From: Rhodospirillaceae bacterium
GTDB lineage: Bacteria > Pseudomonadota > Alphaproteobacteria > Rhodospirillales > Rhodospirillaceae
DNA: 64,000 bases
Assembly (NCBI GenBank): GCA_004297485.1
Contig: SCTM01000314.1
Coordinates: 1 to 64,000, forward strand
Direction: 5' to 3'
Part shown: positions 1 through 64,000 of the stretch, in pieces
Layout of the letters: each line of letters opens with the position of its first letter
How positions within the stretch are numbered: position 1 is the stretch's first letter
Translations under genes and position numbers: made by a program
The notes under the pieces: model-generated
Databases searched by the model: none
Seen by the model: only the letters and a program-made list of their open reading frames with translations
Told to the model about the DNA's origin: nothing

Positions 1-4
1 CCGG

Positions 5-1130
<1,126 letters not shown>

Positions 1131-1141
<11 letters not shown>

Positions 1142-1874
1142 GGCGCCTCCGAAACCGACCGGCGAGCCGACTCGTCGGGAGACGGGGCAGATTCAGTTCT
1201 ATGGCCGGCGTAAAGGTAAACCCCTTAACAGCGGCCGCCGCACCCTGCTCGAGACCCTGCTGCCGACGCTGACGATTCCCGCGCCGGACCCGGGCGAAAT
1301 TGTCGCCCCGCGGGGTCTTTTTTCCGCGGCGCCAGAGACTGTATGGCTGGAAATTGGTTTCGGCGGCGGCGAACATCTGGCGGCGCAGGCCGCGGCTCAT
1401 CCCGAGATCGGCTTTATCGGCTGCGAGGTTTTTCTCAACGGTGTCGCGGGGCTGTTGAAGCACGTGGACGCCCACGAACTCGACAACGTGCGGATCTTTC
1501 ACGAGGACGTCCGACGTTTGCTGCCGGCGCTGCCCGATGCCAGTTTAGGCCGGATTTTCCTGCTTTTCCCTGACCCGTGGCCCAAAACCCGCCATGCCAA
1601 GCGGCGTTTTGTGTCGACAGCGATGCTCGACGAACTGGCACGGCTGCTTGTGGACGGCGGCGAGTTACGCGTGGCCAGCGATCATCCGGTCTATGTGCGC
1701 TGGGCGCTGGCCCACGGCACCGACCACCCATTGTTTCGGTGGCACGCGCAGGGACCGGAGGATTGGCGGACGCGGCCCGTGGACGGATTCGCCACCCGCT
1801 ACGAAGAAAAAGCCATCGCCGCCGGCCGGCCACCCACATTCATGCGGTTTATCCGGCGGCCCCGATCATCTTAA
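1131..1874 (+). CDS. trmB: tRNA (guanine-N7-)-methyltransferase
   Basis: [42 protein letters not shown] open from 1047, TTG at 1131 is a plausible start overlapping the metK stop. Confidence 0.9.
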
Positions 1875-1901
1875 TGTCACGGCCGTAGTTGCGCTTCCGC
1901 C

Positions 1902-1930
1902 TTGCGTCCCAGGGCGAATCGCACTATATG
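1902..1930 (+). promoter_or_regulatory. putative sigma70-type promoter for rimP operon (TTGCGT-N17-TATATG)
   Basis: -35 TTGCGT 1902-1907, 17-bp spacer, -10 TATATG 1925-1930, upstream of the leader hairpin. Confidence 0.45.
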
Positions 1931-1963
1931 CCTTGGCATCTTCACATGTTGGAACGACTTGGG

Positions 1964-1989
1964 AAGTGGGCCGGTTGCCCACTTTTTTT
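1964..1989 (+). terminator. intrinsic terminator/attenuator in rimP leader
   Basis: AAGTGGGC(1964-1971)-CGGTT-GCCCACTT(1977-1984) perfect 8-bp stem running into a T tract. Confidence 0.75.
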
Positions 1990-2054
1990 ATTGCCCGGAT
2001 TTTGTTGCCCAAAACATCGGGCACGGGCGGCGGTCGCCAGCATGTCGTGATGGA

Positions 2055-2603
2055 GTGGTTGTGGAGCGCTTGTCCTGGCTGGAGGTACGTGTCGCACCGA
2101 CCCTCGAGGCAATGGGCTTCGAGGTGGTGCGGATAGCTGTCACCAGCGGCGCGCGCAAGACGCTGCAAGTCATGGCGGATCGCCGCGACGGCAGTCTGAT
2201 CTCTGTGGAAGATTGCGCCGAGATCAGCCAGGCCCTGTCGGCGATTTTCGATGTCGAGGAACCGTTGAATGGTGCCTATGACCTGGAGATCAGCTCGGCA
2301 GGCATTGATCGGCCGTTGACGCGGCCCAAGGACTTCGCCACCTACGCCGGCTTCGAGGCCAAGGTGGAAACAAAAGCGCCCTTGGCGGGACGGAAACGGT
2401 TTAGAGGCCTGCTGAAAGGCATGAATAGCGCGGGTGAAGTGGTGATCGACGTCGATGGCGTCGATATCGCGGTACCCATGGAAGCCATCGGCAACGCCAA
2501 GCTGGTGTTGACCGACGCACTGATTGCGGCGACTGCGGCCGGTAAGGCCTGTAACGAAAACATCGGCGGTCCCAGGCCCGCCGCTGACAACGATACTAAC
2601 TGA
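2055..2603 (+). CDS. rimP: ribosome maturation factor RimP
   Basis: ISQALSAIFDVEEPLNGAYDLEISSAGIDRPLTRPKDF; GTG start at 2055 or 2061; precedes nusA. Confidence 0.92.
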   Translation: MVVERLSWLEVRVAPTLEAMGFEVVRIAVTSGARKTLQVMADRRDGSLISVEDCAEISQALSAIFDVEEPLNGAYDLEISSAGIDRPLTRPKDFATYAGFEAKVETKAPLAGRKRFRGLLKGMNSAGEVVIDVDGVDIAVPMEAIGNAKLVLTDALIAATAAGKACNENIGGPRPAADNDTN

Positions 2604-2619
2604 GTTAGGGATTAAGACG

Positions 2620-4173
<1,554 letters not shown>

Positions 4174-4192
4174 GGCCATCGGCGGGTCCGAG

Positions 4193-4849
4193 GTGACAGG
4201 GAACGCCGTGGCAACGGCAGCACCGGTTTCCGATGACGGCATGGACGGCGACAGCCTCGAGGGGGCGGCGCCGGACGGGACGATGTCACGACGCTGTATC
4301 GTCAGCGGCGCCTCGGCACCGGCGGCGCGGATGGTGCGGTTTGTGGTCGGACCGGACGCTTTGATCGTTCCGGACGTAGATAATCGCCTGCCCGGCAGGG
4401 GTTTATGGTTGAGCGCCGACCGCGATATGGTAGAAACTGCGGCATCCAAGCGGCTGTTCGCCAAGGCCGCGCGGAGTAATGTGACGGTTCCGGCGAATCT
4501 GGCCGATCTGGTCGCGGACTTGTTGCGACGTCGGTGTCTCAATCATCTCGGCTTAGCGCGCCGCGCCGGGTTGGTGACCACCGGAGGGGAGAAGGTGCGT
4601 GCCCAGATCGCGACAGGGCATGTTGCAGTTCTGCTCGAGGCGGCGGATGGCTCGCCCCAAGAGCGTCGCAAGTTCACAGCCTTGGCACCGCAGGCGCCGG
4701 TCGTGGATGCGTTCACGAGCAGCGAACTGAGCGCGGCCCTGGGACGCGACAACGTCATACACGTGGCTTTGGCGGAAGGACGATTGACGCGCACGATACT
4801 TGACGATGCGGCGCGTTACGGCGGGCTCAAACGTCCGCCGGTAATTTGA
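4193..4849 (+). CDS. YlxR (DUF448) / L7Ae-like RNA-binding protein
   Basis: RRCIVSGASAPAARMVRFVVGPD...PGRGLWLSADRD; position between nusA and infB. Confidence 0.85.
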   Translation: MTGNAVATAAPVSDDGMDGDSLEGAAPDGTMSRRCIVSGASAPAARMVRFVVGPDALIVPDVDNRLPGRGLWLSADRDMVETAASKRLFAKAARSNVTVPANLADLVADLLRRRCLNHLGLARRAGLVTTGGEKVRAQIATGHVAVLLEAADGSPQERRKFTALAPQAPVVDAFTSSELSAALGRDNVIHVALAEGRLTRTILDDAARYGGLKRPPVI

Positions 4850-4922
4850 GACAATAGCGGCATTCAGCCGTAACGAATCACGAAGTTGATGAATCACTGA
4901 GTATAGGTACGGTCAGAGAAGC

Positions 4923-7448
4923 ATGCCGAGTGACGCGAAAACCAAGACGCCCCTGTCCTTAGGACGCGGCAAGTTGGAATTGAAGAAGACGGTCGAATCC
5001 GGACAGGTTCGGCAGAGCTTCTCCCATGGCCGTTCCAAGGTCGTGCAGGTCGAGCGCAAGCGAAAGCGCCAGTTCGAGATGGGCGCCGACGGCAAGGTGC
5101 AGGAAGTCAAGACCGCGCCGATCGGCTTCAAGGCCCGCGCCGATGAATTGCTGGCGAAGGAATCCGCGCTTCACGGATCGCTGACCGAAGACGAGAAGGC
5201 CCACCGGCTGAAGGCCCTGCAGGAGGCGATGAAGGCGGACGAGGAGTCGCGCCGCGTTGCCGACGAGGAAGCCAAACGCTTCGCCGAAGAAGAGGCCGTG
5301 CGGATCGCCGCCGAAAAGCTGTTGCCGCCTCAGGAAGCGGCGCCGGCGGTTGTAGCGGCGGTAACTGCGGAAGCAGCGCCAGCAGTCGTGACGACGCCGT
5401 CAGAGACCAAGGTTGTGGAGCTGCGCCCGGCCGTGGCCGTGCCTGGCCGACGCGCCGTCGAAGAGGAAGAAGACGAGGAATCCAGCCGGCGCAAAGCCAA
5501 GACCGGTCACAAACCGCCGACGGTCAAGCGTACCGAACCGCGCCGACGCGCGGGAAAACTGAGCCTGGGTGCCGCGCTTGCCGGCGACGATGTAGTCGAG
5601 CGCAGCCGCAGCCTCGCGGCCATGCGGCGCGCCGCCGACAAGGAGCGCCGCAAGGCGCAACTCAAACAGCCCATGAACACGGAGAAGGTGGTGCGCGAGG
5701 TCGTCGTGCCCGAAGCCATCACTGTGCAGGAGCTGTCCAACCGTATGGCCGAGCGCTCGGGCAACGTCGTCAAAGCACTTATGAAACTGGGCATCATGGC
5801 GACAATCAATGACGTGATCGATGCCGACACCGCCGAGCTGGTGGCGCAGGAGTTCGGACACCGCGTCAAACGCGTGACCGAAGACGCCGTGGAGGATGCC
5901 TTGAAAACCGGTCCGGACGAGCAGGCGGCCATGGTGCCGCGGCCGCCGGTCGTTACCGTCATGGGCCACGTCGACCACGGCAAGACATCGCTGTTGGACG
6001 CACTGCGCTCCGCCAATGTGGCAAGCGGCGAAGCCGGCGGGATCACCCAGCATATCGGCGCCTATCAGGTGCGAACGTCCGCGGGCGGAAAAATCACTTT
6101 CATCGATACGCCGGGTCACGAGGCTTTCACCGCCATGCGCGCACGCGGCGCGAAGGTCACCGACATCGTCATTCTGGTGGTCGCGGCGGACGACGGCATC
6201 ATGCCGCAAACCATCGAAGCCATCCGGCACGCCAAGGCCGCCGAGGTGCCGATCATCGTTGCCATCAACAAGATGGATAAACCGGGTGCGAACCCCAATA
6301 AGGTCAAGACCGAACTTCTGAGCCACGAAGTCGTGGTCGAAGACATGGGCGGCGAGACTTTGTGCATCGAGGTCTCGGCGGTCAAGAAAACCAACCTCGA
6401 CAAGCTTGAAGAAGCCATTCTGCTCCAAGCCGAAGTGCTCGACCTGAGAGCGAACCCGCGCCGGTCGGCCGAAGGCAGCATCATCGAAGCGAAGATGGAA
6501 AAGGGCGTCGGCTCGGTCGGTACCGTGCTGATCCAGCGTGGCACTTTGCATGTGGGCGACATCTTCGTTGCCGGCGCGGAATCGGGACGCGTGCGCGCCC
6601 TGGTGAACGAGCACGGCAAGCAGGTGAAGTCCGCCGGTCCGTCGGCGCCGGTGGAAGTCATCGGCTTCGGCGGCACGCCGTCGGCCGGTGACGATTTCGT
6701 CGTTGTCGAAGATGAAGTGCGTGCCCGCGAGGTGTCCGAGTTCCGCAAACGCAAGATGCGCGAAAAGGAACAGCTGGCCAACGCCGCCGGCTCGACCATG
6801 GAGCAGATGTTCGCCAAGATCAAAGCCGGCGTCGCCAAGGAATTGGCGGTGGTGGTGAAGGCCGACGTGCAGGGATCGGTGGAAGCCCTGACCGGAACTC
6901 TGTCGAAAATCGGCAGCGAGGAAATCAAGGTCAACGTGATCTATGGCGGCGTCGGCCCCATCAACGAATCCGACGTGACGCTGGCGAAAGCAAGTGGCGC
7001 GGTGATTATCGGCTTTAACGTCCGTGCCAACAGCCAGGCCCGCGAGACGGCCAAGCGCGACAACATCGACGTCCGTTATTACTCGATCATCTATGAAGTG
7101 GCGGACGATGTAACGGCAGTGGTCACCGGCATGCTGGCGCCGCGCTTCAAAGAAGCGTTCATCGGCTATGCGGAGATTCGCGAAGTGTTCAACATCACCA
7201 AGACCGGCAAGGTCGCCGGCTGCATGGTGACGCAAGGCGTGATCAAGCGCGGCTGCAAAGTACGCCTGCTGCGCGACAACGTCGTCATCCACGAAGGCGA
7301 TCTGTCACAGCTCAAGCGGTTCAAGGACGACGTGAAGGAAGTCCGCGAAGGCTTCGAGTGCGGCATGGCACTCGCCAACTATCAGGACATCCAGAAGGGC
7401 GATGTCATCGAGTGCTTCGAAATGGAGAAAGTGGCGGCTACGCTTTAA
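4923..7448 (+). CDS. infB: translation initiation factor IF-2
   Basis: [53 protein letters not shown]. Confidence 0.99.
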
Positions 7449-7571
7449 ACGCTACTGTTTTTCGAAGCAGGGCCCGCGACGCCGGTTAACATCGCCGCGC
7501 GCGAGACTCGTGAGATCATCTTTTTGTTTGAGCACGATCTTTACGGATCATGCTTTGAGGACCGCCCCATC

Positions 7572-8009
7572 ATGCCGAGACACCGCAGCAAGCCCCCGGG
7601 CCAGCGCCAATTGCGGGTGGGCGAGGAAATCCGTCACGTGCTTGCCTACATTTTCGAGCGCGAGACCCTGCGCGATCCGGCGCTGGCGAACGTGCGCCTG
7701 ACCGTGACCGAGGTCCGTCCGTCCGCCGACCTCCGCCATGCCCGCGTCTATGTGGTGCCCTTGGGCGGCGGCGATATGCCCAAGATTCTCGATGGTCTCG
7801 CACGGGTCAAACCGTTTCTGCGCCGGGAGATGGCCGCGCGGGTGAATATGCGGTTCATCCCCGATCTGTCGTTTGCCGCCGACAACAGCTTCGACGAGGC
7901 GGCGCACATTCTCCAGCTTCTCCACAAACCCGAAGTCGCACGCGATCTTCAACCTCACGACTCAGCCGACGGTGACGACGGTCAAATCGGCGAAGCCGAT
8001 GACGTCTAA
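7572..8009 (+). CDS. rbfA: ribosome-binding factor A
   Basis: RQLRVGEEIRHVLAYIFERETLRDPALANVRLTVTEVRPSADLRHARVYV. Confidence 0.95.
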   Translation: MPRHRSKPPGQRQLRVGEEIRHVLAYIFERETLRDPALANVRLTVTEVRPSADLRHARVYVVPLGGGDMPKILDGLARVKPFLRREMAARVNMRFIPDLSFAADNSFDEAAHILQLLHKPEVARDLQPHDSADGDDGQIGEADDV

Positions 8010-8925
8010 GACGCGGGGCCGGCCGGTCCATGGCTGGATTGCGGTCGATAAGCCGACGGGAATTACCGCCGCCGCCGTGGTCGCCCGGGTGAAACGGGCC
8101 CTGGACGCGGCAAAAGTCGGGCATGCAGGCACGCTCGACCCCTTGGCCACCGGAATCCTGCCCATCGCCTTGGGCGAAGCGACCAAGACCGCCGCTTTCG
8201 CCATGGACGCAACCAAGGTCTACACCTTCGAGGCCACCTGGGGCACGGCCACCTCCACCGACGACTGCGAAGGGGAAGTGGTCGCAACCAGCACACAAAG
8301 GCCTGCCGCGGCGGCGATCATTCAAGCCTTGCCGGCCTTTACCGGCGACATCATGCAAACGCCGCCGGTGTATTCGGCCATCAAGGTGAACGGCCAACGG
8401 GCCTACGCTCTAGCGCGTCGTGACGAGACCGTGACCCTGGCTTCGCGCCCCGTCACCGTGCGGCGCTTCGTCCTGACCGGCACCCCCGATGCCGACCATG
8501 CCTGTTTCGAAGTGGAGTGCGGCAAGGGCACCTACATCCGCGCGCTGGTCCGCGACCTGGCACAAGCCATTGGAACTGTTGGACATATTTCGAAACTGCG
8601 GCGCACCCGCTGTGGCGTTTTCGCCGAATCGGCGGCGATTTCCCTGGCAATGCTGGAGACCCTCGGGCATAAAGCCGCCGATTCCGAGTATCTTCTCCCT
8701 GTCACGACCGTGCTGGACGACATCCCGGCTCTGGCCCTGACGGAAGAAGAGACCCGCCGCGTCCGCCTCGGCCAAGCCATAGCACTTTGGCCCGTGGCAA
8801 AGCGCAGTCCCCTCACCGGTCTGAGTCCAGGCATGGCCGTTCAGGTCAGGTGCGGAGACAAGCTGATTGCGGTTGCGGAGGTCGGTGACGGAATGGTCCG
8901 TCCCGTCCGGGTCATGAATCTCTGA
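7999..8925 (+). CDS. truB: tRNA pseudouridine(55) synthase TruB
   Basis: [38 protein letters not shown]; start overlaps rbfA end. Confidence 0.97.
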
Positions 8926-8942
8926 TATTGAAGGAGTCCCCG

Positions 8943-9212
8943 ATGTCGATTTCACCTGAGCGCAAGCAAGCGCTCATCAAGGAATATGCCACTGCGGCTA
9001 ACGATTCCGGTTCGCCGGAAGTGCAAGTGGCGGTTCTCTCCGAGCGCATCAAGAACCTGACCGAGCACCTTAAGGGCCACACCAAGGACAATCATTCCCG
9101 GCGTGGTCTGCTCGTGATGGTCGGTCAGCGTCGGCGCATGCTCGACTACCTGAAGAGCACGTCGACAGAACGCTATGACTCGCTGATCGCACGTCTCGGC
9201 CTACGCCGCTAA
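8943..9212 (+). CDS. rpsO: 30S ribosomal protein S15
   Basis: [36 protein letters not shown]...HSRRGLL. Confidence 0.99.
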
Positions 9213-9247
9213 TATAACCATGTCTGTGCATTGCGTTATTGACGGCA

Positions 9248-9267
9248 CGCACTCGGCAACGAGTGCG
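9248..9267 (+). ncRNA. hairpin with GNRA-type tetraloop in the rpsO-pnp intergenic region
   Basis: CGCACTCG-GCAA-CGAGTGCG, perfect 8-bp stem. Confidence 0.5.
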
Positions 9268-9339
9268 GCATGTCGGCGCGTGCGTTTGGACAACGACAGC
9301 GTTTCACGGCAGGTGCCGTAAGGCGTTGACTTGAGCGTG

Positions 9340-9364
9340 ACCGCGATGTCGCGGTTCGTTTTTT
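9340..9364 (+). terminator. putative rpsO terminator / pnp leader attenuator
   Basis: ACCGCG-ATGT-CGCGGT stem followed by T-rich tract. Confidence 0.6.
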
Positions 9365-9368
9365 AAGG

Positions 9369-9476
9369 CGCGTCGCCCACGGGGATGGACCCCTTGCGAC
9401 GCGGGATCGAAACCTCGGCTCTCACCCTATCGTTCCGCCTGCGGCAAGGGCCGCAGACCACGGACGGTGAGCCGAG
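9369..9476 (+). promoter_or_regulatory. structured 5' leader of pnp (two large stem-loops)
   Basis: CGCGTCGC(9369-9376)/GCGACGCG(9396-9403) with inner GGGG/CCCC; CTCGGCTC..TCACC(9414-9426)/GGTGAGCCGAG(9466-9476) enclosing CTGCGG/CCGCAG. Confidence 0.55.
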
Positions 9477-9522
9477 CGCACAATCCGGTGCCGGTCCATT
9501 AGGGAAGAAGGAAGTAAAACAC

Positions 9523-11655
9523 ATGTCTATGTTCAAAGTATTCCGCAAGGAGATCAACTGGGGCGGCCGCAAGCTGGTGCTGGAAACCGGCCGTGTCGCG
9601 CGTCAGGCCGACGGCGCCGTCATGGCGACCTACGGCGAGACCACGGTGCTCTGCACCGCCGTCGGCACGCGGACGCCGAAGCCCGGCATCGATTTCTTTC
9701 CGTTGACGGTCAACTATCAGGAAAAGACCTTCGCCGCGGGCAAGATCCCCGGTGGCTTTTTCAAGCGTGAAGGACGCCCGACGGAAAAGGAAACACTGAC
9801 CTCGCGTCTGATCGATCGCCCGATCCGTCCCCTGTTCCATCCGTCCTATCGCAACGAAACCCAGGTTGTCTGCACCGTCCTGTCCCACGATCTCAAGAAC
9901 GATCCGGATGTGGTCGCCATGATCGGCGCATCGGCCGCGTTGACCATCTCGGGCATTCCGTTCCTGGGCCCCATCGGTGCCGCGCGCGTCGGTTACATCG
10001 ACGGCCAGTTCGCTCTCAACCCCACCAGCGACGATCTCGTCAAGTCACAGCTTGACCTGGTTCTGGCTGCCACCCACGAAGGTGTGCTGATGGTGGAATC
10101 CATGGCACACGAGTTGAGCGAAGAGATCATGCTTGGCGCTGTGACGTTCGGCCACGAGCAGATGAAGCCCGTGATCGACGCCATCATCGGCCTCGCCGAA
10201 ATGTGCGCCAAGGAGCCGTTCGATCTGACGCCGGAAGCACCGGAAGTCGCAGTGGTGAAAGGCAAGTTCAAGAGCTTCGCTCCCGAGCTGGCCACCGCCT
10301 ACACGAATCAAGTGAAGCAGGATCGTTACGCCGCCGTCGGCGACGTGAAGAAGAAGGCCGTCGCCAGCCTGGGCGACAATGCCGCCGAAGTCGCAATCGC
10401 CGGGAAGGTGTTGAAGGAAATGGAAGCGGACGTGGTCCGCAACAACATCCTCGACACCGGCAAGCGTATCGACGGCCGCGACACCAAGACCGTGCGCCAG
10501 ATTGAAATCGATATCGGCGTGCTGCCGCGCGCTCATGGCTCGGCCCTGTTCACCCGCGGCGAAACCCAAGCCCTGGTGACAGCCACCCTCGGCACCGGCC
10601 AGGACGAGCAGATCATCGACGCGCTCGAGGGCGAGTACCGCGAGTACTTCATGCTGCATTATAATTTCCCGCCCTACTCCGTCGGCGAGACCGGCCGCAT
10701 GAGCGGTCCGGGACGGCGCGAAATCGGCCACGGCAAGCTGGCCTGGCGCGCGATCAAGCCGTTGATTCCGAGCCGCGAGAACTTCCCCTATACCTTGCGC
10801 ATCGTGTCCGAGATCACCGAGTCCAATGGATCTTCTTCCATGGCGACGGTGTGCGGCACGTCCTTGGCGATGATGGATGCGGGCGTGCCTATTGCCCGTC
10901 CCGTGGCCGGCATCGCCATGGGCCTGATCAAGGAAGGTTCGCGTTTCGCGGTGCTGTCCGACATTCTTGGCGACGAGGATCACCTCGGCGACATGGATTT
11001 CAAGGTCGCGGGAACCGCGACCGGCGTGACCTCGCTGCAGATGGACATCAAGATCACGTCCATCACCCGCGAGATCATGGACATCGCCCTGCGCCAAGCC
11101 AAGGATGGCCGTCTGCACATCCTGGGCGAAATGAGCAAGGTGATGACCGGCGCACGCCAGGAAGTCGCCGAGCACGCACCGCGCATCACCACGCTGCATG
11201 TGCCGAAGGATAAGATCCGCGAGATCATCGGCACGGGCGGCAAGGTCATTCGTGAACTGCAGGAAAGCACAGGCACCAAGATCGACATCGAGGACGACGG
11301 CACCGTGCGCGTGGCCTCGGCCGACGGCGACAAGATGAACGAAGCGGTGCGTCGCATCCGCGACATCGTCGCCGAGCCGGAAGTGGGCGTGATCTACACG
11401 GGCACCGTGGTCAAGACCATGGACTTCGGCGCGTTCGTGAACTTCCTCGGGAAGCGTGACGGCCTGGTCCACATCTCCGAGCTGGCCCCGCGTCGGGTGC
11501 AGCAAGTCTCCGAGGTGGTCAAGGAAGGCGATGTGGTCAAGGTGAAGTGCCTTGGCGTCGACGATCGCGGCAAGGTCAAGCTGTCCATGAAGCGGGTGGA
11601 TCAAGCCACCGGCCAGGACCTGGACAGCGCCGAACAGGCGTCGGCCGGAGCCTAA
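9523..11655 (+). CDS. pnp: polyribonucleotide nucleotidyltransferase
   Basis: RNase PH domains, KH ([17 protein letters not shown]) and S1 ([28 protein letters not shown]) domains. Confidence 0.99.
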
Positions 11656-11663
11656 GGAATCGG

Positions 11664-11759
11664 GGCGTGACGTGCTCGTGGTCCGATGATTTTAACATTC
11701 GCAAGACAGCCTACCGAACCGGGATGTGAATGTTAGAATCGGACCACTAGTGTCACGCC
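11664..11759. repeat. long imperfect inverted repeat between pnp and the downstream GDPD gene
   Basis: GGCGTGAC...GTGGTCCGAT...TAACATTC / GAATGTTA...ATCGGACCAC...GTCACGCC, three matched blocks around a ~26-nt loop. Confidence 0.75.
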
Positions 11760-11786
11760 TCATCTTTTTGGCCCGATATTTTTGGT

Positions 11787-12539
11787 ATGCATCTCCCACG
11801 CATTATCGCCCATCGCGGTGCATCGGCCGTAGCGCCCGAGAATACCCTCGCGGCGTTCCGGGCTGCCGCCGCTGCCGGCGCCCAGTGGGTGGAGTTTGAT
11901 GTGGCGTTGACCAGTGATGGGCGGCCGGTGGTCTTCCACGATGACCGCCTGGACCGCACGTCCGACGGCACAGGCCTGCTTGCCGAAACGTCGTTTGAGA
12001 CATTGAAGCATCTTGATGCGGGAAGCTGGTTCGCGCCCACCTTCGCCGGAGAAATGATTCCGACTTTGGAAGAGGTTCTCGAGACCCTCGAAACCCTCGC
12101 CCTGGGATTCAATATGGAGATCAAGCCGGATCTGGGACGGGAAGTGGCGACGGCCCATACCGCGCTCACGATCACCGCCGCCGACTGGCCCGAGGCATCG
12201 GCGCCGCCGCTGATCTCAAGCTTTTCCCGCATCGCCGTCGCCGTGGCGCGGGATGAGCAACCCCAATGGCCACGGAGTTTACTGTTCGATCGCCGCCCCC
12301 TGGACTGGCGCGAGATCGGCCAGGAACTGAAGCTCACGGGCTTCGGCGCCAATCAGCAGCACCTGGACCGGGATCAGGTCGCTGAACTCAAGGACGCCGG
12401 ATTCCGGCTGACCGCCTATACTGTTAACACCGTCGAGCGGGCGCAGATTCTGTTCGCCTGGGGCGTGGACGCCGTATTCACCGATACGCCGGGCACCATG
12501 GTACCCGCTTGCGCGACTTTCGGGACCGGGCACCAGTAA
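11787..12539 (+). CDS. glycerophosphodiester phosphodiesterase
   Basis: IIAHRGASAVAPENTLAAFRAA, EFDVALTSDGRPVVFHDDRLDRTSDG. Confidence 0.93.
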   Translation: MHLPRIIAHRGASAVAPENTLAAFRAAAAAGAQWVEFDVALTSDGRPVVFHDDRLDRTSDGTGLLAETSFETLKHLDAGSWFAPTFAGEMIPTLEEVLETLETLALGFNMEIKPDLGREVATAHTALTITAADWPEASAPPLISSFSRIAVAVARDEQPQWPRSLLFDRRPLDWREIGQELKLTGFGANQQHLDRDQVAELKDAGFRLTAYTVNTVERAQILFAWGVDAVFTDTPGTMVPACATFGTGHQ

Positions 12540-12572
12540 TGGTTTGTCGCCCTAACGTCATAGGAGCGCATC

Positions 12573-12601
12573 TTGGTTCGGGCCGAGATTGCGCCTATAT
12601 T
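12573..12601 (+). promoter_or_regulatory. putative promoter TTGGTT-N17-TATATT
   Basis: -35/-10 with 17-bp spacing ~130 bp upstream of the NMO-like gene. Confidence 0.4.
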
Positions 12602-12729
12602 AGCCGCGCCGTGTTTTTCCGCCCGAGACAACGGGCCGTAAAGGGGCGTGGGGGCTTCCTTGCGGCGCCGGGTGGCGGATGCGAAGCGCTTTCACACATT
12701 GCTGCAATAGATACCGCGAGGCATGAGGC

Positions 12730-14127
12730 GTGAAGCCACTCAATTCGATTGTCATTGCCGGACGAGAGGTTCTGCCCATCATCGAGGGCGGGAAGGGCAT
12801 CAGCATCTCCAACGGTCAGAGTTCCGGCGCATGGGCCGCTGCTGGCGGGGTGGGTACCTTCTCCGGCGTCAACGCGGATTCATTCGATCCGGCGGGCGAG
12901 GCCATTCCCCAGCTTTATCACGGGCGCACCCGGCGCGACCGTCACGAGGAACTGTTGAAGTACGCCATCGACGGCGGCATCGCCCAGGCGCGGATCGCGC
13001 ACGAGGCCAGCAACGGCCGTGGCCGGCTGCATATGAACATCCTGTGGGAAATGGCGGGCGCGGAACGGGTGATGCGCGGCGTCTTGGATAAATGCGGCGA
13101 AATCATCCAGGGTGTGACCTGCGGCGCCGGCATGCCCTATCGCCTGTCGGAACTCGCCGCCGAATATAAGACCTATTATTACCCGATCATTTCCTCGGCG
13201 CGCGCGTTTCGCGCCCTGTGGAAGCGCGCCTATCACAAGTGCGCCGAGCTTCTGGGCGGCGTGGTCTATGAGGATCCGTGGCTGGCGGGCGGCCACAACG
13301 GCCTGTCGAATTCAGAAGATCCGCGTAAGGCCGAGGCACCCTACCCGCGCGTGGTCGCATTGCGGCAGGTCATGAATGAAGCCGGCCTTTCACAGACGCC
13401 GATCATCATGGCGGGTGGCGTATGGTGGCTGAGCGAATGGGAAGACTGGCTGGATAATCCGGAAGTGGGACCGATCGCGTTCCAGTTCGGCACGCGCCCA
13501 CTGCTGACTCGGGAAAGCCCCATATCACCGGGCTGGAAGAAACGCCTGCTGGAACTCCAGCCGGGTGACGTGCACCTCCATCGTTTCAGCCCGACAGGGT
13601 TTTATTCGTCAGCGGTTCACAATGCCTTCCTCGATGAACTGGAAGGACGCAGCGACCGGCAGATCGCGTTTTCCGCCGAGCCGTTGGGCGCCCACGACAC
13701 GTCCCTCGATCTGGGCGCACGCAAAAAGCCCGTCTATGTGACTGCCGCAGACAAGGCCCGCGCCGAAGCCTGGATCGCCCAGGGTTATACCGAGTCCATG
13801 AAGACACCGGACTCGACGCTGATCTACGTGACGCCGCCCAAGGCCGAAGAAATCCGCGAAGACCAAACTGCGTGCATGGGCTGTCTGTCGGCGTGCGCCT
13901 TTTCCAACTGGTCGCAGAACGAGGAAAATACGACGGGCCGGAAAGCCGACCCGCGCAGCTTCTGCATTCAGAAGACGCTGCAGAACATCGCCCACGAAGG
14001 CAACGTCGAAGGCGAACTCATGTTCGCCGGCCACAATGCCTATCGCTTTGCCGAGGACCCCTGGTATCGCGGCGGATTTGTTCCGACCGTCAAACAGCTG
14101 GTCGAGCGGATCACGACGGGGAAGTAA
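12730..14127 (+). CDS. nitronate monooxygenase / 2-nitropropane dioxygenase-like flavoprotein with C-terminal Cys cluster
   Basis: NMO-like TIM-barrel motifs (IIMAGGVWW, GPIAFQFGTRPLLT); C-terminal CMGCLSACAF...FC. Confidence 0.7.
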   Translation: MKPLNSIVIAGREVLPIIEGGKGISISNGQSSGAWAAAGGVGTFSGVNADSFDPAGEAIPQLYHGRTRRDRHEELLKYAIDGGIAQARIAHEASNGRGRLHMNILWEMAGAERVMRGVLDKCGEIIQGVTCGAGMPYRLSELAAEYKTYYYPIISSARAFRALWKRAYHKCAELLGGVVYEDPWLAGGHNGLSNSEDPRKAEAPYPRVVALRQVMNEAGLSQTPIIMAGGVWWLSEWEDWLDNPEVGPIAFQFGTRPLLTRESPISPGWKKRLLELQPGDVHLHRFSPTGFYSSAVHNAFLDELEGRSDRQIAFSAEPLGAHDTSLDLGARKKPVYVTAADKARAEAWIAQGYTESMKTPDSTLIYVTPPKAEEIREDQTACMGCLSACAFSNWSQNEENTTGRKADPRSFCIQKTLQNIAHEGNVEGELMFAGHNAYRFAEDPWYRGGFVPTVKQLVERITTGK

Positions 14128-14133
14128 ACACCG

Positions 14134-14258
14134 TCGTCATTCCCGGCCTTGTGCCGGGAATCCAGAGCGACCGGCTTTGCCGTGCGGATAGCTTAGATTT
14201 TATTGGCAGTTTAATGCGTTTCAACTGCTCTGGATCACCGGAACAAGTCCGGTGATGA
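14134..14258. repeat. composite intergenic palindromic element (two hairpins)
   Basis: TTCCCGGC-CTTGT-GCCGGGAA + CCAGAGC ... GCTCTGG + ATCACCGG-AACAAGT-CCGGTGAT. Confidence 0.85.
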
Positions 14259-14268
14259 CCATTGTGTT

Positions 14269-14808
14269 TTATCGCGTCAGAAATTTTTCCACGAAGGAAT
14301 CGATTTCTGCCGGCTTCAGGCCCTTGGCCCTGAGGTCGTCGCGGATCGCGCGGATATCCACATTGGCATAATTGTGGACGCTGGCGGCCTGGCTGGTCAT
14401 ATCGCCGACGATGCGAAAATCGTATTCGCGGGCCGCGCTTTTGAAGACTTCGTAATGAAGCGTCTGATCGATGTCGTTGTTCGGCGTGAAGGTCAACACG
14501 CATGGACGCAGGGCATAGAGATCCTGCGGCTGCACGTCGGCGGCGGCGGCAATGATCAGCTCGTCACCCACCTGGCAGGTGCGCGCAGCAGCGCCATTGA
14601 GAACGCAGCAGCGGGACCCGGCCGGTCCGAAGATCACATAGGTGGTGAGGCGGGCGCCGGAGTTCTTGTTCCAGATCTCGACGAATTCCGTCGGATAGAG
14701 TCCGGCGCGGTCGCAATGCTCGGGATCGAGCGTGATCGAGCCGTGGTAATGGAGATCGGCCCCGGTCACGCGCAGGCCGTGAAGTTTGGCGCGAATTACT
14801 CTTGGCAA
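14269..14808 (-). CDS. aspartate 1-decarboxylase-like protein (PanD family) with C-terminal extension
   Basis: [52 protein letters not shown]; 179 aa. Confidence 0.75.
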
Positions 14809-14973
14809 GGCAGCACCTTAAAGATTGGCAGCGACGCCACACCCGTCCGGCGGCAAGGATTTGTTTGCGCTGCGATATCGAAGCGGGCGCCAACATAAGG
14901 TTTTTCCGGTCAAGGTAAAGCCCGCTGCTTTCACCATTTGGGCGGATTCAGACCGCGGCGTCATCAGCGTCCC

Positions 14974-15015
14974 TTGAAAGTCTTCTTGAAGGCCTCCTTG
15001 AAGGCCCCCCTTGAA
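14974..15015 (+). repeat. four phased TTGAA direct repeats upstream of mmcB
   Basis: TTGAA at 14974, 14986, 14998, 15011 (spacings 12, 12, 13). Confidence 0.7.
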
Positions 15016-15050
15016 GGTTGGACGCCCCATGCATAAGGTGGCGCCAAGGA

Positions 15051-15065
15051 GAACATTAGATGAAC
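15051..15065 (-). promoter_or_regulatory. candidate LexA (SOS) box GTTC-N7-GTTC, read on minus strand
   Basis: GAAC(15051-15054)-ATTAGAT-GAAC(15062-15065) across the ATG of the mmcB-like gene. Confidence 0.6.
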
Positions 15066-15632
15066 ACGGCTCGGGGCAATGGTCCGAACGGCGCGGCGGC
15101 GGCGGAAAGCGGCCGGGGCGGGATTTTCGAGGCGAGCGATTTGGAACATTTCGCGGCCAAACACGCTGTCGCCAGATCCGGCGATCGGTCCGGCGATCTC
15201 CGGCCTGCGCCAACCGCAGTCACCGCGGCGGTGACCCGCGGCGTATGCCGGTGGCTGGAGGACCAGGGCTTCGCCGCCTTGACCGAGTTCAAGCTGGCGA
15301 ACCGCCGACGTGCCGACGTGGTCGGCCTCAGCGCCGCCGGCACTTTTCTCATGGTCGAGGTCAAGAGCACGCCGGAGGATTTTCGCGGCGATGCCAAATG
15401 GCTCGAATACCTGCCCTACTGCGATGCGTTCGCCTTTGCCGTGCCGTCGCATTTTCCGTGGCAAATTCTTCCGGAGCGTTGCGGCGTGATCGTCGCCGAT
15501 CATCACTCCGCTTTGGTCGTCCGCACCGCGCCTCACCATCCGCTCGCCACCGCGCGGCGCAAGGCACTGACCTTGCGATTTGCCTTGGCGGCCGGACAAC
15601 GGCTGCGAAGCATCGTCGATCCGCGCCTCTAA
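15060..15632 (+). CDS. mmcB: MmcB-family DNA repair/nuclease-like protein
   Basis: TRGVCRWLEDQGFAALTEFKLANRRRADVVGL, FLMVEVKST..DFRGDAKWLEYLPYCDAFAFAVP (PD-(D/E)XK-like). Confidence 0.8.
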   Translation: MNTARGNGPNGAAAAESGRGGIFEASDLEHFAAKHAVARSGDRSGDLRPAPTAVTAAVTRGVCRWLEDQGFAALTEFKLANRRRADVVGLSAAGTFLMVEVKSTPEDFRGDAKWLEYLPYCDAFAFAVPSHFPWQILPERCGVIVADHHSALVVRTAPHHPLATARRKALTLRFALAAGQRLRSIVDPRL

Positions 15633-15654
15633 CCGAGAGCAGTCGGAATCAGGG

Positions 15655-16029
15655 TCAGCCGCAGTACAGGCCGACGACGCGCCCGTAATTGTCGAGTTCG
15701 ACGTTGAGGCGGACAGGATCTTGCTCCGGACTCAAACGGGCGTGAGGCGGTATAATGCGATACGGCGCGGAAACACTTTCCTCGCGCACGAACGCTCCCG
15801 TTGCGGGCGGATCACCGCCGCGCGGCACAAATATCATGCCCAGCGCCGGTACCAGCACGTGACCGCGGCAAGGCTTGAGAAGTTCCGGCAGGACTGGTTG
15901 ACGAATAACGGGCGGTGGTGGCGGCATGCTTTCCAACGGCGTGTAAAGGTGCCTGCCTTTGATAGTTGTCCCACACCCTGCGATAAACACCGCAATGAGT
16001 GCCGCTAACATAAAGCGCGTCGCGTTCAT
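15655..16029 (-). CDS. small lipoprotein with I78-like C-terminal motif
   Basis: signal peptide with lipobox IAGC; APYRIIPPHARLSPEQDPVRLNVELDNYGRVVGLYCG; TGATG junction with hldE. Confidence 0.6.
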   Translation of the reverse strand: MNATRFMLAALIAVFIAGCGTTIKGRHLYTPLESMPPPPPVIRQPVLPELLKPCRGHVLVPALGMIFVPRGGDPPATGAFVREESVSAPYRIIPPHARLSPEQDPVRLNVELDNYGRVVGLYCG

Positions 16030-17522
16030 CACTTCCGCCCCGAGCCTTCCGTCTTCAACGCCGCAATGGTCGCGGTGGTGGAATGGGAGTCCACCAGATC
16101 TGCCAGCACGACACGCCCGCCGTATGATTCAACAAAGTCGCCGCCGACCACGGCGGCGCGGGCATAGTCGGCCCCCTTGACCAACACATCCGGCCGCAAC
16201 GCCTCGACCAAAGATTGCGGCGTATCTTCGTCAAACACAACCACTAGATCGACGGAGGTCATGGACGCCATCACCGTCGCCCGGGCGGCAGCGGTCTGAA
16301 CCGGGCGGCCTTCGCCCTTCAAACGCTTGACCGACGCATCGCTGTTGAGACCCACGATCAAGCGGTCGCAGGCTCCGCGCGCTTGGCGCAAGAGCGCCAC
16401 ATGACCGGGATGGAGAAGATCGAAGCAGCCGTTGGTAAAACCCACGCGCAGGGACTGGCGGCGCCAAGCCTCTGCCTTTGCGGCGGCGCTGTCCCGGTCG
16501 GCGATCTTTTGCTCGAATCCGGCGATGCCGGTATGCACGAGGGCCGCGGAAATTTCGGCGACGGTCGCAACCGCCGTACCACGACGACCGACAACGATTC
16601 CGGCGGCGACGTTCGCCAGACGCGCAGCATCCCGTAAGCGCGCGCCGCAGGCCAGCGCCATGGCAAGGGTGGCGACGACCGTATCCCCGGCGCCGGTGAC
16701 ATCGGCGACCTCGCGGCCTTCCACGGCCAGGTTTTCCGCCGCGTCTTCGACGAGAGTCATGCCTTTGTCGGCGCGGGTCACAAGGATCGCGGCGGCGCCC
16801 GTCGTCTGGCGCAAGCGCCGCGCCGCATTGATCAGTTCCTCGTCCGTAGCGACAGGCGATCCGGTGGCTTCCGCCAGCTCGGCGCGATTGGGCGTGATCA
16901 CCGTTGCGCCGGCATAGCGCGTGTAATCTGTCCCCTTGGGATCGACGATGACCGGTTTATGCGCCGCCCGCGCCGCGGCGATAATCGCGGCGGCCAGGTC
17001 TTTGCCGAAAACGCCTTTAGCGTAGTCCGACAGGATGACTGCGTCGCAAGTGGCCAGCGCCGCCAGGGCGGCCTGCCGGAGATCGGCGTCGTCTTCCGGC
17101 GCCAACGGCGCGCTGGTCTCGCGATCGGCGCGCAGCAGATGATGGCCGTCACTGGAAAAAAAGCGGCTTTTGACGGTGGTCTCGCGATTCTCGGAGACGC
17201 GGAGTGAAAAGTCGGTGCCGTGGAGTTCGGACAGCAGGCGTCGCACTTCGACACCGGCCTGATCCTCTCCCACGACAGAAACGAAGTACGGCAGGCCGCC
17301 GAGGGCGGCGAGATTGCGCACGACGTTCCCCGCACCGCCCAACGCCAGGGATTCGCGCGTGACTCGCACCACGGGCACGGGCGCTTCCGGGGAGATCCGC
17401 TTCACATCGCCATAGATAAATTGGTCGACCATGACATCGCCGACACAGAGCACGCGCCGCCCGGCGAAACCGGAGAGAAGCGCCATCAGAGCGGCCGGAT
17501 CGAAGGCGGACGGGGTGCTCAT
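16029..17522 (-). CDS. hldE: bifunctional heptose-7-phosphate kinase / heptose-1-phosphate adenylyltransferase
   Basis: PfkB-type kinase domain (DVTGAGDTVVATLAMALA) plus nucleotidyltransferase (VGFTNGCFDLLHPGHVALL). Confidence 0.96.
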   Translation of the reverse strand: MSTPSAFDPAALMALLSGFAGRRVLCVGDVMVDQFIYGDVKRISPEAPVPVVRVTRESLALGGAGNVVRNLAALGGLPYFVSVVGEDQAGVEVRRLLSELHGTDFSLRVSENRETTVKSRFFSSDGHHLLRADRETSAPLAPEDDADLRQAALAALATCDAVILSDYAKGVFGKDLAAAIIAAARAAHKPVIVDPKGTDYTRYAGATVITPNRAELAEATGSPVATDEELINAARRLRQTTGAAAILVTRADKGMTLVEDAAENLAVEGREVADVTGAGDTVVATLAMALACGARLRDAARLANVAAGIVVGRRGTAVATVAEISAALVHTGIAGFEQKIADRDSAAAKAEAWRRQSLRVGFTNGCFDLLHPGHVALLRQARGACDRLIVGLNSDASVKRLKGEGRPVQTAAARATVMASMTSVDLVVVFDEDTPQSLVEALRPDVLVKGADYARAAVVGGDFVESYGGRVVLADLVDSHSTTATIAALKTEGSGRK

Positions 17523-17573
17523 AAAACCGTGGTCGATGCGAAGAGGTTCAAATGTGTTTTCAAGGACAGGAGA

Positions 17574-18512
17574 CTATGCCGCCATCTGTTGGCGGAAGTA
17601 GGCGATGGTTTGTTTCAATCCCTCCTCAAGAGGAACCGAGGGTTCCCATCCCAGGACCTGGCGCGCCTGACTGATATCCGGTTTGCGGCGGGTGGGATCG
17701 TCTTGGGGCAACGGCTTGTTCACCAGCTGCGAGCGCGAGCCGGTCATGGCGATAATCTTCTCCGCCAACTCGCGGATCGTGCTTTCGACGGGATTGCCCA
17801 AGTTGATCGGCCCGGTGACCGTGTCCGGAGATTCCATGAGACGGATAAGCCCGCCGACGAGATCGTCGACAAAACAGAACGAACGGGTCTGTTGGCCGTC
17901 GCCATAGATCGTGATGGGTTCGCCCTTGAGGGCCTGAACGATGAAGTTGGACACCACCCGGCCGTCGTTGGGCAGCATACGCGGGCCGTAGGTATTGAAA
18001 ATGCGCGCCACGCGAATGCGCAGGGCATGTTGGCGGTAATAGTCGAAGAACAGGGTTTCGGCGCAGCGCTTGCCCTCATCATAACAGGCCCGGGGACCAA
18101 TGGGATTCACGTTGCCCCAATAGCTCTCGACCTGTGGGTGAATCGCCGGGTCGCCATAAACTTCGCTGGTCGACGCCTGAAGGATCTTCGCCTTGGTCCG
18201 CTTGGCCAGCCCGAGCATATTGATCGCGCCATGAACGCTGGTCTTAGTAGTCTGGACCGGATCGAACTGGTAATGAACGGGCGACGCGGGGCAGGCGAGG
18301 TTGTATATTTCGTCTGTTTCAATATAAAGGGGAAACGTGACGTCGTGACGTATCAATTCGAAGTTTGGGCGGCTGAACAAAGACTCGACGTTGGCACGGC
18401 GTCCGGTAAAGAAATTGTCGATACACAACACTTCATGACCGGCCGCGACCAGGCGCTCGCACAAGTGCGAGCCGATGAACCCGGCTCCCCCGGTGATGAG
18501 AACGCGTTTCAT
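17574..18512 (-). CDS. NAD-dependent nucleotide-sugar epimerase, UDP-glucuronate decarboxylase-like
   Basis: [57 protein letters not shown]. Confidence 0.9.
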
Positions 18513-18826
18513 GGAATTCCCCTTTTCACGGTCGCGCATCAGCCCGCGCGGACATGACATCGATACTAATTGTTAATCTTTTCCAAATGGTTACGATGCT
18601 AGAGTTGTCATCAGAGCGGGGTCAGATCGACGCGACTCCTTCCGGGGGCGGATGGCAGCACGTCATGGCCAGCGATTTGCGGCCGTGGATCCGTCACCGT
18701 CGCCCCCACCAGGCATGCGATTCGAGGATGACGGGTACGGATTTGAAGAATGTACCGTTTTTTGCAGCCCGCACGCGGCCTGAGCGCTACGCGCGCCGCA
18801 GCAACCGGTATTAGGACGCGGGCGGC

Positions 18827-20029
18827 ATGAACCAAGGCGCGAAAGGATATCAGGAAACCCTGCTGGTCGACACGCTCGACCGCATGCGCCGCAACCCTGA
18901 AGGCCGCAAGGTCTTGCAGCTGCGCCTGTCGCAAATGCTGCCTCACAACCGCACCCCTGTGCGCCTGAAGATTCTCACCCGGATGTTCCGGTCCCTGGAA
19001 AGCGGCCGTCAGATCCAGATTTTTTCCATGACCAACGGCGATCTGGTCATCATCATCAACAGCGGCGCGCAGCGGGACGTGCAAAACATCGTCCACCGCA
19101 TTCGCACGCTTTTCGAGTCCGATCCCATCACCATGGCTGACGCCGGCGGCGAGCAGGACCGGTTCGCGTTATGGTTCGATCTTTCCCTCGATGCGGCGAT
19201 GGCGATGCACGCCGCCCAGGAATTGCGCACCGAGGCACAGAGCGCCGTGCCGCGCCAGATGGGAATGGTTCTTCCGCCGCTCACGCCGCAGCTGCTTGAC
19301 GAGGTACAAAAGAAGCTGGCCTTTGCCAATGTCGTGCCGTTTGTCCGCGATCAACCGGTCCTGCGGGTCAATGCGGCAACCCATGAAGCGGCGATCGAGT
19401 TCTATGAATTCTTTCTGTCGGTGCAGGATTTGCAGCGCTCGGCCGCGCCAACCATCAATCTGCTCGGCGACCGCTGGCTGTTTCAGGATCTCAGCCGCAC
19501 CATGGATCAGCGCATGCTGGAAACGGTTGTGCGCGCGCCCCATGCTCGGGAAGCCCCGGCACTGAGCCTCAATCTCAATCTCGAAAGCGTCATCACCTCG
19601 TCGTTCGCCACATTTCTCGACCGGATCGAAAAAGGACACAAGGTGATCGTCGAGGTACAGGCCGTGGACGTCTTCACCAATCTGTCGCTCTATCTCGACG
19701 TTCAGGGCGCGCTGCGCGGCGCCGGCCACGCCATCCTCATCGACGGATTGACGATCGGGACCTTGCGGCTGATCGACGTGGCACAACTCAAACCGGATTA
19801 CGCGAAAGTTGCGTGGGCCCCGGAGTTGGGGGAAGCCAGTGGTCGCGGCGGTACCCAGGTACTCCACGAGCTGGTCGCGGCCGTCGGCGCGGGCAAGGTG
19901 ATCCTGTCACGCTGCGAGTCCGCAATCTCACTTGCGTTCGGACTGAAGACCGGCATTACGCTGTTCCAAGGCCGGTTCCTCGATTCGCTTAAATCCGGAC
20001 GGCGCAAACCTGCGCCGCGGCCGGTATAG
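18827..20029 (+). CDS. uncharacterised protein with degenerate EAL-like C-terminal domain (paralog 1)
   Basis: LSLNLNLESV...KVIVEVQAVDVF...LRGAGHAILIDGLTIGTLRLIDVAQLKPDYAKVAW...VILSRCESAISLAFGLKTGITLFQGRFLDSL. Confidence 0.7.
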   Translation: MNQGAKGYQETLLVDTLDRMRRNPEGRKVLQLRLSQMLPHNRTPVRLKILTRMFRSLESGRQIQIFSMTNGDLVIIINSGAQRDVQNIVHRIRTLFESDPITMADAGGEQDRFALWFDLSLDAAMAMHAAQELRTEAQSAVPRQMGMVLPPLTPQLLDEVQKKLAFANVVPFVRDQPVLRVNAATHEAAIEFYEFFLSVQDLQRSAAPTINLLGDRWLFQDLSRTMDQRMLETVVRAPHAREAPALSLNLNLESVITSSFATFLDRIEKGHKVIVEVQAVDVFTNLSLYLDVQGALRGAGHAILIDGLTIGTLRLIDVAQLKPDYAKVAWAPELGEASGRGGTQVLHELVAAVGAGKVILSRCESAISLAFGLKTGITLFQGRFLDSLKSGRRKPAPRPV

Positions 20030-20037
20030 GTTAGGTA

Positions 20038-21291
20038 GTGGCAATGGCCGAAGCACCCGCCGCATCCACCGCCAACCCGCTGGGTAATACCCATGAAGCG
20101 CGGCTGCTGGAGGACATGAAGCAGCTTGACGTGGGAATGCGCAACAAAGGCGCGATCCGCCTGCATCTTTCACGCCTGTTGCCGGAAACCCGCACGGTCC
20201 AGAATCTACGCAGCGCCGAGGTTGCCTTTGAGGATTTGACCAAGACCCGGGCGGCTTGGCTTTACCGCCTGCGCAACAGCGACCTCATGGTGATCTTCGA
20301 GCGTGACCAAACCGATCTCGCCGAACGCGCGGTGCTCAAGCTCCTGAAGCTGTGGGAGCGCGATCCCCTGATGCAGAAATTCAAGACCGATGCGCGCAAG
20401 AACCGCCTGACGAGCTGGTTCGATCTGGAAACGGACTACGACAAGCTGTTGGCCTTCGCCCATCGCCAGGCGGCTTCATCCGACACGGCCCGGTCGAAAA
20501 GTCTGCAGCAGCTCATCGTCGAGCGCGAGCATCGCGTGACTGATCCGGAGCGCGGTCAGCCGTTGACGCCGCTTGAACTGTCTAAAGTAGAAGACTCGCT
20601 CGTGCGCGTGGATCTGTCGAGCTTCACCCGCCGGCAGGCCGTGTGTGCTTTCGTCGAGGACGGCAAGGCCGAACTGGTGTTTACCGAGTTGTTCGTATCG
20701 ATCGCCGATCTGCGTGAAACGCTGATGCCGCGAACCGATATGACCGCCAATCCATGGCTGTTCCAGCGCCTGACCCAGACCCTGGATCGACGCGTGATGG
20801 CACAGATCGCCCGGCGCGAGGACAAGACGTTGCTGCGCGAGGCCTTCAGCATCAACCTCAACGTCCAGACTCTGCTGTCGGAGGAGTTCATCGCCTTCGA
20901 CGAGGATTTTGCGCCGACCAACAACGATGTGATTCTCGAGATGCGTCTGGAGGATATTTTCTCCGACCCGGAGAGCTTCACCTTCGCCCGCGATTTTGTC
21001 ATCGAACGCGGATACCGTTTGTGTGTCGACGGCCTGACCCTGCAGACCTTTCGTTATGCGGATCCGGATCGCCTGGGTGTCCACTACATGAAGCTGATGT
21101 GGACCCGCGATCTGGCCGGATGGATCGGCACTACGGTCGGCCAGGAAATGAAAGCCATGATTCGCGAGCGCAAACGCGGACGCACAATCCTGGCGCGGTG
21201 TGATTCCGAGGCCGCGATTCAAGTGGGGCGGCAACTCGGCATCACACTGTTCCAGGGCCGCTACATCGATAGTCTGGTTCGCGGACGCTAG
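20038..21291 (+). CDS. uncharacterised protein with degenerate EAL-like C-terminal domain (paralog 2)
   Basis: FSINLNVQTLL...DVILEMRLEDIF...GYRLCVDGLTLQTFRY...YMKLMW...TILARCDSEAAIQVGRQLGITLFQGRYIDSL; aligns with paralog 1 along its length; GTG 20038 or ATG 20044. Confidence 0.7.
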   Translation: MAMAEAPAASTANPLGNTHEARLLEDMKQLDVGMRNKGAIRLHLSRLLPETRTVQNLRSAEVAFEDLTKTRAAWLYRLRNSDLMVIFERDQTDLAERAVLKLLKLWERDPLMQKFKTDARKNRLTSWFDLETDYDKLLAFAHRQAASSDTARSKSLQQLIVEREHRVTDPERGQPLTPLELSKVEDSLVRVDLSSFTRRQAVCAFVEDGKAELVFTELFVSIADLRETLMPRTDMTANPWLFQRLTQTLDRRVMAQIARREDKTLLREAFSINLNVQTLLSEEFIAFDEDFAPTNNDVILEMRLEDIFSDPESFTFARDFVIERGYRLCVDGLTLQTFRYADPDRLGVHYMKLMWTRDLAGWIGTTVGQEMKAMIRERKRGRTILARCDSEAAIQVGRQLGITLFQGRYIDSLVRGR

Positions 21292-21417
21292 ACGAGGGGC
21301 GGCCGGATGCCGCAACCAAGGCCGTCGTGCCGGCGGACAGCCGACGCCGCCACAGAAGTGACTTAGTTCGCAACCAATATCACGCCTGCATCGTTGAAAC
21401 TCTATCGGAGCTTCTCC

Positions 21418-22233
21418 ATGGCATTTCACTACGCCCCCTCGTCCCGCCGTCCCGGTCTCATGTTCACGCTCGCGGTCCTGTTCGCGTGGACGGCATCGGC
21501 CACCATGGCGCCGGCTCGCGCCGATGCGGTACTGGATGCCCGGCACACCATCGAGGAATCGGCGATCACGGTCGACCGCCTGCGCGAAGAAACCGCCAAG
21601 GGCGGCGAGATGGATCATCTTCTCAGTGAAGCCAAGGGCGTGCTGATTGTGCCGTCATTTTATAAAGCCGGATTCTTCATCGGCGGCGCCTACGGCGACG
21701 GCGTCATGGTGGCGCGCCTGCCTGATGGCAGCTTCGGTGATCCCTCATTTTACCGCATGACCGCCGGGTCGCTTGGATTGCAGATCGGCATGCAGTCGGC
21801 GGAGATCGTATTCGTAATCCGGACGGAAAAAGGGATGTCGGCCGTCCTCAATGACGAATTCAAGTTCGGCGCCAACGCGGGCATTGCCGTCGGTTCCGTC
21901 GGCGCCGGCGCCGAAGCCGCCACGACCACGCATGTGGGACAGGATATCGTCGCCTATTCCAAGAATTCAGGTCTGTTCGTGGGCGGCGCCCTGGAAGGCG
22001 CCGTGATCAGGCCGCGGAAAGATTGGAACGCGGCCGTCTACGGTGTCGGCAATGACGACCCGCGGGCAATCATTCAGCGCAATGGACTGCGCGCGGCCCT
22101 GAACCTCAAGGACGTGCTGTCGCGAAACAACACCGCCGCGCCGCCAGCGGACACAGGAGCGGCCACGGACGCGCAGCCGGCACCCTCGGTTCCCGCGGTC
22201 AATTCGTCGCCGGTGCAGCCGGAATCCCGGTAA
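21418..22233 (+). CDS. SYLF/YSC84-type lipid-binding domain secreted protein
   Basis: signal peptide; AKGVLIVPSFYKAGFFIGGAYGDGVM, NDEFKFGANAGIAVGSVGAGAEAATT, YSKNSGLFVGGALEGAVI. Confidence 0.85.
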   Translation: MAFHYAPSSRRPGLMFTLAVLFAWTASATMAPARADAVLDARHTIEESAITVDRLREETAKGGEMDHLLSEAKGVLIVPSFYKAGFFIGGAYGDGVMVARLPDGSFGDPSFYRMTAGSLGLQIGMQSAEIVFVIRTEKGMSAVLNDEFKFGANAGIAVGSVGAGAEAATTTHVGQDIVAYSKNSGLFVGGALEGAVIRPRKDWNAAVYGVGNDDPRAIIQRNGLRAALNLKDVLSRNNTAAPPADTGAATDAQPAPSVPAVNSSPVQPESR

Positions 22234-22247
22234 CCCGGCGTGATGGG

Positions 22248-23612
22248 TTAAAACCCCGCGCCGGTGAAGGTGCTTGCCCCGGCCTGCACCAGGACCGGGC
22301 CATCGTGGGTAACCTGCATGACGGCGAAGCTGCGCTCCGAGAGGCCGTTGGGCAAGAAACGGAAGATGCCATCGACGCCGGCAAAGCCGCTGGGTGAGGT
22401 AAGAGACTCAGCGGCAAAAGGTCGCGCGATGCCGCTGCGGGCGAGCGCCGCCGCCAGCGCAACAGCATCATATCCATGGGACGCGATGGTCGGCGGTGGA
22501 TGGCCGTAGAGATCGCGGTATCTGCTCATGAATTTCTGATTCCCCTCGGGCGACGGCGACGGATACATGCCGCCCACCATGGCCGGTTCCTGGCCAAGAT
22601 TGGGTGTGTTCCACAATAACGTCCCCAACAATTGAACCCGGTTCGGGTCCACGTCGTAGTACGGCAATAGCGTCGCCGCGCGAGTCAGCCGCGTGCCCTG
22701 ATCGGGCAGGAGAATGGCATCGAAGTCCACGTCGCCGAAGGTGTCCTGCTGCGCCAAGTTCTTGAGGGCTTGTTGCGAGGCATCGTCGGTCTTTCCCGCC
22801 AGGCGCGCCTTTTCCGCCGCCAGCGCACGTTTGCGCTGCTCGAAGTTGGTGATTTCCTTGACCACGTCCTCCAAGTTCGAACCGTCGGCGGCGTAAACGC
22901 CAACGCGGCTGATCTGACCGCCTTGGGCGGGAACAATGGTCCGGAACGCGTCCACCGCCGCCTGGCCATAGGCCGACTCCGGCGCCAGGACGGCGAAACG
23001 GGTATGCCCCTGGGAACGGGCGAAGGTAACAATTTCGCGCACCTGCTCCTGCACCAGGAAACCGAGCTCGAAAACATTTCCCCCCGCAATGGTGGGATCC
23101 GTGGAGAAGGTCACGATATTCACGCCGTTGGCCATGGCGACGGGGCTGGCGGCCTTTGCATCGGCGGCAAATACCGGCCCGAGAATGATCTGTGCGCCGT
23201 CGGCGATCGCTTTCGCGGCGACTTTGGCGGTTTCCTCGGGCGTGCCGCCGGTGTTGTAGACCTGTAAAATCAGGTGTTCGTCGCCCGCATCAAACAGCGC
23301 CATTTCCGCCGCATCGAGCAAGGCCTCGCCGATGGGGGCCGACGGGCCGGTCAGCGGCAATAAAATCGCCACGCGGGCGAGGCCGATGGTCGGCGCCACC
23401 GGCGATGGGGCGGCCGGCGCCGGAATCAGAGCCTGGTTCACAGGTACGGGGCTGGGCGCCGACTTGGCGGCCGGCACCGTTGTCCGCAAGGGCGCGCCGG
23501 CAATCGAAGACGGGGAGGTCGAGGCGGCGCACGACGCCAGCGCGACGCCGACAACCGCAGCCGCTACAATGGTCCGGATCGCAATCATCCACCGCAGGCC
23601 CCGTGACCACAT
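22248..23612 (-). CDS. penicillin-binding protein activator (LpoA C-terminal-like / periplasmic-binding fold) lipoprotein
   Basis: ALASCAAST lipobox; VAILLPLTGPSAPIGEALLDAAEMALFD; divergent to rsmI-yraN. Confidence 0.8.
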   Translation of the reverse strand: MWSRGLRWMIAIRTIVAAAVVGVALASCAASTSPSSIAGAPLRTTVPAAKSAPSPVPVNQALIPAPAAPSPVAPTIGLARVAILLPLTGPSAPIGEALLDAAEMALFDAGDEHLILQVYNTGGTPEETAKVAAKAIADGAQIILGPVFAADAKAASPVAMANGVNIVTFSTDPTIAGGNVFELGFLVQEQVREIVTFARSQGHTRFAVLAPESAYGQAAVDAFRTIVPAQGGQISRVGVYAADGSNLEDVVKEITNFEQRKRALAAEKARLAGKTDDASQQALKNLAQQDTFGDVDFDAILLPDQGTRLTRAATLLPYYDVDPNRVQLLGTLLWNTPNLGQEPAMVGGMYPSPSPEGNQKFMSRYRDLYGHPPPTIASHGYDAVALAAALARSGIARPFAAESLTSPSGFAGVDGIFRFLPNGLSERSFAVMQVTHDGPVLVQAGASTFTGAGF

Positions 23613-23734
23613 TTTCGTCCCCTCATGCACGTAAGTCGCAACGGCGCCGGCCGCGGCCCGACCCAGAGTCGCGGCGGAACGCACGCGAATGGAACGATGG
23701 TGATCGGGAGTCAGAAAGGTCATCGGCGCCCTCG

Positions 23735-24727
23735 ATGGGGGTTGCGGCGCCGCAGCGTCCTGCCGGCACGAGGCCACAACCTAGCGTCGCGGCGCCGCCA
23801 AGTAAATCCAGCGATACCCCCGATGATGGACAGCCCGCGGAACGTCATCATGGAGCGGGGCTGTATGTCGTCTCGACCCCCATCGGCAACCTTGAGGATA
23901 TGTCGGCGCGCGCCATCACCACCTTGCGTGGCGCCCATGTGATCGCGTGCGAGGATACCCGCGTCACCGCCGTCCTCTTGCGCCGGTTCGGCATCGTGAC
24001 GCCCATGACGCCCTATCACGACCACAATGCGGCGCGCGTGCGGCCGCTGTTGCTGCGGCGCTTGAGCGCCGGAGAAAGCGTGGCCTTGGTCAGTGATGCC
24101 GGCACGCCATTGCTGTCCGATCCGGGATTCAAATTGGTTGAAGCGTGCGCCGAAGCCGGTATTCCGGTTATTCCAATTCCCGGCGCCTCGGCCATGCTCG
24201 CCGCCCTCGTGACCGCCGCGCTGCCCACCGATCGCGTCCTGTTCGCCGGTTTTCTTCCCGCAAAAAGCGCGGCGCGGCGCGGCGAACTCGCGGAACTGAA
24301 GAGTCTTCGCGTCACGCTTGTCTTTTACGAATCCGCGCAACGGCTGGCCGATGCCCTGGCGGACATGGCCCACATTCTCGGACCGCGTCAGGCCGCGGTC
24401 TGCCGCGAGTTGACCAAGCGCTATGAAGAGGTCCGCCGCGGAACCTTGGATCAACTGGCCGCACACTATGCCGAGGCCGGTGCGCCAAAGGGTGAGATCG
24501 TCATCGTCGTGGGTGGCGCGCCGGATGTCGCTGTTGCCGTGAACGAAGCGGATGTGGACGCGGCATTGCGCCGGGCCATGGCGACGCACAGCGTTCGCGA
24601 TGCCGCCGCGCTGGTCGCGGCCGAAATGGGCCAACCCAAACGCGTGATCTATGCGCGCGCCATCGCCCTGGCGCGAACCCGCGCAGAAAACACATTCCCT
24701 GGGGACACAGGCCCGGAGGACACTTGA
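23735..24727 (+). CDS. rsmI: 16S rRNA (cytidine(1402)-2'-O)-methyltransferase
   Basis: GLYVVSTPIGNLEDMSARAI, DTRVTAVLLRRFGI, VSDAGTPLLSDPGFKLV, IPGASAMLAAL. Confidence 0.96.
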   Translation: MGVAAPQRPAGTRPQPSVAAPPSKSSDTPDDGQPAERHHGAGLYVVSTPIGNLEDMSARAITTLRGAHVIACEDTRVTAVLLRRFGIVTPMTPYHDHNAARVRPLLLRRLSAGESVALVSDAGTPLLSDPGFKLVEACAEAGIPVIPIPGASAMLAALVTAALPTDRVLFAGFLPAKSAARRGELAELKSLRVTLVFYESAQRLADALADMAHILGPRQAAVCRELTKRYEEVRRGTLDQLAAHYAEAGAPKGEIVIVVGGAPDVAVAVNEADVDAALRRAMATHSVRDAAALVAAEMGQPKRVIYARAIALARTRAENTFPGDTGPEDT

Positions 24728-25113
24728 CGTCCCCGAACGATAGCGCCCGGCGCGATGCCGAGCGATGGGGACGTCATGCCGAGCTGCTATGCGTCATCCG
24801 CCTGCGGTTGACAGGTTGGCGGATTCTGTCGCGGCGCCTGACGGCCGCGCGCGGGTCCGGCCAGGGGGAAATCGATATTGTCGCCCGACGCGGCAAGGTA
24901 CTGGCGTTTATCGAGGTGAAGGCGCGGTCACGACGGGACGAGGGGCTTGCGGCGGTGACGCCCCATCAGCAGCAGCGCCTGGCCCGGGCAGCGGCGTCTT
25001 TTCTCGGACGGCGCACGGATCTGGCCGCCCTTGACGTGCGTTTCGACGTCATGGTCGTCGGGCCCGGAGTCGTACCCTACCACCTTGCCGATGCCTGGCG
25101 ACCGTCGTTTTGA
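24724..25113 (+). CDS. YraN family (UPF0102) protein
   Basis: GRHAELLCVIRLRLTGWRIL...GEIDIVARRGKVLAFIEVKAR. Confidence 0.92.
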   Translation: MTSPNDSARRDAERWGRHAELLCVIRLRLTGWRILSRRLTAARGSGQGEIDIVARRGKVLAFIEVKARSRRDEGLAAVTPHQQQRLARAAASFLGRRTDLAALDVRFDVMVVGPGVVPYHLADAWRPSF

Positions 25114-25252
25114 GAAGTCGTTATCTCGCCGAGGCTTCATCCGGAGAGATAAACACCATGGACGAGATTGGAAATTGGCGGCGGATGGCATACTTGTTGA
25201 TATGCGATACACTCGCCTCGGATGACAACGGTGGCCGGTTCCGGCACAACAC

Positions 25253-26200
25253 ATGGTGCGCGACGCGGTGACGGCGAAAGACACAGGGATCGGCGGCAAG
25301 ACCTCGGGCACCGGCGGCACGCCCGAAGCCGTGGGCACGCGCAAATCCCGCCGCAACGGTGCGGATTCTGCCGCCGCCCTTCTTGAGAAAATCGCCGCCC
25401 AACCCGACGAGACAATCGACGTGGCCGAAGCAGCACTTGTGCTGGCCTCGTTCGATCATCCCGCCACGGACCTTGAGATCTATCGCGAACATCTTCGGGA
25501 ACTGGCCGACGTGGTCGCGCAAAGAACCGACGCGCTGACAGATACAGACAACGCCGGCCCCGAGGAATTGGCCGGCGTTCTGACAGCGGTGATCTCCGGA
25601 CATTTCCGATATCGCGGTGATGAGGAGACCTACGACGATCTGGATAACGCCAACCTCATGCGCGTGATCGAGCGCCGCAAAGGGTTGCCGGTTGCCCTCG
25701 GCATCCTCTACCTGTTCGCCGCCCGGTCACAAGGGTGGGCCGCCGTAGGCCTGAATTTCCCGGGACATTTTCTCATCAGGCTCGAGAGTCGCGACGGCCG
25801 CCGTGCGATCATCGATCCGTTCCACGATGGCCGTATTTTGGAAACCCCGGCGCTGCGCGAACTGCTCAAGGTGGTTGCCGGTCAAAGCGTCGAACTGGAC
25901 GCGGGTCACTATAAGGCGGTCTCGAACCGCGACATCCTGTTGCGTCTGCAGAACAACGTGAAAACGCGGCGGCTTGACCTTGGAATGGTCGAGGACGCCC
26001 TTGAGGCCCTGACGCGCATGCAGATTCTTAATCCCGACCAACCGGCCTTGTGGCGCGAGGCAGGATTGATGCATATGCGCCTCGGCCGCCTCAAGCATGC
26101 CATCGAAGCGTTCGAAACATTTGTCGCCCGCGCCGCGGACGGGCCCGATCGGCAGAAGATCGCTCAGGTTGTCGGCGAGCTGCGCGAGCGCCTACACTAA
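25253..26200 (+). CDS. SirB1/transglutaminase-like family protein with TPR-like C-terminus
   Basis: NLMRVIERRKGLPVALGILYLFAARSQGWAAVGLNFPGHFLIRLE. Confidence 0.85.
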   Translation: MVRDAVTAKDTGIGGKTSGTGGTPEAVGTRKSRRNGADSAAALLEKIAAQPDETIDVAEAALVLASFDHPATDLEIYREHLRELADVVAQRTDALTDTDNAGPEELAGVLTAVISGHFRYRGDEETYDDLDNANLMRVIERRKGLPVALGILYLFAARSQGWAAVGLNFPGHFLIRLESRDGRRAIIDPFHDGRILETPALRELLKVVAGQSVELDAGHYKAVSNRDILLRLQNNVKTRRLDLGMVEDALEALTRMQILNPDQPALWREAGLMHMRLGRLKHAIEAFETFVARAADGPDRQKIAQVVGELRERLH

Positions 26201-26281
26201 CGCGAGGCCGTGCGGTCAGATCGATACGCACGCACCGCACGTCAGGAAATCTCCCGGTTAAATCTCCCAAGGGAAGTATCG

Positions 26282-27229
26282 ATGCCGCTGAAAGTCGCGA
26301 TCCAGATGGACCCGATTGAGTCGGTCAATATCAACGCCGACTCGACCTTTGCCCTGGCTCTGGAAGCACAGCGGCGCGGGCACCAGTTGTTTCACTACCT
26401 GCCGCGCAAGCTGAGCTTCCGCGAAGGGCGTGTTGTCGCCGGCGCGCGCGCGCTTCAGGTGCGGCGCGAGCAGGGCAATCACTTCACACTGGGACCTGAA
26501 GAAGAGGTCGACCTGAGCACCATGAACGTGGTGCTCATGCGCCAGGACCCGCCCTTTGACATGGCCTACATTACCGCGACCCACATCCTCGAACATATTC
26601 ACCCGCGCACCTTGGTGGTGAACGATCCGGCCCATGTGCGCAACGCACCGGAAAAATTATTCGTAACCCATTTCGACGGCGTGATGCCGCCAACGCTGAT
26701 TTCCGCCGACGTGGACGCCGTGCGCGCCTTTCGTGCCGAACACAAGGACATCATCATAAAACCACTTTATGGCAACGGCGGTGCCGGCGTATTTCACGTG
26801 CGCCCCGACGACGAAAATTTAGGCGCGCTGCTGGAAATGTTCACGACCACCTGGCGCGAGCCGGTGATCGTGCAGCGTTACGTGCCCGAAGTGCGCCTGG
26901 GCGACAAACGCATTGTCCTGGTGGACGGCAAGGCCGTGGGCGCGGTCAACCGGGTTCCCGCGGCCGGGGAAGCGCGGTCGAACATGCACGTGGGCGGTCG
27001 GCCGGAAAAAACCACCCTGACAAAACGCGAGCGCGAGATATGCGACATTATCGGCCCGGCGCTGAAACAACGGGGGCTGATTTTCGTCGGCATCGACGTC
27101 ATCGGTGAATATCTTACGGAAATCAACGTGACCTCGCCCACGGGGATTCAGGAGATCAACCGTTTCGACAACGTGACCCTGGAGCGCAACGTATGGGACG
27201 CCATCGAAGCGCGCCTGCCGTCGCAGTAG
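26282..27229 (+). CDS. gshB: glutathione synthetase
   Basis: [72 protein letters not shown]. Confidence 0.97.
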
Positions 27230-27268
27230 GTTAGTGCAGCTTTCGACACCTGAATTCAGACACGCATC

Positions 27269-28093
27269 ATGGATAAAGTAGAAACCCTCGTCGATCATCC
27301 GCACCGCTTTGAACAGATGTTGTCGCGGACGATGGATACCGCCATGACCATGGCCACCACCTACGGCTTGCGGACCGTCGGTGCGTTGATCATCTTCGCG
27401 GTGGGCTGGTTCGTGGCGCGTCAAGTGCAACGGGCGTTGATTCGCGTCGGGCGGAAATCGCCGCGGGTCGACCTGACCATCGCCACGTTCCTGGGAGCGC
27501 TGGCAAAATATCTCATCGTCGCGTTCACGCTCATTGCCGTAATGGCGAGTTTCGGCGTGGAAACCACGAGCGTCGTGGCCGTGCTGGGCGCCGCTGGCAT
27601 CGCCATCGGCCTGGCGCTCCAAGGTACGCTCAGCCATGTGGCGGCGGGATTCATGCTGGTGCTGTTCCGCCCGTTCCGTGTAGGCGACGCAGTGGAAACG
27701 GCAGGCGTGTCCGGCACAGTCACGGAAGTCGGGCTGTTCACAACCGAAATCAGAAACGCCGACAACGTGCGCGTGATCGTACCCAACAACGCCGTGTGGT
27801 CGGGCGTCACCAAGAACCTGAGTTCCAACAGCACGCGACGTAGCGAGCTGGAGGTGCCGATCCCCTACGGCGCGGACGCGGCGACCGCGCTCAAGATGAT
27901 CGCGGAAATTATTGCGGCGGAGCCCCGCGTCCTCAAGGACCCGGCGCCGGTGGTGGGCGTATCAAAGTTCACCGACGTCAATGCACGGATCACGATTCAG
28001 GTATGGACGGTGACCGGCGCTGCGGGCGCCGTGCAACTGGCCTTGAACACGGCGTTCCGTGATCAATTGGGTCGCGCCGGGCTGCTGAAATAG
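27269..28093 (+). CDS. small-conductance mechanosensitive (MscS family) channel
   Basis: GAAGIAIGLALQGTLSHVAAGFMLVLFRPFRVGD, VPNNAVWSGVTKN. Confidence 0.92.
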   Translation: MDKVETLVDHPHRFEQMLSRTMDTAMTMATTYGLRTVGALIIFAVGWFVARQVQRALIRVGRKSPRVDLTIATFLGALAKYLIVAFTLIAVMASFGVETTSVVAVLGAAGIAIGLALQGTLSHVAAGFMLVLFRPFRVGDAVETAGVSGTVTEVGLFTTEIRNADNVRVIVPNNAVWSGVTKNLSSNSTRRSELEVPIPYGADAATALKMIAEIIAAEPRVLKDPAPVVGVSKFTDVNARITIQVWTVTGAAGAVQLALNTAFRDQLGRAGLLK

Positions 28094-28099
28094 CAATTT

Positions 28100-28675
28100 C
28101 TAGTTCTTGAGGATTTCCCCGGCGGCGCGTTTGAGAATGTCCGCAACCCGTTTGCGTTCTTCCGGCGCGGCATGGCGCTTGCCGCGCACGGCTGCGCGCA
28201 ATGCGTGAATGGCGTCGCGCAGATCGTTGCCGTCCTCCTCGGAGAAAAACTCGCGCATCTGCTCCATCTTGCTGCCGATGAGTGTCAGCTGTGCAAGCAG
28301 CGCATTGGCTTCGTTGCGGTTGGCTTCGAGATGGGCGCGCCCTTCGTCGGTCAGGCGATAAAGTTTTTTGACGCCTTCCGCTTCGGCGACGACCCGGCCG
28401 ATCTCTTCCAGAAACGCCAGGGACGGATAGATCATGCCGGGGCTGGGCACGTAGAAGCCCTTCGACCGCTCTTCAAGCTCCTTGATGATTTTGTAGCCGT
28501 GGAGCGGCTGCTCAGCGAGCAGGGCAAGGATCAGCAGTTCCAGGTCGCGAGCGCCGAGTTTACGGCCAGCCATGAAGGGGCCGAAGCCGTCGCCGAAACC
28601 ACCACCGAAGCCGCCGAATCGGCCCCAGCCGCCATGACGGCCGCGGTGGCGGGCCATGAAATACTTGATCCGCGC
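28100..28675 (-). CDS. PadR family transcriptional regulator
   Basis: LELLILALLAEQPLHGYKIIKELEERSKGFYVPSPGMIYPSLAFLEEIG; RH/GF-rich N-terminus; start approximate. Confidence 0.88.
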   Translation of the reverse strand, partial: ARIKYFMARHRGRHGGWGRFGGFGGGFGDGFGPFMAGRKLGARDLELLILALLAEQPLHGYKIIKELEERSKGFYVPSPGMIYPSLAFLEEIGRVVAEAEGVKKLYRLTDEGRAHLEANRNEANALLAQLTLIGSKMEQMREFFSEEDGNDLRDAIHALRAAVRGKRHAAPEERKRVADILKRAAGEILKN

Positions 28676-28738
28676 GATCGGATTGTGGTCACGGTTTCCG
28701 CAGCTTCTATGCATCTGGGTAAACTCCCATAATTTAAA

Positions 28739-28756
28739 ATATATCGTAAGATATAT
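28739..28756. promoter_or_regulatory. putative PadR operator ATATATC-GTAA-GATATAT
   Basis: 18-bp palindrome between the PadR gene and the divergent comM-like gene. Confidence 0.6.
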
Positions 28757-28876
28757 CTCGCGGGATAATCGTCAAGGGGAGCTGCGCCATCTAGCCCATT
28801 TAGCCGAACTGTTGCATAGTGATGTTCTCCTTTGGTTCCCATTGGGGTATGGAATGGCTGCCGAGACCGCGCCCAC

Positions 28877-30424
28877 ATGACCGCCCATGTGAATACCGTC
28901 GCCTTTGCCGGGATCGAGGTCCTGCCCATCCAGGTTCAAGTGGCCATTTCCAACGGCCTGCCCACATTCACCATCGTCGGCCTGCCCGATAAGGCCGTAG
29001 GCGAGTCGCGGGAACGGGTGCGCGCCGCCTTGTCGGCCATCGGTTTGGCCCTGCCGCCCCGGCGCATCACCGTCAACATGGCGCCGGCCGACGTGCAGAA
29101 GGAAGGCAGCCATTTCGACCTGCCGATCGCCCTCGGTCTGCTGGTGGCCATGGGTGTGGTGGGCGCAGAGGAGGTGGCGTCCTATACGGTACTGGGAGAA
29201 CTTGGGCTGGACGGCGGCATTGCCGCCGTCACCGGTGTGCTGCCGGCGGCCATCGCCGCCAATGCCGCCGATCGCGGCCTCATCTGCCCCGGCGCGCAAG
29301 GGGGCGAGGCCGCCTGGGCCGGTGGTACGGATGTGCTGGCACCCCGGTCGCTGTTGGAGCTTATCAACCACTTCAAAGGCGTGAGCGTTCTGACGCCGCC
29401 CGCTTTGGCGGAACCGGCGGCCATGACCGCGCGCGCGGATCTCACGCGCCCGGATATCAAGGACATCAAAGGCCAGGAGTCAGCCAAGCGCGCCATGGAA
29501 GTGGCGGCGGCGGGCGGCCACAACATGCTCATGATCGGCCCGCCCGGGTCGGGCAAGTCCATGCTCGCCAGCCGCCTTCCCGGTCTGTTGCCACCCTTGA
29601 GCGCCGCCGAAGCCCTTGAGGTCAGCATGATCCATTCGCTCGCCGGTCAATTGCCCGGCGGCGGCATCCTGCGGCAACGGCCGTTCCGCGATCCCCATCA
29701 TTCCGCCTCCATGGTGGCGCTGGTGGGCGGCGGCCTGAAGGTAAAACCCGGTGAGATTTCCCTGGCCCATCGCGGCGTATTGTTTCTGGACGAACTGCCC
29801 GAGTTCGCGGGCGGCGCCTTGGAGGCCTTGCGCCAACCCCTGGAGACGGGGCGGGTGATCGTGGCGCGGGCGAACAACCATGTTTCTTACCCGGCGCGCT
29901 TCCAATTGGTGGCGGCCATGAATCCCTGCCGCTGCGGGCATTTGGATCAAGCGCAGTTGGCGTGCGGCAAGGCGCCGCGCTGCGCCCAGGATTATCAGAG
30001 CCGCATTTCCGGCCCCATGTTCGACCGTATCGACATTCACGCCGACGTGCCGGCGGTGAATCCGCTGGACCTCTCGGCCCCGGCGGCGACGGAAGATTCA
30101 GGCACGGTGGCGGCGCGCATCGCCGTGGCGCGGCACATACAATCGCAACGCTTCAGCAATCACGGCGCGGCAGGCGTCACAACCAACGCCGAAGCCGACG
30201 GCGAATTGTTGGAACAGATCGCCGCCCCCGAAGCCGACGGCCGCGCGCTGCTCACCCAGGCAGCGGAGAAGATGCTGCTGTCGGCGCGGGGCTATCACCG
30301 CATCCTGCGCATCGCCCGCACCATCGCCGACCTGGACGGGAGCACCAATGTGCGCCGCCCGCACATCGCCGAAGCGTTGTCCTACCGCCGCGTGATGCCG
30401 GGACGGACGCTGGCGAGGGCGTGA
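28877..30424 (+). CDS. comM: YifB/ComM family Mg-chelatase-like AAA+ ATPase
   Basis: VNTVAFAGIEVLPIQVQVAISNGLPTFTIVGLPDKAVGESRERVRAAL; Walker A GPPGSGKSMLASRLPGLLP. Confidence 0.93.
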   Translation: MTAHVNTVAFAGIEVLPIQVQVAISNGLPTFTIVGLPDKAVGESRERVRAALSAIGLALPPRRITVNMAPADVQKEGSHFDLPIALGLLVAMGVVGAEEVASYTVLGELGLDGGIAAVTGVLPAAIAANAADRGLICPGAQGGEAAWAGGTDVLAPRSLLELINHFKGVSVLTPPALAEPAAMTARADLTRPDIKDIKGQESAKRAMEVAAAGGHNMLMIGPPGSGKSMLASRLPGLLPPLSAAEALEVSMIHSLAGQLPGGGILRQRPFRDPHHSASMVALVGGGLKVKPGEISLAHRGVLFLDELPEFAGGALEALRQPLETGRVIVARANNHVSYPARFQLVAAMNPCRCGHLDQAQLACGKAPRCAQDYQSRISGPMFDRIDIHADVPAVNPLDLSAPAATEDSGTVAARIAVARHIQSQRFSNHGAAGVTTNAEADGELLEQIAAPEADGRALLTQAAEKMLLSARGYHRILRIARTIADLDGSTNVRRPHIAEALSYRRVMPGRTLARA

Positions 30425-30437
30425 ATGTTCGTGTGGC

Positions 30438-32675
30438 CTACCATTTGCGCGAAAGCTGTAGGGCGATTGTACGAGGCGCGCCTGCCAGCCCAGCCGGCGC
30501 CGCGCTGACCCCCGCGCGGCCAATAAGATAGTGCTTATCCGCAATGTTCTTGACCAGGAGTTGCACGCCCCAGCGTTCGTCGTTGCTGTTGTAGCCAACC
30601 GCCAGATCGACCAGTCCATATGACGGTTCGATCAGGATAGGCACATTGGTCGGATCGTAAGACACCTGTGCGCGCCAATAATAATCACCGCGCACGAACA
30701 CAACGCCCGGCCCGATTTCGTGATCGTATCGCGCACTGGCGGAGAGCGAGGAATGCGGCGCCTCGTTCATGCGATTGCCGCTGGCGTTGTAAGTCCGCGT
30801 CGCCGGAGAATAAAGCGGCGACGACGAGACAAACGCGACCAAGGCCGGCGCCACGGTGGACGCACGGAAGTCGTCATAGACCGCGTCGAGGAGCGTATAG
30901 TTCACCGTCAACAGGAGGTGCGGGGTGGGCTTGGCGCCGGTTTCCAACTCAAAACCCTTGACGGAAGCGCTGGCCGCGTTGCCGATGGCGATGACTCCCG
31001 GTGCCAGCAATCCCTGAACCTGGAGGTTGGAGTAGTTATAGCCGAACGCGGAAAGGTTCACGCGCAGACGGCGATCGAGCCAATCGCTTTTCACGCCGCC
31101 CTCGAAAGCCCAAAGGGACTCAGGCTTGTAGTTCAATGCAACGACATTGGTGGCGGCGTAATTGGTACCCCCACTTTTGTAACCACGTGTGGCCGAAACA
31201 TAGAGCAGTGCATGCGATGTGGCTTGCCAGTCGATACCGAACTTCGGTGTGACGGAATTATATGTCTTCGTCGTGTGGCCGGTGAAAGGAAAGCCCGCAA
31301 AGGAGCGACCGATGATCGCAGGATTAAGCGAAAACCGGCTGACAACCGTGTCCAGGCTTTTGCGGTCCTGGGTATAACGCACGCCAATGGTGAGGCCGAT
31401 CGGATCGATCGGGTGATAGGCCCCCTGCGCGAAGGTCGCGACCGATCGAGCGTGGGCCTCCGGAAGGGCCGTTGCCAGGAACGCTGCCGCCGTCGGTGTC
31501 GCCGGCGAAGGCGGGGCCTTGGCGAGCACCAGGCTGTCCTGCTTTTCAGTGAAGAAATAGGCCCCGACAACTCCGTCGAAACGGCGAAGGTTCGCGGTGA
31601 GGTCGAGTTCCTGACTGAATTGCCGCGCCGTATCGGCCTGTTCGCCGCGATTCGCGGCCACTTCGGTGCCGTCGGAATCGATCGTCAACCGGAAATGACT
31701 GCGGCGAAACGCAGTGATCGATTTCATTGAGATTTGATCGGTGAAGCGGAAATTGACTTCCTCGGCGATGCCCCAATTAAAGCGGTTGCTGGGCTGGGGA
31801 TCGTTCAGAGCCACCTTTGTATCGTCACCGATCAAACCGCTGGCGATGGGCGCGTACAAAACCGGTGCCAGCAAATGCGTATAGTTGTCGAAATGCTCAT
31901 TGGCCTGGGCCCAATCGAGGCGTGTGATCGCCTCGATTGAATCTGTCGGGGTAAATCGCAGCTGCAGGCGCAGGCCGCCGCGATTGGCGTCGTTGAGGTC
32001 TTGCTGGCCCGCGACAACATTGTGAACGTAACCATCGTGGCGGATGTAATTTCCAGCGACACTGGCTTGCAGCACACCGTCCTTGAGCGGGCCACTGACG
32101 GAGGCCTGTGCCTGAAATAAACCGAAGGTTCCGCCAGTGACGTTGGCGGCGGCGTGGAAGTTGTCGCCGGGTTTGCGGGAAATAATGTTCATCGTGCCGC
32201 CGACAGCATTTCGGCCATAGAGCGTGCCTTGCGGCCCGCGCAGCACTTCGATCCGCTCGACATCGAGGTAATCGGACAGTTGAGCGAAGGGCCGCGCGAT
32301 GTAGACGCCATCGACCTGCGAAGTCACGTCAGGATCGGAACCGTTGTTGACGTTGCTGTTGCCGATACCACGGATATAGATCAATGGGGTGACGCCGATT
32401 GCCGAAACGATGAGATTCGGCGCCAGCTGTGCAAGGCTTTTGACGTTCGCGACGCCCGATACCTCCAGTTGATCTCCCGACACCACCGTCATCGACAGCG
32501 GCGTTCTTTGCGCCTGTGTCTCGCCGGTCTTGGTTGCAGTAATGACAACGTCGCCAAGTTGCTCCAGCGTAAGGTCGCCGATGCTTGCAATGTTGACTTG
32601 AGCAAAAGCAACTTGTGCCGGGACAAGCGCAGAAAGCACCGATGTGGCCAACGCCGCATGACGAAAACGCATCAT
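30438..32675 (-). CDS. TonB-dependent receptor
   Basis: signal peptide, VVITATKTGETQAQRTPLSMTVVSGDQL plug, RIEVLRGPQGTLYGRNAVGGTMNIISRKP, C-terminal aromatic W. Confidence 0.93.
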   Translation of the reverse strand: MMRFRHAALATSVLSALVPAQVAFAQVNIASIGDLTLEQLGDVVITATKTGETQAQRTPLSMTVVSGDQLEVSGVANVKSLAQLAPNLIVSAIGVTPLIYIRGIGNSNVNNGSDPDVTSQVDGVYIARPFAQLSDYLDVERIEVLRGPQGTLYGRNAVGGTMNIISRKPGDNFHAAANVTGGTFGLFQAQASVSGPLKDGVLQASVAGNYIRHDGYVHNVVAGQQDLNDANRGGLRLQLRFTPTDSIEAITRLDWAQANEHFDNYTHLLAPVLYAPIASGLIGDDTKVALNDPQPSNRFNWGIAEEVNFRFTDQISMKSITAFRRSHFRLTIDSDGTEVAANRGEQADTARQFSQELDLTANLRRFDGVVGAYFFTEKQDSLVLAKAPPSPATPTAAAFLATALPEAHARSVATFAQGAYHPIDPIGLTIGVRYTQDRKSLDTVVSRFSLNPAIIGRSFAGFPFTGHTTKTYNSVTPKFGIDWQATSHALLYVSATRGYKSGGTNYAATNVVALNYKPESLWAFEGGVKSDWLDRRLRVNLSAFGYNYSNLQVQGLLAPGVIAIGNAASASVKGFELETGAKPTPHLLLTVNYTLLDAVYDDFRASTVAPALVAFVSSSPLYSPATRTYNASGNRMNEAPHSSLSASARYDHEIGPGVVFVRGDYYWRAQVSYDPTNVPILIEPSYGLVDLAVGYNSNDERWGVQLLVKNIADKHYLIGRAGVSAAPAGLAGAPRTIALQLSRKW

Positions 32676-32908
32676 GCTCCCCCATGCCGAGCGTAACGGG
32701 CATAGCCGGAACATGATCGATGCTCGGACTTACTTATGCCCGTGACGCAATTTAACGCAGTCGCGCCACATCCGACGGTAGCTACCTAATTTGTTGGTAA
32801 CTTCGGGTCGATACTAATGACAATGGAGGAGGTCTACAACAGGGAGACGCGCTCCACGGATCATTTGCCCTGACTCACCGCGCGCGGCATGCTACGCGGC
32901 GGAATCAG

Positions 32909-33604
32909 ATGGCGAGGGAAACGATGGGCAAGGGCCGGCGCGATTTTGGTGTTCTTCTCGTCACGGCAATGATTGCAATGCTGACGGCATCCGCCGCCAG
33001 TGCACAGACAGACGATGGATCGACATCGAACGCGCTCACCGGCCAGCATCTGGGCAAAAGTCTTCCGGCCCGGGAGATTCACGCCGACGAACACCTAGCG
33101 ATGCCCTTGTTCCCCGTCGACTGGGTGCAGACCGTCAAACAGACCGGCTCGATCGAGGTGTTCGAGTACATTCCCAAGAACCAGACGGAAACCACCTGGC
33201 TCGACAAGATTACCCTGGAGGTTCATCACGACACCTATACCCTGCCGCTGGATGCCTATCAGCGCCGCGCCCTTGGACAAGTGCGGGAAAACTGCGACGG
33301 CGTTTTCGAGGGCAATCTGCAGACCGGCGTGAACAACGGATTTCCCGCGGCCTATTGGACACTGGGCTGCAAGCGCGACAAGCGCGGCAACTTCGGCGAG
33401 ACGCGCTATACCAAGGCGATTCAAGGCAGCGAGACGTTGTATCTTCTCAGCCGCTCGTGGCGCACGCAGGTCTACGGCGATGAAGGACCGCCGCTTTCGC
33501 CCCAAGCCATCGACGGGGCGAAAAATTTCCTCGGCGCGGCGGTAGTCTGCGCCAGCACCGGACAACACCCCTGTCCGGCGGGAGACAACGGGCCGCAGCC
33601 CTAA
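32909..33604 (+). CDS. secreted protein of unknown function
   Basis: signal peptide LLVTAMIAMLTASAASAQ; ORF with plausible start and spacing. Confidence 0.65.
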   Translation: MARETMGKGRRDFGVLLVTAMIAMLTASAASAQTDDGSTSNALTGQHLGKSLPAREIHADEHLAMPLFPVDWVQTVKQTGSIEVFEYIPKNQTETTWLDKITLEVHHDTYTLPLDAYQRRALGQVRENCDGVFEGNLQTGVNNGFPAAYWTLGCKRDKRGNFGETRYTKAIQGSETLYLLSRSWRTQVYGDEGPPLSPQAIDGAKNFLGAAVVCASTGQHPCPAGDNGPQP

Positions 33605-33611
33605 AGTTCAC

Positions 33612-34436
33612 GTGGCCGCGGTGCCTGAAACGGCGGACATTGTAGAGCGGGCCCTGCGCGCGAAGATCGCGGCAGCGGCAAAGTCACCCTTCGTTATGGG
33701 AATTTGCGGCGCCCAGGGCAGCGGCAAGTCCACCCTTGCCGACACATTGCAAAAGCGTCTCGTCGCCTCGGGCTATAAGGTCGCGCTTCTGTCGCTGGAT
33801 GATTTGTATTTCTCCAAGGATGAGCGGCAACGGCTGGCCGCAACCGTTCATCCGCTGTTCCGCACCAGGGGCGTCCCGGGCACCCACGACGTGGCGCTTG
33901 GCGAAGCCGTCCTGGACGATCTTGCGCGCGAGGGCGTCACACGCCTTCCCCGCTTCGACAAGAGGCGAGACATGCGCCTACCGCATGACGCATGGGACGC
34001 AGTGGATGGCCCGGCCGATATCATCCTGTTCGAAGGCTGGTGCGTGGGCGCGCGGCCGCAGGCCGACGATGAGCTGGCCGCGCCGGTCAACAGTCTTGAG
34101 CGTGATGAGGATCCGGATGGCGCTTGGCGGCGCGCGGTCAACGGGGCGCTGCGTGGGGACTATCGCCGCCTGTTCGACCGTCTCCACATGCTGGTGCTGC
34201 TTGCCGCGCCGAGTTTCGATGTGGTCGCCGGGTGGCGGATAGAACAGGAAGCAACGTTGCGCCACAATCTCGAAGCCCGCGGCGAAAGCACAGATGGCTT
34301 GATGAGCGACGTGGACATCGCCCGCTTTGTTCTGTTCTACGAACGCCTGACCCGGCACATCCTCGAAGAGATGCCCGGCCGCGCCGATCTGGTTATTCGC
34401 CTGGACGCGGCGCGGCGGCCGGTCGCGACCAACTGA
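33612..34436 (+). CDS. P-loop kinase, D-glycerate 3-kinase-like
   Basis: GICGAQGSGKSTLADTLQKRL, LSLDDLYFSKDERQRLAATVHPLFRTRGVPGTHD, ILFEGWCVGA. Confidence 0.8.
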   Translation: MAAVPETADIVERALRAKIAAAAKSPFVMGICGAQGSGKSTLADTLQKRLVASGYKVALLSLDDLYFSKDERQRLAATVHPLFRTRGVPGTHDVALGEAVLDDLAREGVTRLPRFDKRRDMRLPHDAWDAVDGPADIILFEGWCVGARPQADDELAAPVNSLERDEDPDGAWRRAVNGALRGDYRRLFDRLHMLVLLAAPSFDVVAGWRIEQEATLRHNLEARGESTDGLMSDVDIARFVLFYERLTRHILEEMPGRADLVIRLDAARRPVATN

Positions 34437-34820
34437 TTAGGGGCGCGGAACGCTCAGCATGGCGCCGAGGGGTTTGCCGCCGAAGACGTGAATGTGAAGG
34501 TGCGGCACTTCCTGCATGCTGTCGCCGAGACTATTGGCGAGAATGCGAAACCCCGTCGTGACGACACCCTTAAGTTCGGCGACTTTGGTGACAGCGCGCA
34601 TCAGCGCCGCGATCTCGGCGTCGCTGGCCTTGGCGGTGAAGTCGGCCATGGTCACATACTTGCCCTTGGGAATCACCAGGGTGTGAACCGGCGCCTGGGG
34701 ATGGATATCCTCGAACGCCAAGGTGTGGTCATCCTCGTAGACCTTACGGCACGGAATTTCGCCACGCAGGATTTTGGCGAAGATATTGTTGTCGTCATAG
34801 ATCATGCTGGTGACAGCCAT
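34437..34820 (-). CDS. HIT family hydrolase (HinT-like)
   Basis: IFAKILRGEIPCRKVYEDDHTLAFEDIHPQAPVHTLVIPK, HLHIHVFGG. Confidence 0.92.
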   Translation of the reverse strand: MAVTSMIYDDNNIFAKILRGEIPCRKVYEDDHTLAFEDIHPQAPVHTLVIPKGKYVTMADFTAKASDAEIAALMRAVTKVAELKGVVTTGFRILANSLGDSMQEVPHLHIHVFGGKPLGAMLSVPRP

Positions 34821-34860
34821 GGGCATCATCTCCGCTTCGGAAATTGGAAAAAGCGCGCGC

Positions 34861-35220
34861 TTACTCTGATGAATTGTTCTTCTTGCGGGCTTCCTTGACC
34901 GCGAGGCCGGACGTTCCGAAGCGGCGCTCCAGCTCAGCCCATACCGCCTCGGGAGCGACACCCTTGGCCGACCACAGCACCATCAGATGGTATAAAAGAT
35001 CCGCGCTTTCCCGCACCAGCCGCTCGTCGCTTTCCGCCACGGCGGCGACGACGGTCTCCACCGCTTCCTCGCCCAGCTTTTGGGCGATCTTCTTGATGCC
35101 CTTGGCATAGAGCCGCGCGGTGTAAGAGCTCTCCGGGTCGGCGGTCTTGCGCTCGGCGATGACGGCAAACATCTGTTCCAGAATCGCCGCGCTTGGCAGG
35201 GTGTTGTCCGTGCCGGTCAT
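34861..35220 (-). CDS. hisE: phosphoribosyl-ATP diphosphatase
   Basis: SSYTARLYAKGIKKIAQKLGEEAVETVVAA, ESADLLYHLMVLW. Confidence 0.95.
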   Translation of the reverse strand: MTGTDNTLPSAAILEQMFAVIAERKTADPESSYTARLYAKGIKKIAQKLGEEAVETVVAAVAESDERLVRESADLLYHLMVLWSAKGVAPEAVWAELERRFGTSGLAVKEARKKNNSSE

Positions 35221-35238
35221 AATTACTCTCCGCTGGTC

Positions 35239-36012
35239 TCAGGCAGTCGGCACAGCCGGCCGCACAGGTATGCCGGCAACCGCTAGAAAAGCCTTCGCCT
35301 GGGCAATGGTAAACTGTCCGAAGTGGAAGATCGATGCCGCCAACACGGCACTGGCATGGCCATCGCGAACGCCCGCCACCAGGTGGTCCAGGCTTCCCAC
35401 GCCGCCGGAGGCAATGATCGGCACGTGCACGGCATCGGCCACGGTGCGGGTCAAGGGAATGTCGTAGCCGACGCGGGTGCCGTCCCGATCCATGGAGGTG
35501 AGCAGGATTTCGCCGGCACCGTAGTCCTCCATCCGCTTGGCCCAGGCCACCGCGTCGATGCCGGTGGCTGTGCGTCCGCCGTGGGTGAAAATCTCGAACC
35601 GGCCGGGCGTGGTCTGTTTGGCGTCGATGGCCACAACGATACATTGGCTGCCAAATTTTTCCGCCGCTTCGCGGACGAACTCGGGCGTTTTCACCGCCGC
35701 CGTGTTGATGGACACCTTGTCGGCGCCGGCCAGCAATAGGCGGCGAATATCATCGACCGTCCGTACGCCGCCACCGACGGTGAGCGGCATGAAACACTGC
35801 TCGGCGGTGCGTTGCACGACGTCATAGAGGGTGTCGCGGTTTTCATGGCTGGCGGTGATATCGAGGAAGCACAGCTCGTCGGCGCCCGCCCGGTCGTAGA
35901 CGCGGGCCTGCTCGACCGGGTCGCCGGCATCCATAAGGTCGACGAAATTGACGCCCTTGACCACACGGCCGTCTTTCACATCGAGACATGGAATGATGCG
36001 GATCTTGAGCAC
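35239..36012 (-). CDS. hisF: imidazole glycerol phosphate synthase subunit HisF
   Basis: [34 protein letters not shown]. Confidence 0.98.
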
Positions 36013-36097
36013 GGCCTTAACCTATGGACGGCGGATGTGGGCGTCTGATGGCATAGATAATTGCGGGCTTCAACGCCAGGGGCTCGGTTGCGGAGGG

Positions 36098-36823
36098 TTA
36101 ACCCTTGAGAAGGGCGATACCCGCGGCGAGATCGATGCGTCCGTCATAGATCGCCCGCCCGGAGATCACACCGGCCAGACCCGAACCCGCGGCCGCTTTG
36201 ACGGCACGCAGGTCGTCCAGGGACGATACACCGCCGGACACAATCACCGGAATGGGAACGCTCTCGGCCAGGGCCGCGGAGGCGGCGATGTTAGGCCCGC
36301 CAAGAACCCCGTCGCGATCGATGTCGGTATGAATCAGGGCCGCCACACCGGCATCGGCGAAACGCCGTGCCAAGGTGACAACGTCCAGATCCGCGGTGTC
36401 GGCCCAGCCTTCCGTCGCCACGCGGCCGTTGCGCGCATCGATGCCCACGGCGACTTGACCGGGAAAGGCCCGCGCGGCTTCACGCACCAGGGCGGGGTTT
36501 TTGACGGCAGCCGTACCGAGGATGATTCGCTTCACCCCCGCCGCCAGCCAACTCTCCACCGTTGCCATGTCGCGAATGCCGCCGCCCAACTGAATGGGGA
36601 CCGAGACGGCCGCGAGAATCGCTTCCACCGCCGGACCATTCACCGGCTTGCCGGCAAAGGCACCGTTCAGGTCGACGACGTGAATCCATTCCGCCCCGGC
36701 GGCGACAAATCGCCGCGCCTGATCGGCCGGTGAGTCATTGAAAATGGTCACCTGTCCCATGTCGCCCTTGATTAGGCGCACACAACGGCCGTCCTTCAGG
36801 TCGATCGCCGGAAACAGGATCAT
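36098..36823 (-). CDS. hisA: HisA isomerase
   Basis: [41 protein letters not shown]. Confidence 0.97.
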
Positions 36824-36856
36824 GGTTGTGGCCACGTCGAGAAAAGCATTCCAGCC

Positions 36857-37540
36857 TCAGGGCTTCCAGCCAAGAAATCCGGCGATGAAGGCAAGCCCGA
36901 GGGCCTGGCTTTTCTCCGGATGAAATTGCGTGCCGATGAGGTTGTCCCTGCCCACTACAGCTGTAATGCACTGACCATAGGACACCGTTGCCAACACGTG
37001 GGCGGGATTGTCGCATTGCAGATAGTAGCTGTGCACAAAATAAGCATGCCGCTCCTGGACATCACTCCGCGCAACCGCCGCCAGAACCGGATGGTTGGGC
37101 GCGGCGACATCGAGATCGTTCCAGCCCATGTGCGGCACGCGAAAACCGGTATCGCCCGGACTGTCCGTATCGCCGCCGGCACCAGGCGTGAGCGCAATCA
37201 CGGCGCCGGGAATCCAGTTAAGGCCCGCCGTCTTGCCGTGTTCGAAGCCGCTGGTCGCCATGAGCTGCATGCCGACGCAAATGCCGAGAAAAGGCCGGCC
37301 ACGCGCAAGCACGGCATCAGTCAGCGCATCGACCATGCCGGAAACCGCATCGAGGCCCCGCCGGCAATCAGCAAAAGCGCCGACACCCGGAAGAACGATA
37401 CGCTCGGCCCGCGCGACCACGTCGGGATCGGACGTCACCACGACAGGTCCCGGATACCCCATTTCCCGCGCCGACCGTTCCAACGCTTTCGCCGCCGAGC
37501 GCAGGTTTCCAGAGCCGTAATCAATAATAGCGACACTCAT
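36857..37540 (-). CDS. hisH: imidazole glycerol phosphate synthase subunit HisH
   Basis: [43 protein letters not shown]. Confidence 0.97.
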
Positions 37541-37588
37541 CCGTAAACTTTCAGGACGCGCGACTTCGTTGTCAGACAATCACGCGAA

Positions 37589-38188
37589 TCACAGGCTGCC
37601 GCCAAGCACGCCCTTGGTGGATGGCACCGCATCGGCCTTGCGTGGATCGATGGTAATGCCCTGACGCAGCGCGCGCGCGAGGCCTTTAAAGCAGGACTCG
37701 ACGATGTGATGGTTGTTTTCGCCGTAATGATTCCAGGCATGCAAGGTCGCACCCGCGGCCTGCGCGAAGGCCTGGAACCATTCCTTGAACAGCTCGGTGT
37801 CCATATCTCCGAGCTTGGGTTTGGTGAAGGCCACCTTCCAAATCAAATACGGACGGTTCGACAGATCGATGGCCACGGTGGTCAGGGTTTCGTCCATGGG
37901 AATATCCGCAGCACCATAGCGGACGATCCCCTTGCGCTCCCCGAGCGCCTTCGACACGGCCTCGCCGAGACAAATAGCCACGTCCTCGGTGGTATGATGA
38001 AAGTCGATGTGAAGATCGCCTTTTGCCTCGACGTCGATGTCGATCAGGCTGTGACGCGAAAGCTGTTCCAGCATGTGATCGAGAAACCCGATCCCCGTGT
38101 GGACGCGATAGGTCCCGTCGCCGTCGAGATTGACGGTGACGCGAATCTGCGTCTCCTTGGTTGCGCGCTCAACCGTGGCCTGGCGCAT
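37589..38188 (-). CDS. hisB: imidazoleglycerol-phosphate dehydratase
   Basis: [43 protein letters not shown]. Confidence 0.97.
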
Positions 38189-38530
38189 GAAAATCTCCCT
38201 GTCGCTGCGCCCAAAGGCGCAACTCTTTGCTTGGACGACCGTTTCCCGCCAAGGGATAACCAGATCCCGTTTAAGAAGGTTTACTGCGGCGGACAACCGC
38301 TACCTTCTATCAGCGCGAAATTCACTCGGCCACCCATGATTGTGTAAGTCCAATGTACTACACGCTTTTCTGTGTAGCCGAGAGGTCCGTTAAGTCTTAG
38401 TAACGTCTGGTTGCGGTTTTGCGACGCGACACCATCTAATTCATCATCTACAATTCGATTGCCGCAACGTCGGCGCATCGCGAGAGAAAAACAACGTATA
38501 TGGGTAGTTTCAGCAGTGGCAGTCATAGCA

Positions 38531-38989
38531 ATGAAATCACGCGCGAAAGGCAAGCAGCCCGGGACGCGTGGCGGCGGTCCGGATCCGATTGACATACATG
38601 TCGGCAAACGGGTCAAGCTGCGACGTACGCTCCTTCATATCAGCCAGGAACAGCTGGCCAGCGATATCGGAGTAACGTTCCAGCAGGTCCAGAAATACGA
38701 GAGCGGGCACAATCGAGTCAGTGCGAGTCGTCTGTTCGACATCTCCCGCGTTCTCAATTGTCCGATCGCGTATTTCTTCGAAGACATCGGTCCGGAAACA
38801 ACCGGCGAACGGCCAACACCCGGTGCCCGTGGCAACGAAGGGCTGGCCGAGGACAGTCAGGCGTTCGGCAGCGATCCTATGCAGCGGACCGAAACCCTTG
38901 AGTTGGTCCGTGCCTATTGGCGCCTTCATAACCCCGAACTCCGGACAAACGTCCTGGCTTTGCTCAACAACATCTCCAAGCGCGAATAG
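38531..38989 (+). CDS. XRE-family helix-turn-helix regulator
   Basis: VGKRVKLRRTLLHISQEQLASDIGVTFQQVQKYESGHNRVSASRLFDISRVLN. Confidence 0.88.
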   Translation: MKSRAKGKQPGTRGGGPDPIDIHVGKRVKLRRTLLHISQEQLASDIGVTFQQVQKYESGHNRVSASRLFDISRVLNCPIAYFFEDIGPETTGERPTPGARGNEGLAEDSQAFGSDPMQRTETLELVRAYWRLHNPELRTNVLALLNNISKRE

Positions 38990-39068
38990 CCGCGCGCTTG
39001 GAGCTGGATGCGAACGGGTTTCGCGGCGGTTGAGCTGTAGCGTCTGCCGGCCACACGGCCCGCGCAGG

Positions 39069-39761
39069 TTAGGGATTGAGCCGGTAGCCCCCGGCCTCGG
39101 TCACCAATAGCTGTGCCTGTTGCGGATCGGCCTCGATCTTCTGCCGCAAGCGATAGACATGGGTTTCAAGGGTGTGCGTCGTCACCGCCGCATTGTATCC
39201 CCAGACCTCGCCCAAGAGGGTCTCGCGGCTGACCGTCTTGTTCCCGATCCGGTAAAGATACCTGAGAATCGCCGTTTCCTTTTCCGTGAGCCGGATTTTC
39301 CGGTCGCTGCCGCTCATGCTCAGCATCTTCGCCGCCGGCTGGAATTTATAAGGTCCGATGACCAGCACGGCGGCATCGGACTGGTCCTGGTGACGCAAAT
39401 GGTCATGAACGCGGGCGAGAAGGGCCGCCATCCGGAATGGTTTGGCGACATAGTCGGTGGCGCCTGCATCAAGACCGGCGATAGGGTCTCCGTCGGCAGC
39501 CGCGGTCGTCATCATGATGATCGGCGCCCGGACCCCACACTGGCGCAGAGCGCTGCAGACCTTCCAGCCGTTCTGATCAGGCAATCCGACGTCGATCAGA
39601 AATAAATCGTAGGTGCGGGATTGCGCCTGCTCCAAGGCCGCGGCGCCCGTGCCCGCCTCGTCGACGACAGCGAACGGCTCGGCGACGATCAATTGATCCC
39701 TGAGGGCGCGGCGCAGGATGTCGTCGCCGTCGATGATCAAAAGGGCCCGTCCTGCCGACAT
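39069..39761 (-). CDS. OmpR-family response regulator
   Basis: receiver (DLFLIDVGLPDQNGW) and winged-helix DNA-binding domain (LTEKETAILRYLYRIGNKTVSRETLLGEVWGY...ETHVYRLRQKIE). Confidence 0.9.
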   Translation of the reverse strand: MSAGRALLIIDGDDILRRALRDQLIVAEPFAVVDEAGTGAAALEQAQSRTYDLFLIDVGLPDQNGWKVCSALRQCGVRAPIIMMTTAAADGDPIAGLDAGATDYVAKPFRMAALLARVHDHLRHQDQSDAAVLVIGPYKFQPAAKMLSMSGSDRKIRLTEKETAILRYLYRIGNKTVSRETLLGEVWGYNAAVTTHTLETHVYRLRQKIEADPQQAQLLVTEAGGYRLNP

Positions 39762-39960
39762 TTCCACTCCCGTATCCCGGCGGCTTGTATTTCGACCGAA
39801 TTGTCCCCCCATTGTTCGTCTTTTCTGAGGAGATTCGGTACACTTTTCCCTGAAACGCGCCTTGGTGGCCCGCTGAAAGTTGTTTTGGCGGTGAAAAGCG
39901 GCAATTTCCGCCAAACAAACCCCGGTAGCGAGCCGCAGAGCCCGGCGTTATATAGTACCC

Positions 39961-41109
39961 ATGAACCGCTCCATATCCGATCCGGCAAACCTGCCTCTCG
40001 CCGAAGCAACCGGCCGCGATACGTCTGACCTCGAAGCCGTTGACCGCGCCGTTGCCGAATTGCGCCGTGGCGGTGCCGTTGTGGTTACGGATGGCGGCGA
40101 AGGCGCTTTGATCCGTGCCGCGGAAACGGTGGATATCTGGCCTCTGCCGTTCTTCGATGGATCGGGCCTGGGTGTCCGTCGTCTGATTGTCACCGGCCGG
40201 CGCGCGGCCATTCTTGGCCTTGGTCAAGTCGGCGCTGTCGCGGTTGAGCTCTTTAGCAAAGACGAGTTCACGCCCGAGCATATTCGTCCGCTCATCGATC
40301 CCCAGGCGGAGGGACGACCGGTGCCGCCGCAGGGCATCACCGCGGTGATCGCGCCACAGCATGGCATTGCGGCCTCGGCGATCCGCCTCGGCAAGATCGC
40401 GCGCCTGTTGCCGGCCATCGTGATGGCGCCGCTGACGGAAGAGCCGGTTGCCTGGGCCCGCGCCAGCGGCCGTCTGATCGTGGATTGTCACGCCATCATG
40501 GCCTATGACCGCATGCAGGCGGGCGACCTGCGGGCCGTGAGCGAGGCCCGCGTTCCCCTGGCCGCGTGCGCGGATGCGCGCATTGTTTCATTCCGCCCAC
40601 GCGACGGCGGCGCGGAGCATCTCGCCATCGTCATCGGCCAGCCGGACCCGAACAAGCCCGTTCTGACCCGGCTGCATTCGGAATGTTTCACGGGCGATCT
40701 CATCGGATCGCTGCGGTGCGATTGCGGCGAGCAACTTCGTGGTGCCATCGCCATGATCGCCGAAGCCGGCAACGGTGTGCTGCTGTATCTGGCCCAGGAG
40801 GGCCGTGGGATCGGACTGGTCAACAAATTGCGGGCCTATGCCCTGCAGGATCAGGGCTTCGATACCCTGGATGCCAACGAGCAGTTGGGCTTCGATGATG
40901 ACGAGCGCGTTTATCTGCCTGCCGTGCGTATGTTGCGGGTTCTGGGCTTCACCGCTGTCCGTCTGCTGACAAACAACCCCGCCAAGGTGGGTGCCCTTGC
41001 CCGCCATGGGATCGAGGTGGCAGAGCGGGTCCCTCATGTTTTCCCATCGAACGAACATAACTGGACCTATCTGCAGACCAAGGCCAAGCGGTCCGGACAT
41101 CTGCTTTAG
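39961..41109 (+). CDS. ribA: GTP cyclohydrolase II with ~190-aa N-terminal extension
   Basis: TRLHSECFTGDLIGSLRCDCGEQLRGAI, YLAQEGRGIGLVNKLRAYALQDQGFDTLDANEQLGF; N-terminal region RibB-like but divergent. Confidence 0.88.
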   Translation: MNRSISDPANLPLAEATGRDTSDLEAVDRAVAELRRGGAVVVTDGGEGALIRAAETVDIWPLPFFDGSGLGVRRLIVTGRRAAILGLGQVGAVAVELFSKDEFTPEHIRPLIDPQAEGRPVPPQGITAVIAPQHGIAASAIRLGKIARLLPAIVMAPLTEEPVAWARASGRLIVDCHAIMAYDRMQAGDLRAVSEARVPLAACADARIVSFRPRDGGAEHLAIVIGQPDPNKPVLTRLHSECFTGDLIGSLRCDCGEQLRGAIAMIAEAGNGVLLYLAQEGRGIGLVNKLRAYALQDQGFDTLDANEQLGFDDDERVYLPAVRMLRVLGFTAVRLLTNNPAKVGALARHGIEVAERVPHVFPSNEHNWTYLQTKAKRSGHLL

Positions 41110-41188
41110 AGTCGGTATGAGGCAAGAGACGCCTCCCCGCACGGCAGTTCTTTCCCTGCTTACGCCCGCGCCCTCATTCGTCAATCCC

Positions 41189-41210
41189 ATAAGTAACTGA
41201 TTTTACTTAT
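41189..41210. promoter_or_regulatory. palindromic operator candidate ATAAGTAA-N6-TTACTTAT
   Basis: perfect 8-bp arms, AT-rich flank, upstream of a secreted-protein gene. Confidence 0.5.
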
Positions 41211-41226
41211 ATATTTCATGGCCCGG

Positions 41227-41251
41227 CTTTTGCTTAGAGACAAAGCAAAAG
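41227..41251 (+). promoter_or_regulatory. 5'UTR hairpin abutting the RBS
   Basis: CTTTTGCTT-AGAGACA-AAGCAAAAG directly continuous with GGAG RBS of the 41264 ORF. Confidence 0.5.
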
Positions 41252-41263
41252 GAGACCAAGGCC

Positions 41264-41893
41264 ATGGTCCGTCTGACGATTTCCGCTCTCGGCGCGCTTT
41301 GCGTCGCATTGATGAGTCTGCCCGCGACGGCAGCTAATTTCGGCGCCCCCGGCATGTCGACGGCCGTCGTTCAAACCCCCTCGACCAGCGCGGCGCGCCT
41401 CTATGCGTTGGGAATCACCACCCGCGCCCAAGCGAGCGTTGGCCAGGGCGACACCAGCCAGGCCAGCTTCGCGCCACCCATGACGACGACAGCAGCACCC
41501 CCGATTTCAGCCGCGACGCCCGTGGTTTGTGGAAGCGCAGCGGCGGGGTCCTCAAGTTCCGCCGTCGGTATTACGTCGGCGGTCACCGGCATGCGCTTCA
41601 TGCCGCTTCATCGCGACGCGGCCTCGCACACGTTTGCGGTACCGGCACGCCGGGAAATTGTCGCCTCGGCCCAAGCCCTGCGGGCGGCGGTTGCCGGTAG
41701 CAAGAACGAGAGCGACCTTGCACAGGCCGCGTTGCAGGCCGCCAATGCGCCTTCGCCCCAGACACAAGCCCAGACTGAACTCGCGAGCCTTACCGGCAAG
41801 ACCAACGCCGCCGCCTCCAATCCAACCGCCATGGCGAACGAAGAAGTGCTGGCGCAGATCCAGCGTTACCGGAATACGCACAACGCCTGGTGA
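41264..41893 (+). CDS. secreted Ala/Thr/Ser-rich protein of unknown function
   Basis: signal peptide LTISALGALCVALMSLPATAA; RBS GGAG; low complexity. Confidence 0.6.
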   Translation: MVRLTISALGALCVALMSLPATAANFGAPGMSTAVVQTPSTSAARLYALGITTRAQASVGQGDTSQASFAPPMTTTAAPPISAATPVVCGSAAAGSSSSAVGITSAVTGMRFMPLHRDAASHTFAVPARREIVASAQALRAAVAGSKNESDLAQAALQAANAPSPQTQAQTELASLTGKTNAAASNPTAMANEEVLAQIQRYRNTHNAW

Positions 41894-41946
41894 AAAATCC
41901 TGCGTGAAATACTGGCGGAAGACATCCCGCCAACTACACTGCTTTC

Positions 41947-42468
41947 ATGGACATCGTTGTCACGCCCGATCCGTCACAGCCGCAACGGGGCACATTGACC
42001 TTTGGCGCGCACACGTATGATTGCGTCCTGGGGCGTAATGGCGTCAGTCAAACCAAGCGTGAAGGCGACGGCGCGACGCCGGTCGGGAGATTTTTGTTGC
42101 GGCGAGTCCTCTATCGGGCCGACCGCCTGCCACCGCCGCGCACCTCCTTGCCGGTGGAAACCATTACCACCGACGCCGGCTGGTGCGACGCGCCGGAAGA
42201 CCCCGCCTATAACATGCCGGTGGTGCTGCCCTATTCCGCCAGCGCCGAATCCCTATGGCGCGAGGATGGCCTTTACGATGTGATCGTTATTCTTGGGCAC
42301 AACGATGCGCCGGTGATCCCGGGCGCGGGAAGCGCGATTTTTCTCCACGTAGCGCCCGCGGACGGCGGGCCGACAGCGGGATGTATCGCCATGGCGCGCG
42401 CCGCGCTCGTCGCGCTGCTTGGCGCGGTCGATAAAGAAACCGCTGTCGTGATTCGGCGGGACTCTTAA
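41947..42468 (+). CDS. L,D-transpeptidase (YkuD)-family protein
   Basis: DGATPVGRFLLRRVLYR..., ILGHNDAPVIPGAGSAIFLHVAPADGGPTAGCIAM. Confidence 0.88.
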   Translation: MDIVVTPDPSQPQRGTLTFGAHTYDCVLGRNGVSQTKREGDGATPVGRFLLRRVLYRADRLPPPRTSLPVETITTDAGWCDAPEDPAYNMPVVLPYSASAESLWREDGLYDVIVILGHNDAPVIPGAGSAIFLHVAPADGGPTAGCIAMARAALVALLGAVDKETAVVIRRDS

Positions 42469-42484
42469 ACCGTCGGTTCAGAAA

Positions 42485-43186
42485 TCAGGTTCGCGCACCG
42501 AAAATCGCCGAGCCAATCCGCACGTGCGTGGCACCGAACATGAGCGCGATCTCGAAGTCACCGCTCATCCCCATGCTCAACCGGTTAAGCCCGTTGCGGC
42601 GTGCGATCTCGCGCAACAACGCAAAGTGTGGGCTTGGTTCATCAGTCACCGGCGGCACGCACATAAGGCCGACAACCGGCAAACGGAATTCGTCTCGGCA
42701 TTGGGCCACGAAACGATCCGCATCAGCCGGATCGACGCCTGCTTTCTGCGGCTCGCGCCCGGTATTTACTTGAACAAAGCAATCGAGGCGCCGGCCCTGT
42801 GTATCCATCTCGCGGCCAAGTTTTTCCGCGAGCTTCGGACGATCGACGGTCTGGATTGTATCGAACAGGCCGACGGCCTCTGACACTTTGTTGGTCTGCA
42901 AGGGGCCGATGAGGTGAAGCGTCATGTTGGCCGCGAGCTTGCGCAAGGCCGGCCACTTACCGGCCGCCTCTTGAACCCGGTTCTCACCGAAATGACGGTG
43001 GCCCGCAATGATCACCGGCGTGATCGTTTCCACCGGCACGGTTTTAGTCACGGCGATCACGATGGGCGCAGGCCTGCTCTCATGTGTAGACGCGGCAACG
43101 CGGGCCTGTATGTGAGCCAGGTTCGCGACAGCCGAGGGCGGCGTGTCAGCGCGCGATGGATTCTGCGGGTCTTGGGAGATCGCCAT
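42485..43186 (-). CDS. YggS family pyridoxal phosphate-binding protein
   Basis: IVIAVTKTVPVETITPVIIAGHRHFGENRVQEAAGKW, HLIGPLQTNKV, LSMGMSGDFEIALMFGATHVRIGSAIFG. Confidence 0.95.
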   Translation of the reverse strand: MAISQDPQNPSRADTPPSAVANLAHIQARVAASTHESRPAPIVIAVTKTVPVETITPVIIAGHRHFGENRVQEAAGKWPALRKLAANMTLHLIGPLQTNKVSEAVGLFDTIQTVDRPKLAEKLGREMDTQGRRLDCFVQVNTGREPQKAGVDPADADRFVAQCRDEFRLPVVGLMCVPPVTDEPSPHFALLREIARRNGLNRLSMGMSGDFEIALMFGATHVRIGSAIFGART

Positions 43187-43207
43187 GGGGGCTCTAATAT
43201 CCGATCA

Positions 43208-43831
43208 ATGTACACGTTCGCAAATGCTGCCGCGCGCCTCAGACCCGGTACACACCGCCGTGGCGGCCTATGGGTGTTGCCGTCCCTGTGGCTAATGACC
43301 GACGCCGTCCGCATGGAAGATCCGGTGGCCGCCGTGTTGCGCCTTCCGCGCGGCAGCGGTGTCATCCTCAGGCATACTGACCCCGCGCGGTTGCGAGCAC
43401 TGGCAGAAATCCTGGTGCCCCTATGCCGCCGCCGCCGCGTGATGTGCCTGATCGCGGGCGATTGGCGGCTGGCGGCGCGGTTGAAGGCTGACGGTGTTCA
43501 CCTGCCTGAGCGCATGGCCCGATACGGCACAGTTGCGGCGACTCTATTGTGGCGGCGTCAAAGTGGACATGTGCTGACGACGGCCGCACATGGACTAAGG
43601 GCAATGGTCGATGGAGTGCGCTTGAAAACCGACGCGATCTTGCTCGCGCCGGTGTTCACCACAGCGAGTCATCCGCGCACGCGGACACTCGGCGCGGTCC
43701 GTTTCACCGCCCTGGTCCGTCAGGTTTCATGTCCGGTGCTGGCGCTGGGTGGAATAACCGCGGGCACGATCAAACGCCTTACCGCAAGCGGAGCAAGCGG
43801 TATTGCCGGAATCAGTTGGAATGTGAATTAG
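43208..43831 (+). CDS. thiamine phosphate synthase-like protein
   Basis: LWLMTDAVRMEDP, LKADGVHLPER, ILLAPVFTTASHP, VLALGGIT. Confidence 0.75.
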   Translation: MYTFANAAARLRPGTHRRGGLWVLPSLWLMTDAVRMEDPVAAVLRLPRGSGVILRHTDPARLRALAEILVPLCRRRRVMCLIAGDWRLAARLKADGVHLPERMARYGTVAATLLWRRQSGHVLTTAAHGLRAMVDGVRLKTDAILLAPVFTTASHPRTRTLGAVRFTALVRQVSCPVLALGGITAGTIKRLTASGASGIAGISWNVN

Positions 43832-44580
43832 AACTTCAGCTGGACTCCAACCCGCGCGCCGGTGCCTTGCGGCGCCTCGGCGTTTGCCGGCGCCGTAAGC
43901 GGGTTTGAAGTTGCACGCAGATCGCGGTTGCCTGTGAATGCATCCGCATTGAGGCGCACGCGCGGCGTGAGCTGGTAGATGCCGCCAACCATCCAGAGAC
44001 GATTGTTATTGTCCTGCTGTTCAGCAAGACCCATGGGTTGTGCCGTCATGTAAGTGACGCGCAGATCGAATCTGCCCGCCTCATACCCGACACCGGCCAG
44101 CCAACCCCTGTTGGCGTCGTTGAGAAGGCGTGATGTCGTTTCGGTGGCATCGGAAGAGACACCCGCGCGCAGATAAAAACCGGCGAAGCCAACGCTCGCG
44201 CCCAGGTTCCAGCCGTTGGTCGGCGCGCTTTCAAACAGGTTGGCGCGGCTGTTGTAGCCGCCGAAGACGCCCAGTTGGCTGCCGCGGAATCCGGCCTTGT
44301 AGGTCGCCGCAAAACCCTGCGCCGCATCGAACCCGCCGCCGGTGGTCAGGGACCGGGAAAGAAATGGAGAATCAGGCAGGGCACCAAGTGTCGCGCCACC
44401 GAATGCCGGCGTGAGGTAGCTGGCCGTGACCGGCTCGAATAGGGACACGGAGAGAGTGACCGGAGAAACCGGTGCCACGCGCGCATCGCCGACCCGCACG
44501 TCCACCGCCCACGCGGGTGCCAAGCCGACACTCGCAATAGCGAGAAAATTCAAGGCGATAAGGGCTAGTGGGAAACGCAT
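43828..44580 (-). CDS. outer-membrane beta-barrel (porin-like) protein
   Basis: signal peptide; alternating beta-strand pattern; C-terminal VGVQLKF. Confidence 0.65.
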   Translation of the reverse strand: MRFPLALIALNFLAIASVGLAPAWAVDVRVGDARVAPVSPVTLSVSLFEPVTASYLTPAFGGATLGALPDSPFLSRSLTTGGGFDAAQGFAATYKAGFRGSQLGVFGGYNSRANLFESAPTNGWNLGASVGFAGFYLRAGVSSDATETTSRLLNDANRGWLAGVGYEAGRFDLRVTYMTAQPMGLAEQQDNNNRLWMVGGIYQLTPRVRLNADAFTGNRDLRATSNPLTAPANAEAPQGTGARVGVQLKF

Positions 44581-44870
44581 GACAGCTGAGTGCGCGCAAG
44601 GGTTGTCGATATTAACGATTTTGGGAAATTCGCACCCCCCCTCACGGGGGTCAAGGCAGTGGACACGGGCTACCATTCATCCTGAGGTTCTGTGGCAATT
44701 TACGCACAGTTTTCACCTGTAATTCGATGATTTTCCCATAAAATCGGCGTTTCACGACCGCCAGTCGCCGTTGAGAGCCGAATCCCATCGGCGACGAACC
44801 CCGCAAGCGGGCGATCACACCAAGAAACCGCGACTCGACAGAGCACGTAACGGTGCTTCTGGCGGACGCG

Positions 44871-45776
44871 TTAGCCTTCACCCCTGGTCTTGGTCCGGTT
44901 GGGTTTGGCGTTCTTTTCCAGGAACTCAACCATCATCGTGGCGATATCCTGGCCGGTGGCTGACTCGATCCCTTCAAGCCCCGGCGTCGAATTGACTTCC
45001 ATGACCACCGGCCCGTGGTTGGACCGGAGCATGTCGACGCCGCAGACGTTGAGACCAATGATCTTGGCGACGCGCACCGCCGTCGAGCGCTCCTCGGGAG
45101 TGATCTTCACCGCCTGGGCCTTGCCGCCGCGATGAAGGTTGGAGCGAAACTCGTCCGGGGCGCCGGTCCGCTGCATGGCGGCGACCACTTTGCCACCGAT
45201 GACGAAGGCGCGGATGTCTGAACCGCTCGCCTCGCGTATGAACTCCTGTACCAGAATGTTCGCTTCGACGCCGCCGAAGGCTTCGATCATGCTTTTCGCC
45301 GAGGTGCGGGTTTCGGCGAGGACAACCCCGATTCCCTGGGTACCTTCAAGCAGCTTCACCACCAGCGGCGTACCGCCGACCATGTCGATGAGATCGTCCG
45401 CCTGGCTGGTGGCATGGGCAAACGCCGTCACCGGCAGACCGATGCCTTTGCGCGACAGGAGCTGTAAACACCGCAGCTTGTCGCGCGACCGGCCGATCGC
45501 CACCGACTCATTGAGCGGATAGACCCCCATCATCTCGAACTGACGCAACACGGCGAGACCGTAGAACGTCACCGATGCGCCGATACGCGGAATCACCGCA
45601 TCGAAGCCTTGAAGACTGCGACCGCGATAACGCACGTCAGGGCGATGGGACGCGATATTCATGTAGCAGCGCAGGGTATCGATGACCTCGATCTCGTGAC
45701 CTCGCGCCCGCGCGGCCGCGACGATGCGCTTGTGGGAATAGAGGTTCGCGTTGCGCGCGAGCATCGCCAGCTTCAT
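44871..45776 (-). CDS. rimK: RimK-type ATP-grasp L-glutamate ligase
   Basis: [68 protein letters not shown]. Confidence 0.93.
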
Positions 45777-45946
45777 GGAACCAACCCTAATGTCTTGGCA
45801 TAACGGCGGACGCGCCGGATCGAACAGCGCGCTAGCGTTAGGACAACACGCGCCCGGCTTCAACCTTGCTTTCGTGACCTACGACAACGCCGGGAATTAA
45901 TAATAGTTCATATTATCAGTGAGTTGGGATCACAATTGGCCACCGG

Positions 45947-46492
45947 CTACTTGGATGTGGCGCGGGTGCGGGCTTTTTTCCGCTTCACCACAAAGGACCG
46001 CCCCGGGTCGACCAGGTAACGCCGCCGGATCGCCTGACGGCCGATCAGAAGCCGAAAGCCCATGCTGTCCCGGTTGCTGAGGGTCAATTCGATGGGCCAG
46101 ATGGACTTGCCCAGCTTGAGGGTCGTGCGGATGACGTAACGCTCCTGGGAGTTTCCCCCGGAGTCCGTGATCCGCCGCCGGTCGATCACGCGGGCGACGC
46201 AGGCGATCTCAGGCTTGCGATGACGCTGTTTGGGATGCACCAGAAAACGGACAAACGCGCCGCCGTCCTTGGTGAAGGGCATGACCTTGAAGGCGTGGAT
46301 GGCCGAGGTCCGCGCGCCGCTGTCGATCTTGGCCTTGATGCGACCGCCGTACAGATCGGGCAGCCGCACCCATTCGCGCCAGCCAATGAGCTTCTTCTTG
46401 GGTTTGCCGCTTTTGAGCGGCCGCCTGGGTCTAGAAGTCGAGCTTGATCCCACCAACCAGGCCTTTGCTGTCGTAGCTGATGCCAGTGCCAT
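45947..46492 (-). CDS. RimB/ATP-dependent zinc protease family (retropepsin-like)
   Basis: LIGWREWVRLPDLYGGRIKAKIDSGARTSAIHAF, SNRDSMGFRLLIGRQAI. Confidence 0.88.
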   Translation of the reverse strand: MALASATTAKAWLVGSSSTSRPRRPLKSGKPKKKLIGWREWVRLPDLYGGRIKAKIDSGARTSAIHAFKVMPFTKDGGAFVRFLVHPKQRHRKPEIACVARVIDRRRITDSGGNSQERYVIRTTLKLGKSIWPIELTLSNRDSMGFRLLIGRQAIRRRYLVDPGRSFVVKRKKARTRATSK

Positions 46493-47498
46493 CGCGCTGA
46501 TCAGCGTAGAAGCCGATCATGCCAAGACTGACCCCCGGCGCAAGTTTGTAGGCCGACTGCAGCTGTACGCGATTCACCATTTCGTGGTGGAGAGCGCCAA
46601 ACACAGACAAGCGGGTGGCATGGCGGAAGTCGGTGGAGAATCGCCAACGATCGATGGCATAGAGCGCGCCCATGGCCCACGCTTTTTCGTTTAGGCCGCT
46701 GGCAGGCGATGTATCCATGTAGGCCCCGGCCAGCTCCCAGCCACCGTAGGTGAGGCCGGCCGAAAGATTCCATGCGCGGGTGGTGCTTTTGACGTTCGGA
46801 ACAATGGGTGCGTCAGGTGCCGCGACCGTGAAATAGCCGCCGGCAAAGCGATAGGTACCGCCGGTAAAGTCACCATCGTAGTCGGCGGTCACGTCAACGG
46901 CGTTATGCGCCTTGGTGCGCAAGTCCACCGGACCGGTGGCGGCATCGGTGGTCGGATGGTAGGTCACGCCCAGGCGAAGGCCGTAAAACGCCGGGCTTTG
47001 ATAGGACAGGCCCGCAGCGTTCTCCACAAAGCGCTTGAATGTCAGGGCATCGCGCATGGTAAGTCCCGTGCGCGGCTCAACGGCGTCGGCGATCAGTTCT
47101 TCATCAGCGGTAAAGAACGCCTCCGGTATGGGATCGCCGATCACCATGGTGTTGGCGTCAAAATTCGTGCCGGCGCGGAAATTGCCGAAGTCGGTTCCCA
47201 CGTCCACATAGGCGAGATTGAGGTTCTGCTTATTCCCGTTGGCGATATCGTAGCGGCCATAGGCGCGGATCGTAGTGCCGTCGGCTGTGGTCGTTTTGGC
47301 TTCAGCCGCGATCAACGCCTCGTTGAACTGGCCGGCGGCGTTGAGTTTTTCCGGCGGCGCCGTCTGTTGATCGGCAACGAAGAAATATTCCCGCAACCGA
47401 CCGCCGAGCCCGACGGTGAGGGGATCGGCCGCAACCGACGGCCGCGCCAGCAGCAAAAGCCCCACCAAGACGAAAAACGGTCGCATCCAACAGCCCAT
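46431..47498 (-). CDS. porin-like outer-membrane protein
   Basis: signal peptide; YDIANGNKQNLNLAYVDVGTDFGNFRAGTNFDA; C-terminal GGIKLDF. Confidence 0.8.
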   Translation of the reverse strand: MGCWMRPFFVLVGLLLLARPSVAADPLTVGLGGRLREYFFVADQQTAPPEKLNAAGQFNEALIAAEAKTTTADGTTIRAYGRYDIANGNKQNLNLAYVDVGTDFGNFRAGTNFDANTMVIGDPIPEAFFTADEELIADAVEPRTGLTMRDALTFKRFVENAAGLSYQSPAFYGLRLGVTYHPTTDAATGPVDLRTKAHNAVDVTADYDGDFTGGTYRFAGGYFTVAAPDAPIVPNVKSTTRAWNLSAGLTYGGWELAGAYMDTSPASGLNEKAWAMGALYAIDRWRFSTDFRHATRLSVFGALHHEMVNRVQLQSAYKLAPGVSLGMIGFYADQRDGTGISYDSKGLVGGIKLDF

Positions 47499-47832
47499 CG
47501 TCGCGCAGCTCCCGTCTCTTGCCGGCCGGCGGAACCAGGTGCGGGCCGGAAAGGATTCTAGAGCGATATCCGATCGCATTGAATCGGCAAAGAGTCTCGT
47601 CGTTTAAGTGCGATGCTTTTCATGCCTGCCGCTGCCTTAAACGGCAGCGAAAAGTGTCGCGGCGCCGAAAAAATACGTATGGTGCTGCCCATGGCCGTGG
47701 ATTCCTTGGCCATATCGGGTACTAGCCCTTCGCAAGAGCCTGTGCCTTAGCTATAAACGGCCCGCCTTGTGATGGGGCACCCTCGGAGGGTAAAGCCCTT
47801 ACCGGGACAAATACGTCAAGGAGAACAATGGA

Positions 47833-48387
47833 ATGTTCGGTTTCGGCCGCCCCAGTTGCTTCACCGCCCGCTTTGCTGCCCCATGGGTGGCGATCGGTCT
47901 TAGCCTGACGCTTGGGGCATGCGGGTCTTCGTCCAAACAGGTTTTCCAACGATCCCCGGACGTGAGCCGCGAGGAGGCCGCCAATCGCGACCAGGGCTCC
48001 ATGTTCGGCAAGGGCCTGAACCTGTTTTCCAGTTCCAAGTCCGATGCCAGCCCGGAAGTGGCGGTAAACGCCTTCCTATGGCGGGCCGCCTTGGACACGG
48101 TTGCTTTCATGCCGCTGGCGTCCGCCGACCCCTTCGGTGGAATCATCATTACGGATTGGTACAGCCTGCCGGAAAGCCCGGACGAACGCTTCAAGGTGAA
48201 CGTGTACATTCTCGGCCGCGCCCTGCGGGCCGATGGACTGAAAGTGTCGGTGTTCCGCCAGACACGCGGTCCCTCGGGCGCTTGGAGCGACACGGCCGTC
48301 GGGCCCGAAGTTAACCCCGATTTCGAGGACGCGGTTTTGTCCCGGGCACGGGAACTCCGCTTACAGGCCGTCAACGAAAAGGGCTGA
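47833..48387 (+). CDS. DUF3576-family lipoprotein
   Basis: lipobox LGAC; VNAFLWRAALDTVAFMPLASADPFGGIIITDWY; upstream of leuS. Confidence 0.85.
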   Translation: MFGFGRPSCFTARFAAPWVAIGLSLTLGACGSSSKQVFQRSPDVSREEAANRDQGSMFGKGLNLFSSSKSDASPEVAVNAFLWRAALDTVAFMPLASADPFGGIIITDWYSLPESPDERFKVNVYILGRALRADGLKVSVFRQTRGPSGAWSDTAVGPEVNPDFEDAVLSRARELRLQAVNEKG

Positions 48388-48575
48388 TCTCTAGCAGGCG
48401 CCTAGGCGTGAAGCCCCGGGGCGGGCAGGCCGGGCAGCGGGAGAACGCGGTCCGCACCGTTCTGTGATCGCGATTTTGTGATCACGCTGGCGAAACATCG
48501 CCGGGACTTGCCGATCTTCCGTTCTGCCGAACCTCAAAGCGCCATGCTAACCACATCCATGTAGACAGGCAGGAC

Positions 48576-51176
48576 ATGGCGACACCGGACGAACGCTACA
48601 ATTTCCGTGACGTGGAACCGCGCTGGCAGGAGACCTGGGCCGCGCGGAATTGCTTCGCTACGGCAACGGATTCCACCAAGCCAAAGTACTACGTGCTCGA
48701 GATGTTTCCCTATCCGTCGGGGCGCATCCACATGGGCCATGTGCGCAACTACACCCTGGGCGACGTGGTCGCGCGCTACAAAAAAGCCAAGGGCTTCGAT
48801 GTTCTCCACCCCATGGGATGGGATGCGTTTGGATTGCCCGCGGAAAACGCCGCCCTGGAGCGCGGTATTCATCCCGGCACATGGACCCGGCAAAATATAA
48901 AAGTCATGCGCGGGCAGTTCGCGCCGCTCGGCTTCTCCCTGGACTGGAGCCGCGAAATCTCCACCTGCGAGCCGGAATACTACCGGCACGAACAGAAGAT
49001 GTTCCTGGACTTCCTCAAGGCAGGTCTCGCCTACCGGAAAGAGTCCTGGGTCAATTGGGACCCGGTGGAGAATACCGTGCTCGCCAACGAGCAGGTAATC
49101 GACGGCCGCGGATGGCGCTCGGGCGAACTGGTCGAGCAACGTCGCCTGAGCCAGTGGTTCCTGAAGATTACTCATTACGCCGAGGATCTATTGCAGGCGC
49201 TGGACGGCCTGGACCGCTGGCCGGAAAAAGTGCGCATCATGCAGCACAACTGGATCGGCCGCTCGGAAGGCGCGCGCGTGTTCTGGCCTCTTGTGAATGG
49301 CGACGGCCGTGACCGGGACGATTTATTAGAGGTTTTCACCACCCGCCCCGATACATTGTTCGGCGCATCTTTTTGCGCAATATCGGCGCAGCATCCCCTA
49401 GCGGCGAAGCTGGCGGAGAACAATCCGACCCTGGCCGGGTTCATCGCCGAGTGCAGCCGCACGGGCACATCCACCGCCGCCATCGAGACCGCCGAGAAAA
49501 AAGGTGTGCCGTCCGGCCTGAGCGCCCGGCACCCGTTCGACCCCAAGCGTACCGTGCCGGTTTATGTGGCCAATTTCGTGCTCATGGACTACGGCACCGG
49601 CGCCATCTTCGGCTGTCCCGGCCATGACGAAAGGGACATGGAGTTCGCCCGCAAATACAAGCTCGCGGTCCATTGCGTCGTGGCGCCGACGAATGCGGAC
49701 CCGGTCGCCTTTGCCGCCGAACTGGAAGCAGGAAACACGGCCTTCACCGACGACGGTGTGGCGGTGAACTCCGACTTCCTCAATGGCCTCAAGGTCGTCG
49801 ACGCCAAACGTGCCGCCATCGCCAAACTGGAATCCCTCGGTCTGGGCAAGGGCACCGTCCAATACCGCTTGCGCGACTGGGGCGTGTCCCGGCAACGGTA
49901 TTGGGGCTGTCCGATTCCCATCATTCACTGCGCGGCCTGCGGCGCGCAGCCGGTACCCGATGCCGACCTGCCCGTGACGTTGCCCGAGGACGTGACCTTC
50001 GACAAACCGGGCAACCCCCTGGATCGGCATCCCACCTGGAAGCATGTGAAATGCCCCAAATGCGGCGGCGGTGCGACGCGAGAGACGGACACGTTCGATA
50101 CGTTTTTCGAATCGTCCTGGTACTTCGCCCGCTTCTGCTCGCCGCACACCACTGATGTCCCGTTCGACAAACAGGCGGTGGCGAAGTGGCTGCCGGTGGA
50201 TCAGTACATCGGCGGGGTGGAGCACGCGGTGCTGCATCTGCTGTACTCGCGATTCTTCACGCGCGCCATGAAGGATTGCGGCTATCTGGACGTGAAGGAG
50301 CCCTTCGCCGGCCTGTTCACCCAGGGCATGGTCTGCCACGAGACCTATCGCGCCGCCGACGGCGCCTGGGTTGAGCCGGGCGACGTGAACGTGAGCGGCG
50401 GCAACGCGACGCGCATCACCGACGGCGCTGCCGTAACGGTCGGCCGTTCCGAGAAAATGTCCAAGTCCAAGAAGAACACTGTGGACCCCCAGGCCATCAT
50501 CGAGACTTACGGCGCCGATGCGGCGCGCCTGTTCATGCTGTCCGATTCACCACCCGAGCGGGATCTGGAATGGACCGACGCGGGCATCGAAGGGGCATGG
50601 CGCTATCTCAACCGTTTGTGGCGCATGGCGACCATCGCCCGTGAGATTCCCGCCGGTGCGGTTCCCGAAATCGAGGCGTTGAAGGCCGACGACGCGGCGG
50701 CGTTGCGCCAGATTCATCGCGCCATCGCCCAGGTCAGCGACGATCTGGAGAAGTTCCGCTTCAATTCGGCGGTAGCCCGCGTGCGCGAACTTTCCAACAC
50801 CGTGCAGGATATGGCGCGGGAAGGAGATGGTGCCCAGGTTTATCGGTATGGCGTCGAGACCGTGGCGCGCTTGATCAATCCGCTCACGCCCCATATCGCC
50901 GAGGAAATGTGGAAGGCCCTGGGCCATGGCGGTGTGTTGGCGGAAACGCCGTGGCCGGAATTCGATTCCCGGCTGCTGGCGGACGACACCATGACCCTTG
51001 CGGTGCAGGTCAACGGCAAATTGCGCGGCACCATCACCGTCGCCAAGGATGCGGCCAAGGACGTCTGTGAATCAGAAGCCCTGGCCATTCCGGCCGTGCA
51101 GAAGCATCTGGACGGCAAACCGCCGCGCAAGGTGATCGTGGTGCCCGGCAAGATCGTCAACATCGTGGCCGGCTGA
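48576..51176 (+). CDS. leuS: leucyl-tRNA synthetase
   Basis: [63 protein letters not shown]. Confidence 0.99.
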
Positions 51177-51258
51177 AATGCCGGAGAGGCAGACATTGGA
51201 CCTCCCGTGGCGCGATGCTAAGCTGACTCTGAAACTCCAGCAGCGTGGCCCTGATTCG

Positions 51259-51813
51259 ATGCCCCAGATGCACAAGCGGTTTTTATCGTCACATGTTCTG
51301 CGCGCCGCTTTGGCGATGGTGGTGGGCGTGGGCCTCGCCGCTTGTGGCTTCACGCCCATGTACGCCACATCCGATTCGCCCCAGGCCGTGGCCGTGACCG
51401 GCACCATGGCGGCGATTCAAATTCATCCCATTGCCGATCACGACGGCATGATGTTGCGGCAGAATTTGCGCGAAGGCCTTCAGCCCGAAGGGCCTGCTGC
51501 GCGCTTCCTTTACGATCTTGACGTGCAGATGCGTTCGACGACCCAGAATATCGGCATTCGGCCCGATGCCACCGCGTCCCGCGCCAATCTGATTTACACC
51601 GCGCACTTTGCCTTGAGTCAGAACGGCAAGCGGGTCATGGCCGACCAGGTACAGACAATTGTCAGCTACGACATCGCCGACGATCAGTATGCGACAGTGG
51701 CGGCGGCGAACGATGCCAGCACGCAAGCCATCAAACAGATCGGCGACGAGATAAAAATTCGGATCGGCCTCTATCTCCAATCCCACAAGAACCAGCTCGC
51801 CGCGAGTCCCTGA
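51259..51813 (+). CDS. lptE: LPS-assembly lipoprotein LptE
   Basis: lipobox LAACGFTPMY; location between leuS and holA. Confidence 0.88.
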   Translation: MPQMHKRFLSSHVLRAALAMVVGVGLAACGFTPMYATSDSPQAVAVTGTMAAIQIHPIADHDGMMLRQNLREGLQPEGPAARFLYDLDVQMRSTTQNIGIRPDATASRANLIYTAHFALSQNGKRVMADQVQTIVSYDIADDQYATVAAANDASTQAIKQIGDEIKIRIGLYLQSHKNQLAASP

Positions 51814-51816
51814 CCA

Positions 51817-52851
51817 ATGAAGGTCGACGCAAGGCGCGCCGAAGGTTTTCTCGCCAAGCCCGATGCGTCCGTGCGCGCCATATTGCTGTATGGCCCCGAC
51901 GTGGGTCTTGTCCGCGAGCGCATGGTCGCACTGACGCGCGCCATTGCCGGCAGCACCGACGATCCGTTTCGCACAGCTGAGTTTCCCGCCGATAGCCTGC
52001 GCAGCGATCCCGCCCGTCTCGGCGACGAGGCCGCGGCCCTGGCCCTGACCGGCGGACGGCGGGTGGTGCGGTTTCGCGATGCCAGCGATACGGTGGCCGG
52101 CGTGTTCGCCGATTGGCTGAAGGCGCCCCTGGGCGATAGCCTCGTCATCGTCACCGCCGGGGAGCTGACGCCGCGCGCGAAATTACGCCAGGTATTCGAG
52201 GACGCCGACCAGGCGGCGGCGGTCGCCTGCTACACCGATGAGGCCGATGTGCTGGCGCGGCTGGTACGGGAGACGTTGAAAGGCGCCGGACTCACCGTCA
52301 CCAGTGAGGCTCTGGATTGGCTGACCGATCACCTGGGCGGCGACCGGGAGCTGAGCCGCCGCGAGCTGGAAAAACTCGTCACCTACATGGGCACCGGTAA
52401 TTCAACGGTCACGGCCGAGGATGTGCTGGCGTGCATCGGCGATACAGCGGCCTTTGATGTGGACGATCTCATCTTCGCCATGGCCGACGGTGATCAAGCG
52501 GCGGTGCAGCGGACCTTCCTGCGCCTGACCGCCGAAGGGACATCGCCCATCGCCGTCATCACCGCCGCCGCGCGCCATCTGGTGCGCCTGCACGAGACAC
52601 GCGGACGCCTCGCCGATGGCCGCAACTTGGAGCAGGCGGTAGCGGGATTGCGTCCACCGGTGTTTTTCAAATTCAAAACCCGCTTCCAGGCTCAAGCGAA
52701 TAAATGGAATGAAGCGCTGCTGGCGCGGGGTCTGGAATTGCTCACGGACGCGGAAGTGGCGGCCAAGTCCACGGACATGCCGGTGGAAGCCGTGGCCGAG
52801 CGGGCGCTGATCCAGGTGGCACAGGCGGCACGCAGCGCCACGCGCCGTTAA
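51817..52851 (+). CDS. holA: DNA polymerase III subunit delta
   Basis: RAILLYGPDVGLVRERMVALTRAIAG, LGGDRELSRRELEKLVTYMG. Confidence 0.94.
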   Translation: MKVDARRAEGFLAKPDASVRAILLYGPDVGLVRERMVALTRAIAGSTDDPFRTAEFPADSLRSDPARLGDEAAALALTGGRRVVRFRDASDTVAGVFADWLKAPLGDSLVIVTAGELTPRAKLRQVFEDADQAAAVACYTDEADVLARLVRETLKGAGLTVTSEALDWLTDHLGGDRELSRRELEKLVTYMGTGNSTVTAEDVLACIGDTAAFDVDDLIFAMADGDQAAVQRTFLRLTAEGTSPIAVITAAARHLVRLHETRGRLADGRNLEQAVAGLRPPVFFKFKTRFQAQANKWNEALLARGLELLTDAEVAAKSTDMPVEAVAERALIQVAQAARSATRR

Positions 52852-52856
52852 CAATA

Positions 52857-55229
52857 TCAAGTGGAAAAATCCGCCCACCTGAGCCGCAAGGCATTGCTCA
52901 CCACGCTCACGGAACTGAGCGCCATGGCGGCGGCGGCAACGATGGGACTGAGGGTCCAGCCGAACAGGGGATAGAACACACCCGCCGCCACGGGAACGCC
53001 GAGGGCGTTATAGATAAAGGCGAGAAATAAATTCTGGCGGATATTCCGCATGGTCGCGCGGCTGAGCCTGCGGGCGCGGACGATCCCGGACAGATCGCCT
53101 TTGACCAATGTGACACCGGCACTTTCCATGGCGGCATCGGTGCCCGTGCCCATGGCGATCCCCACATCCGCTTCCGCCAAAGCCGGCGCGTCGTTGACGC
53201 CGTCGCCCGCCATGGCCACCACATGCCCGCCCGACTTGAGGGCGCGGACGATGCGATACTTGTCCTCGGGCAGAACCTCGGCATGCACTTCATTGATGCC
53301 GAGACGGTGCGCGACGGCTTCAGCGGTGGTGCGGTTATCGCCCGTGAGCATGACGATGCGGATGCCATCGCCTTTCAAGCTGGAAAGAGCAGACGCGGCG
53401 GTGGGCTTCACCGGATCCGCCACGGCGATAAGACCGGCGAGCGTGCCGCCGACGGCGGCGAACAACACCGTGGCGCCGTCGCGGCGTAACTCGTCGGCCT
53501 GCGCGTTCACAGCGGCGGTATCGAGTTTTTCATCAGCCAGAAGCGCGCGATTACCGAGTACGACGCGCACGCCGTCCACCTGGGCGATGACGCCTTTGCC
53601 GGTGATGGATTGGAACGCGGCGGCGTCGGTGAGTGGAAGATTTCGCTCCCGTGCCGCCATGACGATGGCGTGCGCCAGGGGATGGGCGCTGGAGCGTTCA
53701 AGGCTGCTGGCAAGCGACAGAATGCGCGCTTCGTCGAAACCGGATAGCGCGACGACCGCGACGACGCGGGGCTTGCCTTCCGTCAGGGTGCCGGTCTTGT
53801 CGATAACAAGGGTGTCGACTTTCTCCATGCGTTCGAGGGCTTCAGCGGATTTGATAAGCACGCCCGCGTGCGCGCCGCGACCGACGCCGACCATAATGGA
53901 CATGGGTGTGGCGAGCCCAAGAGCGCAAGGGCAGGCGATGATCAAAACGGAAATGGCGGCGATGAGCGCGTAACTCAAGGCCGGTTGCGGCCCGAAAATC
54001 ATCCAAGCCGCGAACGCCAAGGCGGCCACGAGAATCACCGCCGGCACGAAGTATCCCGCCACGGAATCAGCGAGACGCTGGATCGGCGCCCGCGACCGCT
54101 GCGCTTCGCCCACCATTGCGACAATCCGCGCGAGCACCGTGTCGGCGCCGACTTTGGTGGCGCGCATGACCAGAGCGCCGGTTTGATTCAATGTGCCGCC
54201 GATGAGTTTATCGCCGGTGTGTTTCTCCACGGGCAGGGATTCGCCCGTGACCATGGATTCGTCCACCGTGCTCTGGCCGTCGATCACTTCACCGTCCACG
54301 GGAACGCCGTCGCCGGGACGAACACGCAAGCGGTCGCTCACTTGAACGAGGCTCACGCTGACCTGTTCGTCGTTGCCGCCGGGCGTCAGGCGGAACGCGA
54401 CCTTGGGCGCGAGATTCAAAAGCGCGCGGATGGCATCGCCGGTGCTTTCTCGCGCGCGTAGTTCGAGCACCTGGCCCAGCAGCACCAACACGGTGATGAT
54501 GGCGGCGGACTCGTAATAGACCGCGACCCGGCCGTGGTGATCGCGAAGCGCCGCCGGAAAAAGATCCGGCGCGATGGTGCCCACCAGGCTGAACACGTAA
54601 GCGACGGTCACACCCAAAGCGATGAGCGAGAACATGTTCAGGCTGCGGCGTTGGAATGAGACGAAGCCGCGCGCCAGCAGCGGCCACCCGGCCCACAGCA
54701 CCACGGGCGTGGCGAACGCCAGTTGCACCCAGACGAAAATCATCGGCGGCAGCGTAGGGAAAAGGTTCGTGCCGGTAAGGTGTCCGCCCATTTCCAGAAT
54801 CAGAAGTGGGACGGACATAAGTGCTCCCATCCAGAATCGCAGGGTCATGTCGTTGAGTTCGAGGTTCGGCGCGCGCTCTGCCGTGACGGTGACCGGTTCC
54901 AGGGCCATGCCGCAGATGGGACAGCTGCCCGGCCCCGGTTGGCGAATCTGCGGATGCATGGGGCAGGTGTAGATCGCGGTCGCGTTACTCAAAGCCGGGG
55001 GCGGTGACGAACTTGGTCCGGTCAGATCCTTGGCCAGGTATTTTGCCGGATCGGCGACGAACTTCTTCTCGCACCCCGCCCCGCAGAAAAAATAATCGTG
55101 CTCGGCGTGGCGCGCCCGAAAACGGGCCTTGGCCGGGTCAACGGTCATGCCGCACACCGGGTCGCGGACTAAATCGGGTCCGGGGCCGTGTTCGTGCGGA
55201 TGATGGGAATGAGCGTGTCCGTGTTCCAT
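52857..55229 (-). CDS. copA: copper-translocating P-type ATPase with YHS and heavy-metal-binding N-terminal domains
   Basis: [13 protein letters not shown] (YHS), [67 protein letters not shown]. Confidence 0.93.
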
Positions 55230-55343
55230 GTCAGTCCTAACGCACGAAAATAGAAGGCGTGATTCGCGCGCGCGATTTTCCTCACGGGCAGACTATGGCG
55301 TCCCGCCGTGGTCAGGTCATTGGGTTAGATCAAACCTATATTA

Positions 55344-55363
55344 ATGTAGATACATATCTACAT
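55344..55363. promoter_or_regulatory. palindromic operator candidate ATGTAGATA-CA-TATCTACAT
   Basis: 9-bp perfect arms in the copA/ADH divergent intergenic region. Confidence 0.6.
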
Positions 55364-55406
55364 GAGGCTTGGGCATAGCATTAGCCGCAAACGACCATTT
55401 ACAGAG

Positions 55407-55418
55407 ATGTATATACAT
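55407..55418. promoter_or_regulatory. second palindrome ATGTATATACAT
   Basis: 12-bp perfect palindrome, centre 59 bp from the first. Confidence 0.45.
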
Positions 55419-55533
55419 TGATATGGAGAACAAGGCCCCCATTATTCCGGGTCGGCTGATTCCGGCTCTCACGGGTGTGCGAGCGTCCGTTAGATATAAT
55501 CGAACGGACGCCGGAAAACTCCATGAGGTGATC

Positions 55534-56559
55534 GTGTTAGCCACCCGCCTGTACGGCCGCGAAGATGTGCGTTTGGAGGACGTGCCCGACGTCGTTCCGG
55601 ACGCTGGAGAAATACGGCTCAAGGTCGCCCATAACGGCCTCTGTGGCAGCGACCTCCACATGTACTTCCATTCCGGAGCGAACCAGCGGCAACCGTTCGT
55701 CCTGGGACATGAAATTTCCGGCGTGATCGATTCCTTGGGCGCGGGCGTCACCGGCGTTAAACCGGGGACACCGGTAGCGGTGCGGCCATTTTTGACGTGC
55801 ACACATTGCGACAGCTGCGACCGAGGTTTGGATCATCTTTGTGCGACACCGGAGATCCTCGGCTGTGGTGCGGCTCAGGGCGGAGGCCTCGCGGAATACT
55901 GCATCGCGCGCGCGGACATGGTGTTCCCGCTTCCTCAACAGGTGAGCTTGGAGCACGGCGCGTTGGTCGAGCCCATGGCGGTGGCTTACCACGGCATCAC
56001 GCGCGGCGACGTTGAACGGGGCATGTCCGTCGTCGTTTTCGGCGCGGGGCCGATTGGCGTCGGCGTCCTATTGGGATTGCGCGCTTTGGGGATCACCGAC
56101 GTGCTCGTGATTGAACCGTCGGCGGCCCGGCGCGCCGCGATCGCCGCCCTCGGCGCAACGGGCGTGCTCGATCCGGCGTCGGGCGATGTGGTCGCCGCCG
56201 TACAGGCACACACCATGGGACGCGGAGCCGACGTGGTATTTGAGTGCGCTGGCGCGATTGCCAGCTTTGCTCAGGCGCTGGCGGTCGCGCGGGTTCGCGG
56301 CAAGGTCGTCATCCTTGCGGTCTACGAAAGCCAGATCGAATGGAACCCTTACACAATCGGCCGGAAAGAAATCGAACTGCGCGCGGCGCGAGCGTACCAG
56401 CCGGGAGTATACGAAGCCGTTATCAAGTTGATGGCGGATGGCCATTACCCGACGGCGGGATGGGTCGAACACATTCCGTGGACGGCACTTGTTGAGCAAG
56501 GCTTCAAACCGCTGCGCCGTGGCGAACGGATGAAAGTGCTGGTCGACTTAGAGCGGTAA
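55534..56559 (+). CDS. zinc-type medium-chain alcohol/polyol dehydrogenase
   Basis: GLCGSDLHMYFHSG, PFVLGHEISGVIDSLGAGV, FGAGPIGVGVLLGLRALG; GTG start at 55534 favoured over 55369. Confidence 0.9.
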   Translation: MLATRLYGREDVRLEDVPDVVPDAGEIRLKVAHNGLCGSDLHMYFHSGANQRQPFVLGHEISGVIDSLGAGVTGVKPGTPVAVRPFLTCTHCDSCDRGLDHLCATPEILGCGAAQGGGLAEYCIARADMVFPLPQQVSLEHGALVEPMAVAYHGITRGDVERGMSVVVFGAGPIGVGVLLGLRALGITDVLVIEPSAARRAAIAALGATGVLDPASGDVVAAVQAHTMGRGADVVFECAGAIASFAQALAVARVRGKVVILAVYESQIEWNPYTIGRKEIELRAARAYQPGVYEAVIKLMADGHYPTAGWVEHIPWTALVEQGFKPLRRGERMKVLVDLER

Positions 56560-56573
56560 CAACGCGGCTCCAC

Positions 56574-57575
56574 TCATTCCGGATCGGATGAATCCATATG
56601 GTCGAGCGGAAACGGCTGGAAGTCGCGCTGAAGAAGTTCTTCCAGATCCACTGTATGGGGATCGCGGCCTTCCTTGGCTTTTGTGATCTTGCCCGCGCTG
56701 GACAGCCGCCGCGCGATGTCATCGAGCTGTTCCAGGTTGGCGTAGCCGACGGTGACCGTTCCGCCGGTGCCGTCGAACTTGATGTTCACGTTATAGCCGG
56801 TGGCCTGCTCCAGGCTTTTCTCCAGGGCGGCGGTGTCGGCGTCTTTGTCCGACACCAGGCTGCGGCGCTTGTGCCCGAAGTGTTTGGCCAGCCGTTCGGT
56901 CTGGCGCGCACTTAAGCCGCGCTTGGCCACCACCAGCGCAATGGCCTCGGCGTCGCGGCGGCCGATGAGAGGACGGGCCTGGCCGGCGTTGAGCTTGCCC
57001 TGATCCAGAAGTTCGAGCACCCCTTCGGGCAAAGTGAGCAGGCGAAGGGTGTTGGCCACATGGGAGCGGCTTTTGCCGACGATCTCGCCCAGGCGTTCCT
57101 GGGTATGGCCGAATTCCTTCAGCAGCCGGTCATAGCCCCGAGCTTCGTCCACCGGCGAAAGATCCTGGCGCTGGAGGTTTTCGATGAGGGCGACTTCCAG
57201 CACCTCGGCGTCGTCCATGCTGCGCAGCACGGCGGGAACTTCGTGAAGCTGGGCGCGTTGCGCCGCCCGCCACCGCCGTTCCCCGGCGATGATCTCATAG
57301 CGGCCGGGCCGGGCCGGATCGGGCCGGATCAACAGCGGCTGAAGCACGCCCTTTTCGGCGATGGACTTGGCCAGCTCGTCCAGGGCGGTGTCGTCGAAAT
57401 GGTGCCGGGGCTGGAGCGGCGAGGGTGCCAGCAAATCCACCGCATAGGCGGCCACGCCCTTACCGCGCTCGCCAGCGACGTTCGCCACATCCGCGGCCGC
57501 GCTTTCCTCCTGCTCGCCGAACAGGGCGCTGAGGCCGCGCCCGAGATGCCGGTGCTTCGATGCGGTCGCGTTCAT
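56574..57575 (-). CDS. parB: chromosome partitioning protein ParB
   Basis: HLGRGLSALFGE, PLQPRHHFDDTALDELAKSI, YEIIAGERRWRAAQRA, KSRSHVANTLRLLTLP. Confidence 0.98.
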   Translation of the reverse strand: MNATASKHRHLGRGLSALFGEQEESAAADVANVAGERGKGVAAYAVDLLAPSPLQPRHHFDDTALDELAKSIAEKGVLQPLLIRPDPARPGRYEIIAGERRWRAAQRAQLHEVPAVLRSMDDAEVLEVALIENLQRQDLSPVDEARGYDRLLKEFGHTQERLGEIVGKSRSHVANTLRLLTLPEGVLELLDQGKLNAGQARPLIGRRDAEAIALVVAKRGLSARQTERLAKHFGHKRRSLVSDKDADTAALEKSLEQATGYNVNIKFDGTGGTVTVGYANLEQLDDIARRLSSAGKITKAKEGRDPHTVDLEELLQRDFQPFPLDHMDSSDPE

Positions 57576-58399
57576 GCCGCAACTCCTTGTTCGCGCTTAA
57601 GAACTTCGCCCGCGAGGTCGAGGTAGGCGCGGGCACCCTTGGACTGGAAATCATACAGAAGCACGGGCTTGCCATAGGACGGCGCCTCGGAAATCCGCAC
57701 ATTGCGGGGGATGGTGGTCTTATAGACCTTGGCGCCGTAATAGCCGCGCACGTCGCTTTCCACCGCTTCCGACAGCTTGTTGCGGCCATCCACCATGGTC
57801 AGGACGATGCCCTGAAGTTCCAGGGTCGGGTTGAAGGACTTACGCACCCGTTCGATGGTTTTGGCCAGATGGCTGATGCCTTCCAGGGCCAGAAACTCGG
57901 CCTGAAGGGGAACCATGACCGCGTGCGCCGCCACCAGGGCATTGAGGGTCAGAAGACCCAGGGACGGAGGGCAGTCGATGAGGATGTAATCGAAGGCATC
58001 GCCATGTGCGGCGATGGCGTCCCGCAACCGGGCTTGGCGGTTTTCGAGATCGATGAGTTCGATCTCCGCCGCCGCCAGATCGACCCCCGACGGCACCACG
58101 CTCAGACCGGGGACCGCGCTCGCGACAATAGCCGCCGACAGGGGCGCTTCGCCGGTCAGAACTTGATAGGTGCTGATGGTCCGGTTTCTGTGGTCGATGC
58201 CCAGGCTGGTAGAGGCGTTGCCCTGGGGGTCCAGGTCAATGACCAGGACTTTCTTATGAACGGCGGCGATGGCCGTGGCCAGGTTGACCGCCGTGGTGGT
58301 CTTGCCCACGCCGCCTTTCTGGTTAGAGATGGCCAGGATGCGCTGGCGGTGCGGGCCGGCTTCGTCAGCTTGGGACGGCAGAATGAGGGATTCCGTCAC
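57572..58399 (-). CDS. parA: chromosome partitioning ATPase ParA
   Basis: AISNQKGGVGKTTTAVNLATAIA, VIDLDPQGNASTSLG. Confidence 0.98.
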   Translation of the reverse strand: MTESLILPSQADEAGPHRQRILAISNQKGGVGKTTTAVNLATAIAAVHKKVLVIDLDPQGNASTSLGIDHRNRTISTYQVLTGEAPLSAAIVASAVPGLSVVPSGVDLAAAEIELIDLENRQARLRDAIAAHGDAFDYILIDCPPSLGLLTLNALVAAHAVMVPLQAEFLALEGISHLAKTIERVRKSFNPTLELQGIVLTMVDGRNKLSEAVESDVRGYYGAKVYKTTIPRNVRISEAPSYGKPVLLYDFQSKGARAYLDLAGEVLKREQGVAA

Positions 58400-59045
58400 G
58401 GCGCACCTCGCTTAAACGCAGAATTGACGCCGCCTGATCCGTGCGGCTGGGGAATTTTTCCAACCGCATTGTCCACATTTTGTGAGACTCCGTCAATTCA
58501 ACCTCTACATTTTGTCCCTTGAGATAAATATGCACAGTTTCATGGGACGAAAATGGCTCGGCCAAAGCCAGCAATTCCGCCAGGGGCGCCAGCGCCCGCG
58601 CGGTAATTATCCCCGCTTTTAAGGCTTTTATACCCTCGGTGCGGGAAGCGTGGACAGTGACTTTGACCTCCGCGACTCGGGCGGCTTCGCGGAGAAAAGC
58701 GGCCTTGCGCTGATCGCCCTCAATCAAGTGGGCGTCGGAGGCGCCCATGATGGCGAGCACCAGACCAGGGAAACCGGCCCCCGAACCCATGTCCACGAGG
58801 GCATGGGTGGGATGGGGCAGGAATCGGTAGAGCTGGGCCGAATCCAGCATGTGCCGCCACCACAGCTCATTGATGGTGGACTTGCCCACAAGATTGATCT
58901 TGGGGTTCCACTGGATCAGGAGATGGGCATAGGCCTTCAGGCGCTCCAGTGTTTCACGTGAAACACCCGTGTCCCGTTGAAAGCCTTCGGGGCCGTAGGA
59001 CTCCTGTTTCACGTGAAACAGTCCATGGTCCCGTTGCGTCGCCAA
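58365..59045 (-). CDS. rsmG: 16S rRNA (guanine(527)-N7)-methyltransferase
   Basis: DTGVSRETLERLKAYAHLLIQWNPKINLV, LVDMGSGAGFPGLVLAI. Confidence 0.95.
   Translation of the reverse strand: MATQRDHGLFHVKQESYGPEGFQRDTGVSRETLERLKAYAHLLIQWNPKINLVGKSTINELWWRHMLDSAQLYRFLPHPTHALVDMGSGAGFPGLVLAIMGASDAHLIEGDQRKAAFLREAARVAEVKVTVHASRTEGIKALKAGIITARALAPLAELLALAEPFSSHETVHIYLKGQNVEVELTESHKMWTMRLEKFPSRTDQAASILRLSEVRRDGIPHSAVPS
58950..58965. promoter_or_regulatory. parS site (perfect TGTTTCACGTGAAACA)
   Basis: 16-bp perfect palindrome matching parS consensus. Confidence 0.97.
59005..59020. promoter_or_regulatory. parS site (perfect TGTTTCACGTGAAACA)
   Basis: second perfect copy 55 bp away. Confidence 0.97.
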
Positions 59046-59046
59046 G

Positions 59047-59117
59047 ACCCCCTAACCCCAATCCTCTCCCCATCGGGGAGAGGGTGCCGAGCGGAACGAG
59101 GTGGTGAGGGGGGAAGA
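59047..59117. repeat. palindromic repeat element, CCTCTCCCC-ATC-GGGGAGAGG core
   Basis: same core as the repeats at 62838-62858 and 62890-62912. Confidence 0.85.
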
Positions 59118-59139
59118 TTCGCCTTCACGAAAGCGCGCT

Positions 59140-61065
59140 CTAACCCGCAGCGGCGAGGGTGGCCGCATCCCGCCCGGACTCGTTTCGCTCAGATGGACGC
59201 CGCTGGACATAACGGAGTAGGGCCGTGAGGGCCGCCGGGGTCACGCCTGGGATGCGGGCCGCGGCACCCAGGCTAGTGGGCCGGGCGGCGGACAGCTTCA
59301 GGCGAACTTCCGTCGAAAGCCCGCCGATCTTGTCATAGGCCAGGTCCGGCGACAGGCGCAGGGCCTCGTCCTTGCGGAAGGCGCGGATGTCCGCTTCCTG
59401 CCGACCCAAATATCCCGCATAGCGGCTATCGATCTGGATTTGCTCCAAAAGCTCCGACGGGAACCCATCGACGCCGGGGCAAAGTGCGGCGATCTTCTGG
59501 AATGTCATCTCGGGCAAGGCGAGCAGATCAAAGCCGCTCCGCCGCACGCCATCCTGATTGACCGCCACCCCCTGGGCAGCAAGCTGCTGGGGCGTATAGG
59601 CCACCTTTTCCAACGCCGCGCGCACCGCGCCAAGCCCGGCCAGCTTCTTGGCGAACGCGTGTTCCCGCCCAGAGCCGACACAGCCAAGGGCCCGGCCCCG
59701 GTCGGTCAGCCGCAGGTCCGCATTGTCCGCCCGGAGCAGGAGGCGGTACTCGGCGCGGGAGGTGAACATGCGATAGGGCTCGGCGGTCCCCAGGGTCGTG
59801 AGGTCGTCCACCATCACGCCGATATAAGCCTCGGCCCGGTCGAAAGTGGCCGGCTCGGCGCCGGACGCCAGCCGCGCCGCGTTGAGCCCGGCCAACAATC
59901 CTTGAGCCGCGGCTTCCTCGTATCCGGTGGTGCCGTTGATCTGCCCGGCGAAGAACAACCCCTTCACCTTGCGGGTCTCCAGGGTCGGGTTCAGTTCGCG
60001 CGGGTCCACATAGTCGTATTCGATGGCATAGCCGGGCTGGAGCATGACGGCTTTTTCCAGGCCCGGAATGGCCGCCAGAATCCCTTGCTGGATTTCCGCG
60101 GGCAGGGAGGTGGAGATCCCGTTGGGGTACACCGTATTGTCGTCAAGCCCTTCCGGCTCAAGGAAAATCTGGTGCCGGTCGCGGTCGGCGAAGCGCACCA
60201 CCTTGTCCTCGATGGACGGGCAATAGCGCGGCCCCTGGCCCTGGATCTGGCCGTTGTAAATGGGCGCGCGATGTTTGTTGGCCAGGATCAGGGCATGGGC
60301 CTCGGGCGTGGTGAAGGTCACGCCGCAATGGACCTGGGGCGGGTTGAAGGCGCCGTTGGATGCATCGGTCATGAAGGAAAATGGCAGCGGCGGATCGTCA
60401 CCGGCCTGCAATTCCAAGGACCGCCAGTCAATGGTCCGGCCGTCCAGGCGCGGCGGCGTGCCGGTCTTCAATCGCCCGAGTGAAAATCCAAATGATTTCA
60501 ATGTGTTGGATAGTCCGAGGGCAGGCGCCTCGCCGATTCGCCCGGCGGGAATGCGTTCCTCGCCGCGATGGATCAGGCCGTTGAGGAATGTGCCGGTGGT
60601 GAGCACCACGCATCCCGCCGACCAGCGCTTTCCGTCCGCCCCGACCACGCCCGTCACTCTTGTATGGTCGCCGTTCAGGAGCAGGTCTTCGACGGCGCTC
60701 TCAAAGATTTCCAGGTTGGCCTGTTCGGCCAACAGCTTTTGCACCGCGCGCTTGTAAAGTTTGCGGTCCGCCTGGGCGCGGGGCCCGCGCACCGCCGGAC
60801 CTTTGGACTTGTTGAGCATACGGAACTGAATGCCGCCCATGTCGGTGGCCCGGCCCATGATGCCGTCGAGGGCGTCGATCTCGCGCACCAGATGACCCTT
60901 GGCCAATCCGCCGATGGCGGGATTGCAGCTCATCTGCCCAAGCGTGTCGGCGCGATGGGTGAGCAGCAACGTGCGCGCACCCGTGCGCGCCGCCGCCGCC
61001 GCCGCTTCACAGCCCGCGTGCCCGCCGCCGACAACAATGACGTCGTATGAGGAGTGGTCCGCCAT
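59140..61065 (-). CDS. mnmG: tRNA uridine-5-carboxymethylaminomethyl modification protein MnmG
   Basis: [54 protein letters not shown]. Confidence 0.98.
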
Positions 61066-61147
61066 AATGCGGCTTATATATCGTGGGAGGGCGAGAGGAC
61101 CAAATGCGATTCGAGTGAGGCACAGCGTCGCCCTCCACTCCGCCGTC

Positions 61148-61264
61148 GTCCCAAGGCTTGTCCTTGGGACCCAGAGCGGCAATCACGGCTTATGCAGATA
61201 GATCAGCGGCCTTCGCAGCCTACCGCGCTTCGATGCTCTGGACCCTCGGGACAAGCCCGAGGGT
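61148..61264. repeat. composite intergenic palindromic element (two hairpins), second copy
   Basis: GTCCCAAGG-CTTGT-CCTTGGGAC + CCAGAGC ... GCTCTGG + ACCCTCGGG-ACAAG-CCCGAGGGT. Confidence 0.85.
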
Positions 61265-61351
61265 GACGGTGGAGGGTGGTGCCGCTGGCGGAGATAATTC
61301 GCCATCGCGGATGACGCCGTGAGGCACGACTGCGCCTCACGCTCCATCGTC

Positions 61352-61372
61352 ATGCCGGACTTGATCCGGCAT
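61352..61372. repeat. partial copy of palindromic element
   Basis: ATGCCGGA-CTTGA-TCCGGCAT. Confidence 0.65.
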
Positions 61373-61555
61373 CCATCTTTCATCCGCACGAGCCGAGCAT
61401 GCTGAATTATGGATTCCGGATCGCGCCGCTACACGGCTTGTCCGGGGTAACAGGGGATGGCGCAAAAAATTCGTGGCGTTCTTCTTTCTCGCCACCGTTG
61501 CGGCTATCGGATTAGAATCCGCACATCTGGAGGATACCTAAGCGGCGGGGGCCGC

Positions 61556-62392
61556 ATGAAACACATGACTTTGGGACGGCAGTTCTGGCTTTGGGTACTC
61601 GCCGGATTGATCTTCATCAGTGGGCTTGGAATTTGGATAAATCGCACTTGTGCTGTTAATCCATCCACGCTCAGCAAACAGTTTCCCAAATGGGTATGCA
61701 TCGAATCCCAGGAACAAGCCAGTAAGGAACACCGCAGCGCCACAGGCCCCGATAAGATCCCCCCAGATTGTTCTGCGGTCCTCGGGTATAGGGTCTTGCC
61801 AGATTATGAACCCAACACCAGCGCACGCGACGATCATATCGGCAACGGCCGCATAGATAGCATTCCAGAAATCTCTGTCTGCAAGACTAAGATTCCTGAC
61901 TTGTGGATGATCTATCTGACTTATTGCTTGGTAGTTGTTGGCTATTTTCAAATTCGTAGAAGTGAAAAGACCGTTCGCGAGCTTGAGAGGGCGCATATCG
62001 TATGTGGGCCGGTGAACGGCGGTGCTTTGGGACTTAAAATCATAGACGGCAAAACGCGTGTTTATATTTGTGTCAGTAACAACGGTAGAACAGCTGCGAT
62101 TGTTAAGGAATGTGCGGTCTGTTTTGCTCTGGAAGAACCGGTCGGTACACCAAATTATACTGGGGCGAAGATTATCAAATACGACACCGGAGTAGGCCCG
62201 AACATTGCGAAAATCGTGCTCAGTAATGCCGCTTACTTTTCCGAAATAACCGTTCCTCACCATTGCTTCGGCTACCTGAAATATGTCGACATTTTCAAAG
62301 AAACGCACACCAATCGCTTCTGCGTGAAAATCGATACCGCAGCGCAAAATGTCGAAACTTCCGGGCCAGAGGCATGGAGTGATTTCGACTAG
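61556..62392 (+). CDS. predicted membrane protein of unknown function
   Basis: TM segments FWLWVLAGLIFISGLGIWI and WMIYLTYCLVVVGYFQIRRSEKT; lower GC than neighbours; ORF open from 61457. Confidence 0.65.
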   Translation: MKHMTLGRQFWLWVLAGLIFISGLGIWINRTCAVNPSTLSKQFPKWVCIESQEQASKEHRSATGPDKIPPDCSAVLGYRVLPDYEPNTSARDDHIGNGRIDSIPEISVCKTKIPDLWMIYLTYCLVVVGYFQIRRSEKTVRELERAHIVCGPVNGGALGLKIIDGKTRVYICVSNNGRTAAIVKECAVCFALEEPVGTPNYTGAKIIKYDTGVGPNIAKIVLSNAAYFSEITVPHHCFGYLKYVDIFKETHTNRFCVKIDTAAQNVETSGPEAWSDFD

Positions 62393-62469
62393 CCAAAAGG
62401 CTATTGCCCAATATCTTTTCCTCATTACCGCCCTTCAGCGGCATTAGGTGTACTTGCTATCTAATTCTC

Positions 62470-63945
62470 CTACTTCCCAATACAAAAATCCCTGAACACC
62501 ACATCCAGGATTTCGTCCACTTCCACGCGGCCGGTGAGACGGCCCAGCGCCCGCGCGGCGACGCGTAAATCTTCCGAGGCCAGTTCCGGCAACGTCGCTT
62601 GTGCCGCACGCTCCAGCGCCGCAACGCATTCCTCCAGGCCGCGCCGATGGCGCGCGCGGGTGAGAGGTGCGGACGTGCCGCCGTCCATGCGCGCGCGGAT
62701 CATGGTTTCCAGTTTCGCCATGAAGGCGTCCATGCCGGTGCCATCAACGACCGAGATGAATTGCGCGCCGCTCGCGGTTCTCGCTGCATCCATGCTGCGC
62801 AGCAAATCCCCCTCACCCTTCGACGCATTGCGTCGAACCTCTCCCCGGAGGGGAGAGGGAGGTTTGTCGGCGCCACTGCTTGCGTGAACACCTCTCCCCA
62901 GCGGGGAGAGGTCGCGAGGCGGAGCCGAGCGGGTGAGGGGGTCAGCTAGCAAATCCGCTTTGTTGACGGCCACCAGCGCGTTGTCGTCGATCAACGCCAT
63001 CGTTTCAGAATCCCGCGCCGGATAAACCGCGCCGTCGAACAGCACGATCTTGATGTCCGCGTTGGCGGCTTGTTTTTGCGCGCGGCGCACGCCCTCGACT
63101 TCGATGTCGTCGGCGCTTGTGCGCAGACCGGCGGTGTCCACGACGGTGACGGCGAAGCCGCCCACATCCAGATGAACCTCGATCACATCGCGCGTGGTGC
63201 CGGGGCGATCCGACACAATGGCCGCGTCGCGGCGCGCCAGCCAGTTGAGCAGGCTGGATTTCCCCGCGTTGGGCGGACCGACGATAACAATGCGCACGCC
63301 GGCACGCACCCGCTCGCCGCGCCGGTCGTCGTCCAGATGGGCACGAATGGCCTGGGCCAGATCGCGCACTTCGGGCCAGACTTTGTTCGCGACATCAGGC
63401 GGCAGATCCTCGTCGGGAAAATCGATCACCGCTTCCAGATGCGCCAACGCTTGAACGAGCCGATGACGCCAGTCGTCGTAGAGTTCCTTGAGAGCGCCGC
63501 CCATCTGCCGCAGCGCCTGCTTGGCCTGGGCGCGGGTTTCCGCATCGATCACATCGGCCAGGGCTTCGGCTTGGGTGAGATCGAGTTTGTCATGGGCGAA
63601 GGCACGGCGGGTGAATTCTCCCGGCTCCGCCAGCCGCGTTCGATCCAAGTGGCTCAAGGCCTCCAGCACGGACGCGATCACGGCGCGGCCGCCGTGGAGG
63701 TGAAGCTCGGCCACATCCTCGCCGGTGAAACTGTGGGGGCCCGGAAACCACAGCACCAGGCCGTCGTCCAATAATTCTTTAGTAGTGGGATCGAACAGCT
63801 GCGCCCGGGTCGCCCGGCGCGGCGTGGGCAAGGCGCAGCCGAGACGTTGCAAGGTCTCGCCCGTGGCCGGACCGGAAATCCGCACCACGGCAATGCCCGC
63901 GCGGCCGGGGGCGGAGGCAAGAGCGAAAATGGTTTCGTCGCTCAC
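62470..63945 (-). CDS. mnmE: tRNA uridine-5-carboxymethylaminomethyl modification GTPase MnmE with in-frame repeat insertion
   Basis: TIFALASAPGRAGIAVVRISGP, GPPNAGKSSLLNWLARRDAAIVSDRPGTTRDVIE, VDTAGLR, C-terminal FCIGK. Confidence 0.97.
   Translation of the reverse strand: MSDETIFALASAPGRAGIAVVRISGPATGETLQRLGCALPTPRRATRAQLFDPTTKELLDDGLVLWFPGPHSFTGEDVAELHLHGGRAVIASVLEALSHLDRTRLAEPGEFTRRAFAHDKLDLTQAEALADVIDAETRAQAKQALRQMGGALKELYDDWRHRLVQALAHLEAVIDFPDEDLPPDVANKVWPEVRDLAQAIRAHLDDDRRGERVRAGVRIVIVGPPNAGKSSLLNWLARRDAAIVSDRPGTTRDVIEVHLDVGGFAVTVVDTAGLRTSADDIEVEGVRRAQKQAANADIKIVLFDGAVYPARDSETMALIDDNALVAVNKADLLADPLTRSAPPRDLSPLGRGVHASSGADKPPSPLRGEVRRNASKGEGDLLRSMDAARTASGAQFISVVDGTGMDAFMAKLETMIRARMDGGTSAPLTRARHRRGLEECVAALERAAQATLPELASEDLRVAARALGRLTGRVEVDEILDVVFRDFCIGK
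62808..62941 (-). repeat. palindromic repeat element inserted in frame in mnmE
   Basis: three hairpins: TTCGACGC-ATT-GCGTCGAA, CCTCTCCCC-GGA-GGGGAGAGG, ACCTCTCCCC-AGC-GGGGAGAGGT; flanked by CCCTCACCC / GGGTGAGGG. Confidence 0.85.
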
Positions 63946-64000
63946 GACCGCGTCCCTATGAACCGCGCCCTCATGATCGGCCGTCGGGAAAAATCCCGGA

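Follow-up and report, generated by a model that had tools for sequence, protein, structure and literature searches.

Two adjacent genes of a Rhodospirillaceae bacterium, here called A and B, encode a conserved pair of degenerate GGDEF-EAL proteins, in which one half of the EAL active site is kept and the other half is gone. Both lie on the plus strand of the 64,000-nucleotide stretch of DNA that was analysed (the window). On balance, A and B probably serve the c-di-GMP network as paired effectors that form a heteromer and bind a ligand without hydrolysing it.

Gene pair and domain architecture

Gene A (400 amino acids, positions 18827 to 20029) and gene B (417 amino acids with a GTG start, positions 20038 to 21291) were delimited as open reading frames and assigned as degenerate GGDEF-EAL proteins with BLASTP, Pfam, AlphaFold2 and Foldseek. 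The reading frames are separated by 8 bp, and the proteins are 29% identical over 388 amino acids (BLASTP E 1e-49, far beyond chance), as an earlier sequence-only reading of the window had held in calling them tandem paralogs 8 bp apart. No named family in Pfam or NCBIfam scores above cut-off with either protein, a search of PHROGs gave no match, and a literature search found no paper on the family. A published survey (PMC9756655) of alphaproteobacterial proteins detected with Pfam does not use the word 'degenerate' in its text. Scanning for promoters and terminators gave no signal above chance.

The EAL relationship of the C-terminal halves, proposed from motif order in the same reading, is borne out by Pfam, Foldseek and hhalign (P 7e-9). 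The Pfam EAL model (PF00563) matches residues 221-384 of A (E 1.4e-5) and 242-410 of B (E 2.6e-5), both under its gathering score, and is matched by 43 of 45 homologues, a divergent set drawn from across the class that includes two divergent paralogues from the organism's own genome. Searching the sequences of the PDB with A led to EAL structures (E about 0.002); with B only chance-level matches were obtained. The divergent EAL domain occupies about residues 154-390 of A (19286 to 19996, plus strand; Pfam, Foldseek and hhalign) and about residues 178-416 of B (20569 to 21285, plus strand; Pfam, Foldseek and the family alignment).

The N-terminal half of each protein is, from its model and alignments, a degenerate GGDEF domain, at about residues 8-140 of A (18848 to 19246) and 19-146 of B (20092 to 20475), both on the plus strand. 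It had been taken for a novel module, a view that has to be given up because A and B match solved GGDEF-EAL structures as whole proteins. The AlphaFold2 models, built as monomers from alignments of only 12 sequences (pLDDT 79 for A and 77 for B), show the order helix-strand-helix-helix-hairpin-helix-strand followed by the EAL barrel, the alpha/beta order with the hairpin that characterizes the GGDEF fold. For both proteins the best Foldseek matches in the PDB are complete GGDEF-EAL modules (E 1e-11 to 1e-9, about 420-450 aligned columns), among them MorA (4rnf), PA0861 (5xgb, 5xge), LapD (3pjw, 6pwj) and PA0575 (5m3c). TM-scores are only about 0.4-0.46 and the rmsd is large, which a different arrangement of the two domains would lead one to expect. 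When the family was aligned by hhalign with four GGDEF-EAL proteins from the organism's own genome, the match ran over 407 columns (P 2.8e-9).

That alignment places TNGDL of A (residues 69-73, 19031 to 19045, plus strand) on the GGDEF signature; RNSDL of B (residues 79-83, 20272 to 20286, plus strand) follows from hhalign combined with the family alignment. The column of residue 72 in A holds Asp in 44 of the 45 homologues. The GG(D/E)EF signature of an active diguanylate cyclase is replaced in this way, and no RxxD I-site was seen on inspection at the usual spacing. Pfam gives no direct GGDEF match for A, B or any of the 45 sequences; two A orthologues have a weak GGDEF_2 match (best E 0.0095).

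Half of an EAL active site

The phosphodiesterase PA3825 binds metal 1 through Glu39, Asn98, Asp130 and Asp160; its ligands for metal 2 are Asp161, Asp183 and, with calcium, Glu217 (PMC5301497). The SxN, ELTE, DDFG, KID, AEGVE and QG positions had already been mapped from sequence alone, and hhalign against canonical EAL proteins from the same genome confirms that mapping; seven such proteins there have EAL, DDFG, KID and EGVE-type motifs intact. Another protein of that genome (contig C348:83583-84263, L129; 564-residue frame) likewise has intact EAL motifs and carries GDGKF at its GGDEF position.

All metal-1 ligands are present in 45 of 45 homologues. In A, on the plus strand, these are E194, the Glu of the EAL motif within YEFFLSV (19406 to 19408), its role taken from PMC5301497; N249, the Asn of SxN (19571 to 19573); E276, the first Glu of ELTE (19652 to 19654); and D306, the first Asp of DDFG (19742 to 19744). 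Equally invariant are Q176, the catalytic lysine of KID, K327 (19805 to 19807), and the QG motif Q381-G382 (19967 to 19972). B keeps the corresponding E217 (within TELFVSI), N273, E301, D331, K352 and Q406-G407. N249, E276 and D306 were assigned by hhalign together with motif spacing, and E194 and Q176 by strand order (E194 also by its invariance), since hhalign places that hairpin poorly. The sequence-only reading had thought the EAL motif lost; its glutamate is in fact retained throughout. It was right that several catalytic residues have disappeared, among them the metal-2 ligands. The second DDFG Asp is Gly in A and in 39 of the 45 homologues; among the residues listed it is never Asp, and neither the KID Asp nor the EGVE Glu occurs there. 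Metal-2 ligands and EGVE Glu thus score 0/45. Loss of the EGVE Glu is a published criterion for an inactive phosphodiesterase (PMC12900916), and catalysis is presumably lacking in A and B.

A second loss concerns the ExLxR motif, which is said to decide whether inactive EAL domains bind c-di-GMP (PMC10333796). Its Arg is replaced by Ser in 38 of the 45 homologues and is kept in none. With this arginine and the metal-2 site both gone, A and B could be a pure protein-interaction scaffold in which the EAL fold binds proteins and no nucleotide and the kept residues are structural, much as YdiV and STM1697 are EAL proteins that neither bind nor hydrolyse c-di-GMP (PMC10333796). Such a scaffold would have no need to retain canonical EAL active-site residues, yet of the ten invariant columns eight hold them (simple hypergeometric count, p 5e-13), and this explanation is somewhat unlikely, if worth keeping in mind.

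The same invariance of the metal-1 ligands and the lysine would also suit a repurposed phosphodiesterase. Here an Arg found in 39 of the 45 homologues at the EGVE glycine position, in an SRC(D/E) motif, would sit at or near the metal-2 position, and the one-metal site would hydrolyse something other than c-di-GMP, e.g., the end of an RNA or a linear dinucleotide. A mechanism with a single metal was at one time suggested for EAL domains (PMC5301497), but the current view is that they require two or three, and the absence of the EGVE Glu and of every metal-2 ligand makes hydrolysis by A and B distinctly improbable. The idea that the arginine takes the place of metal 2 is speculative. The reading preferred here, a pair that binds without hydrolysing, predicts ligand binding because the metal-1 pocket is invariant; c-di-GMP itself is a doubtful ligand because the ExLxR Arg is missing.

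Distribution, pairing and neighbours

The family is present in 65 of the 74 GTDB-family genomes, in 220 of the 249 sampled from the order (about 88%), mostly in two copies, and in 94 of 289 from the class, many of them single-copy. Outside the Alphaproteobacteria all matches to the family profile are weak (E above 1e-12) and lie within the EAL region. A and B stand side by side on one strand in 19 of the 20 order-level loci fetched, and the gap within pairs ranges from -1 to 52 bp. In a tree of the 45 homologues, A and B fall into separate clades (support 99/96 and 99/99), each with one member of every pair, which points to one old duplication kept as a unit. The single-copy relatives mostly score nearer B than A. 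A and B are best described as products of a single ancient tandem duplication, that of a cytosolic GGDEF-EAL protein, usually kept as an operon. The earlier proposal of a signalling pair is supported in so far as the two genes are a conserved unit plausibly engaged in c-di-GMP signalling.

Further members of the family occur in the organism's own genome. Two divergent paralogues on minus strands, on contigs C210 (L043 5394-6623) and C271 (L042 2183-3418), keep the metal-1 residues; the former is separated by 646 bp from a canonical PAS-GGDEF-EAL gene downstream of it (L043 2529-4748), and the latter just reaches the Pfam EAL cut-off (31.3 bits). In some metagenome-assembled genomes an A or B gene has a disrupted frame (L001 7213-8475, L007 5905-7177, L038 1068-2274), through either genuine decay or an error in sequencing.

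Where hardly any GGDEF enzymes are left, the family drops out, a correlation across species. Within the GTDB family none of the 11 genomes with at most four GGDEF domains has the pair, against 59 of the 63 that exceed this number (p 3e-10); among genomes matched for size (2.3-3.9 Mb) the counts are 0/6 and 39/43 (p 1.5e-5). The cut at four domains was chosen after these data had been seen and was reused unchanged on the rest of the order, where counts tabulated by hand from listings give any family member in 11 of 29 genomes at or below it and 177 of 184 above it (p 2e-13), or 2/12 and 131/137 among genomes at least 90% complete (p 4e-10). The losses cluster in some genera and are not all independent, and co-loss could mirror a general reduction of signalling. 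One reduced genome (G069), with a single GGDEF domain, has only a 90-residue stretch of the family left, with two stops. The clearest exception to co-loss is a single-contig genome (G031) with 37 GGDEF domains and no family member. Flagellin is much more weakly associated with the pair than GGDEF domains are (p 0.004), and nine pair-bearing genomes have no detectable flagellin, so a flagellum-specific role is a weak candidate.

CsrA occurs in 1 of the 74 GTDB-family genomes, and the source genome is not the one that has it. This bears on a further explanation, that A and B are RNA-decay factors like CsrD, which targets CsrB-type sRNAs for RNase E. CsrD has the same degenerate GGDEF-EAL architecture, and B matches the NCBIfam CsrD model weakly (E 0.007), with a score of 14.7 against a cut-off of 663; A and B are without the membrane/HAMP part of CsrD. 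A mechanism through CsrD and CsrA is excluded by the absence of CsrA from 73 of the 74, the source genome among them, and a CsrD-like role of any kind is hardly credible.

Divergently upstream of the pair, on the minus strand, lies a gene for a UDP-glucuronate decarboxylase-like protein (UXS, 17574 to 18560), and beyond it one for an HldE/RfaE-like bifunctional heptose kinase/adenylyltransferase (16029 to 17522, also minus strand); both were annotated as part of a conserved neighbourhood. UXS and/or HldE genes are near the pair in 19 of 19 tandem loci sampled across the order, mostly divergently upstream, and also near three single-copy loci of the family. These surface sugar genes hint at a link between the pair and surface sugars, or else at mere old synteny. 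A gene for a SYLF lipid-binding protein does follow B, from about position 21394, as had been noted, but as a neighbour it is not conserved, with a homologue at only 5 of 41 loci examined, and a functional link to it was rejected.

Proposed role and known relatives

Degenerate GGDEF-EAL proteins are known receptors. In the mechanism proposed for A and B, one cytosolic protein with GGDEF and EAL domains would have been duplicated in tandem to give the two genes, and both enzymatic functions would have been lost, the one by change of GGDEF to TNGDL or RNSDL, the other by loss of every metal-2 ligand from the EAL site. A and B would then work together as a heteromer, without hydrolysis; a complex between them is suggested by operon structure and co-inheritance. 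Many relatives outside the order are single-copy, and therefore the heteromer would not be needed for the basic function. The one-metal EAL pocket would bind a nucleotide carrying phosphate, be it c-di-GMP, its product pGpG or a related molecule, and a change in conformation or assembly would be passed to partner proteins, perhaps ones that deal with the cell surface.

A bolder version, which must be considered quite unlikely, would make the family a new EAL subfamily. One metal and the SRC(D/E) Arg would replace the two-metal centre, and an obligate A-B heteromer would bind or process a nucleotide other than c-di-GMP and report on the c-di-GMP network across the order.

Should A and B prove to be a hub that binds a ligand, they may form a central part of c-di-GMP signalling in these bacteria that has been overlooked; surveys that count c-di-GMP proteins by Pfam cut-offs would be apt to leave the family out.

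Among known systems, YdiV and STM1697 are inactive EAL proteins, and catalysis is predicted to be lost in A and B as well. YdiV consists of an EAL domain only and binds no c-di-GMP (PMC10333796), whereas A and B have a GGDEF remnant and a metal-1 pocket. With the canonical phosphodiesterases PA3825, RocR and BlrP1 the pair has the metal-1 ligands, the lysine and the QG motif in common; unlike them, it is without metal-2 ligands, EGVE Glu and ExLxR Arg.

In CsrD both domains are degenerate, as in A and B, and RNSDL of B resembles the CsrD motif, HRSDF. In LapD and FimX both domains are again degenerate, and domain order and fold are the same, in keeping with the LapD structures among the top matches of both proteins. 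A and B differ from LapD and FimX in being two genes of an operon, and neither a HAMP domain nor any other membrane part was seen in them. The pair shares its architecture with LapD, FimX and CsrD but departs from the first two in ExLxR and, with CsrA absent, from the third, which requires it. LapD (with KVL) and FimX (without DDFGTG) have dropped metal-site residues and kept ExLxR-type binding; the A/B family has done the opposite, keeping metal 1 and losing the ExLxR Arg, and has done so uniformly across much of the Alphaproteobacteria.
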